The notes beneath the pieces are model-generated. The model saw only the letters and a list, made by a program, of their open reading frames with translations, had not been told where the DNA came from and searched no databases. DNA of 60,463 nt, taken from Desulfuromonadaceae bacterium. GTDB lineage: Bacteria; Desulfobacterota; Desulfuromonadia; Desulfuromonadales; JAHYIW01. The position numbers and the translations under genes were made by a program. Position 1 is the stretch's first letter. The number at the start of each line of letters is the position of its first letter. The stretch is taken from positions 1 through 60,463 of the forward strand of contig JAHYIW010000021.1 in the NCBI GenBank assembly GCA_019429445.1. Direction: 5' to 3'. Of the stretch, positions 1-60,463 are shown piece after piece.

Positions 1-2
1 AA

Positions 3-146
3 TTTGTCCACGTTCACCCCAACGCAGCAAAACCCGCGTCCGAACACCGCCACGCGCACGAGCACCCGCCGGTTACGCCTGCCGTGCATGAGCATCAGCA
101 TCCGGGGCATGAGTTTGAGGAGCATGAGCATGAGCATGAGGAGTAA
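3..146 (+). CDS. C-terminal end of a protein with a His-rich tail (partial)
   Basis: An open frame enters from the left edge at base 3 and stops at TAA 144-146, giving the last 47 residues of a protein. The tail is very rich in His and Glu (HEH, HEHQH and EEHEHEHEE clusters), typical of metal-binding tails on transition-metal transporters, metallochaperones and some metalloenzymes. The body of the protein lies outside the window, so the family cannot be named. There is no start codon in view, and coding potential rests on the periodic His/Glu composition, which appears only in this frame. A 30-bp piece of this coding sequence is repeated just after the stop. Probable function is metal sequestration or sensing; this is inference from composition only. 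Confidence 0.55.
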   Translation, partial: FVHVHPNAAKPASEHRHAHEHPPVTPAVHEHQHPGHEFEEHEHEHEE

Positions 147-193
147 CGTGGTGGCGGGACGAAACCCGCCGGTTACGCCTTGCGTGCATGAGC
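64..193 (+). repeat. Direct repeat of 30 bp, copies 100 bp apart
   Basis: Bases 64-93 and 164-193 match at 28 of 30 positions. The first copy codes for the P-P-V-T-P-x-V-H-E stretch of the His-rich tail. The second lies after the stop codon but would read P-P-V-T-P-C-V-H-E-x-x-H in its own frame, so it looks like a decayed duplicate of the tail. Between them GGCGGG and CCCGCC (153-158 and 165-170) can pair as a short hairpin. Confidence 0.6.
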
Positions 194-408
194 CTCGACA
201 TGGCCCTGAAAAGGATGTGATGAGTTAACACAATGGACAATATCCTCCAATGAAGTTCAGAACCGACAGATTCTTCTTGTCTAACCACGCCACCATACTA
301 TAATAATTCGTCTTTAACCGTGTCGGCATGGTGCAAAACTTTTCTGCCCATCCTCCACGACACATTGCCCTCCCTGATCCCTTTAAAATGCTCAGATCGG
401 AGAAATTC

Positions 409-1317
409 ATGAAAGCTAAAAACTTTGATCGATTCCAGAAAAAATCGTGGTGCAGGCAGCTGTTGTTGGCCGCTCTGCTGGCGGTCCTCGCCCTGGCCCT
501 CTCGGGTTGTGCCATGCAGTGGACCGCGCAATGGCAAGATGCCGGTGTCAACACTCCAACAGCGCAATCCGCCATGCTCCTGAACCAGGCACAGGCGCTG
601 TTTGAAACAGCCAACGACCGGGAGTCGCTGTTGAACTCCATCGCCGCATACGAAAAAGTCCTTGCTGCCAACCCGGGAGACACGACCGCGCTGACCATGC
701 TCAGTACCCAGGAAATTCTCCTTGGGACGGCGTACACCCAAAGTTCACAGGAAAAATCTCTCCATTTCAGACGCGCCATGACCTACGCCGAGCGCGCCAT
801 GTACACCAACCCCTCGTTCAGGAAGCAGGTTGATAGTGGCACAGCACCCTGGGACGCGGCAGCCACCTTGGGCAAGGATGATGTTCAGGCGATGTTTTTC
901 TGGGTGACAGCGTTGCAATATGAATTCAAGGAAGGAATGAACCTCGCGCAAAAGATTGCCAATATAAACTGGCTGCAAAAAGGTTTGATTTTTCTCGACC
1001 GCATTGAGCAGGTCGCCCCGGAGTTTGGCGGCGGCGCGGTCGCATTCGCCAAGGTAATCTGCTACTACGCCTTGCCGGCCAGCAAGGGAGGGTCGACAGT
1101 AAAAGGGGATAAATACATGGAGCTGGCAATCGAGCGGGGCGGCACAAGGCTGTTCACTCGCTGGGCGCGGGGCAAGTATTTCTATCCCATCAAGAATGAA
1201 AGCGAAAAAGCCCGTCAGGATCTGGAATGGGTTGCGGGCCAGAACTTGACTGAATTTGATGACCCCTATCCATGGAAAGTCTATTTTCTGGAGAATGCCC
1301 GCGAACTGCTCAACTAA
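409..1317 (+). CDS. TatT-like TRAP-associated lipoprotein
   Basis: The 302-residue product resembles the TatT family (TRAP transporter T-component), trimeric periplasmic TPR-like lipoproteins that partner with TRAP solute-binding proteins. ATG 409 was chosen because CGGAGA lies 5 bases upstream and a classical lipoprotein signal follows: basic start, hydrophobic stretch, then lipobox L-S-G-C with Cys at about residue 34. The rest is helical with repeats of TPR character (for example residues 50-110 and 125-200). A typical TatT is of similar length. No TRAP P, Q or M gene is next to it; instead a second lipoprotein gene follows after 15 bp, so the two probably form an operon. The role in solute uptake is inferred from family resemblance; membership is fairly likely, the ligand is unknown. 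Confidence 0.7.
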   Translation: MKAKNFDRFQKKSWCRQLLLAALLAVLALALSGCAMQWTAQWQDAGVNTPTAQSAMLLNQAQALFETANDRESLLNSIAAYEKVLAANPGDTTALTMLSTQEILLGTAYTQSSQEKSLHFRRAMTYAERAMYTNPSFRKQVDSGTAPWDAAATLGKDDVQAMFFWVTALQYEFKEGMNLAQKIANINWLQKGLIFLDRIEQVAPEFGGGAVAFAKVICYYALPASKGGSTVKGDKYMELAIERGGTRLFTRWARGKYFYPIKNESEKARQDLEWVAGQNLTEFDDPYPWKVYFLENARELLN

Positions 1318-1332
1318 TCCGGAGACCACCTG

Positions 1333-2094
1333 ATGAGATCCTCAAAACATTTCACCCGTGTCGCTTTATTGGTCGCGATGCTGATTCTGACCGCCTGCGT
1401 ACCCAAAGCTACAATCCCGATACCGGCCAGGGAATATGGTCAAATCAACAGCTCGGGCAATCATCATCTGCTGATTATCCTGCGCGGCATCGGCGGGAGT
1501 ATGGATGATTTTGAAAAACACGGTCTGATTGATGAGGTCCGCGCCCGCAAACTCCCGTTTGATGTGATCATTCCAGACGCTCACTTCGGCTACTACAAGA
1601 GTGAAACCCTTGAAGAACGCCTGAAAAGAGACATCATCGACCCGGCCAAAGCCCGTGGCTACCGGCAGGTCTGGTTAACCGGTTTTTCCATGGGTGGGAT
1701 GGGCAGCCTTTTCTATCTGCGCAAGTATGCCGAAGATATCGATGGCGTCCTGTTGGTCAGCCCCTTCATGGGCTGGGGATCAATCCACAAGGAAATCCAG
1801 AAGGCGGGTGGTATCGGTGGGTGGGTTCCGGAGCAGAGCAAGCTGGATGACTGGCAACGGACGATCTGGAGCTGGGTGCATGATTACACACGCCATGCTG
1901 CAGAATATCCGCCAATCTATCTCGGCTTTGGCGACAATGACTCCCTGACCGGAAAGGGGCCGCAACTGCTCAGTGAAGCCTTTGCACCGAGTCACGTCTT
2001 CACCCTGCCCGGTGATCATGACTACCCGACTTTTAAAGCGATCTGGACAGAGCACCTCAACCGGCTCGAAGAGCAGCTGCGAGCACTTCCTTAA
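1333..2094 (+). CDS. Lipoprotein alpha/beta hydrolase
   Basis: A 253-residue probable lipoprotein (L-T-A-C, Cys at residue 22) with an alpha/beta-hydrolase fold. The nucleophile elbow G-F-S-M-G puts the catalytic Ser at residue 119. An early L-R-G-I-G-G loop could form the oxyanion hole, and the C-terminal P-G-D-H-D supplies a candidate catalytic His, with an Asp in the G-D-N-D segment. The layout is that of carboxylesterase- or lysophospholipase-like enzymes; the substrate cannot be told. The start has GGAG at 1320-1323 upstream. It lies 15 bp after the TatT-like gene and was probably co-transcribed with it. It would sit in the outer membrane or face the periplasm. Confidence 0.75.
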   Translation: MRSSKHFTRVALLVAMLILTACVPKATIPIPAREYGQINSSGNHHLLIILRGIGGSMDDFEKHGLIDEVRARKLPFDVIIPDAHFGYYKSETLEERLKRDIIDPAKARGYRQVWLTGFSMGGMGSLFYLRKYAEDIDGVLLVSPFMGWGSIHKEIQKAGGIGGWVPEQSKLDDWQRTIWSWVHDYTRHAAEYPPIYLGFGDNDSLTGKGPQLLSEAFAPSHVFTLPGDHDYPTFKAIWTEHLNRLEEQLRALP

Positions 2095-2275
2095 AACACC
2101 ACCAATATGCTGTCCTCCGTTATTTGGTAGTTCATTGCGTCATGCCTAATCGACAATGATGCGACGGGGGCGGGCTGCCAAGATGGCAACCCGGGACTAT
2201 CTTGACAACGCAGGAGCCTGATCCCACCGTTGCCCTGTATTTCCCCGAGAAATCTCAAGCAATATGCGCCACCTC

Positions 2276-2704
2276 CTACGGCGTGAGCGCGGCAATCTTT
2301 TGCACCAGCTGTTTTTCCCGTTCAAACGTCGCGGTCACATCGCGCATCACCGATGCAACGCCAAGGGGTTTTCCGTCGTCATCCTTGAGCATGACGATGG
2401 AAAAGGCGCAGGAGAGTTGATGACCATCCTTGTGCCGTGCCGGGACCGAAAGCAGCTCGCTCCCGTAGCGGGTCTCTCCGGTGGCCATAACCTTGTGATA
2501 CCCTTCCCAGTGCCGTCCTCGAAGTTTTTCCGGAATAATAATATCCAGCGACTGGCCGAGTGCTTCGGCGGCACTGTAACCGAAAACCAGTTCGCAGCCT
2601 CGGTTCCACAAGCGGATAGTCCCTTCCCGGTCAGAAAAAAGGAGCGCATCCGGGGCCTGGTCGATGATCTGGCGATAGAATTCAAGCGGAAATTTTTCAG
2701 TCAC
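2276..2704 (-). CDS. Single PAS-domain protein
   Basis: A small protein of about 142 residues made of one PAS (S-box) domain: an N-terminal I-D-Q-A-P-D-A-L-L-F-S-D start typical of PAS, the W-N-R-G-C-E-x-x-F-G-Y core, and a C-terminal G-x-A-S-V-M-R-D-V-T segment. No kinase, GGDEF or HTH output domain is attached. I place the start at GTG 2704 because AAAGGAG lies 7 bases upstream (2711-2717). A TTG further upstream (2725) would put that ribosome site inside the gene. It is convergent with the hydrolase gene and divergent from rpoH. A lone PAS domain probably senses a ligand or redox state and signals by protein contact; the partner is unknown. Confidence 0.8.
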   Translation of the reverse strand: MTEKFPLEFYRQIIDQAPDALLFSDREGTIRLWNRGCELVFGYSAAEALGQSLDIIIPEKLRGRHWEGYHKVMATGETRYGSELLSVPARHKDGHQLSCAFSIVMLKDDDGKPLGVASVMRDVTATFEREKQLVQKIAALTP

Positions 2705-2838
2705 GATTTTCTCCTTTGCACACAAGAAGTTCTGTACACGCTCATCCTACACCATCTGACACAGCAGTAACTTGATCTACAGCAATTTCGAGGCGTCACA
2801 ATAAGTCCGCCCGGCGTGAAAAATTGTCGCCCCGCCTC

Positions 2839-2867
2839 TTGCAATTATTCATGCATTTTGTTATATA
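2839..2867 (+). promoter_or_regulatory. Sigma-70-type promoter of rpoH
   Basis: TTGCAA (2839-2844), 17 bases, then TATATA (2862-2867). Spacing is optimal and the -10 is close to consensus. Transcription would start near 2874, inside the CIRCE element that follows directly, so a bound repressor would block initiation. Confidence 0.65.
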
Positions 2868-2871
2868 TCTT

Positions 2872-2898
2872 CTAGCACTCTCGCACCGAGAGTGCCAA
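2872..2898 (+). promoter_or_regulatory. CIRCE operator (HrcA-binding site) before rpoH
   Basis: CTAGCACTC, exactly 9 bases, then GAGTGCCAA. The CIRCE consensus is TTAGCACTC-N9-GAGTGCTAA, so each arm has one mismatch. It overlaps the expected transcription start of rpoH. HrcA is the known repressor for this operator; its gene is not in the window. Confidence 0.85.
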
Positions 2899-2927
2899 AT
2901 GCCAAAATAATGGGGGAACCAACCATA

Positions 2928-3770
2928 ATGAGTACGCTCAGTCTTCCGATTACCACCGATTCATTTGATCATTACATGACCCAGGTCAACAGTTTTGCCC
3001 TGCTCGATCGTGACGAAGAACACGCCCTGGCAATCCGCTATCGCGACACCGGCGACATCGAAAGTGCCCATCGGCTGATTACGGCGAATCTGCGTTTTGT
3101 TGTTAAAGTTGCCCTTGAATACCGCAATTACGGGGTCAAACTTCTCGACCTGATTCAGGAAGGGAATATCGGCCTGATGATGGCGGTGCGCAAATTTGAC
3201 CCGGATCGCGGCCTGCGCCTGATCACCTACGCGGTCTGGTGGATTCGCGCCTACATTCAGAATTATATCCTGCGCAGCTGGTCGCTGGTCAAGATCGGCA
3301 CCACCCAGGCGCAAAAAAAACTTTTCTTCAAACTCAGCCAGACGCGTAACGCCTTGCGCAACCTGACCGGCGATGCCGACGCCGCCGAGATTGCTCGCCA
3401 GCTTGATGTGCGTGATAGCGATGTCGAAGAAATGACCATGCGCATGGGAGGGCGTGACCAGTCTATTGATCTTGAACTGGTCGAAGGCGAAGGGTATACT
3501 CTCAGCGATTCGCTCGCTGACACCCGCGCCAGTCAGGAAGAACTGGTGGCGGAGCAACAGGAACAGTCGCTGTTGAATGAGCAGGTTCAGCGCGCCATGA
3601 AACGCCTCAACGAACGCGAACGCCACATCGTTGAGCAACGGATTCTCGCTGACGAACCGCAGACGCTGCAAGAACTGGCCGACCACTACAGCATCAGCCG
3701 TGAGCGCGTGCGGCAACTTGAAAAGAACGCACTGCAAAAACTCAAGGGGGTCTTTTGCCCGACAACCTGA
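2928..3770 (+). CDS. rpoH: RNA polymerase sigma-32 (heat-shock sigma factor)
   Basis: A 280-residue group 3 sigma-70 family factor. It shows region 2 (D-L-I-Q-E-G-N-I-G-L and the Y-A-V-W-W-I-R-A-Y-I-Q promoter-melting segment, about residues 75-111), the RpoH box Q-K-K-L-F-F-K-L at 129-136 that marks sigma-32, and a region 4 helix-turn-helix ending R-E-R-V-R-Q-L-E. It directs transcription of chaperone and protease genes. ATG 2928 was chosen because GGGGGA lies upstream at good spacing; the in-frame ATG at 2892 lies inside the CIRCE arm. The stop overlaps the moxR start, so the two are translationally coupled. Promoter and CIRCE imply HrcA-controlled, heat-inducible synthesis. Confidence 0.93.
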   Translation: MSTLSLPITTDSFDHYMTQVNSFALLDRDEEHALAIRYRDTGDIESAHRLITANLRFVVKVALEYRNYGVKLLDLIQEGNIGLMMAVRKFDPDRGLRLITYAVWWIRAYIQNYILRSWSLVKIGTTQAQKKLFFKLSQTRNALRNLTGDADAAEIARQLDVRDSDVEEMTMRMGGRDQSIDLELVEGEGYTLSDSLADTRASQEELVAEQQEQSLLNEQVQRAMKRLNERERHIVEQRILADEPQTLQELADHYSISRERVRQLEKNALQKLKGVFCPTT

Positions 3771-4759
3771 CCGTATTGACGCCATCAGCGGCGGACGAGA
3801 AGATCGTCCGCCTGAGTGCGTTTGTCGCACCGCTGATGGACGAACTCGGCAAGGTTATAATCGGCCAGCGCGCACTCCTCGAAGGGCTGCTGATCGGCCT
3901 GCTCAGTCAGGGACATGTGCTGATCGAGGGCGTTCCCGGGCTGGCCAAAACGCTCACCGTCAACCGTCTGGCCAACGCTCTCGACCTCACTTTTCAGCGC
4001 ATCCAGTTCACCCCCGACCTGCTCCCCGCCGACCTCCTCGGCACCCTGGTCTTTCATCCCGGCAGCGCCACTTTCGCCATCAAAAAAGGTCCGATCTTCG
4101 CCAATCTGGTGCTCGCCGACGAAATCAACCGGGCTCCGGCCAAAGTCCAGTCGGCACTGCTGGAGGCGATGGAGGAACAGCAGGTGACGCTCGGCGACAC
4201 CACCTATCCGTTACCCGCACCCTTCTTCGTCCTTGCCACCCAAAATCCGCTTGATCACGAAGGCACTTACCCGCTCCCCGAAGCGCAAACCGACCGTTTT
4301 CTGCTCAAGCTCCTGGTCGATTACCCCTCACGGGCAGATGAAGAGCGGATTGTTGACACTTACAGCGGCGCACCCCCGACGCACATCACCCCCCAGCTCG
4401 ATCCGGCCACGCTGGCAGCGGCGACCGAAGCCGTAAAATCCATCTATCTCGATCCGCTGGTGCGTGATTACCTGCTCGATCTGGTGGCGGCTACGCGCCA
4501 TCCTGAACACTTTGGTCTGGCCGCACTCGCGCCATTGATCGAGCACGGGGTCTCGCCGCGCGGGAGTATTTTCCTTGCTCGCGCCGCCCGCGCCCAGGCC
4601 TTTTTGCGCGGTCGTTCCTACGTCGTCCCTGACGACATCCGCAGTGTCGCTCCGGCGGTGCTGCGCCACCGCATTCTGCTCTCCTATGAGGCCGAAGCCG
4701 AAGCGGTATCGATTGCCGCCATTCTGCAACAGATCTTTGCTGCCGTCCCCCAACCCTGA
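3755..4759 (+). CDS. MoxR-family AAA+ ATPase
   Basis: A 334-residue MoxR AAA+ ATPase. It carries a Walker A G-V-P-G-L-A-K-T at 59-66, a Walker B L-A-D-E-I-N-R-A near residue 113, and the family's E-G-T-Y-P-L-P-E-A-Q-x-D-R-F-L sensor segment. MoxR proteins act as chaperone-like ATPases that work with von Willebrand A (VWA) proteins on cofactor insertion or complex assembly. The start is TTG 3755, preceded by AAGGGGG at 3744-3750, and it lies inside the end of rpoH. It is followed by a DUF58 gene and VWA genes, the standard MoxR/Bat order. A target complex cannot be read from sequence. Confidence 0.9.
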   Translation: MPDNLTVLTPSAADEKIVRLSAFVAPLMDELGKVIIGQRALLEGLLIGLLSQGHVLIEGVPGLAKTLTVNRLANALDLTFQRIQFTPDLLPADLLGTLVFHPGSATFAIKKGPIFANLVLADEINRAPAKVQSALLEAMEEQQVTLGDTTYPLPAPFFVLATQNPLDHEGTYPLPEAQTDRFLLKLLVDYPSRADEERIVDTYSGAPPTHITPQLDPATLAAATEAVKSIYLDPLVRDYLLDLVAATRHPEHFGLAALAPLIEHGVSPRGSIFLARAARAQAFLRGRSYVVPDDIRSVAPAVLRHRILLSYEAEAEAVSIAAILQQIFAAVPQP

Positions 4760-4769
4760 GCACACCACC

Positions 4770-5618
4770 ATGATCCCCCGTTCGGAAATCCGCCCGCTGC
4801 TGCGTCGTCTGGAAATCGATTCCCGACGTCTGCTGGCCGGACTGGCCGGGGGCGACTACCGTTCGCTGCTTTGCGGGCAAGGGCTCGAATTTGCTGACCT
4901 GCGCCTCTACCAGCCGGGGGACGACATTCGTGCCATCGACTGGAACGCCACCGCCCGCAGCGGCGTCCCGCACAGCAAACAGTTCAGTGAAGAACGCAAT
5001 CGCACAATGACCTTGGTGGCCGACATCTCCCGTTCAATGACTCCGGCCAAACGACGGCTGCTCCTCGAAACCGCCGCACTACTGGCTTTCGCAGCGGTCG
5101 CCCATCGCGACCGGCTGGGGTTGATCACCTTCAGTGACCGGATCGAAACGCTGGTGAGGCCCATGACTGGCCGCAGCCATGCCCTGCGTATTCTCGATGC
5201 AATACTCACCGGTGCGCCGAGCGGACGCGGCACAGATCTGCATCCGCCCCTCGAAACCGCTTTGGCGGTTGGCAAACGCCCCGGCCTGCTGATCCTCCTC
5301 ACTGACGGTCACGGCTCCTTGCCGCAACACCTGCTCAACAAAGTCACTGCCCGCCACGAGCTGTTGCTGCTGCCGCTGCGCGACAGTCGCGAACAACACC
5401 TGCCCGCCGCCGGGCTGACCCGCTTCGAGGATGCGGAAAGTGGTCGCCAACGGCTGGTCGATCTGAGCACTGCCGCCCTTGCCAGCGGCTGGCAGCGACT
5501 TGACCGCCAGCTTGTCATGCAGCTGCGCCGTCACCGGATCGACCATACCTTCCTGCGCAGCGACCAGCCGATATTCCCCACCCTGGCCGCATTTTTCCGC
5601 CGCCGGAGACGCCGATGA
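4770..5618 (+). CDS. DUF58 protein of the MoxR/Bat operon
   Basis: A 282-residue soluble DUF58 protein. The hallmark L-Y-Q-P-G-D-D-I-R-x-I-D-W-x-A-T-A-R segment sits around residues 45-65, followed by a degenerate VWA-like fold with V-A-D-I-S-R-S-M (a D-x-S-x-S-like metal site). DUF58 proteins are encoded almost always beside moxR and are thought to be part of the MoxR-VWA machinery. Start ATG 4770 lies 10 bp after the moxR stop and is where family similarity begins; an upstream in-frame ATG at 4575 would overlap moxR by 185 bp and is unlikely. The stop overlaps the next start (ATGA). Confidence 0.88.
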   Translation: MIPRSEIRPLLRRLEIDSRRLLAGLAGGDYRSLLCGQGLEFADLRLYQPGDDIRAIDWNATARSGVPHSKQFSEERNRTMTLVADISRSMTPAKRRLLLETAALLAFAAVAHRDRLGLITFSDRIETLVRPMTGRSHALRILDAILTGAPSGRGTDLHPPLETALAVGKRPGLLILLTDGHGSLPQHLLNKVTARHELLLLPLRDSREQHLPAAGLTRFEDAESGRQRLVDLSTAALASGWQRLDRQLVMQLRRHRIDHTFLRSDQPIFPTLAAFFRRRRRR

Positions 5619-6307
5619 AGCGCTGGATCGTCAGCGTGATCATGCTCTGCCATGCGCCCCTGTTGCTCGGCGCGGCACCGTTGGCGATGACCGTGGAACC
5701 AGCTACGCCGACCTTCGGCAAAACTGTTACGGTGCATGTCACCCTGCCGGACGACGTGGTTCCCGGCGGGCTTCCCGCCCTCTCGCCGTTCATCGCCCTG
5801 GCGGCACCCCGTGTCGAAGACAATCATTATCGACTCCTCCTGCTGCCGCTGGGCAGCGGCAGCGTCACGCTCCCGTCATTATCGTTTGTGCGCGGGGTCA
5901 GCGAGCATTTTCAGACCGCGCCGCTGACGCTCGAAATCCGCGATGACATCCCTCCCGATGCCATGCTTATTCCGCCACCGCCGCCACCGCGCAACACTTT
6001 GCCGCTGGGCAAAGTGGCGGCTCTGTTGCTTGCTGGCAGTGCGCTACTCTGGGCCTTGCGTGCTCCATCCCGGCGTCCTCTACCGCCGCAAAGGGCACCG
6101 TCCCTCGCCGATTTCAGCGGTGCAGAACTGCTTGCTGAACTTGACCGCCGGATCAGCTCCGACAGAGAACTGCCCGCAGCGGAGCAGCACCTGTGGCGCA
6201 AACGACTCGACGCCGCACGTTTTTCCGCGCCCCTGACACGAACCGCGACCGCCCGCCAGTTGCTCACCGAATATCTCCGCCACAGTGGCGAAAAGCGATG
6301 CAGCTGA
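5615..6307 (+). CDS. Membrane-anchored Bat-operon protein of unknown function
   Basis: A 230-residue protein with a signal peptide (residues 1-20), a beta-rich periplasmic domain of about 100 residues, a Pro-rich run near 122-130, one membrane helix at about 133-150 (V-A-A-L-L-L-A-G-S-A-L-L-W-A-L), and a cytoplasmic helical tail of about 75 residues. This layout matches the small DUF4381-like or BatD-like partner often found between DUF58 and the first VWA gene, but no strong signature lets me name it. It overlaps the DUF58 gene by 4 bp (ATGA) and the next gene begins inside its end, so it belongs to the operon and probably to a membrane complex with MoxR and the VWA proteins. Confidence 0.7.
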   Translation: MKRWIVSVIMLCHAPLLLGAAPLAMTVEPATPTFGKTVTVHVTLPDDVVPGGLPALSPFIALAAPRVEDNHYRLLLLPLGSGSVTLPSLSFVRGVSEHFQTAPLTLEIRDDIPPDAMLIPPPPPPRNTLPLGKVAALLLAGSALLWALRAPSRRPLPPQRAPSLADFSGAELLAELDRRISSDRELPAAEQHLWRKRLDAARFSAPLTRTATARQLLTEYLRHSGEKRCS

Positions 6308-7248
6308 CTCTCTCGCACCCCGGACTGTTGCTGCTTTTGCCCCTGTTGATCGTGCCCTTTTTGCCACGTCGCTCAGCAGCGCTCCATTTTTCAACGCTCG
6401 AACCGTTGGCCCAACGGCCCACCTGGCGCCTGCGTCTTGAACGCGGGCGTCCGTTGCTGGCCGCCACAATCATCCTGCTGTTGATCGGCGCATTGGTCGA
6501 CCCGGCGCGCGAAGAACATTTTCAGGAAACCCTTCGTCGCGGTCGCAATCTGATGCTGGTTCTCGATATCTCGACCAGCATGGCCGCCACCGACCTGGCG
6601 CCGAATCGCCTGGCAGTGGCCCGTCGCGAAGCAACCCGCTTCGTTGCCGGGCGCCCCGACGACCGTATCGGCGTGGTGCTCTTTTCCGGGATTCCCTACC
6701 TGCTGACCCCCCCCACCCTGAGCCGCGGCGTAATCCTCGACCGGCTGCACCAGGTCCGTGCCGATCAGCGCGGCAGCGGCACCGCCATCGGCGATGCTCT
6801 CGGCGTGGCGCTGGCGCGACTGACCGACGCTCCCCCCGACAGCGCGGCGATTATCCTCCTGACCGACGGTATTTCGAATCGCGGTCGCCTCGCGCCAACC
6901 GCCGCGGCACGGGCCGCGGCGGCGCTTGGCATCCGGATCTACACCATCGGGTTCGGTACCGATTTCGGCGGCGACGTTACCCTCAGCGGTCAGCAGCTGC
7001 ACGTCGGGCTGGCCACCCAGGAACTGCTGGAGATTGCCCGGCTCAGCGATGGCCGCTACTTTCGGGCGCTCAGTGGCGATGAACTGGAAACGGTCTACCA
7101 GCAGATCGATGCGCTCGAAAAAACGTCGCTGATAACCACTGAAAAGATTGCACGCACGTCACTGCGACCGTTCATCCTTACTCTTCTGAGCATCGCGCTG
7201 TTGGTTGAGGTGATCCTTTATCGCAGCTGGTTGCGGAGGATGCCATGA
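6298..7248 (+). CDS. batA: BatA-like VWA membrane protein
   Basis: A 316-residue protein with two N-terminal membrane helices (about 8-22 and 53-67), a VWA domain whose metal-ion site D-I-S-T-S-M starts at Asp90 and continues with the downstream T and D positions (L-L-T-D-G-I-S-N), and a C-terminal membrane helix (about 293-312). This is the Aer/BatA plan from the Bacteroides aerotolerance family, a periplasmic or membrane-linked complex acting with MoxR. Start ATG 6298 lies inside the end of the previous gene. A -1 overlap with batB follows (ATGA). The client of the complex is unknown in this organism. Confidence 0.85.
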   Translation: MQLTLSHPGLLLLLPLLIVPFLPRRSAALHFSTLEPLAQRPTWRLRLERGRPLLAATIILLLIGALVDPAREEHFQETLRRGRNLMLVLDISTSMAATDLAPNRLAVARREATRFVAGRPDDRIGVVLFSGIPYLLTPPTLSRGVILDRLHQVRADQRGSGTAIGDALGVALARLTDAPPDSAAIILLTDGISNRGRLAPTAAARAAAALGIRIYTIGFGTDFGGDVTLSGQQLHVGLATQELLEIARLSDGRYFRALSGDELETVYQQIDALEKTSLITTEKIARTSLRPFILTLLSIALLVEVILYRSWLRRMP

Positions 7249-8663
7249 ATCTGCCGTGGTTCCTCGTGCCGGGATTACTCGTGCCGGGCGCCGTGTTGAT
7301 CGTCGCCGCCGAGCTGCACGGGCGACGACGGTTGCATCACTGGCACCCCTTGCCAGGGGGGAAGGAGCGCCTGCGCGACGATCTGTCGTCGCTGCTGACC
7401 GCCGCCCTGATCTGCGCCGCGCTGTTGCTCCCCGCCCCCGAAAGCGCCCGCCGGTCGCTTGCCGGCGCGGCGGCCCCGACCGTGGTGCTGGCGGTCGATG
7501 TCTCGACCAGCATGAGCGCCGCCGATGTCACCCCGACCCGCCTCGATCGCGTCAAAGCCGAAATCCGCCAGTTGGTCGCCGCCCTCCCCGGCACCACCTT
7601 TGCCCTCCTCCCGTTCGCCGGTGAAGCGGTCGAACAACTGCCGCTCACCACCGATCAGCAGGCACTGCTCTTCTTTGTTGACCGCCTCTCCCCCGGCATG
7701 ATTGCCGCGCCCGGCTCCGCCCCCGCTGCCGCCGCGCTCCACGCGCAACAGTTACTCAGCGCCGCGCCCGGCCCGCCCGCCACCGCACGTGTGATCCTCT
7801 TCAGCGACGGCGAACGCACCCTCCCCGGCCCGCCCCCGGAGGTGCTGACGACGATCCCGATTTACTGCGTACCACTCGGTTCAACGGCTGGGGCACCATT
7901 TCTTGACCACGAAGGGAAAACCCGCCGCGCTGCTGACCAACGACCGCAACTCAGTCGGGCACACCCCGATTTTCTGGAGCAACTGGCCAGCCGGAGCGGC
8001 GGCAAGCTCTTCCCGCTCACCCCGGATTCCTTTGCACTCGCCGCACTGGCCCGCAGTTGGCACTCATCAATCGCCGGGCGCCCGGCAAATCCGGAGTTTT
8101 TTCTCTGGCTGGCACTGGGGTGCTGGCTGTTGCGCTATCTACCGCTGCGCGGGCAACGGCGGGGCATGCGCTCGACCGTCGCTGCCGCAGTGTTGATCAT
8201 GCTGGTTGCCGCCTGCCGCCTTAATGACCCTTGCAGCGCATTGCTTGCCTCCGCCTATGACGCCTACCAGACTGGCGAGTTGACCGCAGCGGCGCGCCAT
8301 TACGGCGCCGCCGCGCAGCACCTTGACGGTGCTGAACGCGCCGCGGCACTCCGTGATCAAGGCACCGTTCTGCTCCTGAACAACGCCGGTCAACCGGCGG
8401 TGGACATCTTGACCGCAGCGTTGCTCGAAAATCCCGAGGACGAAGCAACCCGCGTCAACCTGGCACTGGCACTGCGCCAGAGCAAGGCGGACGCAGCGGG
8501 GGCGACCGGCAGCGGCACCAGCGAACCGACCGAGCAAAACGGTGCGCGCATGTCACGTCAACAGGCGTTGAAGTTGCTCGAAAACGTCACCCCGCACACC
8601 CTCCCGAACGCGCCCTTGCGCAACACAACCGTGCGCGAAGTTCCGGTGGAAAGGGACTGGTAG
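7245..8663 (+). CDS. batB: BatB-BatC fusion: VWA domain plus TPR
   Basis: A 472-residue protein: two N-terminal membrane helices, a VWA domain with D-V-S-T-S-M at Asp85, a membrane helix at about 306-322 that ends in an A-A-C, then a TPR region (about residues 330-405) and a polar tail. In many bacteria BatB (VWA) and BatC (TPR, exported) are separate genes; here they are joined in one chain. It overlaps batA by 4 bp and is 3 bp from the next gene. The sequence is GC-rich (runs of CGCC/CCCG), as in its neighbours, so I see no sign of recent transfer. Function is presumed assembly or protection of an envelope complex, by family. Confidence 0.85.
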   Translation: MNLPWFLVPGLLVPGAVLIVAAELHGRRRLHHWHPLPGGKERLRDDLSSLLTAALICAALLLPAPESARRSLAGAAAPTVVLAVDVSTSMSAADVTPTRLDRVKAEIRQLVAALPGTTFALLPFAGEAVEQLPLTTDQQALLFFVDRLSPGMIAAPGSAPAAAALHAQQLLSAAPGPPATARVILFSDGERTLPGPPPEVLTTIPIYCVPLGSTAGAPFLDHEGKTRRAADQRPQLSRAHPDFLEQLASRSGGKLFPLTPDSFALAALARSWHSSIAGRPANPEFFLWLALGCWLLRYLPLRGQRRGMRSTVAAAVLIMLVAACRLNDPCSALLASAYDAYQTGELTAAARHYGAAAQHLDGAERAAALRDQGTVLLLNNAGQPAVDILTAALLENPEDEATRVNLALALRQSKADAAGATGSGTSEPTEQNGARMSRQQALKLLENVTPHTLPNAPLRNTTVREVPVERDW

Positions 8664-8666
8664 GCG

Positions 8667-9728
8667 ATGCGTAGTGGCCTGTTGATGATTATTTTCTGGA
8701 TCGTAACAAGCACTGTTGCGCTGGGCGCACCGTCAAACCTGACGTTGCGGCTGCTGGTCGACAACCCGCGTCCCTATGTCGGTCAGGCATTTATCCTGAG
8801 CCTTGAATTCAGCTACGAACAGCTGCCGACAACTGCGGTTACCCCCGTCTGGGGCGGCCTCGACAACGTGATCCTGACCGATCTCCCCCCCCTGTTACCA
8901 CGCCGCGAAGAGCATCATGGTCACCACCGCATCGTCGAAACCACGCGCAAACTGGCGTACCCGCTGACCTCTGAAAAAATTATTGTCACGCTCACCGCGC
9001 CCGGCGGCGGTGACCTCCCCCCCCCGGCACCGCTCATCATCCATCCCCGGCCACTCCCGCAACGGGGACGTCCCGCCAACTTTTCCGGAGCCGTCGTCAG
9101 CGGGGTGCGACTCAAGGTCAACAGCGCGGGGAGTGGCGCCCGTGAAGTTGTTGTCACCCTTGGCGGTCGCGGCAATCTGTCCGCCGTTGAACTGATCGCA
9201 CCGCTGCATTACGGTGACCGGCTCACCCTGCTCAGCGATGAACTTCTCGGCCGCGCAAAAGATAAGCAAACGCGGCGCCAGCGCTATCTTTATCAACCCT
9301 GGCTCGCCTCCCGTCAGCCGCAATTTCTGGTTAGCGTCTTTGACCCGGTCACGGCCAGTTATCAGCTGCTGCGCACGACGCAGCGATCTTCCCGCTGGCC
9401 GACAGTGGGCATGACGGTCGCTTTGCTGCTCGTTGCGGGGGCGCTCGGAATCGTTATCCGTCGCCGACCCCGGCGCGATCTCAATCAACAGCTGACGCGA
9501 CTGCTCGGCGCCCCCCCGCACAGTTTGACCGATGCGCAATTTGACGCCGCGCTGGAGCGCCACAAGCTCTCTTCGGAGATGATCAGGGCACTGCAACAGG
9601 AACGGCGCGCGTCCGAGGAGCGTTTTGCTCGCGGCGCCGTGCGACAACGGCCACCCTCGCCACTGGCCACGACTGAACTGGCCCGCAAACTGGCGATGGA
9701 GATTGACAAACGATCACGCTTGCCGTAA
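8667..9728 (+). CDS. batD: BatD-like exported protein
   Basis: A 353-residue protein with a signal peptide (about 1-20), a periplasmic beta-sandwich region with the BatD-like N-terminus (L-x-V-D-N-P-R-P-Y-V-G-Q-x-F-x-L), one membrane helix near 250-267 (V-G-M-T-V-A-L-L-L-V-A-G-A-L-G-I-V-I), and a cytoplasmic helical tail rich in Arg and Glu. BatD proteins (oxygen-tolerance family) are usually longer, so this is a short version. It begins 3 bp after batB and closes the Bat set. Probably bridges the periplasmic parts of the complex; that is inference from its position. Confidence 0.75.
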   Translation: MRSGLLMIIFWIVTSTVALGAPSNLTLRLLVDNPRPYVGQAFILSLEFSYEQLPTTAVTPVWGGLDNVILTDLPPLLPRREEHHGHHRIVETTRKLAYPLTSEKIIVTLTAPGGGDLPPPAPLIIHPRPLPQRGRPANFSGAVVSGVRLKVNSAGSGAREVVVTLGGRGNLSAVELIAPLHYGDRLTLLSDELLGRAKDKQTRRQRYLYQPWLASRQPQFLVSVFDPVTASYQLLRTTQRSSRWPTVGMTVALLLVAGALGIVIRRRPRRDLNQQLTRLLGAPPHSLTDAQFDAALERHKLSSEMIRALQQERRASEERFARGAVRQRPPSPLATTELARKLAMEIDKRSRLP

Positions 9729-9765
9729 GGTCAGCAGGGAATTTTACCCAGGAGTCAACGACCAA

Positions 9766-10503
9766 ATGCGCCTATTCATTATCCCCCTCTGCTGTTTTTT
9801 CCTTGCGGCCTGCATGGCAACAGAAGTCCCCGAAAGAAAGAGCGCCGAGCACTACTTTAAACAGGGCGAAGAGTTTCTGGAGAACAATCAATATGAAGAT
9901 GCCATTGCCTCCTGGGAGAAGGTTCGCGACAGTTATCAATCGCCGGAACTGGTCACTATCGCTGAACTTAAAATCGCCGAAACACATTTTCTGGCCGAAC
10001 AGTACCCCGAAGCGGTCGCCGCCTGGGAAGCTTTTCTCAAACAACACCCCAACTATCCGCAGGCCGCAGAGGTGATCTTTCAACTCGGCAAAGCCTACTC
10101 TATTCAGATGCTCTCTGCCGATCGTGACCAGACCGCCACGCACAATGCCGTCGCCACTTTTGAAACACTGTTACGCCAATATCCGCAATCGTCTCATAGT
10201 GACGAGGCCAGGCAGTTAAATGAACGGTGCCACAACCGGCTGGCGGAACATGAACTTTATGTGGGGGAAGTTTATCTACGCCTCAAACAGTATCCTGCCG
10301 CCATCAGAAGGCTGTCCGGGCTGCTGGAAAGCTATCCAAATTACTCGGAGAATCCTGACAAAGCCCTTTTTCTCCTTGCTAAAGCTTACCTGCTCAATGA
10401 GCAACGCGCGGAGGCAACCGATTACTTCAATCTCCTTTATCGCAACTTTCCCGACAGCCCCTATGTTCTCAAGGGACGAAAGCTGGTCGAGAAACATTAT
10501 TGA
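9766..10503 (+). CDS. TPR lipoprotein, BamD/YbgF-like
   Basis: A 245-residue lipoprotein (L-A-A-C near residue 16) with several TPR units, including A-E-H-Y-F-K-Q-G-E-E-F-L-E and W-E-A-F-L-K-Q-H-P-N-Y-P-Q-A. This is the TPR style of outer-membrane lipoproteins BamD and YbgF/CpoB. The start ATG 9766 has CAGGAG about 11 bases upstream and is where the signal peptide begins. It follows batD by 37 bp and may be the last gene of the rpoH-Bat operon. It is shorter and less Gln/Tyr-rich than genuine BamD, so I do not assign that symbol. Likely a scaffold at the inner face of the outer membrane. Confidence 0.75.
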   Translation: MRLFIIPLCCFFLAACMATEVPERKSAEHYFKQGEEFLENNQYEDAIASWEKVRDSYQSPELVTIAELKIAETHFLAEQYPEAVAAWEAFLKQHPNYPQAAEVIFQLGKAYSIQMLSADRDQTATHNAVATFETLLRQYPQSSHSDEARQLNERCHNRLAEHELYVGEVYLRLKQYPAAIRRLSGLLESYPNYSENPDKALFLLAKAYLLNEQRAEATDYFNLLYRNFPDSPYVLKGRKLVEKHY

Positions 10504-10563
10504 GTAGCCCTGTTCGCTCCCGTTGGGAGGGGTGCAACAACGCAGAAGCCAGTATGTTTTCGC

Positions 10564-10592
10564 TTGACTTGCACCAATCGTCACGCTATAAA
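10564..10592 (+). promoter_or_regulatory. Sigma-70-type promoter before the CoA-transferase gene
   Basis: TTGACT (10564-10569), 17 bases, TATAAA (10587-10592). It is the best promoter match in the intergenic region. Transcription would begin near 10599, so the leader includes the hairpin at 10630-10656. Confidence 0.6.
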
Positions 10593-10629
10593 AGTTTGGC
10601 CTTTATAACCTGATTTTAGAATCAACATG

Positions 10630-10660
10630 ACAACGAGGGAGCTTCTTCCTCGTTGTTTTA
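10630..10660 (+). terminator. Terminator-like hairpin in the leader of the CoA-transferase gene
   Basis: ACAACGAGG (10630-10638) pairs fully with CCTCGTTGT (10648-10656) around a 9-base loop and is followed by TTTTA. It lies about 30 bases after the predicted start of the leader and 78 bases before the gene. It may end read-through from the Bat operon, act as an attenuator, or both. Confidence 0.65.
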
Positions 10661-10688
10661 TCCCCTGTAAAACCCTTTAATCCCGGTT

Positions 10689-10710
10689 CGAAACGCACTG
10701 AGACGTTTCG
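10689..10710 (+). promoter_or_regulatory. Inverted repeat just upstream of the CoA-transferase ribosome site
   Basis: CGAAACG and CGTTTCG separated by 8 bases (10689-10695 and 10704-10710). It ends 10 bases before the GAGGAGG ribosome-binding sequence. It could be an operator or an RNA hairpin that limits translation. No regulator can be named. Confidence 0.4.
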
Positions 10711-10737
10711 GCAAATTTAAGAGGAGGAGAGAGAAAT

Positions 10738-12324
10738 ATGTCTGAATACGGTACATTGCAAGATCGCGTTCGCTGTAAGTCTTTGCTCAACAAGGTCATG
10801 GAGCCGGCGCAAACCGTTCAGTTTTTTAAGGACGGAATGAACCTCGGCTGGTCGGGATTTACTCCGGCAGGCTACCCGAAGGTAGTGCCGATCGCCCTCG
10901 CGGATCATGTTGAAAAGAACAATCTGCAAGGCAAGATGAAATTCAGCCTCTTCATCGGCGCGTCCGTCGGGGCGGAAACTGAGGATCGCTGGGCAACCCT
11001 CGACATGATCGACCGCCGCTGGCCCTACCAGACCGGCAAAAACATCGCCAAAGGGATCAACGAAGGGCGCATCCGCATGGGTGACAAGCACCTCTCGCTC
11101 TTTGCGCAGGATCTTGGCTACGGCTTCTACACCGCCAATGGCCGGATCGATATCGCGATCATCGAAGTCTCGGCGATCACCGAAGATGGCGGGCTGGTTC
11201 CGACCTCATCGTGTGGCGTTATCCCCGAACTGCTGCAGGTCGCCGACAAGATCATTCTTGAGGTCAACACCGGACAGCCCTCTTTTGAAGGGATGCACGA
11301 CCTGCTGACCTGCTATAACCCGCCGAAGCGTCAAATCCTCGGCATCACCCACGCCGCTGAGCGGATCGGCAAAACCTCGATCCCCTGCGATCTGAGCAAA
11401 GTCGTCGCGGTGTGTGAATCAAAGTTGCGTGACAAGGGGCGTGCCTTCACCGACATGGACGCCACCTCTGAAGCCATCGCCAGCCACATCATGGACTTCT
11501 TCTCCAATGAAGTGAAGCAAGGGCGCTTGCCGGAAAACCTGCTGCCTTTGCAGTCGGGCGTCGGTTCGATCGCCAATGCCGTCGTCGGCGGTCTGGCCAA
11601 AGGGCCGTTCAAGAACCTCACCGTCTACACCGAGGTTCTGCAGGACACCATGCTCGACCTGTTCGACTCCGGCAAACTGGACGCCGCGTCATCCTGTTCG
11701 CTGTCACTGTCCGAAACCCCCGGTTTCCCGCGTTTCTTCGACAACTGGGACAAATACGCTGACAAGATCACCCTGCGTCCGCTGGCCATCTCCAATGCCC
11801 CGGAGCCGATCCGTCGTCTCGGCTGTATCGCCATGAACACCCCGGTTGAATTTGACTTCTATGCCCACGCCAACTCGACGCTGGTCGGCGGCACCCGGAT
11901 GATCAATGGCCTCGGCGGTTCCGGCGACTACCTGCGCAACGGCTTCCTGAAAATCATGCACTCCCCGTCCTCGCGTCCGTCCAAGACCGATCCGAACGGC
12001 ATCACCTGCGTGGTACCGAAGGCTCCGCATATCGACCATACCGAGCACGATCTTGACGTTGTGGTCACCGAGCAGGGTCTGGCCGACTTGCGCGGTCTGG
12101 CACCGAAAGATCGTGCCCAGCTCATCATCGACAAGTGTGCTCATCCGGAGTACAAACCGATCCTGCAAGAGTACTTCGATATGGCCAAAACCGAGTGCCT
12201 GGCTAAAGGGATCGGTCATGAGCCGCAACTCTTTGACCGCTGTTTCAAGATGCAGCAGAACCTCGCTGTCAACGGCACCATGAAGGTTAAAAACTGGGAC
12301 ATCAAAGTCGATCTCTGCGAATAG
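10738..12324 (+). CDS. ato: Succinyl-CoA:acetate CoA-transferase
   Basis: A 528-residue member of the acetyl-CoA hydrolase/transferase family. The segment V-Y-T-E-V-L-Q-D-T with catalytic Glu at about residue 299 matches succinyl-CoA:acetate CoA-transferases such as AarC; G-V-G-S-I-A-N-A-V and G-G-S-G-D-Y-L-R-N line the CoA site. The reaction moves CoA from succinyl-CoA to acetate, which both activates acetate and replaces succinyl-CoA synthetase in the citric acid cycle, the known arrangement in acetate-oxidising Desulfuromonadales. A strong GAGGAGGA site precedes ATG 10738. The gene is alone, with its own promoter and terminator. The gene symbol follows Geobacter usage. Confidence 0.9.
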   Translation: MSEYGTLQDRVRCKSLLNKVMEPAQTVQFFKDGMNLGWSGFTPAGYPKVVPIALADHVEKNNLQGKMKFSLFIGASVGAETEDRWATLDMIDRRWPYQTGKNIAKGINEGRIRMGDKHLSLFAQDLGYGFYTANGRIDIAIIEVSAITEDGGLVPTSSCGVIPELLQVADKIILEVNTGQPSFEGMHDLLTCYNPPKRQILGITHAAERIGKTSIPCDLSKVVAVCESKLRDKGRAFTDMDATSEAIASHIMDFFSNEVKQGRLPENLLPLQSGVGSIANAVVGGLAKGPFKNLTVYTEVLQDTMLDLFDSGKLDAASSCSLSLSETPGFPRFFDNWDKYADKITLRPLAISNAPEPIRRLGCIAMNTPVEFDFYAHANSTLVGGTRMINGLGGSGDYLRNGFLKIMHSPSSRPSKTDPNGITCVVPKAPHIDHTEHDLDVVVTEQGLADLRGLAPKDRAQLIIDKCAHPEYKPILQEYFDMAKTECLAKGIGHEPQLFDRCFKMQQNLAVNGTMKVKNWDIKVDLCE

Positions 12325-12350
12325 TTTTCGGCTTTACCCGGCACCACATA

Positions 12351-12384
12351 AAAGCCCCGTCGAGTTTTCGGCGGGGCTTTTTAT
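12351..12384 (+). terminator. Rho-independent terminator of the CoA-transferase gene
   Basis: AAAGCCCCG (12351-12359) pairs with CGGGGCTTT (12372-12380), followed by TTTTT-rich sequence. It lies 27 bases after the stop. Confidence 0.85.
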
Positions 12385-12423
12385 ATGCACTGATAGCGTC
12401 TTTGTCCAGAGTGATTCAATAAA

Positions 12424-12452
12424 TTGACTTTTACTTTCAAAACTGCATAAAT
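12424..12452 (+). promoter_or_regulatory. Possible promoter of the sigma-54 regulator gene
   Basis: TTGACT (12424-12429), 17 bases, ATAAAT (12447-12452), in an AT-rich stretch. The -10 is weak. Confidence 0.35.
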
Positions 12453-12544
12453 GTGTCATAATATCGTCACTAATTTTTTATCATTTCGCGGGGTTTTGCC
12501 TTCATATCACCACCCATGCTCAACCCACACCCCGAAAGGTGAAA

Positions 12545-13942
12545 ATGAACGCATTTAAACATCTGACCCTGCTTTTTGTTGAAGATCAGAATCTGTTACG
12601 TCAAAGCGTAGGAGATCTGCTCACCCCCCTTTGTAAAAAACTGCTCTTTGCGGTCAACGGTCGCGAAGCCCTGGATATTTTTTTGCTGGAAAAACCCGAT
12701 CTGGTGCTGACCGACATCATCATGCCGGAAATGGATGGTATCACCCTGACCGAACACCTGAGCAGGCTTAGCCCACAGACCCCGGTGATCATCTTCAGCG
12801 CTTTCTCTGACACCCCCAACCTGCTTCGCGCGATCGAACTGGGGGTCGCAGGCTTTGTGCCGAAACCCTGCGACGATGACAAGCTGATTGCCACCCTTGA
12901 AAAAGCGGCCACGCCGGTAGTGCAACGACATCAATTATCCGGACTCAGAAATGAGCTGTTGCAATCGGTCGAACAGATGCTTGGCCGTGGGCCACAGTTG
13001 CGGGCCATCGCCGCTCAGGTTGTCCGCATCGCCCGCAGCAACTACGCGGTACTGATTCAGGGAGAAACCGGTGCCGGAAAATCGCGGCTGGCCTCGATCA
13101 TTCACGGTCTCAGCCCGCGTGCCAACCAGCCTTTTGTGTCCGTTCAGCTGGGCGCAATGCCCGAATCACTGGTCGCCGCCGAGCTCTTTGGACACGAGAA
13201 AGGTGCCTTTACCGGCGCGGAACGCAAGCGCGAAGGGTTTGTCGGTGCCGCGCAAGGGGGGACCCTTTTTCTTGACGACATCGATGCGGCCGCCCCTGCC
13301 ATACAAGCACTATTGCTGCAATTAGTGGATGAAAAAAGCTATCACCCCCTCGGCAGCAATCGCATCGCACACGCCGATATTCGCATCATTGCCGCCAGCA
13401 ACAAAGACCTCGCGGCAGAGGCCGCAGCGGGGAACTTCCGTCAGGATCTCTATTACCGACTCGCCACGTTCATGATCGAGATGCCTCCGTTGCGCACCCT
13501 TCCCGAGGACATACCGCTGCTGGCGGAAAAGTTTTTGCGGGATGCCTGTCATGAAATCGGTCGGGCACCGCTGGAAATTTCCGCCGCCGCAATCGCCCTG
13601 TTAAGGACCCATCCCTGGCCCGGAAATATCCGCGAACTGCATAACATCATCAAATACGCCGCAGTCATGACAGACGACCTGATTACCCCAAAGATTCTCC
13701 ACACTGCCATCAGCAGAACCGACCCCACCGCCAAAGGGTTGAGCACCGGCAATACAGCGGCGGAAACACCCCCCGTTGACCTGCCCTTCACCATGGCCGA
13801 GGTCGAAAAATGGGCACTGAAGCGTGCGCTGGCCGCCGCCGATGGCAAAAAAATGGTCGCCGCGCGACTCCTTGACATGAACTACTACACCTTCAAACGA
13901 CACCTGGAACGCCACGGTATCGACGACGATTCCACCGACTGA
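12545..13942 (+). CDS. NtrC-type sigma-54 response regulator with altered Walker B
   Basis: A 465-residue response regulator: receiver domain (about 5-120, phosphorylated Asp57, Lys107), AAA+ sigma-54 activator domain with Walker A G-E-T-G-A-G-K-S at 173-180 and the sigma-54 contact loop G-A-F-T-G-A at 220-225, and a FIS-type helix-turn-helix at the end. The Walker B segment reads F-L-D-D-I where most family members have F-L-D-E-I, so the catalytic Glu is replaced by Asp. The start could also be GTG 12539; ATG 12545 has AAAGG 5 bases upstream. There is no kinase beside it. A sigma-54-like promoter and a palindrome lie downstream before the next gene, a likely target. Confidence 0.9.
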   Translation: MNAFKHLTLLFVEDQNLLRQSVGDLLTPLCKKLLFAVNGREALDIFLLEKPDLVLTDIIMPEMDGITLTEHLSRLSPQTPVIIFSAFSDTPNLLRAIELGVAGFVPKPCDDDKLIATLEKAATPVVQRHQLSGLRNELLQSVEQMLGRGPQLRAIAAQVVRIARSNYAVLIQGETGAGKSRLASIIHGLSPRANQPFVSVQLGAMPESLVAAELFGHEKGAFTGAERKREGFVGAAQGGTLFLDDIDAAAPAIQALLLQLVDEKSYHPLGSNRIAHADIRIIAASNKDLAAEAAAGNFRQDLYYRLATFMIEMPPLRTLPEDIPLLAEKFLRDACHEIGRAPLEISAAAIALLRTHPWPGNIRELHNIIKYAAVMTDDLITPKILHTAISRTDPTAKGLSTGNTAAETPPVDLPFTMAEVEKWALKRALAAADGKKMVAARLLDMNYYTFKRHLERHGIDDDSTD

Positions 13943-13953
13943 TCTGTTTTAGC

Positions 13954-13968
13954 TATCTATAATAGATA
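13954..13968 (+). promoter_or_regulatory. Perfect palindrome TATCTAT-A-ATAGATA
   Basis: A 15-base perfect inverted repeat beginning 12 bases after the regulator stop and about 65 bases upstream of a sigma-54-like promoter. Position and symmetry suit an enhancer site for an NtrC-type dimer; it could also be a weak AT hairpin. Confidence 0.4.
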
Positions 13969-14030
13969 CCCAAGACATGACCTGCAATCTTCCCTTTATC
14001 CAATCAGCCCCTTTTCCTCGAATAATTGAT

Positions 14031-14048
14031 ACGGTATGAATTTTGCAT
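14031..14048 (+). promoter_or_regulatory. Sigma-54-like -24/-12 promoter
   Basis: GG (14033-14034), 10 bases, GC (14045-14046) within TTGCA. The -12 element is good, the -24 lacks the usual TGGCAC extension. Start of transcription would be near 14058. Confidence 0.4.
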
Positions 14049-14150
14049 TAAATACATTACATTAATTTCTTTATTGGAGGGAAAATCCTGAGACCGAACA
14101 GTCGGGTTTTTTCATCATCCCGGCATTACCGAAACGAGTGGATCAATATC

Positions 14151-14648
14151 ATGAAAACCAAAAACCCTCCTTGCTCCCTGCAGACCGCAGACTTCTCGCA
14201 GGAAATAAATTTTTCCGCCAAACAGTTGCTGGCTTTTAAACAATTGCGCTCGCGCGCTGAAGATCTGTCCCTGGCACTGGCGGTGCGACTGCGGGTGATG
14301 GCAAAAAGTTTGGCGGCAGCCTGCCGGAACAACCAGCGGGAGGGTGATAACGCGCTCATGGAGCATGCCCTCACCTACACCCTTCTGCGGCATCAGCTGA
14401 ACGTTTTTCTCGTCACCCACAGCAACGGTGAGTTCAACGCGTTTAAACCGGTTGCCACCGTCCGGCGTCACCTGCTGACCACCTTGCCACGAAATCTGGA
14501 AATTTGCGCTGCTGCCAAGTCGTGCCGCGTTAAAACCATTGAAGAGATGGTCGCTCTGTTGACGGAAACACACCGCGAATCAGGCGATTTTCCTTTCACG
14601 CGGAAACCGCTGTTTTCAGCGCCGGGGCAGAAGACAAATGCGGCATAG
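14151..14648 (+). CDS. Small helical protein of unknown function
   Basis: A 165-residue protein that I do not recognise. It has no signal peptide or membrane segment, is mostly helical, basic in the first two thirds, and has one H-A-L-T-Y-T-L-L-R-H-Q-L helix and a C-terminal Lys/Pro-rich tail. Length, codon use and the ribosome-site-like GAGTGGA before ATG 14151 support it as real. It lies between the sigma-54 regulator and the DUF11 cluster, with a sigma-54-like promoter upstream, so it may be a target of that regulator. A short hairpin with a T run (14093-14113) lies in its leader. Confidence 0.6.
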   Translation: MKTKNPPCSLQTADFSQEINFSAKQLLAFKQLRSRAEDLSLALAVRLRVMAKSLAAACRNNQREGDNALMEHALTYTLLRHQLNVFLVTHSNGEFNAFKPVATVRRHLLTTLPRNLEICAAAKSCRVKTIEEMVALLTETHRESGDFPFTRKPLFSAPGQKTNAA

Positions 14649-14735
14649 GTATTCACACCAGAGTATGAGGGGCAATGAAAGTGCCTACTTGCGAACCACG
14701 AGTTTGCGCATTCAGGCGGAACACGCACTAAACAG

Positions 14736-17700
14736 ATGACACAAAACATGACTTCATTTGGGCATGACAAACAACACGGCATAAAGAAAATTGCGGCGCG
14801 ATGCAGCCAGCGGCTCTTTACGCTGCTCCTTTTTTCAGCCGCATTGCTGCTGATTGCGGCGACGCATGTGCATGCCTGGCCAGCGGACAGCGACTGGATT
14901 CCGATCTATCGCGGAACCGAGATGCTCAGCGACGACAATGATGCCAATCCGAGCAGCCTCGACATCGTCGGCGATGCGACCAATTCTGCCGCGTATCTCT
15001 TCAACGATGGCAATTATATGCACTTCCGTATTCGTCTCGACGCCGATCCCATGGCAAATGCCACATCACTAAAGCAGTTCGGTTGGGGTTTTCTGCTCGA
15101 TTTGAACCAGAACTTCGACGATTACGAATTCATGATCATGCTCGACGGCATATCTGACACCATGTACCTGGCCCAAAACACCGTACAGGGAACACTCGGA
15201 GACCCCTCGGACCGCCCCGAAATCATCCGCTGGCAGGAGACCCTCACCTACGGCAACAACTTCCGGGTAGAGGTCGCGACCACGACATTCGGTAACAACG
15301 CGGATTATTTTCTCGATTACGCCATTCCTTTTAGCGTCTTTAAAAGCAGCATGGGCCTCACGGACTCGTCGATTATCAGCTACTTTGTCGGCGGTTCCAC
15401 TTCTGCTCAAACCCTTGCCACTGATTTGGCTGCCGGGTCGGATCTTTACGACAGTGGATCCAATTTTGTGCTGCCCAGTGGCACGCAACCCACCACCGGC
15501 AGTGTTCATTTTGTCACCGACAGCAGCGGCACAACAGACCTGACCGAGTTTTATGCCGGCGCCACCGTTTATCTTCAAGTGATTGACGCCGACCTCAACT
15601 CTGCGGTCACTTCAATCCAGACGGTCACCGTGTCGGTCACAGCACCGAGTGGTGATTCTCAATCAGTGACACTGACTGAAACCGGCCTCGATACGGGGAT
15701 CTTCACCGGACCGTTGACAACATCGGACGGCTCACCGACAGCGGATGACGGAATATTGCAAACAACTCCGATTGAAATCGTTACCGTCACCTACATCGAT
15801 GGGGCCGACGCGACCACCCCTGTCCCGTTGCAAAACCAGCCACGTACCGACACCGCCCAGGTCTTGCCAGCGGCGGACATTGCCGTGACAAAAAGTGTCG
15901 ATCATGAGACGCCCAACGAGGGGGAAACGATCACCTATACCATCCGCGCCACCAATAACGGTCCAAGCAATGCCAGTGGCATCCAAATCAGCGATCTGCT
16001 GCCGAGCGGCGTCACCTACGTCTCCCACAGCGCCCCGACGGGTACCAGTTATAACTTCGACACCGGCCTGTGGTCCGCCGGGAGTCTGACCAAGGACGCT
16101 TTTAAAGAGTTGACCATTACCGCCACCGTCAACAGCGGCACCGCGCAGACCACCATCCGCAATATCGCTACGCGCTCGGCCGCATCTCAGCCAGATCCCA
16201 ACAATGCCAACGATTCTGATTTCGCCGACATTTCGGTCACCGGCGCCGACCTGAGCATTACCAAGACAGTCGACAATATCACCCCGGCGGTTGGCAGCAC
16301 GGTCCATTTCGTTATCACCGTCACCAACAACGGCACCTATCCGGCCACCAACGTGGTAGTCACCGATATTCTGCCCACCGCCACCTGGGCTTCATTGAGC
16401 AATATCAGTGTCACCCAGGGCACAACCAGCTACGGCGATGGCACCTTTGTCTGGAACGTCGGCACCGTCGCCTATCCCGGTCCCGGCAATGTTGCCACAC
16501 TGGAATTTGACGCAAAGCTGGCCGCAGCGAGCAGCGGCACCACCGTAACCAACACGGCTGCGATAACGGCGGTCGATCAAAAAGATCCGCATCCTGGCGA
16601 TGACGTTGCCAGTGTTACGCTGGTGGTCGGCGGCATCGATCTGTCAGTAACCAAGGTCGTGACTTCACCCAGCCCGGCGACCCCGAATGTCGGCGACAGC
16701 GTCGTTTTTACCATTACCGTCAGCAACAATTTAACGTCATCTACCGAGGCCACCGGGGTCGAGGTCAGCGATCTTCTCTCCACCGGTTTAACCTATGTGT
16801 CAGCCACGCCCAGTGAAGGGACCTACAACAGCGGTATATGGAGCGGGCTTAGCCTCGCACCCGGTGAAAGCCAGACCCTTGATTTAACCGCCACAGTCGA
16901 CAGCGGCACCGCCGGACTTACCCTGACCAATACGGCAACCATCAGCGCCTACAACGAAGTTGACATCAACACCGGAAACCACAGTGCCGCTGCCGCCGTC
17001 GCGGTTAAAGCCGCTGATTTGAGCATTGTCAAAACAGTTGACAACCCCACCCCCAGTGATAACACAAATGTCACTTTTACCATCATCGTCACCAACGTCG
17101 GCACCACCGCAGCATCTGACATCAGCATTTACGATTTATTGCCCGGTCAGGTTACTTTTGTTTCGTCCAGTGCAGATCAGGGGAGCTACGATGATCAAGT
17201 AACCCATCTGTGGAGTGGCATTTCCCTGCCCGTCGCAGGCACCGCCACACTGACCATTACCGCCAAGGTCAATCTCTCTCAACAGGATCCCAAAACTTTC
17301 TTTAACACCGCCGCGCTCAATGCCAGCACCCCCGAAGATAGCAACGCTACCAACGACGTTTCTTCTACGGTGGTCAGCGTCAGTGGCACGGATCTGGGCA
17401 TCACCAAGACGATGAACACCGGCTACACCAACTATCCGGCGAGTCCTTCGACCACCCAGTTCCTGCTCACCCTGACCAATTACGGGCCAAACCCTGCGAC
17501 CAACATTAAAGTTAAAGACACCGTTCCGGACGGCTTCTCCTGCGCCTCAGGAACACCGTCAGTCGGAACCTTTGTCACCAACAAATGTGAATGGACGGTT
17601 TCCGCGCTCGCTGTCGATGCCGTTGCCACGTTGGTACTGACTTCAGCCATAACTGCTCCCGTCGGTTCTACCCGGACCAACCAGGCGACGATCACGGTCG

Positions 17701-19397
17701 CTGACCAGGCCGACCCCAACGGTGGCAACAATAGTGCCACCCAGCTTCTTTATGTCGGCGCGTCCGACATTTCCGTGGCTAAAAATGTCGACAACCCCAC
17801 CCCCAATGTCGGCGACAGTGTCACCTTTACTGTCACCCTCACTAACAACGGCAGCAACAATGTCACCGGCCTCTCCCTGACCGACCTGCTGCCGACCGGC
17901 CTGAGCTACAGCAGCCATAGCGTCAGTGCAGGGCAGTACAACGCAGTCACCGGCCTCTGGGACGGCATCGATCTGACCTACAGTGTCGGCCCGCCGGAGG
18001 TGAAGGAGACCGCGACCCTGACCCTGACCGCCACCGTCGACAGCGGCACGGCCGGAACCGTCATCACCAATGAAGCGGTGTTTTCACCGGTGGGATTCCT
18101 TGATCCGAACACCGCCAATGACCGCGCATCGGCCAGCATTGCGGTACAACAAGCCGATATTTATATCGACAAAATTGCCGACACCCTGACTCCCTATAGT
18201 GGAGAAACAGTAACCTTTACCATCACCGCCGGCAACTACGGCCCCGATACCGCCACCAACCTGATCGTGCGTGATCTTCTGCCGACACAGCCCGACAGTT
18301 CGGCGACCCCTTCCCCGGTTTTTTCCGGCGTGGTGAGCACTCCGAGCCAGGGTACTTACAACAGCACCACCGGCGACTGGGTCATCGGTACCCTGGCAAA
18401 AAATGCCACCGCAACCCTGACCCTGACCGCCACCGTCGTCCCCGGCAGCGAAGGGATGAATATCACCAACACTGCCAGCAAGGTCAGCGCCGACCAGACC
18501 GATGTCAACACGACCAACGACAGCAAAACGGTTGCGATCAGTCCGCGTCTGTTAACCATCGATCTGCGCCTGACCAAAAGTGTCAATAACGCCACTCCCG
18601 ATGAAGGGGCCAACGTCAACTTCACCCTGACCCTTTACAATCTGCACGCCTCGGTAACCGCCACCGGCATCGAGGTCAGCGACCTGCTCAACCCCCTGGT
18701 TGCAGGAAACAATGGTTTCAGCTTTATCTCTGCCACTCCGGCGGCAAACTACAACACCACCACCGGCATCTGGTCGATTCCATCACTTGGGCCGATGAGC
18801 AACACATCACTGGTGCTGACCGCAGCGACACTGAACGGCACTGGTGGCACCACCATCACCAACCTGGCGAGTATCACCGCTCATGACCAGAATGACAACG
18901 ACACGACCAACAACACCGCCAGTGTCGATGTCGCTCCAGTGCATGTACCCAAGCCGAGTTTGACGGTTCTCAAGGCAGTATATGCGGAATCAGACCCCGT
19001 CAACGGTACAACCAATCCGTTTTCTATCCCTGGGGCAATCATGCGTTACGAAATTCAGATCTTCAATTCCGGTAACGGCTCCCCCGACGCGGCCAGTCTG
19101 ATCATCAACGATCCGATTCCGGCAAACACCGCACTGGTGGTCACCGACCCGCCTGTCACTTTTGTTGATGGCACACCGACCAGCAACCTGACCGTGACCT
19201 ATAACAGCCTGGGTGATGCGACCGACCATATCGATTTTTGTAATGGGACCGACTGCACCTATACGCCAACGGTCGATGCCAGCGGAACCGACCCGGCGGT
19301 CAAAAGCATCCGCATTACCCCCGCCGGGACGATGAATGCCGACAGCGGCAGCGGTTCACCAAACTTTAAAGTTATGTTCAAAGTTCTTATTCAGTAA
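14736..19397 (+). CDS. Giant exported protein with tandem DUF11 (Ig-like) repeats
   Basis: A 1553-residue secreted protein. A signal peptide (about residues 20-48, ending H-V-H-A) leads to an N-terminal beta-rich domain of about 200 residues that resembles carbohydrate-binding or DOMON-like sandwiches (D-S-D-W-I-P-I-Y-R-G-T-E). A second domain of about 120 residues follows, then eight DUF11-type repeats of 123-137 residues, each opening with a pattern like A-D-L-S-I-T-K-x-V-D-N-x-T-P and containing T-N-x-G and D-x-L-P motifs. A ninth, diverged unit ends the chain. DUF11 domains are found in long surface and S-layer-like proteins. There is no sortase signal and no own barrel. The ribosome site is weak; ATG 14748 is an alternative start. 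It leads a same-strand cluster of five related genes. Confidence 0.85.
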   Translation: MTQNMTSFGHDKQHGIKKIAARCSQRLFTLLLFSAALLLIAATHVHAWPADSDWIPIYRGTEMLSDDNDANPSSLDIVGDATNSAAYLFNDGNYMHFRIRLDADPMANATSLKQFGWGFLLDLNQNFDDYEFMIMLDGISDTMYLAQNTVQGTLGDPSDRPEIIRWQETLTYGNNFRVEVATTTFGNNADYFLDYAIPFSVFKSSMGLTDSSIISYFVGGSTSAQTLATDLAAGSDLYDSGSNFVLPSGTQPTTGSVHFVTDSSGTTDLTEFYAGATVYLQVIDADLNSAVTSIQTVTVSVTAPSGDSQSVTLTETGLDTGIFTGPLTTSDGSPTADDGILQTTPIEIVTVTYIDGADATTPVPLQNQPRTDTAQVLPAADIAVTKSVDHETPNEGETITYTIRATNNGPSNASGIQISDLLPSGVTYVSHSAPTGTSYNFDTGLWSAGSLTKDAFKELTITATVNSGTAQTTIRNIATRSAASQPDPNNANDSDFADISVTGADLSITKTVDNITPAVGSTVHFVITVTNNGTYPATNVVVTDILPTATWASLSNISVTQGTTSYGDGTFVWNVGTVAYPGPGNVATLEFDAKLAAASSGTTVTNTAAITAVDQKDPHPGDDVASVTLVVGGIDLSVTKVVTSPSPATPNVGDSVVFTITVSNNLTSSTEATGVEVSDLLSTGLTYVSATPSEGTYNSGIWSGLSLAPGESQTLDLTATVDSGTAGLTLTNTATISAYNEVDINTGNHSAAAAVAVKAADLSIVKTVDNPTPSDNTNVTFTIIVTNVGTTAASDISIYDLLPGQVTFVSSSADQGSYDDQVTHLWSGISLPVAGTATLTITAKVNLSQQDPKTFFNTAALNASTPEDSNATNDVSSTVVSVSGTDLGITKTMNTGYTNYPASPSTTQFLLTLTNYGPNPATNIKVKDTVPDGFSCASGTPSVGTFVTNKCEWTVSALAVDAVATLVLTSAITAPVGSTRTNQATITVADQADPNGGNNSATQLLYVGASDISVAKNVDNPTPNVGDSVTFTVTLTNNGSNNVTGLSLTDLLPTGLSYSSHSVSAGQYNAVTGLWDGIDLTYSVGPPEVKETATLTLTATVDSGTAGTVITNEAVFSPVGFLDPNTANDRASASIAVQQADIYIDKIADTLTPYSGETVTFTITAGNYGPDTATNLIVRDLLPTQPDSSATPSPVFSGVVSTPSQGTYNSTTGDWVIGTLAKNATATLTLTATVVPGSEGMNITNTASKVSADQTDVNTTNDSKTVAISPRLLTIDLRLTKSVNNATPDEGANVNFTLTLYNLHASVTATGIEVSDLLNPLVAGNNGFSFISATPAANYNTTTGIWSIPSLGPMSNTSLVLTAATLNGTGGTTITNLASITAHDQNDNDTTNNTASVDVAPVHVPKPSLTVLKAVYAESDPVNGTTNPFSIPGAIMRYEIQIFNSGNGSPDAASLIINDPIPANTALVVTDPPVTFVDGTPTSNLTVTYNSLGDATDHIDFCNGTDCTYTPTVDASGTDPAVKSIRITPAGTMNADSGSGSPNFKVMFKVLIQ
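15871..18945 (+). repeat. Eight tandem DUF11-coding repeats
   Basis: Units begin near 15874, 16244, 16628, 17008, 17384, 17760, 18146 and 18556, with spacing of 370-410 bp. The opening of each unit keeps the D-x-x-x-x-K pattern. Units differ clearly in sequence, so this is an old array and not a recent expansion; units 4 and 6 share the closest opening (V-D-N-P-T-P). Confidence 0.85.
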
Positions 19398-19439
19398 CGG
19401 TTATTGATCGAACATATAAGCAGCCAAAAGGAAAAAACC

Positions 19440-20450
19440 ATGGGCAATAAACGACTAAGAAGATCAGGCCCACTCATCTTGGGCACTCTTGTTCTGGCGT
19501 TACTCCTGTGCCCGTCCATCAGTTTGGCCCTTGGCACGGTGGCCGGCACAGAGATCAAAAGCAAGGCGACAGTCAGTTATCAGCTCGGTGCATCAACGCT
19601 CACCAGGGAAAGTAACGAGGTGACGGTGACGGTTGCCGAACTGATCGACCTCACCGTTGTGTCACAAGATGGTGGCAGCCTTTCCGTATCACCGGGCGCC
19701 ACGGATCGGTATCTGACCTTTTTACTGACCAACACCGGTAATGGTACAGAAACCTTTAACCTCAGCGTGAACAACGCCCTCGCCACCGAACAGTTTGACC
19801 CGACCCTGGTCAATATTTATCAGGATGGCAACGGCAACGGCAGCTACGACGATGCCGTAACGGATCCCGTGGTTGATGCGCTCACGTTGGCCCCCGATGC
19901 CACAGCGACGCTCTTTATCGTCAACAATATTCCGACCCTGCGCAGCGATGGCACCACCTTGCTGGTGGACGGTGATATCGGCACGACAACTCTTGCCGTT
20001 GCCAGTGCCACCGGCAGCGGTGCGGCGGGGACGGTCATTGTCGATGGTGGTGACGGTGGCGCCATCGATGCGATCCTCGGCAACGCCTTTCCGGTCATCA
20101 TATCGGTCGACTACGTTGTCAGTGCGGTCAGCGTTGCAATCGACAAAACTTTGGTGGTGGCCGACCCCTTCGGCGGAACCGTCCCGATGCCCGGCGCAAC
20201 GGTCACCTATTCACTGGTCGTCACCGCGACCGGCACCGGAACAGCCACCGGCCTGACCATCACCGATCCGATTCCGGACAACACCACCTACCAACCCGGC
20301 ACGTTGACCCTTGAGGGGACAGCGCTGTCGGATAGCGCCGCGGATGACGCGGGTGAAGCCACCGGCACGCCGGTGAATCTGCTCACCGTGCGTCTGGGCG
20401 ACATGCCCGCCGGAACCAAAACGATTACCTTTGCCGTCACGATTAACTAA
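19440..20450 (+). CDS. Exported DUF11-like protein
   Basis: A 336-residue exported protein with a signal peptide (cleavage near residue 30), a first domain that opens with G-T-V-A-G-T-E-I-K-S-K-A-T-V-S-Y, and a C-terminal DUF11-type domain (V-A-I-D-K-T-L, D-P-I-P-D-N-T-T-Y). The start ATG 19440 has AAAAGGA upstream and lies 42 bp after the giant DUF11 gene; an earlier in-frame ATG at 19404 would precede the signal peptide. No anchor or barrel is visible. The protein shares its mature N-terminus motif with two other cluster products, which suggests a common export or assembly route. Its function is not known. Confidence 0.8.
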   Translation: MGNKRLRRSGPLILGTLVLALLLCPSISLALGTVAGTEIKSKATVSYQLGASTLTRESNEVTVTVAELIDLTVVSQDGGSLSVSPGATDRYLTFLLTNTGNGTETFNLSVNNALATEQFDPTLVNIYQDGNGNGSYDDAVTDPVVDALTLAPDATATLFIVNNIPTLRSDGTTLLVDGDIGTTTLAVASATGSGAAGTVIVDGGDGGAIDAILGNAFPVIISVDYVVSAVSVAIDKTLVVADPFGGTVPMPGATVTYSLVVTATGTGTATGLTITDPIPDNTTYQPGTLTLEGTALSDSAADDAGEATGTPVNLLTVRLGDMPAGTKTITFAVTIN

Positions 20451-20474
20451 TCAGCAGGACAGAAAGGAAACGCT

Positions 20475-20966
20475 ATGTTGATCGCCAGAATGGTTCAAAC
20501 CCTCACCCTCTGTTTCATCTTGCTCAGCCCGGTCTTGCTGTGGGCGGCAGATTCTATCGAGCTGCTCTCGCGGGTCGAAAAGGTGGTGGTCACCACCAAC
20601 GAAAAGGGCGAAACGGTCGCCGTGATCGAACCCGCCGCCAAGGTCGTGCCGGGCGAATCGGTGGTGTACACCAACACCTATCGCAACGTCGGCGCAGCGC
20701 CGGCGGACGATATCGTCATCAACAACCCGATCCCCGAGCACACCAGCTACATCGGTGACAGTGCTTTCGGCGACGGAACAGACATCCTTTTTTCGGCGGA
20801 TGGCGGCAACACCTTCGCCCCCGACGGAGAAGTAACCATAAAGGACGAGGACGGCAAAGACCGCCCGGCCCGCCTCGAAGAATACACCCACATTCGGTGG
20901 ATCGTTAAAAACGGACTCAAACCCGGTGCGTCAGGAGAAGTCGGCTTCTGGGCGCGCCTCCAGTAA
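20475..20966 (+). CDS. Small exported DUF11-like protein
   Basis: A 163-residue exported protein. A signal peptide of about 25 residues (L-L-W-A-A) leads to one conserved-repeat domain: V-P-G-E-S-V-V-Y-T-N-T-Y-R-N-V-G, then N-P-I-P-E-H-T-S-Y. The latter is the strand motif seen in the DUF11 units of the neighbours. It ends directly after the domain. A GAAAGGAAA site precedes ATG 20475, 24 bp after the previous gene. It could be a single-domain subunit, cap or adaptor of a DUF11 assembly; that is a guess from size and position. Confidence 0.8.
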   Translation: MLIARMVQTLTLCFILLSPVLLWAADSIELLSRVEKVVVTTNEKGETVAVIEPAAKVVPGESVVYTNTYRNVGAAPADDIVINNPIPEHTSYIGDSAFGDGTDILFSADGGNTFAPDGEVTIKDEDGKDRPARLEEYTHIRWIVKNGLKPGASGEVGFWARLQ

Positions 20967-21041
20967 TCAGAAAAGGAAACAGAATCTATGTTAACGAACA
21001 GACGAGAACATCATTCTCACTCACAAGCAAGGAGAAGCATC

Positions 21042-22181
21042 ATGAAAAAAATGTTTATCTATCTCACATTAGCAGTGATCGGACTGCTCTTTGTGACCGG
21101 TTCGGCCCTGGCGGCCGGAACCGCTGCGGGAACCACCGTCAGTAACCAGGCAACACTGGATTACAAGGTCGGCGGGGTCGATCAGCCCCAGGCCTCCTCC
21201 GTAGAATACATCGGAGGGGTTGCAACCGGTGATGCTGCCACCCTCTTTACGGTGGACCGCAAGGTTGACCTGACGGTTTCAACCGTCGGACCGGCAGTGA
21301 CCATCACCCCCGGAGGGACCGCAGCCGCGACCTTCACCATCACCAATACCGGCAACGACACGCAGGATATCGACCTGACCCTCATCGACCTGGATGGTGT
21401 CCCCAATCCATTTGGCGGTTTGCTGTCAGACACTATCGATGCAGCCACCATCAGCTTTTATCTTGAAACAGCGAATGTGGGATTCAATTCAGGAGATGAC
21501 ACGCAGGTTACCCACCTGAATGCCGTCGCCCCGGATACACCACAGACGGTTTACATGGTCATTACCGTAGCAAACACTGTCGTCCAGAACGATCTCGCGG
21601 TTTATGCTTTGCGTGCAACCGCTCGCTTAAACAACGGTGCAGACACTCTGGGTGACGCATTGACCAACGACGCAAACGGCAACACCATTGATGGCGCCGC
21701 AGAGACCGTCTTCGTCGATGGTGATGGCAGCGATGACACGGGCGGTGCCGGAGTGCCGGATGCCCAGCACAGTGTCCGTACCGCTTTTGTCGTCAGCACG
21801 GCGAGCCTCACTGTCTCCAAATCCGTTGCAGTGTTCGATACCGGCAACTTATTACCTTCCGACACTTATGCCATCCCGGGTGCGGTCATGACTTATACCG
21901 TCAATATCGCCAACTCCGGGACAGAGACGGCAACCGGCATAGTCCTTGTCGATCAGATCCCCTCTGGCACCAGCTTCTACGTCAGTTCTGGGCCCACAGG
22001 CGGCACAGTTTACGCCTACAGTAATCAGACGCCCTTCAATCCATCTGCACCAACCTGGACTGAGACCCCTGGCGCCGACGCCAATGGAGTTGACACGGAT
22101 GTCACCGCGATCAAGATCACTGTCGCTGACATTGCCGGGGGTGCCAACGCAAGCGTCACCTTCAAGGTAAAAATTCCTTGA
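21042..22181 (+). CDS. Exported DUF11-like protein
   Basis: A 379-residue exported protein with a strong AAGGAGA site, a signal peptide (M-K-K-M-F-I...A-L-A-A), a first domain opening G-T-A-A-G-T-T-V-S-N-Q-A-T-L-D-Y, and a C-terminal DUF11-like domain (residues about 265-379; D-Q-I-P-S-G-T-S-F-Y-V). The mature domain order parallels the 19440 product, so the two look like paralogues. Start ATG 21042 is preferred over the 20988 in-frame ATG because of the ribosome site. The next gene begins 28 bp later and encodes the barrel fusion. No enzymatic motif is visible. Confidence 0.8.
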   Translation: MKKMFIYLTLAVIGLLFVTGSALAAGTAAGTTVSNQATLDYKVGGVDQPQASSVEYIGGVATGDAATLFTVDRKVDLTVSTVGPAVTITPGGTAAATFTITNTGNDTQDIDLTLIDLDGVPNPFGGLLSDTIDAATISFYLETANVGFNSGDDTQVTHLNAVAPDTPQTVYMVITVANTVVQNDLAVYALRATARLNNGADTLGDALTNDANGNTIDGAAETVFVDGDGSDDTGGAGVPDAQHSVRTAFVVSTASLTVSKSVAVFDTGNLLPSDTYAIPGAVMTYTVNIANSGTETATGIVLVDQIPSGTSFYVSSGPTGGTVYAYSNQTPFNPSAPTWTETPGADANGVDTDVTAIKITVADIAGGANASVTFKVKIP

Positions 22182-22209
22182 TCTTTAACCTTTAACACTG
22201 AATGTCCCC

Positions 22210-25200
22210 ATGAACCTGACGACCCGCACAATCAGACGCTTTACCCAGCTCCCCGGCACCTTTGCCGGGGGGACGGGTGGTCTGTTGTCCGGCGTCGTCG
22301 GGTTATTTTTCACCCTGTTAACGCGTGTGGTTCTGTCTGTTACCAGAGATTCTTTTTTGTGGCGCCGTACCCTGCAACTCGGGCTGTTCTTCTGTCTCCT
22401 CCCTGTTGCATTATGGGCCGCCACCCCGACTGGAACGCATATCAGCAACGTTGCAACCGCAACCTTTAACGGCAGCATTACAATTAATTCAAATCAGGCC
22501 AGTGTCACCACATTGCCAACACCGACACCATCAACCATCGAGTTTTTGCAGTATGTTGCAAATCCGACGGACGCTACAGAACGGGTACAGATCAACGGTA
22601 CGGATTTGAGCAGCTCGGGGGATCTTGCCGGGCCGTTCACTCCGCTGCCGGCACCGACCCCGTTTGGCTCGGCAACACCGATCTCGATTCTGACCCCAAC
22701 CCCGCTGACCACAGCGAACGTCTTTCATCTGGGCGAACCGATCTTTATCCGCCTGACCGATCTCGACCAGAATATTGATACCACCCTGATCGATACGGTG
22801 GTAGTCACCCTGACCACGCAGCTTACCGGGGATCAGGAGGTCTTGCGCCTCTACGAAACCGGACCGGACACCGGTGTCTTTGTTGCCTGGCTGGCAACCA
22901 CCGATATCACCAGCAGTGTTCCCAATAACGGGAGTTTGTCAACCGTCAGCGGAGATTCGCTGACCGTGACCTACCGCGACGAAAACGATGTCAGCGACAC
23001 CTCGGCGACAGCGGCGCTGGTCGATCCCTACGGGATTGTCTTTGACAGTAACACCGGTCTGCCGGTGAATGGCGCGACGATCACGATCATTGACACCGGC
23101 ACCGGCCTGCCGGCAACGATCTTCGGCGACGATGGCATCAGCAGTTATCCCTCAACCCTGATTACCGGCAGTGGCACCACCGATTCCAGTGGCAGGGCAT
23201 ACACCTTCCCGCCGGGCGGTTACCGTTATCCTTTTTTAACGCCGGGATCATACCGTTTTATTGTTACCCCACCGGCCGGCTACGCAGTCCCGTCAACAAC
23301 CGCTACCGCACAGCTTCAATCTTTGCCCGGCGCGCCTTTTGCCGTCACTCCCGGATCACGTGGAGAAGTGTTTGTTGTTAATCCGGGGCCGGCGTTGCAT
23401 ATCGATATTCCGGCCGATCCGGTCAGCGTAGGGCTGTGGCTGCAAAAAAGTGCGGGAAAATCGACGGTGGCAAGCGGTGATTTCATCCCCTATCGCGTTG
23501 AAGTGGAAAACAAGGACCCACTGATTGCCGCGACCGGTATGGTCATCACCGACCGGCTGCCGGTCGGGTTCCGTTATCAGCAGGGGTCAACAATAATTGA
23601 CGGGACAGCGGCAACGGACCCGACGATCGCCACCGATGGCCGCACCCTGAGCTGGAATATCGGCACGCTGGCCGCCGCGACCAAGGTGACCCTGCGTTAC
23701 GTTGCCGCAGTGGGGGTCAATGTCAAACCTGGCGCAGCTGTCAATCAGGTCAGTGCCACAGGGGACAAGGGTGTCACGTCCAATGCAGCGACCGCCGCAG
23801 TCACGGTGCGCGAGGATCTGCTCCGCTCCAAATCGTTCCTGGTTGGCAGAGTGCTATCCGGTGCCTGTAGCGACGATGAAACCGCCCTTGAAGGTCTGGC
23901 AGGAGTGCGCATCTATCTGGAAGACGGCTCCTACGTTCTGACTGACGACGAAGGGAAATATCATTTTGAAGGGATTGAGCCGGGGGTTCATGTGGTGCAA
24001 CTTGATCTCGATTCCCTGCCCCCGACCTACGAGGTCCTGGCCTGTGACGAAAACAGCCGTTTTGCGGGGCGCGCCTATTCGCAATTTATCGACCTGCAAG
24101 GGGGGACCCTGTGGCGCGCCAACTTCCACGTTGGGCTGAAGCCGCGCATTCGCGGTGAAGCGACGATCGCACTGAGCAGTATTCTTGAAGAGGATTTTGT
24201 CACTTTTGAACTGCCACTGGCCATCGCCAGCGTTCCCCTCACCAATCTGCGCTTGACCGCGCTTCTCCCCGCAGGGCTGGCATATGTTCCGGGGAGCAGC
24301 CACCTGGGAACGGCGCCAATCGACGATCCGGCGATTGTTGGCTCTTCGTTGACGTATCGCCTTGGTGATCGTGCCGCCGGGTGGAGTGAGACACTGACGT
24401 TACGTGCCAGACTGCTGGATACCGCTGAAAATGATCTGACCACCCGGGCGCTGCTGACCTTCAACACCCCGGAGCAGGAAAACCAGCGCACGCCGATGGT
24501 TGATAACCTGTTGCTGATCAACCGCACCCAAAATCGCGAAGCGCTGCCGACTTTTGTGGTGCGCCCGCAGTTCCCGATCTTTGTCGCTGAACTGAGTGCG
24601 GCGGATCGGGCGGAACTCGATAATCTGGTCGAACGACTGCGGGGCTATCAGATCGAGAAACTCTATGCCATCGGCCATACCGACAATCTGGCTATTGCCC
24701 CACGCAGCAGGCATATTTTCCCGGACAATTTTGCGCTGTCCGACGCCCGGGCCAACAATGTAGCACGCTACCTGAGCGAACAACTGCGTCTCACTCCGAC
24801 GCAGATCGTGTCAGTCGGCATGGGCGACACCATGCAGATTGCCAATAACGCCACAGCTGCCGGGCGCGCCAGGAACCGGCGGGTCGAAATCAGGATTGAA
24901 GGGTATCGCATCAACATCAACACCAGTGTTGAACTGATCAAGGAGAAAAGTGCTCCGGAAACGGTGGCAACGCGCGGGATGCGACCGGGCGAAGATGTGG
25001 AACTGCCGCCGCAAAAGACGACCGATCAATCCACTAAAATGCCTGCTTATGACTCGGAGTGGCTGGCCACCGCGACAGCGGGGATCGAATGGCTCTGGCC
25101 ACAGAGCACGTTCTACCCGGCAATTCCTTCGATCAAAGCGGCCGTCAAGCACGATCCGCAGCAGCGGGTTACATTTATCCTCAACGGCAAGCCGGTCGAT

Positions 25201-28149
25201 CCGCTCAACTTTGATGGCACCAGACGCAACCTTGCCAAAACCGTTGCCGTCAGTCGCTGGAACGGCGTTGACATTATTGACGGGGACAACCGTCTGCGCA
25301 TCGAAGTCAGCGATTCATCCGGCGCCATTGTGTACAGCGAAGAACGCATCATTCACCACTCTTTGCCTCCAGTGAAAGCGGTCTTGTTGCCACAAGAATC
25401 GGCCCTGATTGCCGACGGAAAAACGCCCCCGGTCCTCGCCGTTAAACTGCTCGACCGCGAAGGACACCCGGCGCGCACCGGTAACGTCGGTGAGTTCCGC
25501 GTCAATCCGCCTTATCATGCCGCAGAAATTCACGCCGAGGATCGCTCCCTCCTCAGCACGGGGGAAAAATTTCGTTTTCAGGTGGAAGAAAACGGTATTA
25601 CGCGCATTACGCTGGTGCCGACCAGCCAGTCAGGAACGGTTGAGATTGCCTTTCCCTTCATAGAAAATAACGAGCCGGTCACTGCCTGGCTGCAACCCGC
25701 CATGCGCGACTGGATTCTGGTCGGCCTCGCGGAAGGCACTGTCGGCTACAATCTGGTCAATGACCACATCGAATCAGCTGCGGCAGCCGGAATTGATGAC
25801 AAGCTTTATGAAAACAACCGTCTTGCCTTCTTCGCCAAGGGCAGCATCAAAGGTTCATGGTTGTTGACAATGGCTTACGACAGCGAAAAACCGGATCGCA
25901 AAGACCGGGAACTTGAACAGACCATTGATCCCGACAGTTACTACACTCTCTACGGCGACGCCACCACCCAGGGGTACGAAGCCGCCAGCAGTGAAAAACT
26001 TTATCTGAAGATTGAACGTAATCAGTTCTACGCGCTCTTCGGTGATTACAGCACCGGACTGACGACCACGGAACTGTCACGCTATAGCCGTTCGTTAACT
26101 GGACTGAAAGCCGAGTGGAACACCGACAATGCCCAGCTGAACGTCTTCGCCAGCGACACCGGCCAAGTCTTTGTCCGCGATGAAATACGCGGCGACGGCA
26201 CCTCGGGCCTCTATCGCGTATCACGCACCGATCTGGTGGTAAACTCGGAAAAAATATCGATTGAAGTTCGCGACCGCTTCCGCAGTGAACAGGTTCTCAG
26301 CAAACGCGAACTGCACCGCCATAGCGACTATGAAATTGACTACGATGACGGCACGCTGTTCTTTAAGGAGCCGATCCTGAGTAAAGACAGCGATTTAAAT
26401 CCGATCTTTATTGTCGTTGCATATGAAGCGCGCGGCAACGGCCAGGAATATCTCAACTACGGAGGGCGCGGGGCAGTCAAGCTGCTGGATAAGCGGATCG
26501 AGGTTGGCGCCAGCTATATCCGCGAGAAACAGGGCCTCGGTGACGGGGAACTGATCGGCACCGATGTTGCGGTGCAGCTCACCGACACCATGCGTCTCAA
26601 GGCGGAAAGCGCGCGGACGGACACCAGCGTTGCCGGTACGAAGGAAAGTGGCTCGGCGCATCTGATTGAACTGCAACAGGAATCTGCCGCACTTCAATCA
26701 ACCCTCTACCTGCGCGATCAGGAGACCGGCTTCGGACTCGGCCAGCAAAATGGCAGCGAGGACGGCATGCGCAAGCTGGGGGGTGATGTGGTGGTGAAGG
26801 TGACGGATAACTTTGACCTCAGCGGGCAAGCATTCCACCAGGAGAACCACGCCACAGCCGCGACCCGTCAGGTGATTGAAGCGGAGACGCGCTATCATCA
26901 GGACAATTACACGCTGAGTACCGGGCTGCGCGAAGCACGCGACGAGTTCGCCGACGGCACCGCCAACCGCTCCCTCCAGGGAACATTTGGCGCGGGCCTT
27001 ACGACGCTGGGGAACGATTTGAATCTGCGCGTTAACCACGACCAGTCGCTGGGCGGCAATGACGCGAGTGCCGACTATCCGACGCGGACAACCCTGGGGG
27101 CGGATTATCATCTGACCAAGGATGTCGATCTGAACGCCACCCAGGAATTCACCCGGGGGGCCGACGAACAGACGCAGGGAACGCATCTGGGGTTGAGCGC
27201 CAGACCGTGGACCAATGGCGAAATCAAAAGTGGCGTCAATCAGGAAAACAACGAAAATGGCCGCCGGGTCTTCAGTACGCTGGGGCTGGCGCAGCGGCTG
27301 CAACTGACTGAACGCTGGAGGCTCGATGGATCGGTCGATCACAGCAAAACCATCCGTGATCCCGGCAGTCAATCGGTGAATATCAACGCCCCCCCGGCGT
27401 CCGGAACTGGCACTGATTTTACCGCGCTGACGTTTGGCCTGGCATACCAGCTGGAACATTTCTCCTGGACTGGCCGCAGCGAATGGCGTACCTCGGACGT
27501 TGACGACAAGTGGTCGATATCCAGCGGGCTGGTGGTGGAACCGCGCAGCGGCATCGCCCTCTCCAATCGCTTCCGCTATCACCACACGGACAGCACGACC
27601 GGTGCAACGAATGCAGCGCTTGAAACCCGCTTCGGTCTCGCCTGGCGTCCGACCTTCAGCCGCTGGATTATTCTCGATCGACTCGATCTGGTGGCCGAGC
27701 GACAGAACGACGGCAATTTCACCCTGACCAATCGGCGCGCAATCAACAACCTGCATCTCAACGTCAAACCTAACCGGCGCACCCAGCTGGCGCTGCGCTA
27801 CGGCGTCAAATATGTTGAGGAGACCATCGATTTCAGGGATTATCACGGGTTCACCGATCTGATCGGCGTGGAAGGGCGTTTTGACCTCACCAAACGCTGG
27901 GACATCGGTCTCCACGGTTCAAAACTGCACGGCTGGAACAGCGGTCAAATCGAATACGGTCTGGGAGCCTCGATCGGTTTCAGTGTGATGACCAACACCT
28001 GGATCAGCGCTGGCTACAACGTGCGTGGTTTTGAAGACCCGGACTTCTCCAAAACGGGATACACGGCGCAAGGGCCGTTCGTCACCTTCCGCATAAAGTT
28101 TGACCAGCACTCGGTCAAAGATGCAATCGCCTGGCTGGGGCACCAGTGA
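22210..28149 (+). CDS. Giant outer-membrane fusion: DUF11, Cna-B-like, OmpA and beta-barrel
   Basis: A 1979-residue protein. After an extended N-terminus with a second hydrophobic run ending W-A-A at residue 71, the mature part opens T-P-T-G-T-H-I-S-N-V-A-T, as in the neighbours. A DUF11 unit follows (about 400-530; T-D-R-L-P-V-G-F), then a Cna-B/SdrD-like module (about 540-610; G-V-R-I-Y-L-E-D-G). An OmpA-type peptidoglycan-binding domain comes next (about 790-900; G-H-T-D-N, A-R-N-R-R-V-E-I). The final 800 residues are strand-rich, with alternating residues and aromatic girdles typical of an outer-membrane barrel, and they end F-R-I-K-F-D. The chain thus seems to span outer membrane to peptidoglycan. 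No ribosome site is evident before ATG 22210; a later GTG or TTG start is possible. Confidence 0.8.
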   Translation: MNLTTRTIRRFTQLPGTFAGGTGGLLSGVVGLFFTLLTRVVLSVTRDSFLWRRTLQLGLFFCLLPVALWAATPTGTHISNVATATFNGSITINSNQASVTTLPTPTPSTIEFLQYVANPTDATERVQINGTDLSSSGDLAGPFTPLPAPTPFGSATPISILTPTPLTTANVFHLGEPIFIRLTDLDQNIDTTLIDTVVVTLTTQLTGDQEVLRLYETGPDTGVFVAWLATTDITSSVPNNGSLSTVSGDSLTVTYRDENDVSDTSATAALVDPYGIVFDSNTGLPVNGATITIIDTGTGLPATIFGDDGISSYPSTLITGSGTTDSSGRAYTFPPGGYRYPFLTPGSYRFIVTPPAGYAVPSTTATAQLQSLPGAPFAVTPGSRGEVFVVNPGPALHIDIPADPVSVGLWLQKSAGKSTVASGDFIPYRVEVENKDPLIAATGMVITDRLPVGFRYQQGSTIIDGTAATDPTIATDGRTLSWNIGTLAAATKVTLRYVAAVGVNVKPGAAVNQVSATGDKGVTSNAATAAVTVREDLLRSKSFLVGRVLSGACSDDETALEGLAGVRIYLEDGSYVLTDDEGKYHFEGIEPGVHVVQLDLDSLPPTYEVLACDENSRFAGRAYSQFIDLQGGTLWRANFHVGLKPRIRGEATIALSSILEEDFVTFELPLAIASVPLTNLRLTALLPAGLAYVPGSSHLGTAPIDDPAIVGSSLTYRLGDRAAGWSETLTLRARLLDTAENDLTTRALLTFNTPEQENQRTPMVDNLLLINRTQNREALPTFVVRPQFPIFVAELSAADRAELDNLVERLRGYQIEKLYAIGHTDNLAIAPRSRHIFPDNFALSDARANNVARYLSEQLRLTPTQIVSVGMGDTMQIANNATAAGRARNRRVEIRIEGYRININTSVELIKEKSAPETVATRGMRPGEDVELPPQKTTDQSTKMPAYDSEWLATATAGIEWLWPQSTFYPAIPSIKAAVKHDPQQRVTFILNGKPVDPLNFDGTRRNLAKTVAVSRWNGVDIIDGDNRLRIEVSDSSGAIVYSEERIIHHSLPPVKAVLLPQESALIADGKTPPVLAVKLLDREGHPARTGNVGEFRVNPPYHAAEIHAEDRSLLSTGEKFRFQVEENGITRITLVPTSQSGTVEIAFPFIENNEPVTAWLQPAMRDWILVGLAEGTVGYNLVNDHIESAAAAGIDDKLYENNRLAFFAKGSIKGSWLLTMAYDSEKPDRKDRELEQTIDPDSYYTLYGDATTQGYEAASSEKLYLKIERNQFYALFGDYSTGLTTTELSRYSRSLTGLKAEWNTDNAQLNVFASDTGQVFVRDEIRGDGTSGLYRVSRTDLVVNSEKISIEVRDRFRSEQVLSKRELHRHSDYEIDYDDGTLFFKEPILSKDSDLNPIFIVVAYEARGNGQEYLNYGGRGAVKLLDKRIEVGASYIREKQGLGDGELIGTDVAVQLTDTMRLKAESARTDTSVAGTKESGSAHLIELQQESAALQSTLYLRDQETGFGLGQQNGSEDGMRKLGGDVVVKVTDNFDLSGQAFHQENHATAATRQVIEAETRYHQDNYTLSTGLREARDEFADGTANRSLQGTFGAGLTTLGNDLNLRVNHDQSLGGNDASADYPTRTTLGADYHLTKDVDLNATQEFTRGADEQTQGTHLGLSARPWTNGEIKSGVNQENNENGRRVFSTLGLAQRLQLTERWRLDGSVDHSKTIRDPGSQSVNINAPPASGTGTDFTALTFGLAYQLEHFSWTGRSEWRTSDVDDKWSISSGLVVEPRSGIALSNRFRYHHTDSTTGATNAALETRFGLAWRPTFSRWIILDRLDLVAERQNDGNFTLTNRRAINNLHLNVKPNRRTQLALRYGVKYVEETIDFRDYHGFTDLIGVEGRFDLTKRWDIGLHGSKLHGWNSGQIEYGLGASIGFSVMTNTWISAGYNVRGFEDPDFSKTGYTAQGPFVTFRIKFDQHSVKDAIAWLGHQ

Positions 28150-28325
28150 CCCAGGTAGCAAGAACTGGTTGATCGTCGGCACACCGAGCGATGCTCTTTG
28201 CTCCCCTGGCCGGGGGAAAGATGACAAGCTGATCAGAACCGGGTATTGTTGAGGAAACAAAGCCCTTTTATCCTGATCAGCATTCTCCGCCTGGTCCGTT
28301 GCAGCAATTCATTTGCAGGTGACTG

Positions 28326-29384
28326 ATGGGAAACCGGATCCAGCCAGCTGCCAGCAGCGGCCACAACCTGTCACGACTCGGACTATTGTTGCTTACCACG
28401 TTGTTCCTGACCACGCCCTCCTTCGGGGAGGATAACGTGCCGGGGGCTGCCGCAGCGGTGGCCGTACCGACGACAACGCTCCTGCCGGAAGCCACCCCCC
28501 GTCTGCCATGGATGTATTACCTTGATCTGACCCACGGGTATCTCTCGCGGTCGATCGAAAATGTGGCGGATAATATCGACTTTTTTTTTGGTGACAACCG
28601 CATCTTCACCGAGACCAGCGGCACCTACGCCCGCATTAACGGCTCCGCGATTTACAGCAAGGGTGGCGAGCGCCTGTTTGGGGAGACGTTTCACCTGCGT
28701 GCCGACCTGACCAACCTCAACAAAAAATTGCATCTGATTATTGCCAGTGATGATCTTCCCCCGGACGACGAAAAGATCAGCAGCGGCGAACGTTTTTCCA
28801 ACCAGCTCGACACCACTGAACCGGTTGTCGCCTTGCAGATTGTTGTGCAGGAGAAACGCCGCTGGGATGTGCGTCTGCAACCCGGGCTCCGGCTCCGTAC
28901 ACCAATCGATCCGCACCTCAAGTTGCGCATCCGTCGGCTTCAGCCGCTGGGTGAGTCATGGCTGTTGCGCGCCACGCTGGTACCAGCCTGGTACGATTCA
29001 CGCGGCTGGGAAAATCGCGCCACCATCGATTTTGATGCGGCGCTCTCAACCCGCACGCTGCTGCGTTTTACTACCGGTGCCCTCTGGCAGCAGGGATTCA
29101 AAAAAAATGTGCAGTTGAATCAGTCGATTTTCTGCTCCTACATTCTGACCCCCAATGATGTTGTCGCGACCGATATCGGCACAACGTTAACGACTGCGCC
29201 ACACCTGCAAGATGATGCCTATTTCGCCGACATCCGTTATCGTCACAACCTGCATCAAGGATGGATTTTTGGAGAGATCAAGGCGCAGGTCCTGTGTGAA
29301 CGCAGTAGCAGCTTCAAAGCCGTTCCCGCTCTGGTGCTGACCGTGGAGATGTTGTTCGGCAAGCTGTACCTGCCACGCATGTAA
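28326..29384 (+). CDS. Probable outer-membrane beta-barrel protein
   Basis: A 352-residue protein with a signal peptide (T-P-S-F-G-E), an Ala/Pro linker, then a region of alternating hydrophobic strands with many aromatic and charged positions. It ends in a Tyr/Met strand after a V-L-T-V-E-M-L-F-G-K-L run, consistent with an outer-membrane barrel of some 14 strands. The function is unknown. It lies 176 bp after the barrel fusion on the same strand and probably belongs to the same surface locus. The ribosome site is weak (CAGGTGAC). It could serve as a partner or pore for DUF11 export. Confidence 0.65.
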   Translation: MGNRIQPAASSGHNLSRLGLLLLTTLFLTTPSFGEDNVPGAAAAVAVPTTTLLPEATPRLPWMYYLDLTHGYLSRSIENVADNIDFFFGDNRIFTETSGTYARINGSAIYSKGGERLFGETFHLRADLTNLNKKLHLIIASDDLPPDDEKISSGERFSNQLDTTEPVVALQIVVQEKRRWDVRLQPGLRLRTPIDPHLKLRIRRLQPLGESWLLRATLVPAWYDSRGWENRATIDFDAALSTRTLLRFTTGALWQQGFKKNVQLNQSIFCSYILTPNDVVATDIGTTLTTAPHLQDDAYFADIRYRHNLHQGWIFGEIKAQVLCERSSSFKAVPALVLTVEMLFGKLYLPRM

Positions 29385-29818
29385 GCCGCCCCCGTTTTGA
29401 AAAAAAAAGGCTGGACCGATAGTGGCCCAACCGCTTGATAATTACACTTTATTTTATCATTTCAGTCAGTTTGGCTGATTCGACCCTACAGGGGACAAGC
29501 TTTTAAAAATCTGCTCAACATTGATCTTGACGCTATCGCTGCCAAAGACATCATCACGGAAGACAGCACGAGAAAGTATTTTGTTTTCAGTCGATTGCAT
29601 AGTTTTGTCTCGATCATTTTTTCATAAAAAAATACTACTTTATCTGAAAAAATCACAGCATTCTTCCTGAGAAGCACTGATCTTCCGCTGAAACAATTTC
29701 CTCCCCCCAGCGGGGGGAGGTCAGGAGGGGGGGGATGCTGCAAACGCCCCCCCCTGTCAAGGGGGCTAGAGGGGGGTGCTGAGCACTCGCAAAACCCAGC
29801 GAATGGCTAAGCCATCAA
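29385..29818. other. 434-bp gap: AT-rich coding remnant and GC-rich repeat
   Basis: No intact gene. From about 29445 to 29625 the + strand has a start-less open frame (it reads ...A-F-K-N-L-L-N-I-D-L-D-A-I-A-A-K-D-I-I-T...) that ends in TAA, possibly a pseudogene fragment. From 29698 to about 29780 lies a C/G-rich repeat with strong pairing CCTCCCCC / GGGGGAGG (about 29699-29718). The reverse-strand open frame at 29486-29743 is considered spurious. Confidence 0.4.
29698..29780. repeat. GC-rich palindromic repeat downstream of fba
   Basis: Runs of C6-G6 arranged as CCTCCCCCC-AG-CGGGGGGAGG, followed by a second GGAGGGGGGG / CCCCCCCCT pair and GGGGGC-TAG-AGGGGGG. It resembles REP-like intergenic palindromes found in many genomes. 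It lies beyond the fba stop and could end fba transcription. Confidence 0.5.
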
Positions 29819-30799
29819 TCAGGCTTTACCGGCACTCCCGAGAACCGTTTCATTCTTGTGCTTGAGCAGCTCGGTCAGTTCCTTGCGGGCGGCGCCGAGG
29901 TATTTGCGCGGGTCAAATTCGCCGGGATGGTTGGCGAGATATTCGCGGACTTTGGCGGTGACTACCAGGCGGCCGTCGGAATCGATATTGATCTTGCAGA
30001 CGGCGCTCTTGGCCGCCTTGCGCAACTGCTCTTCGGGCACACCGACCGCGCCGTCCATCTTGCCGCCGTACTGGTTGATCAGTGTGACGTAGTCTTGCAC
30101 CACACTCGAAGCCCCGTGGAGCACAATCGGGAAGCCGGGGATGCGTTTTTCGACTTCTTCGAGGATATCGAAACGCAGCGGCGGCACCGACTCCCCCGGT
30201 TTGAGCTTGAACTTGTAGGCACCGTGACTGGTGCCGATGGAGATTGCCAGCGAATCGACGCCGGTTTTTTTGACGAAGTCCTCAACCTCTTCCGGCTTGG
30301 TATAGGTCGAGGTCGCGGCTTGGACGTCATCTTCAATCCCGGCGAGCACGCCGAGTTCCCCTTCAACGGTGACGTCAAACTGATGCGCATATGCGACGAC
30401 TTTTCTGGTCAGGGCCACGTTTTCGTCGTAGGGGAGATGCGAACCATCGATCATCACCGAGGAAAAGCCGTTATCAACGCACGACTTGCAGATTTCGAAC
30501 GAATCGCCGTGATCAAGATGCAGGCAGACCGGGATGTTGGAGCCCAGCTCCCGCGCCATCTTCACCGCCCCCAGCGCCATGTAGCGCAGCATGGTGGCGT
30601 TGGCATATTCCCGCGCCCCCTTGCTGACCTGAATGATGACCGGCGAGCCGGTTTCGGCACAGGCGGTGATGATCGCCTGCAATTGTTCGAGATTGTTGAA
30701 GTTATAGGCCGGAATCGCATAACCGCCGGCAAACGCCTGGGCAAACATCTGTTTGGTGTTGGCCAGACCCAGTTCCGTAAAATGCACCTTTTCGCTCAT
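29819..30799 (-). CDS. fba: Class II fructose-bisphosphate aldolase
   Basis: A 326-residue zinc-dependent class II aldolase, converting fructose 1,6-bisphosphate to glyceraldehyde 3-phosphate and dihydroxyacetone phosphate in glycolysis and gluconeogenesis. The zinc and catalytic motif H-L-D-H-G-D lies at 94-99 (catalytic Asp96, zinc ligand His97). S-I-G-T-S-H-G-A-Y-K-F gives a further His ligand and phosphate loop, and V-L-H-G-A-S-S the third. The length and the run of motifs are normal for the family. A terminator-type hairpin is not clear beyond the GC-rich repeat. The gene stands alone, with a 217-bp upstream gap to a strong hairpin. Confidence 0.95.
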   Translation of the reverse strand: MSEKVHFTELGLANTKQMFAQAFAGGYAIPAYNFNNLEQLQAIITACAETGSPVIIQVSKGAREYANATMLRYMALGAVKMARELGSNIPVCLHLDHGDSFEICKSCVDNGFSSVMIDGSHLPYDENVALTRKVVAYAHQFDVTVEGELGVLAGIEDDVQAATSTYTKPEEVEDFVKKTGVDSLAISIGTSHGAYKFKLKPGESVPPLRFDILEEVEKRIPGFPIVLHGASSVVQDYVTLINQYGGKMDGAVGVPEEQLRKAAKSAVCKINIDSDGRLVVTAKVREYLANHPGEFDPRKYLGAARKELTELLKHKNETVLGSAGKA

Positions 30800-30956
30800 T
30801 ATCGATGACCTCCCATCCTGTGCGGTTCCGCTGATAAAATGAATGACGAACGGGATAAGAAACCGCGATATCCCGCCAAAACCACGATATTAATAGCAGT
30901 TCACCCCCTCTTTAGTCCAGCCTAAACTGCTGCTTGCAGCGCACGCCTCACCCCAA

Positions 30957-30996
30957 ACGCGACAAGGCCCCCGGAATACCAGGGGCCTTGTCGCGT
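30957..30996 (-). terminator. Strong hairpin between the PilZ gene and fba
   Basis: A 15-bp perfect stem (30957-30971 with 30982-30996) and a 10-base loop, core ACGCGACAAGGCCCC. On the - strand it is followed by TTTGGGG. It probably ends the PilZ gene transcript, 184 bases after its stop. Confidence 0.6.
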
Positions 30997-31016
30997 AAAA
31001 ATGGCAGCAATACGTT

Positions 31017-31166
31017 GATGGCGTCGCAAAAAATCCGCCCTGCTGCGTTACGCTGCTTTTTCAGGACCTCGACCTGCCTGATGTAGGTCTTCGCCCCTGA
31101 AAAACCACCAGGCCTTGTCGGACGAAATTTTTGTTTAGCCATCCCATGAGTTTTTGCGAAAGCATC
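31017..31166 (-). repeat. Dispersed 150-bp repeat, copy 1 (inverted relative to copy 2)
   Basis: This 150-bp segment is close to identical, on the opposite strand, to 38946-39095: same length, only scattered substitutions over its whole length. Ends carry similar inverted motifs (TCGCAAAAACTC and TCGCAAAAAATC). Read on the - strand it would give M-A-K-Q-K-F-R-P-T-R-P-G-G-F-S-G-A-K-T-Y-I-R, which I take as incidental. It looks like a non-coding mobile or structural repeat. Confidence 0.8.
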
Positions 31167-31179
31167 ACAAGTTGGATCT

Positions 31180-31932
31180 TCAACTGCAACGCAGCGCCAT
31201 GCCCATCGTCGGCATTTTCGGCATCAACTGCTCATCAAAAGAGTGCGCCTCGGCGATCCCGTGATGACCGTTGAGCAGGGCAAAAAGGATGTAATCGCGG
31301 AGCATCTTGAGGTCGTCGGGACAGGCGTCGGTAAACTGAATGCCGATGCCCTGGTTGTAATTATTCTCCGCACTCGGCAAGACCTGATAAATCACCTGGC
31401 CGGTGATTTCCAGTTCGCGTTTCATCCCCAACAGCGGAATCACCAGTTGCAGCTTATGGTCCTTGCCGAGGCGCAGGCTCTGGGTTTGCAGAAAGACGCC
31501 GCCGGTACCCAGGCTGTGGATATCGCACAGCTCGTCGTGACCGTCGAGGGAATAGATTCCCGGCAGGCGCACAGCGATCCGCAGGTGCTGGCGGGTAAAG
31601 CTGGCCAGATGGCGGGTGAGCAGATTATGGATTGAGTCGACATCGTCCGGCTGCGACAGATAATCGTGCGGGTCATACCCCGCAGGAGTGGCGTCCGGGG
31701 TCCCGGCGATGATCACCGGCATCTGCACCCCCCGCTGGTTCAACTTGTCGGCAAGTGCGGCATACGATTCCTGATCAAAAATCAGCAGATCGGGGGTGCG
31801 CTTGCCGGTCAGCATCGACAAACCGACAGGGTCTGGACAGCACTCCGCCCGATACCCCATTTGCTGGAGGATATTAGCCAGCTTGACCAGTTTCTGCTCA
31901 CGATAACACACAGCGATTAAAGGCTTTTTCAC
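31180..31932 (-). CDS. Pseudo-receiver / PilZ domain protein
   Basis: A protein of about 250 residues with an N-terminal receiver-like domain (about 1-115) and a C-terminal PilZ domain. The receiver keeps an Asp at D-L-L-I-F-D but lacks the conserved Lys (the loop reads Y-L-S-Q-P), so it is probably not phosphorylated normally. PilZ signatures are R-I-A-V-R (R-x-x-x-R) and D-I-H-S-x-G-T-G-G-V near the middle, the c-di-GMP-binding pair, with a slightly stretched second motif. The start is taken as GTG 31932, with GCGAGG 5 bases upstream; TTG 31983 would add 17 residues without a ribosome site. Role: cyclic di-GMP-dependent control, target unknown. Confidence 0.8.
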   Translation of the reverse strand: MKKPLIAVCYREQKLVKLANILQQMGYRAECCPDPVGLSMLTGKRTPDLLIFDQESYAALADKLNQRGVQMPVIIAGTPDATPAGYDPHDYLSQPDDVDSIHNLLTRHLASFTRQHLRIAVRLPGIYSLDGHDELCDIHSLGTGGVFLQTQSLRLGKDHKLQLVIPLLGMKRELEITGQVIYQVLPSAENNYNQGIGIQFTDACPDDLKMLRDYILFALLNGHHGIAEAHSFDEQLMPKMPTMGMALRCS

Positions 31933-32186
31933 GCGGACCTCGCAACAGTGATAAGGATCATCGAATCCTGCCTGAACTTGCAATAATCATGCGCGTAGCA
32001 GCCCTGCGGCTGCGGGGGACCTTTTACAATAACACTACTTCTTAAATATCCTTTTTAAAATCAGTGACATAGAGTAAAAAAACAACGCCGCGAAGCGTCT
32101 CATTAGCTAGCATTATGTATCGCAACTAATGTCAATCCGCCGTATCACTGAACTTTCCGGGCAAAACCCAGAGATGACGCGGAGCA

Positions 32187-33920
32187 TCACGCACCGCCAC
32201 CACACAAGCCACAACGCCGACAGGCTGGATGACATGGGGCGGTCAACTGTCCGGCCAATGACTCCAGGTATTCCGCCCGCAGGTAGCTGCGCCGGGTACC
32301 GTTGTCAATAATTTCCCACGGAAATACTTCTTTGTCCTCGCGCTGGCGTTCAATGAAAAAATCGGGGTTGATTCCTGTTTCACGACAGGCCACATTCAAA
32401 CTCGCGCCCGCTGCCAGAAGCGGCAAGGCGCGACCGACCCGCCGATCGGCTCTTGCCAGCAGCGCCTGCAAACGAGCGGCTTTGAGGGATTCAAAATGTA
32501 TCTCAGTGTTCGGTACTTTTGCCAGCGCCGTACGCAACCGCTTGAATTTACGCTCCAGTGAGGATTTCCCCTCCATCGCTGCCCATTGTAACGGGGTGAA
32601 CGGTTTAGGGATAAACGGGTTTACCGACAAGATGATCTTGCCGAGTCGGCCCCGGCTCCGCCCGGCCTCCAGCCATATCGAGCGGATCTTTTCTGTCAGC
32701 GCCAGCAGGGCGTCGATATCCGCATCGGTCTCCGTCGGCAGCCCGAGCAGAAAGTAGAGTTTGAGATTCAGCATCCCCCCTGCGGCCAGAGTCTTGACGG
32801 CGTCAAGGATCTGCGGCTCATCAAGGCTTTTGTTGATCAGGTTGCGCAGCCGCTGACTGCCGGCCTCCGGGGCAAGGGCCACACTGCGATGCCCCGCCGC
32901 GAGCAACGCCACCACATGCCCGGCATCAATCGAATCGATGCGCAGACTCGACATCGAAAATTCTCCGCCGCGAGCAAGGATTTCCTGTTGCAAAGGAGCA
33001 AGGTCGGCATGATCAGAGACCGACGGGCTGATCAATCCGATTTTATTGCGTTGGCACAGACCAGCGGCCACCTGATCGACCAGCACGGCAAGACTGCGTT
33101 CACGCGGGGGGAGATAGACAAACCCTGCGGCGCAGAAGCGACAGCCACGGCTGCAACCGCGCGAAATCTCAACCAGCGACATGTCGCCGAATTCACTTTC
33201 GGCACTGTGCACAAAAGAACGGCTTGCCGAGCGATCAAGGTCAGGCAGCCATTGGCGGACGATCCGCGCCGGAGCTCCCGCGGCGGCGCGGTGTCCGGCG
33301 AAGGTGCCATCGTCATGATAGCGCGCGGCGTAAAGGGACGGGACGTAGACTCCGGGAATAGTTGCGCAAGCCTTGAGCAGTGCAGCGCGCGAGGCGGTTG
33401 CGCCGACCAGCAGATCGAGCAGCGCAGGCAGCACCGGCTCCCCTTCACCGACAACGAACAAATCCATGATCTCGGCGAGAGGTTCCGGATTGATGAAGGA
33501 GCAGACCCCGCCGCACAGCACCAGCGGCGCGTGTGCATCGCGGTCGAGCGCAAAAAGAGGTAACCGTCCCAGCTCAAAGAGGGTCGGCAGGTGCAGATAA
33601 TCATTTTCAAACGAAATCGAGATGGCGACCAGATCAAAATCGCGCAACGCACGCCCCGATTCGAGGGAAACCAGCGGCGCACCACCTTGGTCGAGCGCAA
33701 CCCGCTCCTCTTTATCGGGGAGGAAAAAGCGTTCACACAAGATATCGTCACGACTGTTGAGTAAATGATAGATGGTCAAAAAACCGAGGTTACACATCGC
33801 CTGGGCATAAGTGTTCGGATAGAGCAGTGCAACCGTCACCCTGGTTCCCCACGGTTTGAGCACCGCGCCCTGTTCGCCGGCCAGGCGCTTGCGCCGTTTT
33901 TCTTCTGTATAGTGTGACAT
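32187..33920 (-). CDS. TIGR03960-like B12-binding radical SAM protein
   Basis: A 577-residue protein: an N-terminal B12-binding-like domain (about 25-190), a radical SAM domain with the cluster motif C-S-R-G-C-R-F-C-A-A-G (about residue 250), and a long TIM-barrel part. The tail carries an extra Cys set, C-H-P-A-C-R-R-C-G-L-C. These features match the unnamed TIGR03960 family (Elp3-like appearance, function not known, widespread in Desulfobacterota). The tail may hold another cluster. The gene is apparently monocistronic, divergent from the kinase gene. AGGAG lies 10 bases before ATG 33920. No substrate can be assigned. Confidence 0.85.
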   Translation of the reverse strand: MSHYTEEKRRKRLAGEQGAVLKPWGTRVTVALLYPNTYAQAMCNLGFLTIYHLLNSRDDILCERFFLPDKEERVALDQGGAPLVSLESGRALRDFDLVAISISFENDYLHLPTLFELGRLPLFALDRDAHAPLVLCGGVCSFINPEPLAEIMDLFVVGEGEPVLPALLDLLVGATASRAALLKACATIPGVYVPSLYAARYHDDGTFAGHRAAAGAPARIVRQWLPDLDRSASRSFVHSAESEFGDMSLVEISRGCSRGCRFCAAGFVYLPPRERSLAVLVDQVAAGLCQRNKIGLISPSVSDHADLAPLQQEILARGGEFSMSSLRIDSIDAGHVVALLAAGHRSVALAPEAGSQRLRNLINKSLDEPQILDAVKTLAAGGMLNLKLYFLLGLPTETDADIDALLALTEKIRSIWLEAGRSRGRLGKIILSVNPFIPKPFTPLQWAAMEGKSSLERKFKRLRTALAKVPNTEIHFESLKAARLQALLARADRRVGRALPLLAAGASLNVACRETGINPDFFIERQREDKEVFPWEIIDNGTRRSYLRAEYLESLAGQLTAPCHPACRRCGLCGGGA

Positions 33921-34004
33921 TGAACAACATGCTCCTGTGTGTGTCAGCTGAAACTACCGTATTCCACCGGGGAGGTCAAGATATGCCCCTGCTCGATTCA
34001 TCGC

Positions 34005-34020
34005 TGGTTTTTGTTTCGCA
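34005..34020 (+). promoter_or_regulatory. Weak sigma-54-like promoter before the kinase gene
   Basis: TGG (34005-34007), then GC at 34018-34019 with the required 10-base gap. The -12 box TCGCA differs from TTGCA, so the match is weak. Confidence 0.3.
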
Positions 34021-34079
34021 ATAATGCTAAAAATGGCACAGCTCGACGTAACGACGGATGAAGATGACGAGGATAGCGG

Positions 34080-36044
34080 ATGGCGAATAGATTAAAAACC
34101 CGCATAGGCGGACTCAAGTTACGCTGGAAACTGCTCCTGGCCGTCTTGCCGATGGTCATTTTGCCAATCGTGATCACGGGCAGCCTGGTCGGCTACATCT
34201 CCGCCCGGCAGGCCTATCAGGGGATCACCGAACGCAGTGAAGCAGACCTCGACCACATGGCTGCCTTCAGTGCCGATCTGCTGGAGGCTCACCACCAGCA
34301 ATTCCAGGTCTATCGCGCCGATAAACGGCGCAATTTCAGGCGCGACCTGAAAACCCTCACCGATGCCGCCTTTGAAATCGTCGAGACGGCCCAGCAGCAA
34401 TTTGGTGAGGACAAGGGCCAACAGATTGCACAACAAAATGCCCGCAAGACGCTGCGCCGCATCAACGTCGGTGAAAGCGGCTACGTCTTTGTCCTCGACA
34501 GCAGCGGCCTGCTGCACCTGCACATTGCTCGTGAAGGGGACAACATCATCGATTCACGCGACGAGAATGGTCGTCTCTTTATTCGCGAGTTGATTGAAAC
34601 CGCAAAGCAGGCGGGGCCGGACAAAGTCAATTTCATCACTTATCCGTGGAGCAGTAACCTGTCACCCGCTGACCATCCACGGCTGAAAATTGCCGCCTAC
34701 CGTTATTTCCCGGCCTGGGACTGGATCATCGCGGTCAGCGGCTATCTCGATGAAACCTACGATGATCTTGCCTTTGAGGAACGCGCCTTCGCCAAACTGA
34801 AAGAGCAGATCAAGAGCAAGCAGGTCGGCAAAACCGGTTACATCTATGCCATGACCACCGACGGCACCTTTACCATCCATCCGGAAAATGAAGGCCAGAA
34901 TTTCATCGATGCGCGTGACTCATCAGGAAATTATTTCATTCGCGAGATGTGTGAAAAGAAAAACGGCTGGATTCGCTACCCGTGGAAGAACGACTTTGAC
35001 CCCCGCCCGCGGATGAAAATTGCTCGCTACCGTTATGTCGAAGCGCTGAACTGGATCGTGGCCGTCGGTTCCTACGAAGACGAGTTCTACGATGCCGCAA
35101 ACCGCATCAAGGGGCGCAGTTTCATCAGCATGCTGATCCTGACCGTCCTCATGACCTGCCTCCTTGTGCCGCTGGTTATCTGGGCCACCCGGCTGCTGAC
35201 GCGACCGGTCGCGCGCATGATGGAGGCGATTCGCCAGGTCAAGTCAGGCAACTTTGCCGTCCGTGTCTCTGCAACGCGCCGGGATGAACTAGGTGAAATG
35301 GCCCAGGCGTTCAATCGCATGATCGGTATGATCGACAACAACCGTGAAATCGAAATGAAACTGGCACACCAGGAAAAGATGGCTTCCCTCGGCGTCCTGT
35401 CGAGTGGCGTGGCACACGAAATCAACAACCCGCTGGGAGTGATTCTGGGCTATGCCGCTTATCTGGAAAACAAACTGGAGACCGATTCCCCTTACTACAA
35501 CTACGTTCACGAAATCAAACGCGAAAGCAAGCGCTGTAAAAAAATCGTTCAGGATCTGCTCAGTTATGCCCGCATGCCTAAACCGACACTGCGTGAGGAG
35601 GATGTCAACGAACTCCTCCGCCAGATCGCAGCTTTCGCGGCCAATCATACCGAGTTGCACTCGGTTAATTTCAAGATCGATCTGGATGAAACGCTCCCCC
35701 CCCTGGCGATCGACGGTGATCTCTTCCGCCAGATCACGATCAACCTTATTCTTAACGCCGGTAACGCCATGGAAGGACACGGTCTGTTGACGATCCGCAC
35801 CAGTCGCGAAGAGCAGACGCTGCTGCTTGAGGTCAGCGACACCGGATGCGGGATTCCAGCGGAGCATCTGGACAATATCTTCGAGCCCTTTTTCACCACG
35901 CGCGAACAGGGGACGGGGCTCGGTCTGGCGATCACCAAACAAATTGTCGACATGCATCACGGATCGATTGAAGTCAGCAGTACTCCCGGAAAAGGGACGA
36001 CGTTTCGGATCAGGCTGCCGCTGAATCAGGAGGAATCTTTGTGA
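34080..36044 (+). CDS. Cache-domain sensor histidine kinase
   Basis: A 654-residue membrane kinase: membrane helix near 17-38, a long periplasmic region with two Cache-like modules (G-E-S-G-Y-V-F-V-L-D near 137 and G-K-T-G-Y-I-Y-A-M near 250), a second membrane helix near 345-365 and a HAMP domain. HisKA follows with the H-box A-H-E-I-N-N-P (His446), then an HATPase with the N box (N-L-I-L-N-A-G-N-A-M), D-T-G-C-G-I and G-T-G-L-G-L. Cache domains bind small metabolites outside the membrane. It overlaps its response regulator by 4 bp (GTGA), a classical pair. The ligand is unknown. ATG 34080 has GAGGATAGCGG upstream. Confidence 0.92.
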   Translation: MANRLKTRIGGLKLRWKLLLAVLPMVILPIVITGSLVGYISARQAYQGITERSEADLDHMAAFSADLLEAHHQQFQVYRADKRRNFRRDLKTLTDAAFEIVETAQQQFGEDKGQQIAQQNARKTLRRINVGESGYVFVLDSSGLLHLHIAREGDNIIDSRDENGRLFIRELIETAKQAGPDKVNFITYPWSSNLSPADHPRLKIAAYRYFPAWDWIIAVSGYLDETYDDLAFEERAFAKLKEQIKSKQVGKTGYIYAMTTDGTFTIHPENEGQNFIDARDSSGNYFIREMCEKKNGWIRYPWKNDFDPRPRMKIARYRYVEALNWIVAVGSYEDEFYDAANRIKGRSFISMLILTVLMTCLLVPLVIWATRLLTRPVARMMEAIRQVKSGNFAVRVSATRRDELGEMAQAFNRMIGMIDNNREIEMKLAHQEKMASLGVLSSGVAHEINNPLGVILGYAAYLENKLETDSPYYNYVHEIKRESKRCKKIVQDLLSYARMPKPTLREEDVNELLRQIAAFAANHTELHSVNFKIDLDETLPPLAIDGDLFRQITINLILNAGNAMEGHGLLTIRTSREEQTLLLEVSDTGCGIPAEHLDNIFEPFFTTREQGTGLGLAITKQIVDMHHGSIEVSSTPGKGTTFRIRLPLNQEESL

Positions 36045-37414
36045 CTGGAAAACGCATTCTGTTAATCGACAACGAGGAGGGGTTGTGCCGGATGATGACC
36101 GCAATCCTCGAAGATCAACGCTATGAGGTTACGGCTTTTACTGACCCGGTCGCAGCCATGCGGCGCTTCTCCCCTGCCGACTGGGATGTCGTCGTGACCG
36201 ACATCAAAATGCCGGGGATGGACGGGCTTGAGGTTCTGCAGCACGTCAAGGACAAGGCACCGTTGCTCCCGGTGATTATCATTACCGCGTTTGCCACCGT
36301 GGACATGTCGATTCAGGCGCTGCGCAAGGGTGCCTATGACATGCTGACCAAACCGTTTGAGCCTGACGAGCTGCTTTACCGCGTCAAAAACGCGCTGAAA
36401 ACCAACGAATTACTGGTTGAAAACCACCATCTGCACCAGGAATTGACCGGTCGTTTCAAATTTGATCGCATTATCGGCAATTCGACAGCGTTGCGCGAGC
36501 TGCTGCTCAAGGTCGAAAAGATCGCCGTTCGCGACACATCGGTATTGATTACCGGCGAATCGGGGAGTGGCAAGGAACTGATTGCCCAGGCGATTCATTA
36601 TAATTCGACGCGGCACGACAAGCGGTTTGTCGCCATCAATTGCGGCGCGCTCCCTGAATCGGTTCTTGAAAGTGAGCTGTTCGGCTCACGCAAGGGCGCT
36701 TTTACCGGGTCCACGGAAAATCGCAAGGGGCTTCTCGAAGAAGCTGATGGTGGCACCCTGTTTCTCGACGAAGTAGGCAACCTGCCGCTGACTGTCCAGA
36801 AAACCTTGCTGCGTTTTCTGCAGGAACAGGAGTTTATGCGCATCGGCGACACCAGGCCGACCCGCGTCGATGTGCGTCTGATCACCGCAACCAATGCGGA
36901 TCTGAGTGAAGACGTCAGTCGCGGGACGTTTCGCGAGGACCTTTTCTATCGCATCAATGTCATCAAACTCCGCTTGCCGCCGCTACGCGAACGGCGCGAG
37001 GATATCCCGGTACTGGTCACCCATTTCATCCGTACCTGCAACGAAAAATTCGCCACAACCTTTCAAGGCATTACTCCCGAAGCGCTGCGTGTGCTGACCA
37101 CGCATGACTGGCCGGGGAACATCCGTCAACTGGCGAATGTCATTGAAGCCTGTCTGACGATTGAAACGGAATCGCATATCAGCCTCTCCACCTTGAATCA
37201 GATCATGGAAATACCGCATGAACAGGGTGAACCCATCAGCAGTGGTGCCGGTTACACCTCGTCACTGGCACGTTTTGAGATTGACTACCTCTGCGGGCTG
37301 TTACGTCACACTGAAGGGAACGTTGAAGAAGCCGCCAAACTCGCCGGAATGAATATGGCGACCATTTATCGTAAAATGAAGAAATACGGAATTACCAAGG
37401 AATCGGTCACCTGA
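36041..37414 (+). CDS. NtrC-type sigma-54 response regulator with GAFTGS
   Basis: A 457-residue regulator: receiver (phosphorylated Asp54; T-K-P-F-E-P at the Lys position), AAA+ domain with Walker A G-E-S-G-S-G-K-E and Walker B F-L-D-E-V-G, and a FIS-type helix-turn-helix at the end. The sigma-54 contact loop reads G-A-F-T-G-S, not the usual G-A-F-T-G-A. GTG start at 36041, preceded by AGGAGGA. It is paired with the Cache kinase. A well-matched sigma-54 promoter stands 150 bp downstream of its stop before the Cys-rich membrane protein gene, which is its likely target. Confidence 0.93.
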   Translation: MTGKRILLIDNEEGLCRMMTAILEDQRYEVTAFTDPVAAMRRFSPADWDVVVTDIKMPGMDGLEVLQHVKDKAPLLPVIIITAFATVDMSIQALRKGAYDMLTKPFEPDELLYRVKNALKTNELLVENHHLHQELTGRFKFDRIIGNSTALRELLLKVEKIAVRDTSVLITGESGSGKELIAQAIHYNSTRHDKRFVAINCGALPESVLESELFGSRKGAFTGSTENRKGLLEEADGGTLFLDEVGNLPLTVQKTLLRFLQEQEFMRIGDTRPTRVDVRLITATNADLSEDVSRGTFREDLFYRINVIKLRLPPLRERREDIPVLVTHFIRTCNEKFATTFQGITPEALRVLTTHDWPGNIRQLANVIEACLTIETESHISLSTLNQIMEIPHEQGEPISSGAGYTSSLARFEIDYLCGLLRHTEGNVEEAAKLAGMNMATIYRKMKKYGITKESVT

Positions 37415-37419
37415 TTCCC

Positions 37420-37471
37420 TTTTCGCGGATGCGCAAATCGTATTGCCCAATGATTTGCGCATCCGCGAAAA
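37420..37471 (+). terminator. Long perfect hairpin after the two-component genes
   Basis: A 20-bp perfect stem (37420-37439 with 37452-37471) and 12-base loop, starting TTTTCGCGGATG. It begins 6 bases after the regulator stop. No T-run follows on the + strand except the stem end itself, so it may work as a bidirectional terminator or mRNA 3'-end stabiliser. Confidence 0.6.
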
Positions 37472-37564
37472 GAGCTCTGCCCGCGCCTTCCGCAACTTTT
37501 TACCTCTGCAATATAACTCACCGATATTACATCAAAAATATTTTCAGCATGACGTCAGCGATTC

Positions 37565-37580
37565 TGGAACAGCCTTTGCT
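37565..37580 (+). promoter_or_regulatory. Sigma-54 promoter of the Cys-rich membrane protein gene
   Basis: TGGAACAGCCTTTGCT against the consensus TGGCAC-N5-TTGCW: GG (37566-37567), 10 bases, GC (37578-37579), with the -12 element complete. Transcription should start near 37591 and give a leader of about 40 bases. Confidence 0.7.
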
Positions 37581-37630
37581 CAATAGGGTGCTGACAGCAG
37601 ATATTAACTTCACTGAAAACGGAGTGCGTG

Positions 37631-38407
37631 ATGACGAAAAAATCCAGTCACTGTCCATTCTACGGCGTTGATGAAGACATTTGTGATGTTGGTTGCGGTT
37701 ATATCTCTCCGTCCGATGTATCGCGTATCGTTACCCTTTGCTTCGGGTGTCACACCGCCTGTAATAAATATGACGAATTACTCGATCGCAACAATGTTTC
37801 ACGGCGCGGACATTTCCCACCACCAGCAGCAAATGAAAAAACCGGCCACCATGAAGATACCGGCTTTACCCGCCATAGCATGCTCGGTTTCGGCAGTGTT
37901 ACCCTGGCCATCGGCCTGATGTTACTCAATGTTGCACCGCCTTTCTGGCCGTGGTTGCTTCTTCTCGGCCTCGGTGCGGCCACCACCCTGACGATTCAGG
38001 GGTTCCGGGGGCGCAGTGGCAACCTGGCACTGGTCGCCGCCCTGCAAGTTCCGGCAGCAATTTTCTTTCTGACCATTATAAGCCTGCTGGCACTCCCCAG
38101 ATATAACTTGCTGTCCCCCCCCTCGCCAACCGCTGCAATCGTCTTTTGCATCCTCTGGATCATTTACGCTATTCTCGCGCATTCTTATCTGCAACGGACA
38201 GGGGTCCCGGCATACGGTCTGCCGGCAACGATCATCCTCTGTGCCCTTGGCACACTGCTGTTTATCATCAATCCAGCGTCCACACCAACAATTACAACAG
38301 GAATTGGACTGGCCGTGGTCGGGGGTATCTATCTGGCAACCGCACTTGCTGACAATGTCGTCACATTGCGTCCCGCCAGCAAAGTCCTGCTCAAAACCCG
38401 GCTGTAA
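37631..38407 (+). CDS. Cys-rich N-terminus and multi-pass membrane protein
   Basis: A protein of about 258 residues. The first 50 residues hold seven Cys (C-P-F, I-C-D-V-G-C-G-Y, L-C-F-G-C-H-T-A-C-N), a pattern fit for a zinc or Fe-S site; C-F-G-C-H resembles C-x-x-C-H haem-binding but is likely cytoplasmic, so that is uncertain. From about residue 80 on there are six hydrophobic segments. I do not recognise the family. GGAG lies 6 bases before ATG 37631; the GTG at 37628 is less fitting. The sigma-54 promoter upstream suggests control by the two-component pair. Possibly a redox- or metal-responsive membrane protein. Confidence 0.6.
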   Translation: MTKKSSHCPFYGVDEDICDVGCGYISPSDVSRIVTLCFGCHTACNKYDELLDRNNVSRRGHFPPPAANEKTGHHEDTGFTRHSMLGFGSVTLAIGLMLLNVAPPFWPWLLLLGLGAATTLTIQGFRGRSGNLALVAALQVPAAIFFLTIISLLALPRYNLLSPPSPTAAIVFCILWIIYAILAHSYLQRTGVPAYGLPATIILCALGTLLFIINPASTPTITTGIGLAVVGGIYLATALADNVVTLRPASKVLLKTRL

Positions 38408-38438
38408 TTTATCCGCCGCCTGCCCGGTGGATCGTGGC

Positions 38439-38467
38439 TTGACAGTTTAGCGGCAAACAGTTAGATT
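38439..38467 (+). promoter_or_regulatory. Sigma-70-type promoter of the small membrane gene
   Basis: TTGACA (38439-38444), 17 bases, TAGATT (38462-38467). The -35 is consensus. Confidence 0.6.
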
Positions 38468-38527
38468 AAAGATGACGTTACGACGCATGAGTCACTGTCA
38501 AAACAACCAAACGGAGATTGGACCAAG

Positions 38528-38905
38528 GTGGGAATCAGTCGTCAAATGACACTTCTGGGATTCTGCGGAATGGGCCTTTATGGGTTGCTGTTGAGCCAGG
38601 GGCACGTTTCTCCCGAGCTTTTGCCGCAGTTTTCCATTACCGCCCTGCTGTTTTGTTTTTCGGGACGTATTATGGAAAAACTTTCTGTGCCTACGGAAAA
38701 AAGCGAGGTTGCCGAGGGTGATCAGGATCGGATTAACGATTCAGACTGGTTGCACCTGACCAACATCATTAACTGGATTTTCGCGCTTGCCCTGGTTTAT
38801 GCTTTGGTTATCTTTGTACTCATGCCCACCGGTATGTCTTCCGCCGAGATGTTTGACTACTTCTTCGGCTCTTCAGAAAAACTCAAATTTGGTCCGGCAC
38901 CCTGA
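38528..38905 (+). CDS. Small membrane protein of unknown function
   Basis: A 125-residue protein with hydrophobic segments near 7-22 and 34-45 and a strong membrane helix at about 82-102 (I-F-A-L-A-L-V-Y-A-L-V-I-F-V-L). The rest is a polar, charged loop. I do not recognise it. The GTG start at 38528 has a CGGAG site about 11 bases away, so ATG 38546 may be used instead. It has its own promoter and is followed by a very strong palindrome at 38922-38961. Function unknown. Confidence 0.55.
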   Translation: MGISRQMTLLGFCGMGLYGLLLSQGHVSPELLPQFSITALLFCFSGRIMEKLSVPTEKSEVAEGDQDRINDSDWLHLTNIINWIFALALVYALVIFVLMPTGMSSAEMFDYFFGSSEKLKFGPAP

Positions 38906-38921
38906 TTGCCACAATTCAATT

Positions 38922-38961
38922 CTTTTTTGCGAGTGCATCAAACTTGATGCACTCGCAAAAA
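38922..38961 (+). terminator. Long palindromic hairpin beside repeat copy 2
   Basis: GCGAGTGCATCAA (38929-38941) and TTGATGCACTCGC (38944-38956) are fully complementary around AC; flanking T and A runs extend the stem. It begins 17 bases after the membrane gene stop and its right arm runs into the 150-bp repeat (starting 38946). Likely ends transcription of the small gene. Confidence 0.55.
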
Positions 38962-39095
38962 CTCATGGGATGGCTAAGCAAAAATTTTGTCCTACAAGGC
39001 CTGGTGGTTTTTCAGGGGCGAAGGCCTACATCAGGTAGGTCGAGGTCCTGAAAAACCGGCGTAACGCAGTAGGGCGGACTTTTTGCGACGCCATC
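38946..39095 (+). repeat. Dispersed 150-bp repeat, copy 2
   Basis: Same element as 31017-31166 in opposite orientation and equal in length. Internal near-palindrome: TTTTTCAGG (39008-39016) and CCTGAAAAA (39047-39055) bracket a region, so the transcript would fold. Both copies sit in intergenic DNA beside strong hairpins. No transposase or target duplication was seen. Confidence 0.8.
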
Positions 39096-39115
39096 AAACT
39101 TTAGACGAAAAATTC

Positions 39116-39148
39116 AAAAAAGGCCGGACATCACTGTCCGGCCTTTTT
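39116..39148 (-). terminator. Terminator of the zinc-ribbon gene
   Basis: AAAGGCCGGACA (39119-39130) pairs with TGTCCGGCCTTT (39135-39146) around TCAC. A- and T-rich flanks make it able to work in both directions. It lies 34 bases beyond the zinc-ribbon stop. Confidence 0.75.
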
Positions 39149-39182
39149 AAATAATCCTCAGTATGGGCTTTCTGGAGGCTGA

Positions 39183-39338
39183 TTATACCAGAAAACGGCC
39201 CTGACTCCGGGAACGATTAACAAGGATTGTCTGATCGATCACTTCACCGCACGAAGGGCAACGCCAGGCATCGTAGGTACGCACAAAGTCATAAAATTTT
39301 TCAGCATACATCTTGCCTTTACATCTGGGACATTTCAT
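39183..39338 (-). CDS. Small zinc-ribbon protein
   Basis: A 51-residue protein with two Cys pairs, C-P-R-C and C-P-S-C-G, spaced 23 residues apart: a zinc ribbon with a basic C-terminus (N-R-S-R-S-Q-G-R). I start it at ATG 39338, which has AAGGGGA 7 bases upstream; an in-frame ATG further out adds 21 residues without support. Small zinc ribbons of this sort are common, unnamed genes in Desulfobacterota. It may bind nucleic acid or a protein; no partner is suggested by the context. A terminator follows. Confidence 0.7.
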   Translation of the reverse strand: MKCPRCKGKMYAEKFYDFVRTYDAWRCPSCGEVIDQTILVNRSRSQGRFLV

Positions 39339-39525
39339 AACGTAATCCCCTTTCCAGAATAACTGACAATTAAAACAACTCTCTCCGTCTCTCCGTCTCA
39401 CTGTATGTTCAGAGATGATTACACTTGTCGTGCCAACCGCTCGTGCCTTTACCCTGAAAATATAATATTTTTAGTCATAATTATAAATATCCGTTTAATA
39501 TCATATAGTTACAAAAACTTACCGG

Positions 39526-40131
39526 TTATCGAAAATATTCTTTCCAGCGAGCGATCAGTGCGTTGCCGACCCCTTTTACACGATTCAGTCCCTCAATTGA
39601 AACAAAATCGCCATTTTTATGGCGGTCAAGGATGATCCGTGTGGCCATTTTTTCTCCAATCCCTGGCAATTGTTCCCAATCTTCCTTTTTCATGCGATCC
39701 GGATGCAGTGGTATGCCCAGCGACATGCGCTGAGCGGCAGGCATCCATTCAACCTTAAAACCGGCAACTCCACCGTTTTTAATGACGACGGACAAGGTTT
39801 GTCCGTTCTGTAAACGGGTTGAATCAGCGATATTTCCTCCCGCTCCCTGATCGACAGCCATGCCCGCCATTTTCATGACGTCTTGTGCGGTGGTTTCGTC
39901 ATTATATTGGCGAACGATCCGTTCGCGAAAACCGTCACCATGTGCGATCCAGATTTTATGATCGACGGAGATTGGAACGGCCGGGAACACACGTGAATCA
40001 CGAAGTGTTGCCCGGCCGAAAGTTAAGGAATAAAGGATAAGAGCGACAACGGCCAGCAACAGGGGGCCGCGAGAGGTTGTTTTAATCGTTTTGATCGTTT
40101 TGATCCTTGACCAGTTTGTAGAGCAGGGCAT
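39526..40131 (-). CDS. ComEA-like helix-hairpin-helix protein
   Basis: A protein of about 201 residues with a membrane anchor near residues 23-37 ([12 protein letters not shown]), an SLBB-like middle (about 55-130) and two helix-hairpin-helix units at the end (L-P-G-I-G-E-K-M-A and V-K-G-V-G-N-A-L). This is the ComEA plan: a periplasmic, membrane-tethered DNA-binding protein in DNA uptake. Whether the host is competent is not shown here. The start is doubtful: ATG 40131 overlaps cimA by 50 bp and has no clear ribosome site, while the region beyond is a 9-bp tandem repeat. Confidence 0.7.
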
Positions 40132-41656
40132 CGACCAAAGCTCGATATGACGCGTCGATAATGTTATCACTGACACCAACAGTCCCCCACCGCGTGAGGC
40201 TGTCACCGGATTCAATCAACACACGAGTCATCGACGCAGTGCCCTCTCCGGCCGGGAGAACGCGGACTTTGTAATCAAACAGCTTGATCTCTTTGATTTG
40301 CGGATAAAAACCCTCCAGCGCCTTGCGCAAGGCATTATCGAGAGCATTGACCGGTCCGCGACCCTCCGCAGCTGTATGCTCAATCTTGCCGCCGACCTTA
40401 ACCTGCACCGTCGCCTCGGAAAAGGGTTTGGCATCGCCACTGCGCTGGCTGTCAATGACGCGAAAACCAAGGACCGTAAAATATTGACGCACCGTCCCCA
40501 ACGCTTTGCGCATCAGCAATTCAAACGAGGCCTCGGCACCCTCAAACTGATAGCCCCGATTCTCCATCTCCTTGATCTCTTCAAGCAATTCAAGGGTCAG
40601 CGGATCCTTGCTGTCAATGTCGATATTAAACTCTTCGGCCTTGGCAAGAATATTGGCGCGCCCGGAAAGATCGGATACCAGCACGCGAGTCACGTTCCCG
40701 ACATACTCGGGGCGAATATGCTCGTAGGTTTCAGGATGCCGCTGGATGGCCGAGACGTGCACGCCGCCTTTATGGGCGAAAGCCGAATTGCCGACGTAGG
40801 GTTGATGTTTGTTCGGAACCAGATTGGCCAGTTCATAGACATAACGGGAAACGATACGCAGGGTGTGCAATTGTTTGTCGGTGACACAATCCTTCTTCAT
40901 CTTCAGTTTGAGCGCAGGGATGATGGAACAAAGATCAGCATTGCCGCAACGCTCACCGAACCCGTTGATCGTCCCCTGAACATGAACAATGCCGTTTTCG
41001 ACGGCCACCAGCGCGTTGGCCACGGCACATTCCCCGTCATTGTGGGTGTGAATGCCGAGCGGTGTCGAGATCCTGCCCTTGACTGCCTGGATAATGGCAG
41101 CGACCTCGAACGGCATCGTCCCGCCGTTGGTATCGCACAGGACAATACAATCGACCCCTGCCTCGCGTGCGGCATCCAGAGTCTTCAATGCATAATCGGG
41201 ATTCGCCTTATAACCATCAAAAAAGTGTTCGGCATCATAGATAACTTCACCGACGTGTTCTTTGAGATAAGCGAGCGAGTCATTGATAAGATCAAGATTT
41301 TCATCCAGACTGATCCGCAATGCTTCGCGAACATGAAAATCCCAGGTCTTGCCGAAAATTGTGACAACATCGGGGCGGGCTTCGATCAACGTCTGGATAT
41401 TATTGTCTTCCGCGGGAGTGACCCTGGCCCGCCGGGTCGATCCGAAAGCAGCAATCTTCGCCTGATGCAGGGTGATATCCTTGATATCTTTAAAAAATGC
41501 AATATCTTTTGGATTTGAACCAGGCCAGCCTCCCTCAATATAGTGAATACCCAATTCATCCAGTTTCTGGGCAATCCGCACCTTGTCTATTACCTGAAAG
41601 GAGATATCCTCAGCCTGTGTTCCGTCACGTAGTGTTGTATCGTATAAACGAATCAT
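40082..41656 (-). CDS. cimA: Citramalate synthase
   Basis: A 524-residue LeuA/CimA-family enzyme, making (R)-citramalate from pyruvate and acetyl-CoA for the pyruvate route to isoleucine. The N-terminal [12 protein letters not shown] motif, the H-T-H-N-D-G-E metal site and a C-terminal LeuA-type regulatory domain are visible. The length and the A-E-D motif fit CimA better than isopropylmalate synthase. Start ATG 41656 gives the family's usual N-terminus; GGGGG lies upstream at 5 bases. It follows lysC by 46 bp, so the two form an aspartate-family/isoleucine unit. The C-terminus ends in D-Q-N-D-Q-N-D, encoded by a 9-bp repeat. Confidence 0.93.
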
Positions 41657-41702
41657 TCCTGCCCCCGTTTTAAATCCATTGCACACGATTATCCGGTCGA
41701 CC

Positions 41703-42932
41703 TTATTCCTCGGTTGCCTCTTTGGCCAAACCGAAAACATCGTGCAGTACACGTAGCGCCAATTCTGAATATTTAGAATCAATGACACAGGAAACCTTGA
41801 TTTCACTCGTCGAGATCATCTGAATATTGATTCCTTCGGCAGAAAGGGTCTGGAACATTTTGCTGGCCACGCCCGAATGTGAGCGCATGCCGACACCAAC
41901 GATCGAGACTTTCGAAATCTGTTCGTCGCTGACCACCCCGCCAGCCTTGATAATACCCGCCGCCTCATTGACAATCTTCAACGCCTTCTTGTAGTCAGTT
42001 TTGGGCACAGTAAACGTCAGATCGGTGAACCCCTCGTGCGACACGTTCTGAATAATCATGTCGACCGTAATATTTGCCGCGGAAAGTGGCGAAAAGAGCT
42101 TCGCGGCAATCCCCGGTTTATCTGGAACCCGGATCACCGAAATTTTTGCTTCATCCTTATTGTAAGTAATTCCTGAAACCAGTACAGTTTCCATATCGGC
42201 ATCCTCCTTCATCACCAGAGTTCCGGGGTTATCGTTGAAACTCGATCGAACGTGGATCACCACGTTATATTTCTTGGCAAATTCGACACTACGGATCTGG
42301 AGAATTTTTGCGCCCAGTGACGCCATCTCCAGCATCTCGTCGTACGAAATTTTGTTGACCTTCGATGCTTCGGGAACAATCCGCGGATCGGTCGTGTAGA
42401 CACCATCGACGTCGGTGTAGATTTCACACACATCCGCCTTGAGTGCCGCCGCGACGGCCACCGCGGAGGTATCGGAACCACCCCGTCCGAGCGTGGTGAT
42501 ACTGCCGTGGCGGTCAATCCCCTGAAAACCGGCAACGATAATAATCGTCCCGTTCTTGATATCTTCGCGGATGTTCTTGTCACCGATCTCCTCAATTCGT
42601 GCTTTACTGTACGCACTGTCGGTGTAAATCGGAATCTGGTGCCCGAGATAACTTTTTGCGTTGTAACCCATTGACTGGAGGCACATGGCCAGCAGCGCGA
42701 TAGTTACCTGTTCGCCGGTTGCAACGAGAACGTCATACTCGCGCTCACTCGGAAACTCACACATCTCGTTGGCGAGTGCCACCAGTTTGTTGGTTTCACC
42801 GGACATCGCCGAAACAATAACAACGACATCATTCCCGTCGTCATAGGTGCGGCCGATGCGTCGTGCAACATTGCGAATGCGCTCCACATCACCGACCGAC
42901 GTACCACCATATTTTTGTACGACTAAAGCCAT
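41703..42932 (-). CDS. lysC: Aspartate kinase
   Basis: A 409-residue aspartokinase, phosphorylating aspartate in the pathway to lysine, methionine and threonine. It shows [10 protein letters not shown] at the start, a kinase core ([10 protein letters not shown]), and two C-terminal ACT domains (about 265-409) for amino-acid feedback control. Start ATG 42932 has GGGAGG upstream at good distance. It is the first gene of a run with cimA and the ComEA-like gene. A 150-bp palindromic element lies upstream, between it and tsaE. Confidence 0.95.
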
Positions 42933-42952
42933 AGAACTGTGTCCTCCCAAGC

Positions 42953-43108
42953 AGCTTACGGACTATACGGGCCGAAGCGAAAATTTGGATATTTGAGAAC
43001 AGATTTTAGCTCTTTTGAGGTGCATAGCCGTAGCTATGAACCAAAAAGGAGCTGAAATATGAGCCAAACAGCCGGGTATGCAGCCGGCTCATGGATAGTC
43101 CGACAGGC
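42953..43108. repeat. About 155-bp element with inverted ends between tsaE and lysC
   Basis: The ends share the motif AGCAGC-N3-CGGACTAT: the left end at 42950-42966, the right end as its complement (ATAGTCCG at 43095-43102, then CAGGCTGCT). The middle holds a near-palindrome GGTGCATAGCCGTAGCTATGAACC-type stem (43018-43041) and GCCGGG/CAGCCGGC pairs. No gene is in it. It resembles MITE- or REP-like elements. No target duplication was seen. Confidence 0.55.
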
Positions 43109-43213
43109 TGCTAGTGCTTTACCGCATCATGCGGACGAATCTGGATCATGCCCAGAGTTTGATTAAATAGCAGGATTACCCGCTGCGGTCAAAACATTTT
43201 TCCAGCGTTTGTC

Positions 43214-43723
43214 TTAACTCTGATCAACAGCAACTTTCCACGCGGCAAAGAGTCGCGACAGCAATGCCTCGGCATCCACTCCGCAGGCCCGACAAACGAT
43301 TTCACGGCGAGAGGCGGCAACTATTTTCAGCTCAATATGTACCCCCGCGCGCGCACCGCCCGCGTACCCGGCACAGGTGTCGAAACGATCCGCCCATTCG
43401 ACCAGAGAAATGCCGCCATCCTCAATAAATTCATCGCCGCCGAGATCATCAAGCTCGTCAGGATGGGACAAACGATAGTAATCGAAATGATACAGGGGCA
43501 AACGTCCCTGATAAAGATTCATCAGCGTGTAACTGGGGCTAACGACCGGCTCATCAGCTGGAACCCCAAGTCCCGCTGCGACCCCCTGAGCGAAACAGGT
43601 TTTTCCGGCGCCAAGCGGGCCACTCAGCCAGATCGTCAGGGACTTGTCCAGCTGTTCGCCGAGCCTCCGGGCAAAAGCCCGGGTCTCCTCCGGAGAAGCG
43701 GTAATCACCACCCGTGAAGACAC
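43214..43723 (-). CDS. tsaE: tRNA threonylcarbamoyladenosine biosynthesis ATPase TsaE
   Basis: A 169-residue P-loop ATPase of the TsaE (YjeE) family. The P-loop is G-P-L-G-A-G-K-T at about 34-41. The family motifs S-P-S-Y-T-L-M-N, Y-H-F-D-Y-Y-R-L and V-E-W-A-D are present. TsaE drives the TsaB-TsaD complex that attaches threonylcarbamoyl to A37 of tRNAs reading ANN codons. GTG start 43723 with GGAG upstream; 6 bp after the CBS gene, in the glmM-to-tsaE run. Length is slightly above the common 150 residues because of a longer tail. Confidence 0.93.
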   Translation of the reverse strand: MSSRVVITASPEETRAFARRLGEQLDKSLTIWLSGPLGAGKTCFAQGVAAGLGVPADEPVVSPSYTLMNLYQGRLPLYHFDYYRLSHPDELDDLGGDEFIEDGGISLVEWADRFDTCAGYAGGARAGVHIELKIVAASRREIVCRACGVDAEALLSRLFAAWKVAVDQS

Positions 43724-43728
43724 CGCGG

Positions 43729-44172
43729 TTACTCCATGGAACGAATAATATCGAGACGCCCGACCACCCCGACCACCCGCTCGTTCTCCACGACCGGAAC
43801 CAGATGTGCAGCCTTGCCCGCCATCAGGGCCGCTATTTCACTCACCGGAGTTGCCGGGGTACAGGTCGGCACATCGACGCGACAGATATCACGTACCGTC
43901 CGGGCGGACATCTTGCGTACTTCTTCGCGAAACGTCTTGTCACTTTCGAGGTAGATAACCCAATCGAAAATCGAAATCACCGTCGGGATATGCAACGGCT
44001 GATCACGCTCGACCAGATCGTTCTGTGAAACCTGCCCGTACAGCTTCCCGTTTTCGATCACCGGGAGTGCGTTAACGCGCGTCTCAACGAAAATTTTCGC
44101 CAGTTTTTCAATCGTTGTTTCAGGTGTCACCGAGTGAACATCCCGGGTCATTATATCTTTGGCCGTCAACAT
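43729..44172 (-). CDS. CBS-domain pair protein
   Basis: A 147-residue protein made of two CBS motifs (D-I-M-T-R-D-V-H-S-V and D-V-P-T-C-T-P-A-T-P), separated by an insertion of about 30 residues. Such pairs bind adenosyl ligands (AMP, ATP, SAM, possibly cyclic di-AMP) and report energy state. It overlaps nnrDE by 7 bp and lies 6 bp before tsaE, so it is co-transcribed with both. No effector domain is attached, so it probably acts in trans. ATG 44172 has AAGGAGT upstream. A link to the cdaA made from the same operon is speculative. Confidence 0.88.
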   Translation of the reverse strand: MLTAKDIMTRDVHSVTPETTIEKLAKIFVETRVNALPVIENGKLYGQVSQNDLVERDQPLHIPTVISIFDWVIYLESDKTFREEVRKMSARTVRDICRVDVPTCTPATPVSEIAALMAGKAAHLVPVVENERVVGVVGRLDIIRSME

Positions 44173-45731
44173 GTCTGACTCCTTATCAGTCGCAGTTCCC
44201 GCCAGGCGGCAGGAAGTTCATTCAGCAGTTCGGTTGCGGTCATTCCGACGTCACCGTGGCGCGTAGCCCAGTGATCAGCCGCAGCCCCATGCAGATAGCT
44301 GCCGAGCACAGCAGCATCATCAACAGTCAATCCCTGTGCCAGAAGCGCCCCGATCAACCCGGTCAGGACGTCGCCGCTCCCCCCCGTCGCCAGCAGCGGA
44401 TTACCACTGGAGTTAATCCTGATGCGCCCGTCAGGAAGAGCAATAATGGTTCGCGCGCCCTTGAGGAGCAGCACGACCCTGTACTCCATCGCGAATTCTC
44501 GTGCACAATTGATCCGTTCCGCTTCCACCGCAGCGACACCACAGCCGAGAAGGCGCGCCATCTCCCCCGGGTGCGGAGTCAGAATTGTCCTCGCGCGAGG
44601 ACGTTCCTTCAGCACGTGACAGTGCCCCGCCAGCGCGTTCAGGCCGTCGGCGTCAACCACCAGCGGCAGCGACGATTCCCCAACGATGCGCCGGACCAGG
44701 CGGACTGTCTGCCCAGATATCCCCAACCCCGGACCAATTGCCAATGCTGATTTATTGTCCAGCAGGGCGTTCACAGAAGCCAACGCATCCTCACCGAGGC
44801 ACCCGTCATGATCGGGCAAGGCGACGGTCATCGCCTCGGTCAACTTGATTTCCATGATATCGTGAACGGCTGCCGAACAAGCCAGGGTAACCAGCCCCGC
44901 ACCGCCCCGCACCGCCGCAGCGGCAGTCAGCGTCGCGGCTCCTGTCTTGCCGGGCGAACCAGCCAACGCCAGCAGGTGGCCGAATGTTCCTTTGTGGCCA
45001 TTCACGGGGCGCAACGGCAACAGCCGCGCTGCTTCGGCGGCTTCAATCAACCAATGGCTATCACCGGTTGAGGCACTTAAGGTCGCCGGGATACCGATAT
45101 CTACAATTTTCAGCTCACCACAACAGGAAAACCCGGGACTAACGGCATGCCCGACCTTGGCTGCGGCGAAGGTCACGGTCAAGTCGGCATGTGCCGCGCG
45201 GCCAAGGATCGCGCCGCTCGTGGCATCGACCCCCGAAGGGATGTCGACTGCAACCAGCGGTGCGCGCTGCGCCCCCAGCCAATCGATGGCAACGGCATAG
45301 CGTCCACTTACCGGGTTGGCCAGACCGGTTCCTAGTAGGGCATCAACCAGAATCACGCCGGAATGCGCCGCGAGGGCGGAGCTCAATTGCTCATCAGTTG
45401 TCACCGCAGTGACCGTAGCGCCACAACGTTGCAGAATATCGAGATTGAGCCCGGCAGCGCCGCCAATTGCCGCAGGTGCATCAAGGACAATCGTCTGCAC
45501 CTGCCAGCCACGGTTCAATAACCAGCGAGCAATAACAAACCCGTCTCCGCCGTTGTTTCCCTTCCCCGCGAGGATCAACACCGGACCGGGAAAGAGATCT
45601 GCATAACGTTCAGCCAGTAGTTCCGCCGCGCCGCGCCCGGCACTTTCCATCAGTACCGCACCGGGGATGCCGATTTCTTCCATCGCCCGACGATCAAGCT
45701 CACGCATTTCCACGGCGGTTAGCAGCTTCAT
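44166..45731 (-). CDS. nnrDE: Bifunctional NAD(P)HX epimerase/dehydratase
   Basis: A 521-residue fusion. The N-terminal YjeF_N part (about 1-215) is NAD(P)HX epimerase, with G-N-N-G-G-D-G-F and the V-D-A-L-L-G-T-G-L segment. The C-terminal YjeF_C part (about 225-515) is an ATP/ADP-dependent NAD(P)HX dehydratase, with G-S-P-G-K-T-G-A-A-T and G-S-G-D-V-L-T-G. It repairs hydrated NADH and NADPH. The fusion is normal in bacteria. It overlaps acpS upstream by 4 bp and the CBS gene by 7 bp. Confidence 0.93.
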   Translation of the reverse strand: MKLLTAVEMRELDRRAMEEIGIPGAVLMESAGRGAAELLAERYADLFPGPVLILAGKGNNGGDGFVIARWLLNRGWQVQTIVLDAPAAIGGAAGLNLDILQRCGATVTAVTTDEQLSSALAAHSGVILVDALLGTGLANPVSGRYAVAIDWLGAQRAPLVAVDIPSGVDATSGAILGRAAHADLTVTFAAAKVGHAVSPGFSCCGELKIVDIGIPATLSASTGDSHWLIEAAEAARLLPLRPVNGHKGTFGHLLALAGSPGKTGAATLTAAAAVRGGAGLVTLACSAAVHDIMEIKLTEAMTVALPDHDGCLGEDALASVNALLDNKSALAIGPGLGISGQTVRLVRRIVGESSLPLVVDADGLNALAGHCHVLKERPRARTILTPHPGEMARLLGCGVAAVEAERINCAREFAMEYRVVLLLKGARTIIALPDGRIRINSSGNPLLATGGSGDVLTGLIGALLAQGLTVDDAAVLGSYLHGAAADHWATRHGDVGMTATELLNELPAAWRELRLIRSQTC

Positions 45732-46111
45732 ACCATCTCCACCGTCACCATCGCCACCGCATATTCACGTTCATGACTGTAACTCAACTGGACGTTGCCC
45801 AGCTTGCGCTCAGCAAGAATTTCTGCGGCCCGGCCGCCAAAAAACAATGACGGCTTGCCAAGGGCATCGTTACGCACCTCAATATCGCGCCACTGAACCC
45901 CTTCGCGCAGGCCAAGACCAAGGGCTTTAAGGAAGGCCTCTTTCGCCGCAAAGCGTGCCGACAGGTGCGTCGCAGGATCTTTCTTTCCTAAAGCGTAGGC
46001 CCGTTCATCCGTGGTAAAAATGCGCTCAATGATGCCGGTTTTTCCCATTTTGAGAAATTCCCGAAAGCGTTCGACCCGGACAATGTCAGTGCCTATCCCG
46101 GCGATAGCCAT
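45728..46111 (-). CDS. acpS: Holo-acyl-carrier-protein synthase
   Basis: A 127-residue 4'-phosphopantetheinyl transferase that charges acyl carrier protein in fatty-acid synthesis. It has the G-I-G-T-D-I-V-R-V-E-R motif with the Mg-binding Asp and the R-F-A-A-K-E-A-F-L-K-A-L motif. Start ATG 46111 follows pdxJ by 1 bp; an earlier in-frame start would run into pdxJ. The position right after pdxJ and before nnrDE is the classical gene order. Confidence 0.95.
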   Translation of the reverse strand: MAIAGIGTDIVRVERFREFLKMGKTGIIERIFTTDERAYALGKKDPATHLSARFAAKEAFLKALGLGLREGVQWRDIEVRNDALGKPSLFFGGRAAEILAERKLGNVQLSYSHEREYAVAMVTVEMV

Positions 46112-46112
46112 A

Positions 46113-46829
46113 TCAGCACCGCACCAGTGTTGCCATCTCCCGCACCGCGCGGTCCAGCCCGACCAGTAGCGCACGAGAGATAATGGCATGACCGATATTG
46201 TACTCTTCTACGCCGCCAAGAGCGACCACCTGCTGGACATTCCGGTAGTTCAGACCGTGCCCGGCGTTCACCACCAAGGCTGACTCGTGACCGTAGCTAA
46301 TCGCCTGACGTATTTTTTCCAGTTCAATGGCCCGCCGCGCCTCGGTCGGGGCATCACAATAGGTGCCGGTGTGGATCTCGACAGCATTGCCGCCCACCTC
46401 CCGTGACGCCTTGATCTGCGCGGCATCTGGATCGACAAAGAGGCTGACAACAATCCCCGCCTGACCCAGGCGGGCAATGTAAGGACGCAGCTGGGCTGCC
46501 TTCCCGATGACATCCAGACCGCCTTCAGTCGTCAATTCCTGACGTTTTTCCGGCACCAGTGTCACCTGGTCAGGAAGCAACCGCTCGGCGATAGCCACCA
46601 TTTCGTCAGTCGCCGCCATCTCCAGGTTGAGACGCGTCTGCACCGTCGCGCGCAAAATTTCAACATCACGATCCTGGATGTGCCGCCGGTCCTCGCGCAG
46701 GTGAACGGTAATCCCGTCCGCTCCGGCCAGTTCCGCAAGGAGTGCCGCAGTAACCGGATCAGGCTCGATCGTTCCCCGTGCCTGACGAACTGTGGCAATA
46801 TGATCAACATTGACCCCCAGCTTCGCCAT
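46113..46829 (-). CDS. pdxJ: Pyridoxine 5'-phosphate synthase
   Basis: A 238-residue TIM-barrel enzyme joining 1-deoxyxylulose 5-phosphate with 3-amino-1-hydroxyacetone phosphate to form pyridoxine 5'-phosphate. It opens [16 protein letters not shown], with a [14 protein letters not shown] motif and [11 protein letters not shown]. The length fits the family. It follows glmM by 3 bp. Confidence 0.96.
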
Positions 46830-46832
46830 CTG

Positions 46833-48206
46833 TTATGTCCCTTCCCGATGCCCGCCAAGATGCTGCACAACGGCGACAGCGATATCATTCGCCAGCTCTT
46901 CAATCCGGTGCTGTTGCGGCCCTTCGAGCATGATCCGTAACAGTGGCTCGGTTCCCGAGTAGCGGATCAGCACCCGGCCATTCTTGCCAAGTTCCGCTTC
47001 GACCGCTTTGATCACCCGGGAAACTTCCGGAACATCCCCAAGATCTTTGCGCTCCGCGACTCTGATATTGAGCAGAATCTGCGGCAAAGCGGTCATGACC
47101 TGCGCCAGTTCTGACAAGCGTTTACCCGAGCGCTGAATGATCGCCAGCACCTGCAACGCCGAAAGCGTGCCGTCACCGGTGGTATTATGATCGAGAAAAA
47201 TCATATGTCCTGATTGCTCGCCGCCCAGGCTGTAACCGCCATGACGCATCGCTTCGACGACATAACGGTCACCGACCGCCGTCCGGATCATTTTGCCACC
47301 GGCTTTGCGCATGGCGATATCCAGCCCCATATTGCTCATCACAGTCGAGACCAGTGTCTTGCGCGCCAATGCCCCCCGTTCAAGCAGATCGGTTGCACAA
47401 ATTGCCATGATATGATCCCCATCAACTTCTCGGCCATGCTCGTCTACGAAAATCACCCGGTCGGCATCACCATCCAGGGCAATCCCGAGATCGGCGTGAT
47501 GCTCACGCACCGCTGCGGCCACAACTTCGGGGTAGAGCGATCCACAACCGGCGTTAATATTCATCCCATCCGGGGTCACCCCGATGGTGATCACCTCGGC
47601 ACCCAACTCGCGCAGCACTGCGGGAGCAACTTTGTAGGCCGCGCCATGGGCACAATCAAGGACGATTTTTAAACCGTTAAGATCGAGATGTTTAGGGAAA
47701 GTGTGCTTCAAAAAAACGATATAGCGGCCAACGGCATCGTCAAGACGTACGGCTTTGCCGACTTCAGCAGCGGTCGGACGCAGTGCGTCAAGGCGGCTGT
47801 CGTCGAGCAATGATTCGATCTCGATTTCGAGTGCATCCGGCAGCTTGAACCCATTATTTGAGAAAAACTTAATGCCGTTATCCTGGTAGAGATTGTGCGA
47901 AGCGGAGATCACCACGCCGGCATCTGCCCGTAGTGATGCAGTCAGAAAAGCAATCCCCGGAGTCGGCAGGGGACCAACCAGAATCACATCGACCCCCATT
48001 GAACAAATTCCCGATGCCAATGCGTTCTCGATCATATACCCCGAAAGCCGGGTATCTTTGCCGATGACAATCCGGTGCCGCCGAGCATTGTGTTTTTTAA
48101 AAATATGCGCCGCCGCGCGCCCGAGTTGCATAGCTATCTCGGTTGTCATTGGATAGGTGTTGGCAACCCCGCGAACCCCATCGGTTCCAAACAGTTTCTT
48201 CGTCAT
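46833..48206 (-). CDS. glmM: Phosphoglucosamine mutase
   Basis: A 457-residue phosphohexomutase, interconverting glucosamine 6- and 1-phosphate on the way to UDP-GlcNAc. The catalytic motif I-S-A-S-H-N has its phosphorylated Ser at about 103 (Leu follows where Pro is usual). D-G-D-A-D-R is the metal loop and R-Y-S-G-T-E-P the phosphate-binding end. It overlaps the ybbR gene by 4 bp (ATGA), giving the cdaA-ybbR-glmM cyclic di-AMP module. GlmM is known to bind and restrain CdaA in Firmicutes; whether it does here is not shown. Confidence 0.95.
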
Positions 48207-48889
48207 TCCCCGTGCTTCTCCTCCTGTGCAGATGGCGGGCCATCGGTATCGACAATGATCGCAACTTTCACCTGAATATTCTGCTTTTGTGAAAAAGAAA
48301 CGTATTGCCCAAGCGGAATCAAGGCGACAGAAGTCTCAACATCCGCCATTGCACCGTCAATCTCAACCGGATCAGTGACCGCCTCATTGATCTTTTTTAG
48401 TTCACTTTTCGCACCTTCAATTTCTACCTGTGCCGGGTTCGGATAAACTCCACCAATGTTTGCCACAGCCGGCAGTTCACCCTTTAAAATAACGCGAACC
48501 GGAATGATTTTTTTCTGGATCGCCTCCAGCCTGACATCAATCACCGGGGGAGACAACCGCGTCACCTTCAATGCCGTAGGCAGATTCAACTGTTCCTCAA
48601 GACGCTTAAACGAGGTCACTCCCGCTTTCAGTCCGGTGAGATCGACGGACAGCCTGACCTCAGACGGCTTCAGATTCATCAGCAGCGTTCGTGGACCACT
48701 GATCCGCACATCGATGGTGCTCGGCACATCATTGGCAATCATCAGCCCCTTGGGTATATTCCGCAATTGCAATGAAGCAGAATAACCCTGTTCCAGCCGT
48801 TGCTCACCCATAACAAAAAACCACAGAATTACCGCGAAAGTTAACGACAACAGTTTTAAGAACCAGTTTTCCATGATGATCTTGACCAT
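48203..48889 (-). CDS. ybbR: YbbR-domain protein, CdaR-like
   Basis: A 228-residue protein with one N-terminal membrane helix ([14 protein letters not shown]) followed by two or three YbbR-type beta domains. In Firmicutes CdaR (YbbR) lies outside the membrane and controls CdaA. Here the protein is encoded between cdaA and glmM, 12 bp after cdaA. ATG 48889 is used with AGGGTGG upstream; ATG 48874 is an alternative. Only about three YbbR units are visible, fewer than in Bacillus CdaR. Confidence 0.85.
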
Positions 48890-48901
48890 CGTCGTGCCAC
48901 C

Positions 48902-49681
48902 CTATGCTTTATTATGCCGCGGTTCAAACAGTCGCGCCAGAACCTTGCGCAGCGTCGGGCCATCGAGATTACGCGTCAATCGCCCGCCAACACTCACCGA
49001 GATCTTGCCCGTCTCCTCCGAAACCACAATCGCAACCGCATCGACCAGTTCGGTCAACCCCAGTGCGGCACGGTGTCGCGTACCGAGAGCCTTGCTGATC
49101 CCCGGCTCCTGACTGAGCGGAAGGAAACATCCGGCGCGTGTCATCCGCCCCTGTTGAATCACCAGCGCACCGTCATGAATCGGGGAATTCGGTAAAAAGA
49201 TCGAAGAAATAATCTCTCCCGAAACCTGGGCATCAAGCTCCACCCCGACTTCCAGAAAATCCTTGAGACCGGTCTCGCGTTCAATCACGATCAGCGCGCC
49301 AATCCGTCGCCCGGAGAGAAACAGACAGGCCTTGGCCAACTCATCCAGAACCGCGCCCTCCTCCTTGTAGCTGAGATCGGCAAAAAACGGATTACGCCCC
49401 ACATGGATCAGCGCACGACGAATGTCGCTTTGAAAAATAACAATAATGACCAGGATAATTGATGAAAGGAAGTTATCGAGAATCCAGCGCAACGTGTAGA
49501 GCCCGACAACTTGCGCAGTGACATAGACACCGAGAATGACCGCCAGACCGAGCAGCATTTGCACTGCGCGGGTTCCTTTGATCAATAAAATAATACGATA
49601 GATGATAAACGCAACGAGAGCGATATCGACCAGGTCGAGGACCCAACGGAAATGATTTGAGATGTCGAAAAGTGCGCTCAT
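48902..49681 (-). CDS. cdaA: Diadenylate cyclase CdaA
   Basis: A 259-residue membrane diadenylate cyclase, making cyclic di-AMP from two ATP. Three N-terminal membrane helices (within about 15-82) lead to a DisA_N domain with I-H-D-G-A (the D-G-A motif) and T-R-H-R-A-A-L-G (the R-H-R motif). The length and the layout are those of CdaA. Cyclic di-AMP controls osmolyte and potassium transport and wall turnover. It begins 32 bp after folP. A clear ribosome site was not seen. Confidence 0.92.
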   Translation of the reverse strand: MSALFDISNHFRWVLDLVDIALVAFIIYRIILLIKGTRAVQMLLGLAVILGVYVTAQVVGLYTLRWILDNFLSSIILVIIVIFQSDIRRALIHVGRNPFFADLSYKEEGAVLDELAKACLFLSGRRIGALIVIERETGLKDFLEVGVELDAQVSGEIISSIFLPNSPIHDGALVIQQGRMTRAGCFLPLSQEPGISKALGTRHRAALGLTELVDAVAIVVSEETGKISVSVGGRLTRNLDGPTLRKVLARLFEPRHNKA

Positions 49682-49713
49682 TACATACCATTAAAAATTC
49701 AGGGTTTATGCGT

Positions 49714-50925
49714 TTATGGACGTTGTCCGGAGACAACCGCCCAGGCGGTCAGCGCCGCCTCACGTGAGGCCCGCACATCGTGGACACGCAGCAACCGAAC
49801 TCCGGCAGCGACGGCCAAAGCCACTGTCGCCAGGGAACCATACAAACGCTGCACGGGATCATCCTCGCCGAGGATGGTGCCGATGAAACTTTTGCGCGAC
49901 GTTCCGAGCAACAGCGGACGCCCGAGGCTGTGCAATTCATCAAGGTGGCGCAACAGTTCCAGATTACCGGCGACATCCTTGCCAAAACCGATCCCCGGAT
50001 CGACGGCAATCCGCTCCACTTGTACCCCGGCGGCCAGGGCGCGGGACAGGCTGTCGCGCAGCCCACTGATCACCTGTCCAAGCAGGTCCGGGTATTTCGT
50101 GTCGTGCTGCATGGTCTCGGGTCGACCGCGCGTGTGCATCAGGATCAGTCCGGCCGAACTCGCGGCAACCACCTTGGCCATCTGCGCATCGAACTGCAAT
50201 CCGCTGATATCGTTGACGAATTCAACCCCTGCGGTCGTGGCCGCTACCGCTACGCCACTTTTGCTGGTATCGATCGACAACGGCAGAGCAAACTCGGCAT
50301 GGAGCGCTTCGATTATCGGGATGACCCGATCAAGTTCTTCTTCGACCGACACGGCCAGGGCACCGGGGCGCGTACTCTCGCCGCCGACATCAATCAGGTC
50401 CGCCCCCTCGGCGACCATTTCACCGGCACGCATCAGCGCCGCATCGACCCGGTTGTAACGGCCACCATCGGAAAAGGAATCGGGCGTTGCGTTCAAAATG
50501 CCCATGATTCGTGGCCGGGAGAGGTCAAGTTCGACCGTCCGCCCGCGCAACAATGTCGCCGGTTTGTCCAGCCACGCCAGCAACTGAATCAGCTCCTGAC
50601 CAAGATCCGCCAGGCCAAACGGCTGAACGCCGAGCCGCCGGGCCAACAGTTCCAACTGCTTGAGGGTCCCGATCAGAATAACATCTGTCGTCGGCAGGGA
50701 ACAAGCAACAGTGCCGCGCGCCACAGCAGTATCGCCGCCAAGTGCCAGCATCTCCTGCTTGAGGATATTGGCCGCCCGACACGGCACCCGGTCGATCTTC
50801 ACCAGCCGCAAAAGCATTTTCGCCGTCATCCGCTCAATGCCGACAGGATCGACGCCGAGCGTCTTCAGTTCATCTCGCGCTGCGGCGTCGTCGGCAACCT
50901 TCAGCAAACGGGTGGCGAACGTCAT
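49714..50925 (-). CDS. folP: Dihydropteroate synthase with N-terminal extension
   Basis: A 403-residue protein. The C-terminal 270 residues are a dihydropteroate synthase, which joins p-aminobenzoate to the pterin in folate synthesis: M-G-I-L-N-A-T-P-D-S-F-S-D-G, D-V-G-G-E-S-T-R-P-G, and G-T-S-R-K-S-F-I-G near the end. About 130 extra residues precede it (L-K-T-L-G-V-D-P-V-G-I-E-R-M), an unassigned domain often fused to FolP in Desulfuromonadales. It overlaps ftsH by one base (TGATG). Confidence 0.93.
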   Translation of the reverse strand: MTFATRLLKVADDAAARDELKTLGVDPVGIERMTAKMLLRLVKIDRVPCRAANILKQEMLALGGDTAVARGTVACSLPTTDVILIGTLKQLELLARRLGVQPFGLADLGQELIQLLAWLDKPATLLRGRTVELDLSRPRIMGILNATPDSFSDGGRYNRVDAALMRAGEMVAEGADLIDVGGESTRPGALAVSVEEELDRVIPIIEALHAEFALPLSIDTSKSGVAVAATTAGVEFVNDISGLQFDAQMAKVVAASSAGLILMHTRGRPETMQHDTKYPDLLGQVISGLRDSLSRALAAGVQVERIAVDPGIGFGKDVAGNLELLRHLDELHSLGRPLLLGTSRKSFIGTILGEDDPVQRLYGSLATVALAVAAGVRLLRVHDVRASREAALTAWAVVSGQRP

Positions 50926-52862
50926 CAGGCCGGCGGATCCTCCGGATCATCCTGCTGCTCTTCCGGTGCATTCGTTGTCTGCGCACCGCTTTGATCAGCG
51001 TCTGCCGCAGGTGCCGATTTTTTTTGCGTCGCCGCCGGTGCAACCGGGGCAACATAAACTTCGACCGGAGGGAGCGTCTCTCCCTCGACCAGCGCATTGA
51101 CTTCAGCCCCGTCGAGGTTTTCACGCTCCAGCAGCGCATCGGCAACGCGAAGCAGCCCTTCGCGATTGTCGGTGAGAATTTTCTTGGTGCGGTCATACGC
51201 CTGTTGGACGATGGCGCGGATTTCGGTATCGATCTCGATCGCCGTGGCTTCACTGTAATTCTTGGTATGCGCCATATCACGTCCAAGAAAAATTTCGCCT
51301 TGTTTTTCACCGAAGGCCAACGGTCCCAACGTGTCGCTCATCCCCCACTCACAAACCATGCGCCGGGCAACGATCGTTGCCCGCTCAATATCGTTACTGG
51401 CTCCAGTGGTGATACTGCCAAGCAACAGATCCTCGGCAATCCGACCGCCCAGCAAGGTGCAGATATGTGCCTGCAACCCTTCCTTGCTCTGATTGTATTT
51501 TTCCTCGCGCGGCAGATACATGGTGATCCCCATGGCGCGCCCGCGCGGAATGATCGATACCTTGTGCACCGGATCAGCATCGGGCAGGAAGAGCGCAACA
51601 ACCGCGTGCCCGGCCTCGTGATAGGCGGTTACTTTCTTTTCATCTTCGGTAATCACCATCGAGCGCCGCTCGGCACCCATCATCACCTTGTCCTTGGCCG
51701 CTTCAAGATCTTCCATATCGACCGTCTGCTTATCGGCCCGCGCTGCCAAAAGTGCGCCCTCGTTGACCAGATTGGCCAGATCGGCACCGGAAAAACCTGG
51801 TGTTCCCTTGGCAATAACCTCCAGATTGACATTCTCGGACAGCGGCACCTTGCGGGCATGTACCGTAAGAATTTTGAACCGTCCCCTGATGTCGGGATGC
51901 GGAACCACCACCTGCCGGTCAAAACGACCGGGACGCAGCAGGGCGGGATCAAGCACGTCGGGGCGGTTGGTCGCAGCAATCAGAATAACCCCCTCATTCG
52001 ACTCGAAACCATCCATCTCGACCAGTAACTGGTTGAGGGTCTGTTCGCGCTCGTCGTGTCCACCGCCGAGACCCGCCCCGCGGTGCCGACCAACCGCATC
52101 GATTTCGTCGATAAAAATGATGCACGGCGCATTTTTTTTCCCCTGTACAAAGAGATCGCGCACCCGGCTGGCACCGACTCCGACGAACATTTCGACGAAA
52201 TCGGAACCGGAAATTGAGAAGAACGGAGCCCCTGCTTCGCCGGCAATGGCCCGCGCCAGCAAGGTCTTGCCGGTCCCCGGCGCGCCCACCAGCAACACCC
52301 CTTTGGGGATGCGTCCACCGAGGCGGGAAAACTTCTTCGGATCCCTGAGAAACGAAACGACCTCTTCGAGTTCGTCCTTGGCTTCATCGATCCCGGCAAC
52401 ATCATCAAACGTCACCCGCGCCGACGTCTCATTGAGCAGTTTCGCCCGGCTCTTGCCGAAGCTCATCGCCTTGCCGCCACCCGACTGCATCTGCCGCATG
52501 AAGAAAATCCATACGCCGATCAGCAACAGGATCGGTCCCCAGGAAACCAGCAGGGTAAACCAGAAACTGCGATCCTCATCCGCGCGGGCCTGAATCACCA
52601 CGCCACGTCCGCGCAGTTCAGTAATCAGGTTCGGATCATTCGGCACAAACGTCTTGAATGCGGTGTCGTCCTGATAATGACCCTCGATATTCTGACCCTG
52701 AATCGTAATATCCCTGACGCTGCCCGACTCGACTTCGGCCATGAAAGTTGTATAGGTTATCGGCTTCTGCCCCTGATCGCGCTGGGTCATCATATTGAAA
52801 AGCATGATCATGACCAGTGAGATCACCAGCCAAAGCGCAATATTCTTGTAAAATTGGTTCAC
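50925..52862 (-). CDS. ftsH: ATP-dependent zinc metalloprotease FtsH
   Basis: A 645-residue membrane protease. It has two membrane helices (about 7-25 and 107-127), an AAA+ domain with Walker A G-A-P-G-T-G-K-T and second region of homology, and the zinc site H-E-A-G-H. FtsH removes damaged membrane proteins and short-lived regulators, including sigma-32 in enteric bacteria, so it may act on the RpoH encoded at the other end of this window. It ends in an Ala/Pro/Gln-rich tail of about 45 residues with P-V-A-P-A-A. It lies 106 bp after tilS and overlaps folP. Confidence 0.97.
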
Positions 52863-52968
52863 TTTTCCCCCTGTGGTAGGTTATTTTCATGTCGCACGGA
52901 ATGATGCATGTCATGACGCATTAAACCTTTTGAACTTACCATAATTATTCACCCGCGACAAGAATCAA

Positions 52969-54324
52969 TCACGGCAAAGCTGGCTCAAAAGCAACCCTCA
53001 GCACCGGTACTTCACTCGGTGTCGGCCAATGGCTGTCACAACGTCTTAAACCGGGAATCCAAAGGATGTCCTCCCCGACCAGCAGCGGCCACGACCGGCG
53101 CCGTTCGCGTTCAATCTTTGCGTCGATAAACAGTTCTTTCAACTTACGGCTTCCCGCTCCGCCTGCCGGTTGCAAACGGTCGCCGGGTTGGAACGAACGG
53201 ATCGTCAACGGAAAAGACAGCGTCGCAGCAGAAAACTCAACCGCCAGGGGATCTTCTCCTTGCGGCGGTCCGTAACTGAAAACCAGTCTGTCCCCCTGTG
53301 GAAGATCGATGATTCCCGGCCCGGCCACGATCACGCTGAACGGTTGACACGACGGCGCAGCCGTCCGTAACCATAATTCGCTGTAACGACGTGCCGCCCA
53401 TACTCCGGGCAGATCGAGTTCCGCCTGACTGCTGCCGTGCAAAAGCCGCTCAAGTGCAGCGATCTGCGGTGCCGCCAGGGTCATCACCGACCCGCGAACC
53501 ACCCCCAGAGCATGACGCAACACGCGTCGACGCACCCCCCGGTGAAGTGCTTGCAGACCGGCGACAGAAAGGCGCAGACCGTCGCGGGAATCGGTCAGCA
53601 AGCGATCAAAGTGCTTTGCAACCACCCCCGACCAGAAGTCTTCCTCGACCGCCAGACGCTCCGCCAGCGCGACCAGATGTCTATCGATGCGGGGATTAAA
53701 TTCACGCAATTGGGGCAGCAACTGGTGGCGAATCCGGTTACGGGTGAAAGTGATATCGCGATTGCTGACATCCTCACACCAGTTGAGATGATGTTCAGCC
53801 GCATACCCTTCGATATCCGCTCGGGTAACCCTTAATAGCGGGCGGATGCAGGCCCCGTGGTGGAGGCGCATTCCGGCCAGACCACTGGCACTGCTCCCGC
53901 GCAGCAGCCGATGCAGAACTGTTTCAGCCTGGTCATCGGCATGATGCCCCAAGGCAATGACCTGACAATTATGTTGCCGCGCAACCCGGCACAAAAAATC
54001 GCGCCGCGCCTGGCGCCCGGCCTCTTCCAGCCCCGTTCTCTGTGCGGCGGCAAGTGCCGGGACATCAATCCGTTCAGTTGTCAGCTGGACAGCGAGACGG
54101 TCACACAGGTCGATAACGAACGCGGTATCTTCCGCACTGTTCCTGCGTATAGCATGATCCAGATGGGCAGCGTGGAGCGTAACAGGGAGGCGCGGAGCAA
54201 GGGCATGCAACAGATGCAGCAGGACGACCGAATCAATCCCGCCGGAAACGGCAACCAGAACGGCATCCCCGGAATCCACCAGATGCTCGCCAAGCAAAAG
54301 ATCATACACGGTTTCCTGTATCAT
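52969..54324 (-). CDS. tilS: tRNA(Ile)-lysidine synthetase
   Basis: A 451-residue PP-loop enzyme that turns C34 of the CAU-anticodon tRNA(Ile) into lysidine. The PP-loop motif is V-S-G-G-I-D-S-V-V-L near residue 28, and the family middle segment G-H-H-A-D-D-Q-A-E-T is present, followed by TilS C-terminal domains. Start ATG 54324 begins the family N-terminus; an upstream in-frame ATG runs into the tRNA terminator. It follows a tRNA-Met gene on the same strand. Note that this tRNA is the methionine one, not its substrate. Confidence 0.95.
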   Translation of the reverse strand: MIQETVYDLLLGEHLVDSGDAVLVAVSGGIDSVVLLHLLHALAPRLPVTLHAAHLDHAIRRNSAEDTAFVIDLCDRLAVQLTTERIDVPALAAAQRTGLEEAGRQARRDFLCRVARQHNCQVIALGHHADDQAETVLHRLLRGSSASGLAGMRLHHGACIRPLLRVTRADIEGYAAEHHLNWCEDVSNRDITFTRNRIRHQLLPQLREFNPRIDRHLVALAERLAVEEDFWSGVVAKHFDRLLTDSRDGLRLSVAGLQALHRGVRRRVLRHALGVVRGSVMTLAAPQIAALERLLHGSSQAELDLPGVWAARRYSELWLRTAAPSCQPFSVIVAGPGIIDLPQGDRLVFSYGPPQGEDPLAVEFSAATLSFPLTIRSFQPGDRLQPAGGAGSRKLKELFIDAKIERERRRSWPLLVGEDILWIPGLRRCDSHWPTPSEVPVLRVAFEPALP

Positions 54325-54368
54325 AGCGCAACCAGTTCTCGCGGCAGATTTACTTACAGGATTAAAAC

Positions 54369-54407
54369 GACGAAAGCCCTCAACCGTCGCCGGAGAGGGC
54401 TTTCGCA
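54369..54407 (-). terminator. Terminator after tRNA-Met
   Basis: CGAAAGCCCTC (54371-54381) pairs with GAGGGCTTTCG (54396-54406) and is followed on the - strand by a T-rich GTCGTTTTAA. It lies just before tilS, so the tRNA and tilS are separate transcripts or tilS is read through. Confidence 0.75.
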
Positions 54408-54410
54408 AGA

Positions 54411-54487
54411 TGGTGGCGGTGCAGAGATTTGAACTCCGGACACTGCGGATATGAGCCGCATGCTCTAACCAACTGAGCTACACCGCC
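54411..54487 (-). tRNA. tRNA-Met (anticodon CAT)
   Basis: The - strand shows a full cloverleaf of 77 bases with CCA encoded: acceptor stem GGCGGTG / CACCGCC, D-arm with AGCTCAGTTGG, anticodon stem TGCGG / CCGCA with loop CTCATAT (anticodon CAT), and TPsiC loop TTCAAAT. The acceptor is GGCGGUG as in elongator tRNA-Met. tRNA-Ile2, which also has a CAT anticodon before TilS action, has C4-C5 in that stem, so this is not Ile2. It is not initiator, as the anticodon stem lacks the GGG/CCC pairs. Confidence 0.92.
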
Positions 54488-54588
54488 GAAAACGATCTGC
54501 AACCTCCCTCCGCCGGGAGGCAGTCTTTCTTTCGTAATATCGGGGGGTTGTCATCTATCTCAGGCGACCTTTCCCCGATCGGGGCTCT

Positions 54589-54618
54589 TATATATCCCAA
54601 CCCGACAAAGGTTGTCAA
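54589..54618 (-). promoter_or_regulatory. Promoter of tRNA-Met
   Basis: On the - strand TTGACA (54613-54618), 18 bases, TATATA (54589-54594). The discriminator is GC-rich (CCCCGATCGGGG follows), as in stringently controlled stable-RNA promoters. Confidence 0.65.
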
Positions 54619-54669
54619 GGGGAAAACCGGCGCAACTCCCGCGAGCGCTCAATTTTTCGATTGTTCAGC

Positions 54670-56379
54670 TTAACCGCGAAATAACAGCGCACGCAGAATC
54701 CCCAGCCATTTAAAATTGTTTACATGTCGCCGCCAGAACAGCTCGCGCTTGTCACACACCGTCGACACGCTGAAATCATGAATTTCGCCACGCAGCAGTT
54801 CAAGTTCATGTGGATCAAGGGCCATGCCACTGTCGCTACAGTGGCGCAGCCGGGTTTCAAGCTCTGCAGCTTGACGAATACGCGCAGCGACCGCCTGTCC
54901 ACGCCCCTTGTTGATGCGCCCGTAACGCAATTTCAGTGCATTGAGGGCAGCAGCAGCGGTGTAGGTGACATCAACCAGTTCATCACGTGACATGGCGGTT
55001 GTCTCATAATTGAGAATGCTCCGCCAGGACGGCTGCACCAGCAATGCGCGATGCTCTTCGAGAGTCCGGGCAAAGAGCGTGTAACCGAATTTTTCGGGAT
55101 TTTCAAAGCATTGACTGCCGGGATCGGCAAAGGGACCCATCGGCGAGATAAAACAGGACAGACGTGGATCGGAAGCGGCAAAGAGCTGTTCACAATAGTC
55201 GATGGTTTCCATCACTGAGCGCTGTGTCTGTTCGGGAAGACCGATCATAAAGAACACATCGAGGCGATGACAGCGCAATTTCAGTGCTGCGGCGATCACC
55301 CTTTCCATCTCGGCATTGGTATAAAAGAATTTCTCGTTCTGCACCTTGCGAAGCGCCTCGCAATGACTCTCCGGGGACAGCTCCAGACTCCAGTTGGCAA
55401 CGTTTTGGTCAATCGCCTGAAGACAGCTGAGCGCTGGCATGGCAAAAAACTCGAAGATAATCTCATTGTTGATCGTTACTTTCCCCAGCCGCGTCAAAGT
55501 CTCCAGCGCATAATCCTCTCCCGCCTGATACAGATCGCCGACGAGAAAAATCGGGCCCTTCGAGATGCGCGCGATATCGACAATATTTTTCACCAGATTT
55601 TCAGGACTGCGAAAGGTCGGTTCGTGGCGGGCGTTGATGCGTCGGTTGGCTTGCTGGGAACCCCCGCAGGTAAGGCACTCGTGGGCGCACCCCTTGACGG
55701 TAAAGACCGCTGTGATCGGGTTCTGCCACCAGCCGTTAAAAGGGAGAACACTTTGCAGGTCACGATAACGCAACACCATCCTGATCATCTGCACCGGATT
55801 GAGATCGACCGGTTCGGGGGGGTGGGGAGTGGTGCTTAACGGATTGACCTGTACCTTGCCAGCGACCTTCCAGGTCAGATTCGGCACCCCGGTCGGTGTT
55901 TCTCCTGCCCTGAGCTTCGTCAGTAAAGCATAGAGCTGCGCTTCGATCGCATCACCACGCAAAACGTAATCGACCGCCGGATACTGAATGAGTTCTTCGT
56001 GAAAATAGCTTGACGAAAGTCCGCCGAAAATAATCGGCACATCGGGGTGGCACTCCCTGGCCAATTTTGCGATTTCAATCGAGCCGTGAGCGTGAGGGAG
56101 CCAATGCAGGTCGATGCCGATGGCGTGCGGTTTGAGCCGGGAAAGAAAGGTGCGCACATCGAAATCAAGATCATTCATCATGCGCAAGGCCAGATTGACA
56201 ATACGCACCTTGAAGCCGCGCGCTTCAAGGTAACTGGTCATGGTGAGGAACCCGAGGGGGTACATCTCAAAGACCGGAGAGGAGGGGATCAGATCACTGA
56301 TCGGACCATACATGATCGACTTTTGCCTGAAATCATAGACGCTGGGCGGATGAAGCAGGAGCAGGTCGATTTGTGCCAT
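54670..56379 (-). CDS. B12-binding radical SAM protein (TIGR04190-like)
   Basis: A 569-residue protein with an N-terminal B12-binding-like domain (residues about 1-160; H-P-P-S-V-Y-D-F-R start) and a radical SAM domain with the cluster motif C-A-H-E-C-L-T-C-G. The C-terminal part includes V-D-V-T-Y and an Arg/Lys-rich end, W-R-R-H-V-N-N-F-K-W-L-G. I match it to the family around TIGR04190, whose function is unknown. It lies between valS and tRNA-Met, 57 bp after the valS stop. No partner gene is nearby. Possibly a lipid or cofactor modification enzyme, but that is not supported by sequence. Confidence 0.8.
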   Translation of the reverse strand: MAQIDLLLLHPPSVYDFRQKSIMYGPISDLIPSSPVFEMYPLGFLTMTSYLEARGFKVRIVNLALRMMNDLDFDVRTFLSRLKPHAIGIDLHWLPHAHGSIEIAKLARECHPDVPIIFGGLSSSYFHEELIQYPAVDYVLRGDAIEAQLYALLTKLRAGETPTGVPNLTWKVAGKVQVNPLSTTPHPPEPVDLNPVQMIRMVLRYRDLQSVLPFNGWWQNPITAVFTVKGCAHECLTCGGSQQANRRINARHEPTFRSPENLVKNIVDIARISKGPIFLVGDLYQAGEDYALETLTRLGKVTINNEIIFEFFAMPALSCLQAIDQNVANWSLELSPESHCEALRKVQNEKFFYTNAEMERVIAAALKLRCHRLDVFFMIGLPEQTQRSVMETIDYCEQLFAASDPRLSCFISPMGPFADPGSQCFENPEKFGYTLFARTLEEHRALLVQPSWRSILNYETTAMSRDELVDVTYTAAAALNALKLRYGRINKGRGQAVAARIRQAAELETRLRHCSDSGMALDPHELELLRGEIHDFSVSTVCDKRELFWRRHVNNFKWLGILRALLFRG

Positions 56380-56436
56380 GGATCCTCCGGGTTAACGGCG
56401 AATACCAGGGGCGGGAGGTGACGCCCGCCCCTGCTA

Positions 56437-59094
56437 TTAACAGAGGGCCTGCATTCGTTGCAGACTTTCATCGAGAATCTTCAGCTTTTCTTCCGCCGCC
56501 AGTAATTTGCTGCGATCTTTATCCAGGACTTCCGCCGGAGCATTGGCAACAAACTTCTCGTTCGAGAGCTTTTTACTGAACAGATCAACGTCTTTCTGCA
56601 CCTTCGAAATTTCTTTTTCGAGACGTTTGATTTCCTCGGCGACATCGACCAGCCCGGCCAGTGGCAAGAGGACTTCGACATCGCCCACCACCTGTGTTGC
56701 GGCCTTCTCCGGTCGAGCAACTGCAACGCCACAGGTCAGTTCGCCGACTCGCGCCAGCGGGGTGAGGTAAGCGGCATTTTCATTGATGATCGCCGCCACC
56801 TCCGCCGTTTTGCAATCGAGAATCGCGACGATCTGTTTGCCCGGCGGGACGTCCATTTCGCCGCGAATATTGCGAATCGCCTTGACCACTCCCATGACAA
56901 TTTCCATCCGCTTTTCACCTGCGGCATCAATCGGGAAATCGTCCCCTTGAGGGTAACCTGCCTGCATAATTGAGGCACAGGGACGTTCCCCCGGCAACGT
57001 TTGCCAGATTTCCTCGGTGATAAACGGCATAACCGGGTGCAGCAGGCGCAGCAACTGCTCAAGGACGGTATAAAGAACGCCCTGCACCCGTTCTTTGGCA
57101 ACGCCGTCGTCACCATAGAGGTCCCCTTTGACCAACTCAATATACCAGTCACAGAAATTGTGCCAGGTAAAGGCGTAGAGGAGACTGGCGACTTCGTTGA
57201 ATTTGTACGCCGCCAGTGCCGCAGCAACCTCTTTGGCGGTCGCGGCCAGCCGCGCCAGAATCCAGCGGTCAGCGGGGGACAGATCGTCACGCTGCACGTC
57301 GATGGTCGCCGGGTCGAAATCCTCCAGATTCATCAGGCTGAACCGCGCGGCGTTCCACAGTTTGTTGGCAAATGCTTTATAACCACCAATCCGCTCGGTC
57401 GAGAGTTTGATATCCCGCCCCATCGCTGCAAATGCGGTCAGCGTAAAGCGAAAGGCGTCGGCACCGTATTCGTCGATGATCAACAGCGGGTCGATGACGT
57501 TGCCTTTGCTTTTCGACATCTTCTGCCCCTGCGCATCACGGACCAGCGCATGGATATAGACATCCTTGAACGGCACTTCGCCCATGAATTTGCACCCCAG
57601 CATCATCATGCGCGCCACCCAAAAGAAGAGGATATCGAAACCGGTGACAAGGCAGGAGGTCGGATAGAATTTCTGGAGTGTTGCGGTATTTTCCGGCCAC
57701 CCCATGGTTGAAAACGGCCACAGCGCTGAAGAAAACCAGGTGTCAAGAACATCCGTTTCCTGGCGGATGTTGGTTGAACCGCAGTGAGCACAGCGGGTGG
57801 CATCCTCACGGCTGACGGTGATCGCGTCGCAATCGTTGCAGAACCACGCCGGGATCCGATGCCCCCACCAGATCTGGCGACTGATGCACCAGTCCTGGAT
57901 ATTGAACATCCACTCGTAATAGGTCTTCTCCCACTGCGCCGGAATAATGCGCGTGTCACCGTCCTGCACCGCCTTGATCGCCACCTCAGCAAGCGGTTTG
58001 ACCGCCACATACCACTGCTTGCTCATGAACGGCTCAATGACAGTCCGGCAGCGATAACATTCACCGACGGCGTTGGCATAATCATCGATCTTTTCAAGCA
58101 AATGAAGATTTTCGAGGTCGGCGACCACGTTGGCCCGCGCCTCGTAACGCTCCTGCCCGCAATAGGGGCCGCCATTTGCGTTGATCACCCCCGACTCATC
58201 GAGGATCGTGATAAATTCCAGATCATGGCGCTTGCCGATCTCGAAGTCGTTAAAATCATGTGCCGGGGTGATCTTTACCGCACCGGAGCCGAAGTCCATA
58301 TCGACGTATGCGTCGGCAATGATCGGGATGGCGCGATTGACCAGCGGCAACAGTACGGTTTTGCCGATCAGCTCGGCATAGCGCTCATCTGCTGGATTGA
58401 CCGCTACGGCACTGTCACCGAGCATTGTTTCCGGACGCGTGGTGGCCACCACCAGAGTGCGGTCTGTCCCCTGTACCGGATAACGCAAGTGCCAGAGGTG
58501 CCCTTTTTTATCCTCGTGTTCGACTTCAAGATCAGAGAGTGCCGTGTGACAACGCGGACACCAGTTGATCAGCCGATTATCGCGATAGATCAACCCCTCT
58601 TCGTGCAGCTTGACAAAAACCTCACGCACCGCCGTCGACAAACCATCATCCATGGTGAAACGTTCGCGCTGCCAGTCACATGAGGCGCCAAGGCGTTTGA
58701 GCTGATTGATGATCTGTCCGCCCGACTCCGTACGCCATTGCCAGACCCGCTCGACAAATTTTTCACGCCCGAGACAATGGCGATCCATCCCCTCTGCGGC
58801 CAGCTGTTTTTCGACCACGTTCTGGGTGGCAATCCCGGCATGATCGGTGCCGGGCATCCACAGCACTTCGTGCCCGGTCATCCGCTTCCAGCGGACCAGA
58901 ATGTCTTGCAATGTATTGTTGAGCGCGTGCCCCATGTGCAGCACACCGGTGACATTGGGGGGGGGGATAACAATGGCGTAGGGAGGTCGCGAAGAATTCT
59001 CATCGGCGTGAAACACCCCCTGCTCTTCCCAAATAGTGTACCACTTTCGCTCGACATCCCGGGGGTCGTAGCCTTTCGGCAGTTTGGCTTCCAT
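56437..59094 (-). CDS. valS: Valyl-tRNA synthetase
   Basis: An 885-residue class I synthetase that loads valine on tRNA(Val). It shows the HIGH motif as P-N-V-T-G-V-L-H-M-G-H and K-M-S-K-S-K-G-N, an editing domain, and an Arg/Lys-rich coiled coil at the end (A-E-E-I-K-R-L-E-K-E-I-S-K-V). ATG 59094 begins with the usual M-E-A-K-L-P-K-G-Y-D-P. AAAGGATC lies upstream. It is preceded by the Pro/acidic protein gene and its terminator, so it has its own promoter. Confidence 0.97.
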   Translation of the reverse strand: MEAKLPKGYDPRDVERKWYTIWEEQGVFHADENSSRPPYAIVIPPPNVTGVLHMGHALNNTLQDILVRWKRMTGHEVLWMPGTDHAGIATQNVVEKQLAAEGMDRHCLGREKFVERVWQWRTESGGQIINQLKRLGASCDWQRERFTMDDGLSTAVREVFVKLHEEGLIYRDNRLINWCPRCHTALSDLEVEHEDKKGHLWHLRYPVQGTDRTLVVATTRPETMLGDSAVAVNPADERYAELIGKTVLLPLVNRAIPIIADAYVDMDFGSGAVKITPAHDFNDFEIGKRHDLEFITILDESGVINANGGPYCGQERYEARANVVADLENLHLLEKIDDYANAVGECYRCRTVIEPFMSKQWYVAVKPLAEVAIKAVQDGDTRIIPAQWEKTYYEWMFNIQDWCISRQIWWGHRIPAWFCNDCDAITVSREDATRCAHCGSTNIRQETDVLDTWFSSALWPFSTMGWPENTATLQKFYPTSCLVTGFDILFFWVARMMMLGCKFMGEVPFKDVYIHALVRDAQGQKMSKSKGNVIDPLLIIDEYGADAFRFTLTAFAAMGRDIKLSTERIGGYKAFANKLWNAARFSLMNLEDFDPATIDVQRDDLSPADRWILARLAATAKEVAAALAAYKFNEVASLLYAFTWHNFCDWYIELVKGDLYGDDGVAKERVQGVLYTVLEQLLRLLHPVMPFITEEIWQTLPGERPCASIMQAGYPQGDDFPIDAAGEKRMEIVMGVVKAIRNIRGEMDVPPGKQIVAILDCKTAEVAAIINENAAYLTPLARVGELTCGVAVARPEKAATQVVGDVEVLLPLAGLVDVAEEIKRLEKEISKVQKDVDLFSKKLSNEKFVANAPAEVLDKDRSKLLAAEEKLKILDESLQRMQALC

Positions 59095-59176
59095 GACAAA
59101 AAGATCCTTTTAAATTATGGTTAAATCACTCTTGTGTAGCGCTGAAACACGGCGTGACCCGCCCGCAAAGAACGTG

Positions 59177-59215
59177 CAAAAAGGGAAAAGGGGATTGTAA
59201 CAATCCCCTTTTCCC
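59177..59215 (-). terminator. Terminator of the Pro/acidic-rich protein gene
   Basis: AGGGAAAAGGGGATTG (59182-59197) pairs with CAATCCCCTTTTCCCT (59201-59216) around TAA; on the - strand a TTTTT run follows. It lies about 40 bases after the stop codon. Confidence 0.8.
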
Positions 59216-59254
59216 TCGTCAATATACAACACAGCCTGACGCGCAGTGATGAAG

Positions 59255-60463
59255 TCAGGCTTCCGCCGTCTCACGCAGTTTACGAATTTCGTCCTTGATC
59301 AAGCTTTCGGCCAGGTCAGGAACCACCTCCCAGGCAATTTTTTCGAGGATTGTTCCTGCCAGATGTTCGATCACCCGCCCCGCAACCTTCTCGATAAGTA
59401 CTTCCAGCTGCTCCTCGCCAATGGCGGCAATCTGTTCTTCAGCTGCGGTTGTCGCAACGTTGGCCGGTGCTGACGGCGGGGCAATCGGTTCGCTTATGGT
59501 TTCATCGCTATCGAAGCTGAAAACTTGCTCACCTTCGGGTGTCGCTGCATAGACCTCTTCTTCATCTGCGGCCGTGCCAAGATCAAAATTACCCCAGACA
59601 TCGACCTCGGTGCCCTCAGCCGCGACCGCTTCAGCGGCAGGGTCGGCGACCCCGCCAAAGTCACTGACCGGTTCATCATCGACCACCATTCCCCAATCGT
59701 CCGCGACGACAATGGTGTCAGCCGGTTCATCGGCAGCTGCATCAGCAAAGCTGAATTCAGCTTCGCCTTCAGGCACAGTGGGCAGAGGTTCTGTTTCGAT
59801 CGACGTCTCATCAACACCGAAATCACCCCAGGGATCGTGCGCAGCGGGCGAGGTTGCCTCAGCTACAGCAACATCCTCAAGTTCGTCGAGTTCTTCTATT
59901 TCAAGAATATCGCTTTCGTCCAGAGCCATAACTTCTTCTTCAGCTTCGCTGCCGAAGCCATCCAGCGCTGCTGTCACGGGAGCTGGAGCCACCGCGACCG
60001 GTTCAACCGGAGCACTCTCTTCGCCACCGGAATCAAGGGCAAAATCACCCCAGTCGTCAGCAATGGCTTCGCCCTCACCCGCTTCGCTGTCAAACGACAC
60101 GTCGCCCCAGAGATCATCAGCGGGAGACTCCTCCTGCACCGCAGTCTCACCCCAGCCCCCTTCGACCGGAGGTTCGGGGGCAGTTGGTTCAGAGGCAGCC
60201 ATATCCCCCCACAGATCATCTTCTTCAGCAACAGGAGCTGGAGCAACAGGAGCTGGAGCAACAGGAGCTGGAGCAACAGGAGCTGGAGCAACAGGAGCTG
60301 GAGCAACAGGAGCTGGAGCAACAGGAGCCGGAGCAACAGGAGCCGGAGCAACAGGAGCCGGAGCAACAGGAGCCGGAGCAACAGGAGCCGGAGCAACAGG
60401 AGCCGGAGCAACAGGAGCCGGAGCCACAGGAGCCGGAGCAACAGGAGCTGGAGCAACAGGAGC
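59255..60463 (-). CDS. Pro-rich and acidic scaffold-like protein (partial, N-terminus missing)
   Basis: The last 402 residues of a protein that continues beyond the right edge. Reading inward: about 15 units of P-A-P-V-A; an acidic linker of about 250 residues with six W-G-D/N motifs (D-D-L-W-G-D, D-D-W-G-D-F, H-D-P-W-G-D-F, V-D-V-W-G-N-F and others); then a helical C-terminal domain of about 65 residues (E-K-I-A-W-E-V-V-P-D-L-A-E-S-L-I). The C-terminus recalls PopZ/DUF2497-type oligomerisation helices and the tails of deltaproteobacterial zinc-ribbon (MJ0042-like) or receiver proteins; I see no full match. Proline linker, acidic disorder and helical end suggest a scaffold that self-assembles. 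The N-terminal domain is not in view. Confidence 0.7.
   Translation of the reverse strand, partial: APVAPAPVAPAPVAPAPVAPAPVAPAPVAPAPVAPAPVAPAPVAPAPVAPAPVAPAPVAPAPVAPAPVAPAPVAPAPVAEEDDLWGDMAASEPTAPEPPVEGGWGETAVQEESPADDLWGDVSFDSEAGEGEAIADDWGDFALDSGGEESAPVEPVAVAPAPVTAALDGFGSEAEEEVMALDESDILEIEELDELEDVAVAEATSPAAHDPWGDFGVDETSIETEPLPTVPEGEAEFSFADAAADEPADTIVVADDWGMVVDDEPVSDFGGVADPAAEAVAAEGTEVDVWGNFDLGTAADEEEVYAATPEGEQVFSFDSDETISEPIAPPSAPANVATTAAEEQIAAIGEEQLEVLIEKVAGRVIEHLAGTILEKIAWEVVPDLAESLIKDEIRKLRETAEA
60228..60463 (-). repeat. 15-bp tandem repeat encoding PAPVA units
   Basis: About 15 copies of GGAGCTGGAGCAACA (plus-strand form), continuing past the window edge. A synonymous change sorts the copies: those from about 60234 to 60322 have CTGG, those from about 60324 to 60434 have CCGG, and CTGG returns after 60440. 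One copy has GCCACA. Such blocks point to recent expansion by slippage or unequal exchange. Confidence 0.95.

Follow-up and report, generated by a model that had tools for sequence, protein, structure and literature searches.

The window analysed here, meaning the whole stretch of 60,463 nucleotides, carries six neighbouring genes on one strand, several of them for exported DUF11 proteins, and raises the question of how such separate proteins could be joined to one another and held at the cell surface. All six open reading frames were present on the forward strand where the first-pass annotation had placed them: P0001 (14736-19397, 1553 aa), P0002 (19404-20450, 348 aa from a TTG codon), P0003 (20475-20966, 163 aa), P0004 (20988-22181, 397 aa, with a possible start at the ATG at 21042), P0005 (22210-28149, 1979 aa) and P0006 (28326-29384, 352 aa). 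The signal peptides attributed to all six were also recognised, judged by eye as a basic and then a hydrophobic stretch at each N-terminus. Of the intergenic distances, reported as 24-176 bp, the upper end holds and the range does not, as the gaps are 6, 24, 21, 28 and 176 bp; the first becomes 42 bp if P0002 begins at the ATG at 19440, which is likelier than the TTG. Between 14000 and 30000, scans returned 9 sigma-70 promoters (8.5 expected) and 20 terminators (17.1 expected). A sigma-54 control, prompted by an upstream NtrC-type gene, found no site near 14736, with 3 matches in the window against 2.85 expected.

Pfam DUF11 (PF01345) exceeded its curated cut-off in P0001 (eight stretches, 3.3e-200), P0002, P0004 and P0005, whereas P0003 fell under it (19.6 vs 24.6 bits) and passed that of TIGR01451 (31.4 vs 24). 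The four DUF11-type proteins of 163-1553 residues described earlier are thus borne out, P0001, P0002 and P0004 by Pfam and P0003 by TIGR01451 only. P0001 matched no solved structure in a sequence search at E ≤ 0.01. Barrel and DUF11 subunit genes also co-occur in related genomes, a pairing whose absence had been named as a second ground for rejecting the locus as a system. The unit that is conserved, however, comprises five genes (14736-28149) and not six, the gene at 28326 not being found beside relatives of this cassette. The cassette is kept in 17 of 20 related neighbourhoods and occurs also in Desulfobacterota, Nitrospirota, Gammaproteobacteria and Krumholzibacteria, while P0003-type and P0002/P0004-type genes are both present in 39 of the 41 other loci with at least 3 kb before the barrel gene. 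Cultured strains that carry the cassette include Geomobilimonas luticola JCM 17780, Marinobacterium profundum PAMC 27536 and Desulfatibacillum alkenivorans DSM 16219.

DUF11 (CLIPPER) is an isopeptide domain with Lys and Asp early and Asn in a late strand; in the crystal structure 9IFR, a bond joins Lys715 and Asn806, with Asp748 as the presumed catalyst (PMC12617251). P0001, a presumed tip or adhesin, consists of a variable N-terminal module, eight complete DUF11 repeats that all hold Lys, Asp and Asn in cis, and a ninth, C-terminal half-domain (18954-19394; Lys codon 18972, Asp codon 19110) that has Lys and Asp and no Asn-bearing last strand. The C-terminal domains of P0002 (20127-20447; Lys codon 20145, Asp codon 20265) and P0004 (21801-22178; Lys codon 21819, Asp codon 21951) are built likewise: both residues are kept and the chain stops before the late Asn strand, leaving all three domains without an isopeptide triad of their own. 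A further conserved Asn, that of TNxG in the acceptor, was weighed as the partner in the bond and rejected; it is taken as structural, since intact repeats possessing the last-strand Asn share it.

The missing strand was found elsewhere, at the mature N-termini of P0002 (19545-19586), P0004 (21129-21170; Asn codon 21144) and P0005 (22432-22473; Asn codon 22447). P0001 is accordingly an acceptor only and P0005 a donor only, while P0002 and P0004 are two-ended subunits with both parts, and the proteins look made for head-to-tail joining through a split DUF11 domain. At the level of sequence, they combine the two features by which subunits of chaperone-usher pili are recognised, the lack of the last Ig strand and an N-terminal donor strand. 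The key position of P0002 (codon 19560) is Ser and not Asn, as it is in one of two such proteins in the sister genome, which excludes a Lys-Asn link at one or more of the junctions in this locus.

Conservation across homologues singles out these same residues. Only four columns are invariant among 30 aligned P0002/P0004-type proteins of the order set, two of them the acceptor Lys and Asp, and the donor Asn is conserved at 90% or more (28/30). For the other loci, 11 of 80 were left out as repeats of first-set contigs or of loci L016 and L022 (leaving 69), and 6 of 83 P0002/P0004-type reading frames were excluded as incomplete or without a recognised signal. The remaining 77 proteins, which were chosen with profiles from the first set and are counted regardless of kinship, have Lys in 76, Asp in 76 and the N-terminal Asn in 67; Lys and Asp tie for first among 355 columns, alongside Asn81 of the middle domain. 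One P0004-type reading frame each in L036 and L042 is absent from the counts. P0001-type proteins carry Lys in 39/41 and Asp in 40/41, with a donor motif in 2/35, and P0005-type proteins have the donor Asn in 60/71, the misplaced mature start of the L040 protein excluding it from this count; the N-terminus was usable in 51 of 71 P0005-type reading frames of the other loci.

The donor strand was also scored with a last-strand matrix built from the DUF11 domains of P0001-type proteins after removal of their C-termini. With a threshold of at least 8, chosen after the scores were known, mature N-termini passed in 25/30 P0002/P0004-type and 13/21 P0005-type proteins, compared with 1/19 P0001-type and 2/20 P0003-type proteins; the mature start is misplaced in some of the proteins scoring below 8 (5/30 P0002/P0004-type, 8/21 P0005-type). 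At the acceptor end, chains finish 1-2 aa past the last strand in 49/49 proteins of the order set and 1-7 aa past it in 105/105 of the other loci, as judged by a permissive strand pattern without a null, which leaves little room for a sortase sorting signal. A chain that crosslinks itself would not need a sortase. Local DUF11 profile matches end within 3 aa of the C-terminus, at columns 83-86 of 122, in 15/30 P0002/P0004-type and 0/19 P0001-type proteins; in the remaining acceptor proteins the match stops earlier, and a few proteins extend to columns 93-97.

With an acceptor joined to a donor in silico, 290 of 400 pairs from the order set and 292 of 400 from the other loci matched the DUF11 profile across its two halves. 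The corresponding counts were 74 and 111 with shuffled donors, 39 and 65 with P0001-type N-termini, 95 and 130 with P0003-type N-termini, and 0 and 28 for the acceptor alone. For single pairs from the window scored with the curated Pfam DUF11 model, donors add 0 to 3.9 bits, and the P0001 N-terminus used as a control adds 1.3 and 2.5.

P0005 contains, in order, the donor strand, a complete DUF11 domain (residues 411-530), a CarboxypepD/SdrD_B-like region, an OmpA domain (residues 793-890, 1.2e-12; 24586-24879), an Ig-like region and a predicted giant outer-membrane barrel (residues about 1200-1964; 25807-28101). Its description as a fusion of DUF11, Cna-B-like, OmpA and barrel parts was confirmed; CarboxypepD_reg (561-599) lies above its cut-off and SdrD_B (559-599) below. 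The absence of a C-terminal barrel had been named beforehand as a refuting outcome; AlphaFold2 predicts a barrel (pLDDT 76.9, pTM 0.59), with more than 30 strands. P0005 has the OmpA C-terminal domain that marks OmpA-type peptidoglycan anchors: Pfam OmpA is matched in 22/23 homologues, structure comparison gives Z 13-15 to peptidoglycan-binding domains, and a sequence search of solved structures gave matches on this domain only. Together, the predicted barrel and the OmpA domain support the earlier proposal that P0005 anchors the DUF11 subunits to the outer membrane and peptidoglycan.

The barrel is further supported by Pfam OMP_b-brl, matched at E ≤ 1 in 8/23 homologues. The first five rows of the VIA-align comparison are FimD ushers (Z 15.4-17.1, with generic barrels at Z 13-15), although the model has more strands. 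Identification as an usher by sequence was rejected, as Pfam Usher (PF00577) is missing from the 18 families that the 23 homologues match at E ≤ 1 and was not found in P0005 at E ≤ 0.1. The S-layer-like coat or fibre proposed at first is upheld as a fibre; nothing specific supports its S-layer version. In the Foldseek list for the barrel, the Deinococcus S-layer barrel complex and SlpA occupy ranks 1, 2 and 6, but with query TM 0.18-0.22 and rmsd above 20 Å; the Mtr-complex, LptD and SprA rows of that list were as weak. The donor of P0005 precedes its OmpA domain and would therefore be periplasmic unless threaded through the barrel; subunits may also pass this way.

These observations are probably best explained by a fibre built on split DUF11 domains. 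In such a fibre, P0001, P0002 and P0004 would each end in a domain that lacks its last (G) strand and presents the Lys of the isopeptide bond together with the catalytic Asp, an acceptor or 'catcher'. The missing strand, with the isopeptide Asn, would be supplied as a donor or 'tag' by P0002, P0004 and P0005 at their mature N-termini. Insertion of the donor would complete the acceptor domain by donor-strand complementation and, where the donor Asn is present, a spontaneous intermolecular Lys-Asn isopeptide bond is expected, so that the end-to-end joints are probably covalent, like a natural SpyTag/SpyCatcher. The logical order would be P0001 at the distal tip, one or more copies of P0002/P0004, and P0005 at the base, held to peptidoglycan by its OmpA domain and in the outer membrane by its barrel. 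P0003 is a single DUF11-like acceptor look-alike without a recognised donor strand, in which Asn replaces Asp at codon 20724; P0003-type proteins have Glu at the Lys column in 48/64, Asn at the Asp column in 51/64 and a donor motif in 8/60. With its reactive residues mostly replaced, P0003 could act as a chaperone or cap by binding donor strands in a reversible way. The split arrangement, its conserved residues and the conserved cassette are established from sequence; from these we infer pairing in trans, the covalent bond, the subunit order, the role of P0003 and export through the barrel. More tentatively, and with some doubt as to the whole, the locus may represent a Gram-negative fibre class that polymerises by natural tag and catcher through autocatalytic Lys-Asn bonds, with a reaction-dead P0003 chaperone acting before export and a giant usher-like barrel that exports, anchors and bears both the base donor and a domain binding peptidoglycan.

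In chaperone-usher pili (FimD/PapC, FimC/PapD), Ig-like subunits without a G strand receive a donor strand from the N-terminus of the next subunit, and there is a large outer-membrane barrel and a tip adhesin without a donor. The cassette resembles them in its G-strand-less subunits, N-terminal donors, large barrel and donor-less tip, and differs in uniting anchor, OmpA domain and barrel in one protein and in conserving isopeptide residues; no PapD-type periplasmic chaperone family was matched in the six proteins at E ≤ 0.1. The thread of Sulfolobus acidocaldarius, Saci_0406, likewise has head-to-tail subunits, N-terminal donor-strand complementation, a proposed intermolecular isopeptide bond and a putative cap (PMC9715654). 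Its bond joins the side chain of Asn57 to the alpha-amino group at the N-terminus of the subunit two places along, whereas the conserved residues of the cassette point to Lys-Asn; the thread has one main subunit and no outer-membrane barrel, and the text of PMC9715654 does not mention a DUF. SpyTag/SpyCatcher and other split CnaB pairs also divide an isopeptide domain into a short strand and a body, but these pairs were engineered from CnaB (PMC5487036), while the cassette would be a natural split of the CnaA-like DUF11. The auto-crosslinking 'sporesilk' fibres differ in having an alpha-helical hairpin fold and a place on endospores (PMC12617251). In PMC11952670, the single paper found with both terms, DUF11 occurs in a spore-appendage anchor and donor strands appear in the references only. 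The searches made of open-licence PMC papers brought up no description of a split-DUF11 fibre system.

The likeliest alternative is donor-strand complementation without covalent bonds, the Lys, Asp and Asn having been inherited from intact DUF11 and being unreactive in trans. The Ser of P0002 is consistent with this, as is the lower conservation of the donor Asn (67/77) than of Lys and Asp (76/77). Lys and Asp are nevertheless top-conserved in acceptors, yet mostly lost in the P0003 type, where no donor is recognised, so conservation appears to follow chemistry and not fold alone; we consider purely non-covalent joining unlikely. It is very unlikely, in our estimation, that the strand of P0002 or P0004 instead fills the C-terminal domain of its own chain, giving circularised subunits that act as separate adhesins or coat subunits. 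The N-terminal arm of P0004 reaches a pLDDT of about 90 in a single-chain AlphaFold2 model, making docking in cis possible; such closure is impossible, however, for P0001-type proteins (an acceptor, rarely with a donor-like motif) and P0005-type proteins (a donor, with no C-terminal acceptor), and the cassette genes travel together.

A marginally smaller probability still is given to ordinary DUF11 fibrillar adhesins, that is, independently secreted proteins and one OmpA-barrel protein encoded by co-regulated neighbours, with the short C-terminal domain as a degenerate repeat. A stalk of this kind with an OmpA-like anchor is already known in one protein, the CLIPPER adhesin B9T28_05395 of Acinetobacter silvestris, which shares with the cassette Lys-Asp-Asn DUF11 repeats, a long exported stalk and an N-terminal adhesive module, and the bond residues are absent from some DUF11 domains (PMC12617251). 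B9T28_05395 is, however, one polypeptide with bonds inside each domain (PMC12617251), whereas here several proteins share the stalk and neighbours divide the joining domain between them. Moreover, different phyla keep the truncation, the Lys/Asp pair and the N-terminal strand alike, and a degenerate repeat is unlikely to retain reactive residues.

If a covalently joined split-DUF11 fibre is correct, it would explain the working of widely distributed multi-gene DUF11 loci and give Gram-negative bacteria a further class of donor-strand fibre, one whose natural joints are covalent. Natural tag/catcher pairs in many divergent versions could be a source of new tools for orthogonal protein ligation; on how premature linking is avoided, the P0003 look-alike offers a testable idea.

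P0006 was rejected as a member of the cassette. It matched no family at E ≤ 0.01. The 20 related stretches yielded no match to it, L040, L048 and L051 among them running no further than 1 kb beyond the barrel gene, and the sister genome (G104) has no relative. Relatives are found in 25 other genomes of 136, never adjoining a cassette, and in cassette-bearing genomes they lie on another contig or, in one case (G135), about 250 kb away.

All six open reading frames reported in the first-pass annotation were found as described. In family scans, P0001, the presumed tip protein at the start of the forward-strand cassette P0001 to P0005 (14736-28149), carries eight full DUF11 repeats and, after them, an incomplete ninth. 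P0002, P0003 and P0004 have a single incomplete C-terminal DUF11 domain apiece, and P0005 combines DUF11, a CarboxypepD/SdrD_B-like domain and OmpA with a long C-terminal part that belongs to no family. The product of the following gene, P0006 (28326-29384), had no Pfam or NCBIfam match at E ≤ 0.01. The N-terminal part of the tip (P0001 residues 48-380; 14877-15875) has no Pfam family of its own. P0001-type N-termini vary among genomes, with at least four types among the related loci, which fits the expectation for a variable binding tip.

Relatives of P0005 at E ≤ 1e-30, some of them partial matches, occur in 37 of the 136 genomes searched within the window's order and in 24 of 53 genera. Gene types in 20 fetched neighbourhoods were assigned from similarity, length, position and C-terminus. 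For several proteins of the P0001 and P0004 types, the window's copies gave no direct sequence match. In 17 of the 20, the P0005-type gene is preceded on its own strand by a gene each of the P0001 and P0003 types and by one or more of the P0002/P0004 type; two exceptions (L052, L047) are cut by a contig end and the third (L053) is diverged and has no P0001-type gene. Of the six-gene locus first proposed, the joint recurrence of barrel and DUF11 genes held up and P0006 dropped out as a member: it was matched in none of the 20 neighbourhoods, three of which stop no more than 1 kb past the barrel gene. P0006 relatives form a separate family in 26 of the 136 genomes, and in the 25 other than the window's own they lie on other contigs or far off where the cassette is present; the sister genome has none. 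An alignment search with P0002/P0004 at E ≤ 1e-20 matched 24 of the 136 genomes, a subset of the 27 that P0005 matches at E ≤ 1e-100; for the remaining three (G009, G055, G123), the P0005 match sits at or near a contig end. Because 20 of the 24 had supplied rows to the alignment, what can fairly be taken from this count is the absence of any match at that level in the other 109 genomes and its presence in four genomes that had given the alignment no rows.

A wider scan, over named genome contigs, yielded 291 relatives of the barrel. Of these, 80 were kept, with titles naming Desulfuromonadales, Geobacter, Desulfobacterales, Nitrospirota, Gammaproteobacteria (Woeseiaceae, Marinobacterium profundum), Krumholzibacteriia and others, and 69 loci were counted once 11 repeats had been dropped. 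The recognised genes of each locus share one strand in all 69. P0003-, P0002/P0004- and P0005-type genes occur together in 44 loci, with a P0001-type gene as well in 19, and the barrel gene stands alone in 18; where at least 3 kb precede the barrel gene, 39 of 41 loci have both P0003- and P0002/P0004-type genes (exceptions L064 and L089). Among the loci listed, the P0001-type gene is at times downstream of the barrel gene.

DUF11 was crystallised in 2025 and renamed CLIPPER; the paper describes an isopeptide bond between Lys715 and Asn806, presumably catalysed by Asp748, and an "aromatic cap" near such bonds (PMC12617251). Lys, Asp and Asn are present in all eight internal repeats of P0001, and its last domain has Lys and Asp, after which the protein ends. 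A DUF11 profile of 122 columns was built from the domains of P0001-type proteins, the C-terminal ∼200 residues of these proteins having been taken off beforehand. Against this profile, the match of the P0002/P0004-type C-terminal domain ends at column 83-86, at most three residues from the C-terminus, in 15 of 30 proteins; in the remainder, as in every P0001-type protein, it does not, since the local match mostly breaks off earlier and in a few reaches column 93-97. By a permissive strand pattern, the C-terminus lies 1-2 residues past the last strand in 49/49 proteins of the first set (the related loci of the order) and 1-7 residues past it in 105/105 of the other loci (those of the wider scan).

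The missing strand has the consensus GTTITNTATITA, and strands of this type were sought in the first 40 residues of each mature protein, with cleavage sites set by a home-made rule or, for the window's proteins, by hand. At a score of at least 8, a threshold chosen after the scores had been seen, such a donor strand was found in 25/30 P0002/P0004-type and 13/21 P0005-type proteins, and in 1/19 P0001-type and 2/20 P0003-type proteins; the sole P0001-type case, L053_9512, is by anatomy a long two-ended protein. The corresponding counts at a shuffle p ≤ 0.01 were 19/30, 9/21, 1/19 and 0/20.

The reactive residues follow the same division (counts are for the first set, then the other loci). Across 30 mature P0002/P0004-type proteins with a mean column identity of 24%, the only invariant columns are Asn81, Lys236, Tyr261 and Asp280, while Ile9, Asn11 and Ala13 are among those conserved at 90% or more. 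The C-terminal domain contributes Lys236 and Asp280, its isopeptide Lys and Asp, and Asn11, the Asn of the N-terminal strand, lies 225 residues from Lys236; Tyr261 might be the aromatic cap. The 69 other loci supplied 77 such proteins, chosen with first-set profiles and counted regardless of kinship; Lys is present in 76, Asp in 76 and Asn11 in 67 (5 gaps, 3 Thr, 2 Ser). The donor Asn occurs in 28/30 of the first set, with Ser in the window's P0002 and in one protein of the sister genome, and the donor regular expression matches 28/30 and 72/77. P0001-type proteins keep Lys (18/19, 21/22) and Asp (19/19, 21/22) and rarely match the donor expression (2/19, 0/16). P0005-type proteins have the donor Asn (18/20; 42/51 with 6 gaps) and match the expression (19/21, 40/51), and have no C-terminal acceptor, the C-terminus being the barrel. 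P0003-type proteins seldom match the donor expression (3/20, 5/40) and mostly have Asn at the Asp position (15/20, 36/44; Asp retained in 3/20 and 6/44). Their Glu at the Lys position (14/20, 34/44) is a less certain count, since the Lys column of the mixed alignment is partly misaligned: P0002/P0004 acceptors show Lys in 22/30 there (4 gaps; Asp 30/30) and in 30/30 in the dedicated alignment.

When acceptor C-termini were fused to donor N-termini in 400 random pairs per set, the DUF11 profile spanned both halves in 290/400 (first set) and 292/400 (other loci) joins, against 74 and 111 with shuffled donors, 39 and 65 with P0001-type N-termini, 95 and 130 with P0003-type N-termini, and 0 and 28 for the acceptor without a partner; the median gain was 2.85 and 2.45 bits versus -0.2 to -1.0. 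Single pairs from the window, scored with the curated Pfam model, did not cleanly separate donors from controls: the P0002 acceptor scored 28.0 alone, 28.0 with the P0004 donor and 31.9 with the P0005 donor (controls: 27.3 with the P0003 N-terminus, 29.3 with that of P0001), and the P0004 acceptor 32.0 alone, 32.9 with the P0005 donor and 33.5 with its own (controls: P0003 31.6, P0001 34.5). All four donor joins reached position 97-113 of the 114 in the Pfam profile; of the four control joins, one with P0001 reached 107, one with P0003 reached 86 and two stopped at 84.

The model of mature P0004 (30 sequences) had a pLDDT of 82.8, and of 87-93 over the first 30 residues of the N-terminal arm. 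From about residue 49 onwards, its middle domain aligns with complete sandwich domains (e.g., 8k2j, 49-229, rmsd 3.2 over 127), so the arm (1-47) seems dispensable for that domain. The C-terminal barrel suspected for the product of the gene at 22210, P0005, was borne out in prediction: the model of residues 780-1979 (23 sequences; pLDDT 76.9, pTM 0.59) shows OmpA, an Ig-like region and more than 30 strands, whereas ushers have 24. In VIA-align, rows 1-5 were FimD (Z 17.1, 16.4, 15.6, 15.5 and 15.4; rmsd 7.5-12.8 over 340-360 residues), with PapC at 14.8 and 14.3 and other barrels at ∼13-15. Foldseek, with low TM throughout, ranked a Deinococcus S-layer barrel (1, 2, 6), the Mtr complex (3), LptD (4) and SprA (5) highest. 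Given the model and both searches, "giant barrel" is a fair description of the predicted fold and "usher-like" a lead.

Read from sequence, a tip without a donor, two-ended links and a donor-only base would be the grammar of a chain. The P0001-type protein, with its genome-specific N-terminal module, would form the tip, one or more P0002/P0004-type subunits the links, and the P0005-type protein the base. Covalent sealing of such a chain would not require a sortase, and none appeared when the six proteins and ten neighbours were scanned against Pfam. P0003, an acceptor look-alike, would fit a chaperone or cap. Two points complicate this chain. With Ser in place of Asn, the donor of the window's P0002 could complement an acceptor and not form the Lys-Asn bond. 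The OmpA domain of P0005 should be periplasmic, and the donor and DUF11 region precede it, so that they must either cross the barrel or join the chain within the periplasm. From the architecture, our guess at the function of the putative fibre is adhesion or aggregation.

Both halves of the proposed mechanism have precedents. Donor-strand complementation is known from chaperone-usher and other pili. Archaeal threads join a donor strand with a proposed intermolecular isopeptide bond of a different kind (PMC9715654), and engineered versions of split isopeptide domains are well-established tools (PMC5487036). In the open-licence literature searched, neither a naturally split DUF11 nor the P0001-P0005 cassette was found to be described. 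We file the proposed fibre among donor-strand-assembled fibres, as a variant; should the covalent tag/catcher mechanism and the role of P0003 be demonstrated, it would merit a class of its own.

Upstream of the cassette, P0009 (12539-13942) encodes an NtrC-type response regulator, a possible regulator of the locus; related loci have a similar gene ahead of the cassette in 6 of 20 cases, and no sigma-54 site was found near 14736. P0010 (10738-12324), which we take to be an acetyl-CoA hydrolase/transferase-like gene, is likewise found upstream of it at 12 of the 20 loci, and the cassette site therefore looks old and stable. One related locus (L040, genome G008) has two barrel fusion genes, one of ∼2800 aa, and another (L038, G130) has, downstream of the barrel, an additional P0001-type gene, hinting at alternative tips. 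The outer-membrane barrel fusion is also encoded on a contig titled Halobacteria archaeon MAG (L110), probably a binning error. The window's own genome holds at least one further cassette, broken by a contig end (C39:1-9000; P0001-, P0003- and two P0002/P0004-type genes), two long donor-bearing proteins with one P0003-like protein (C28:1-9000), and an acceptor-type C-terminal fragment at a contig start (C45:1-9000).
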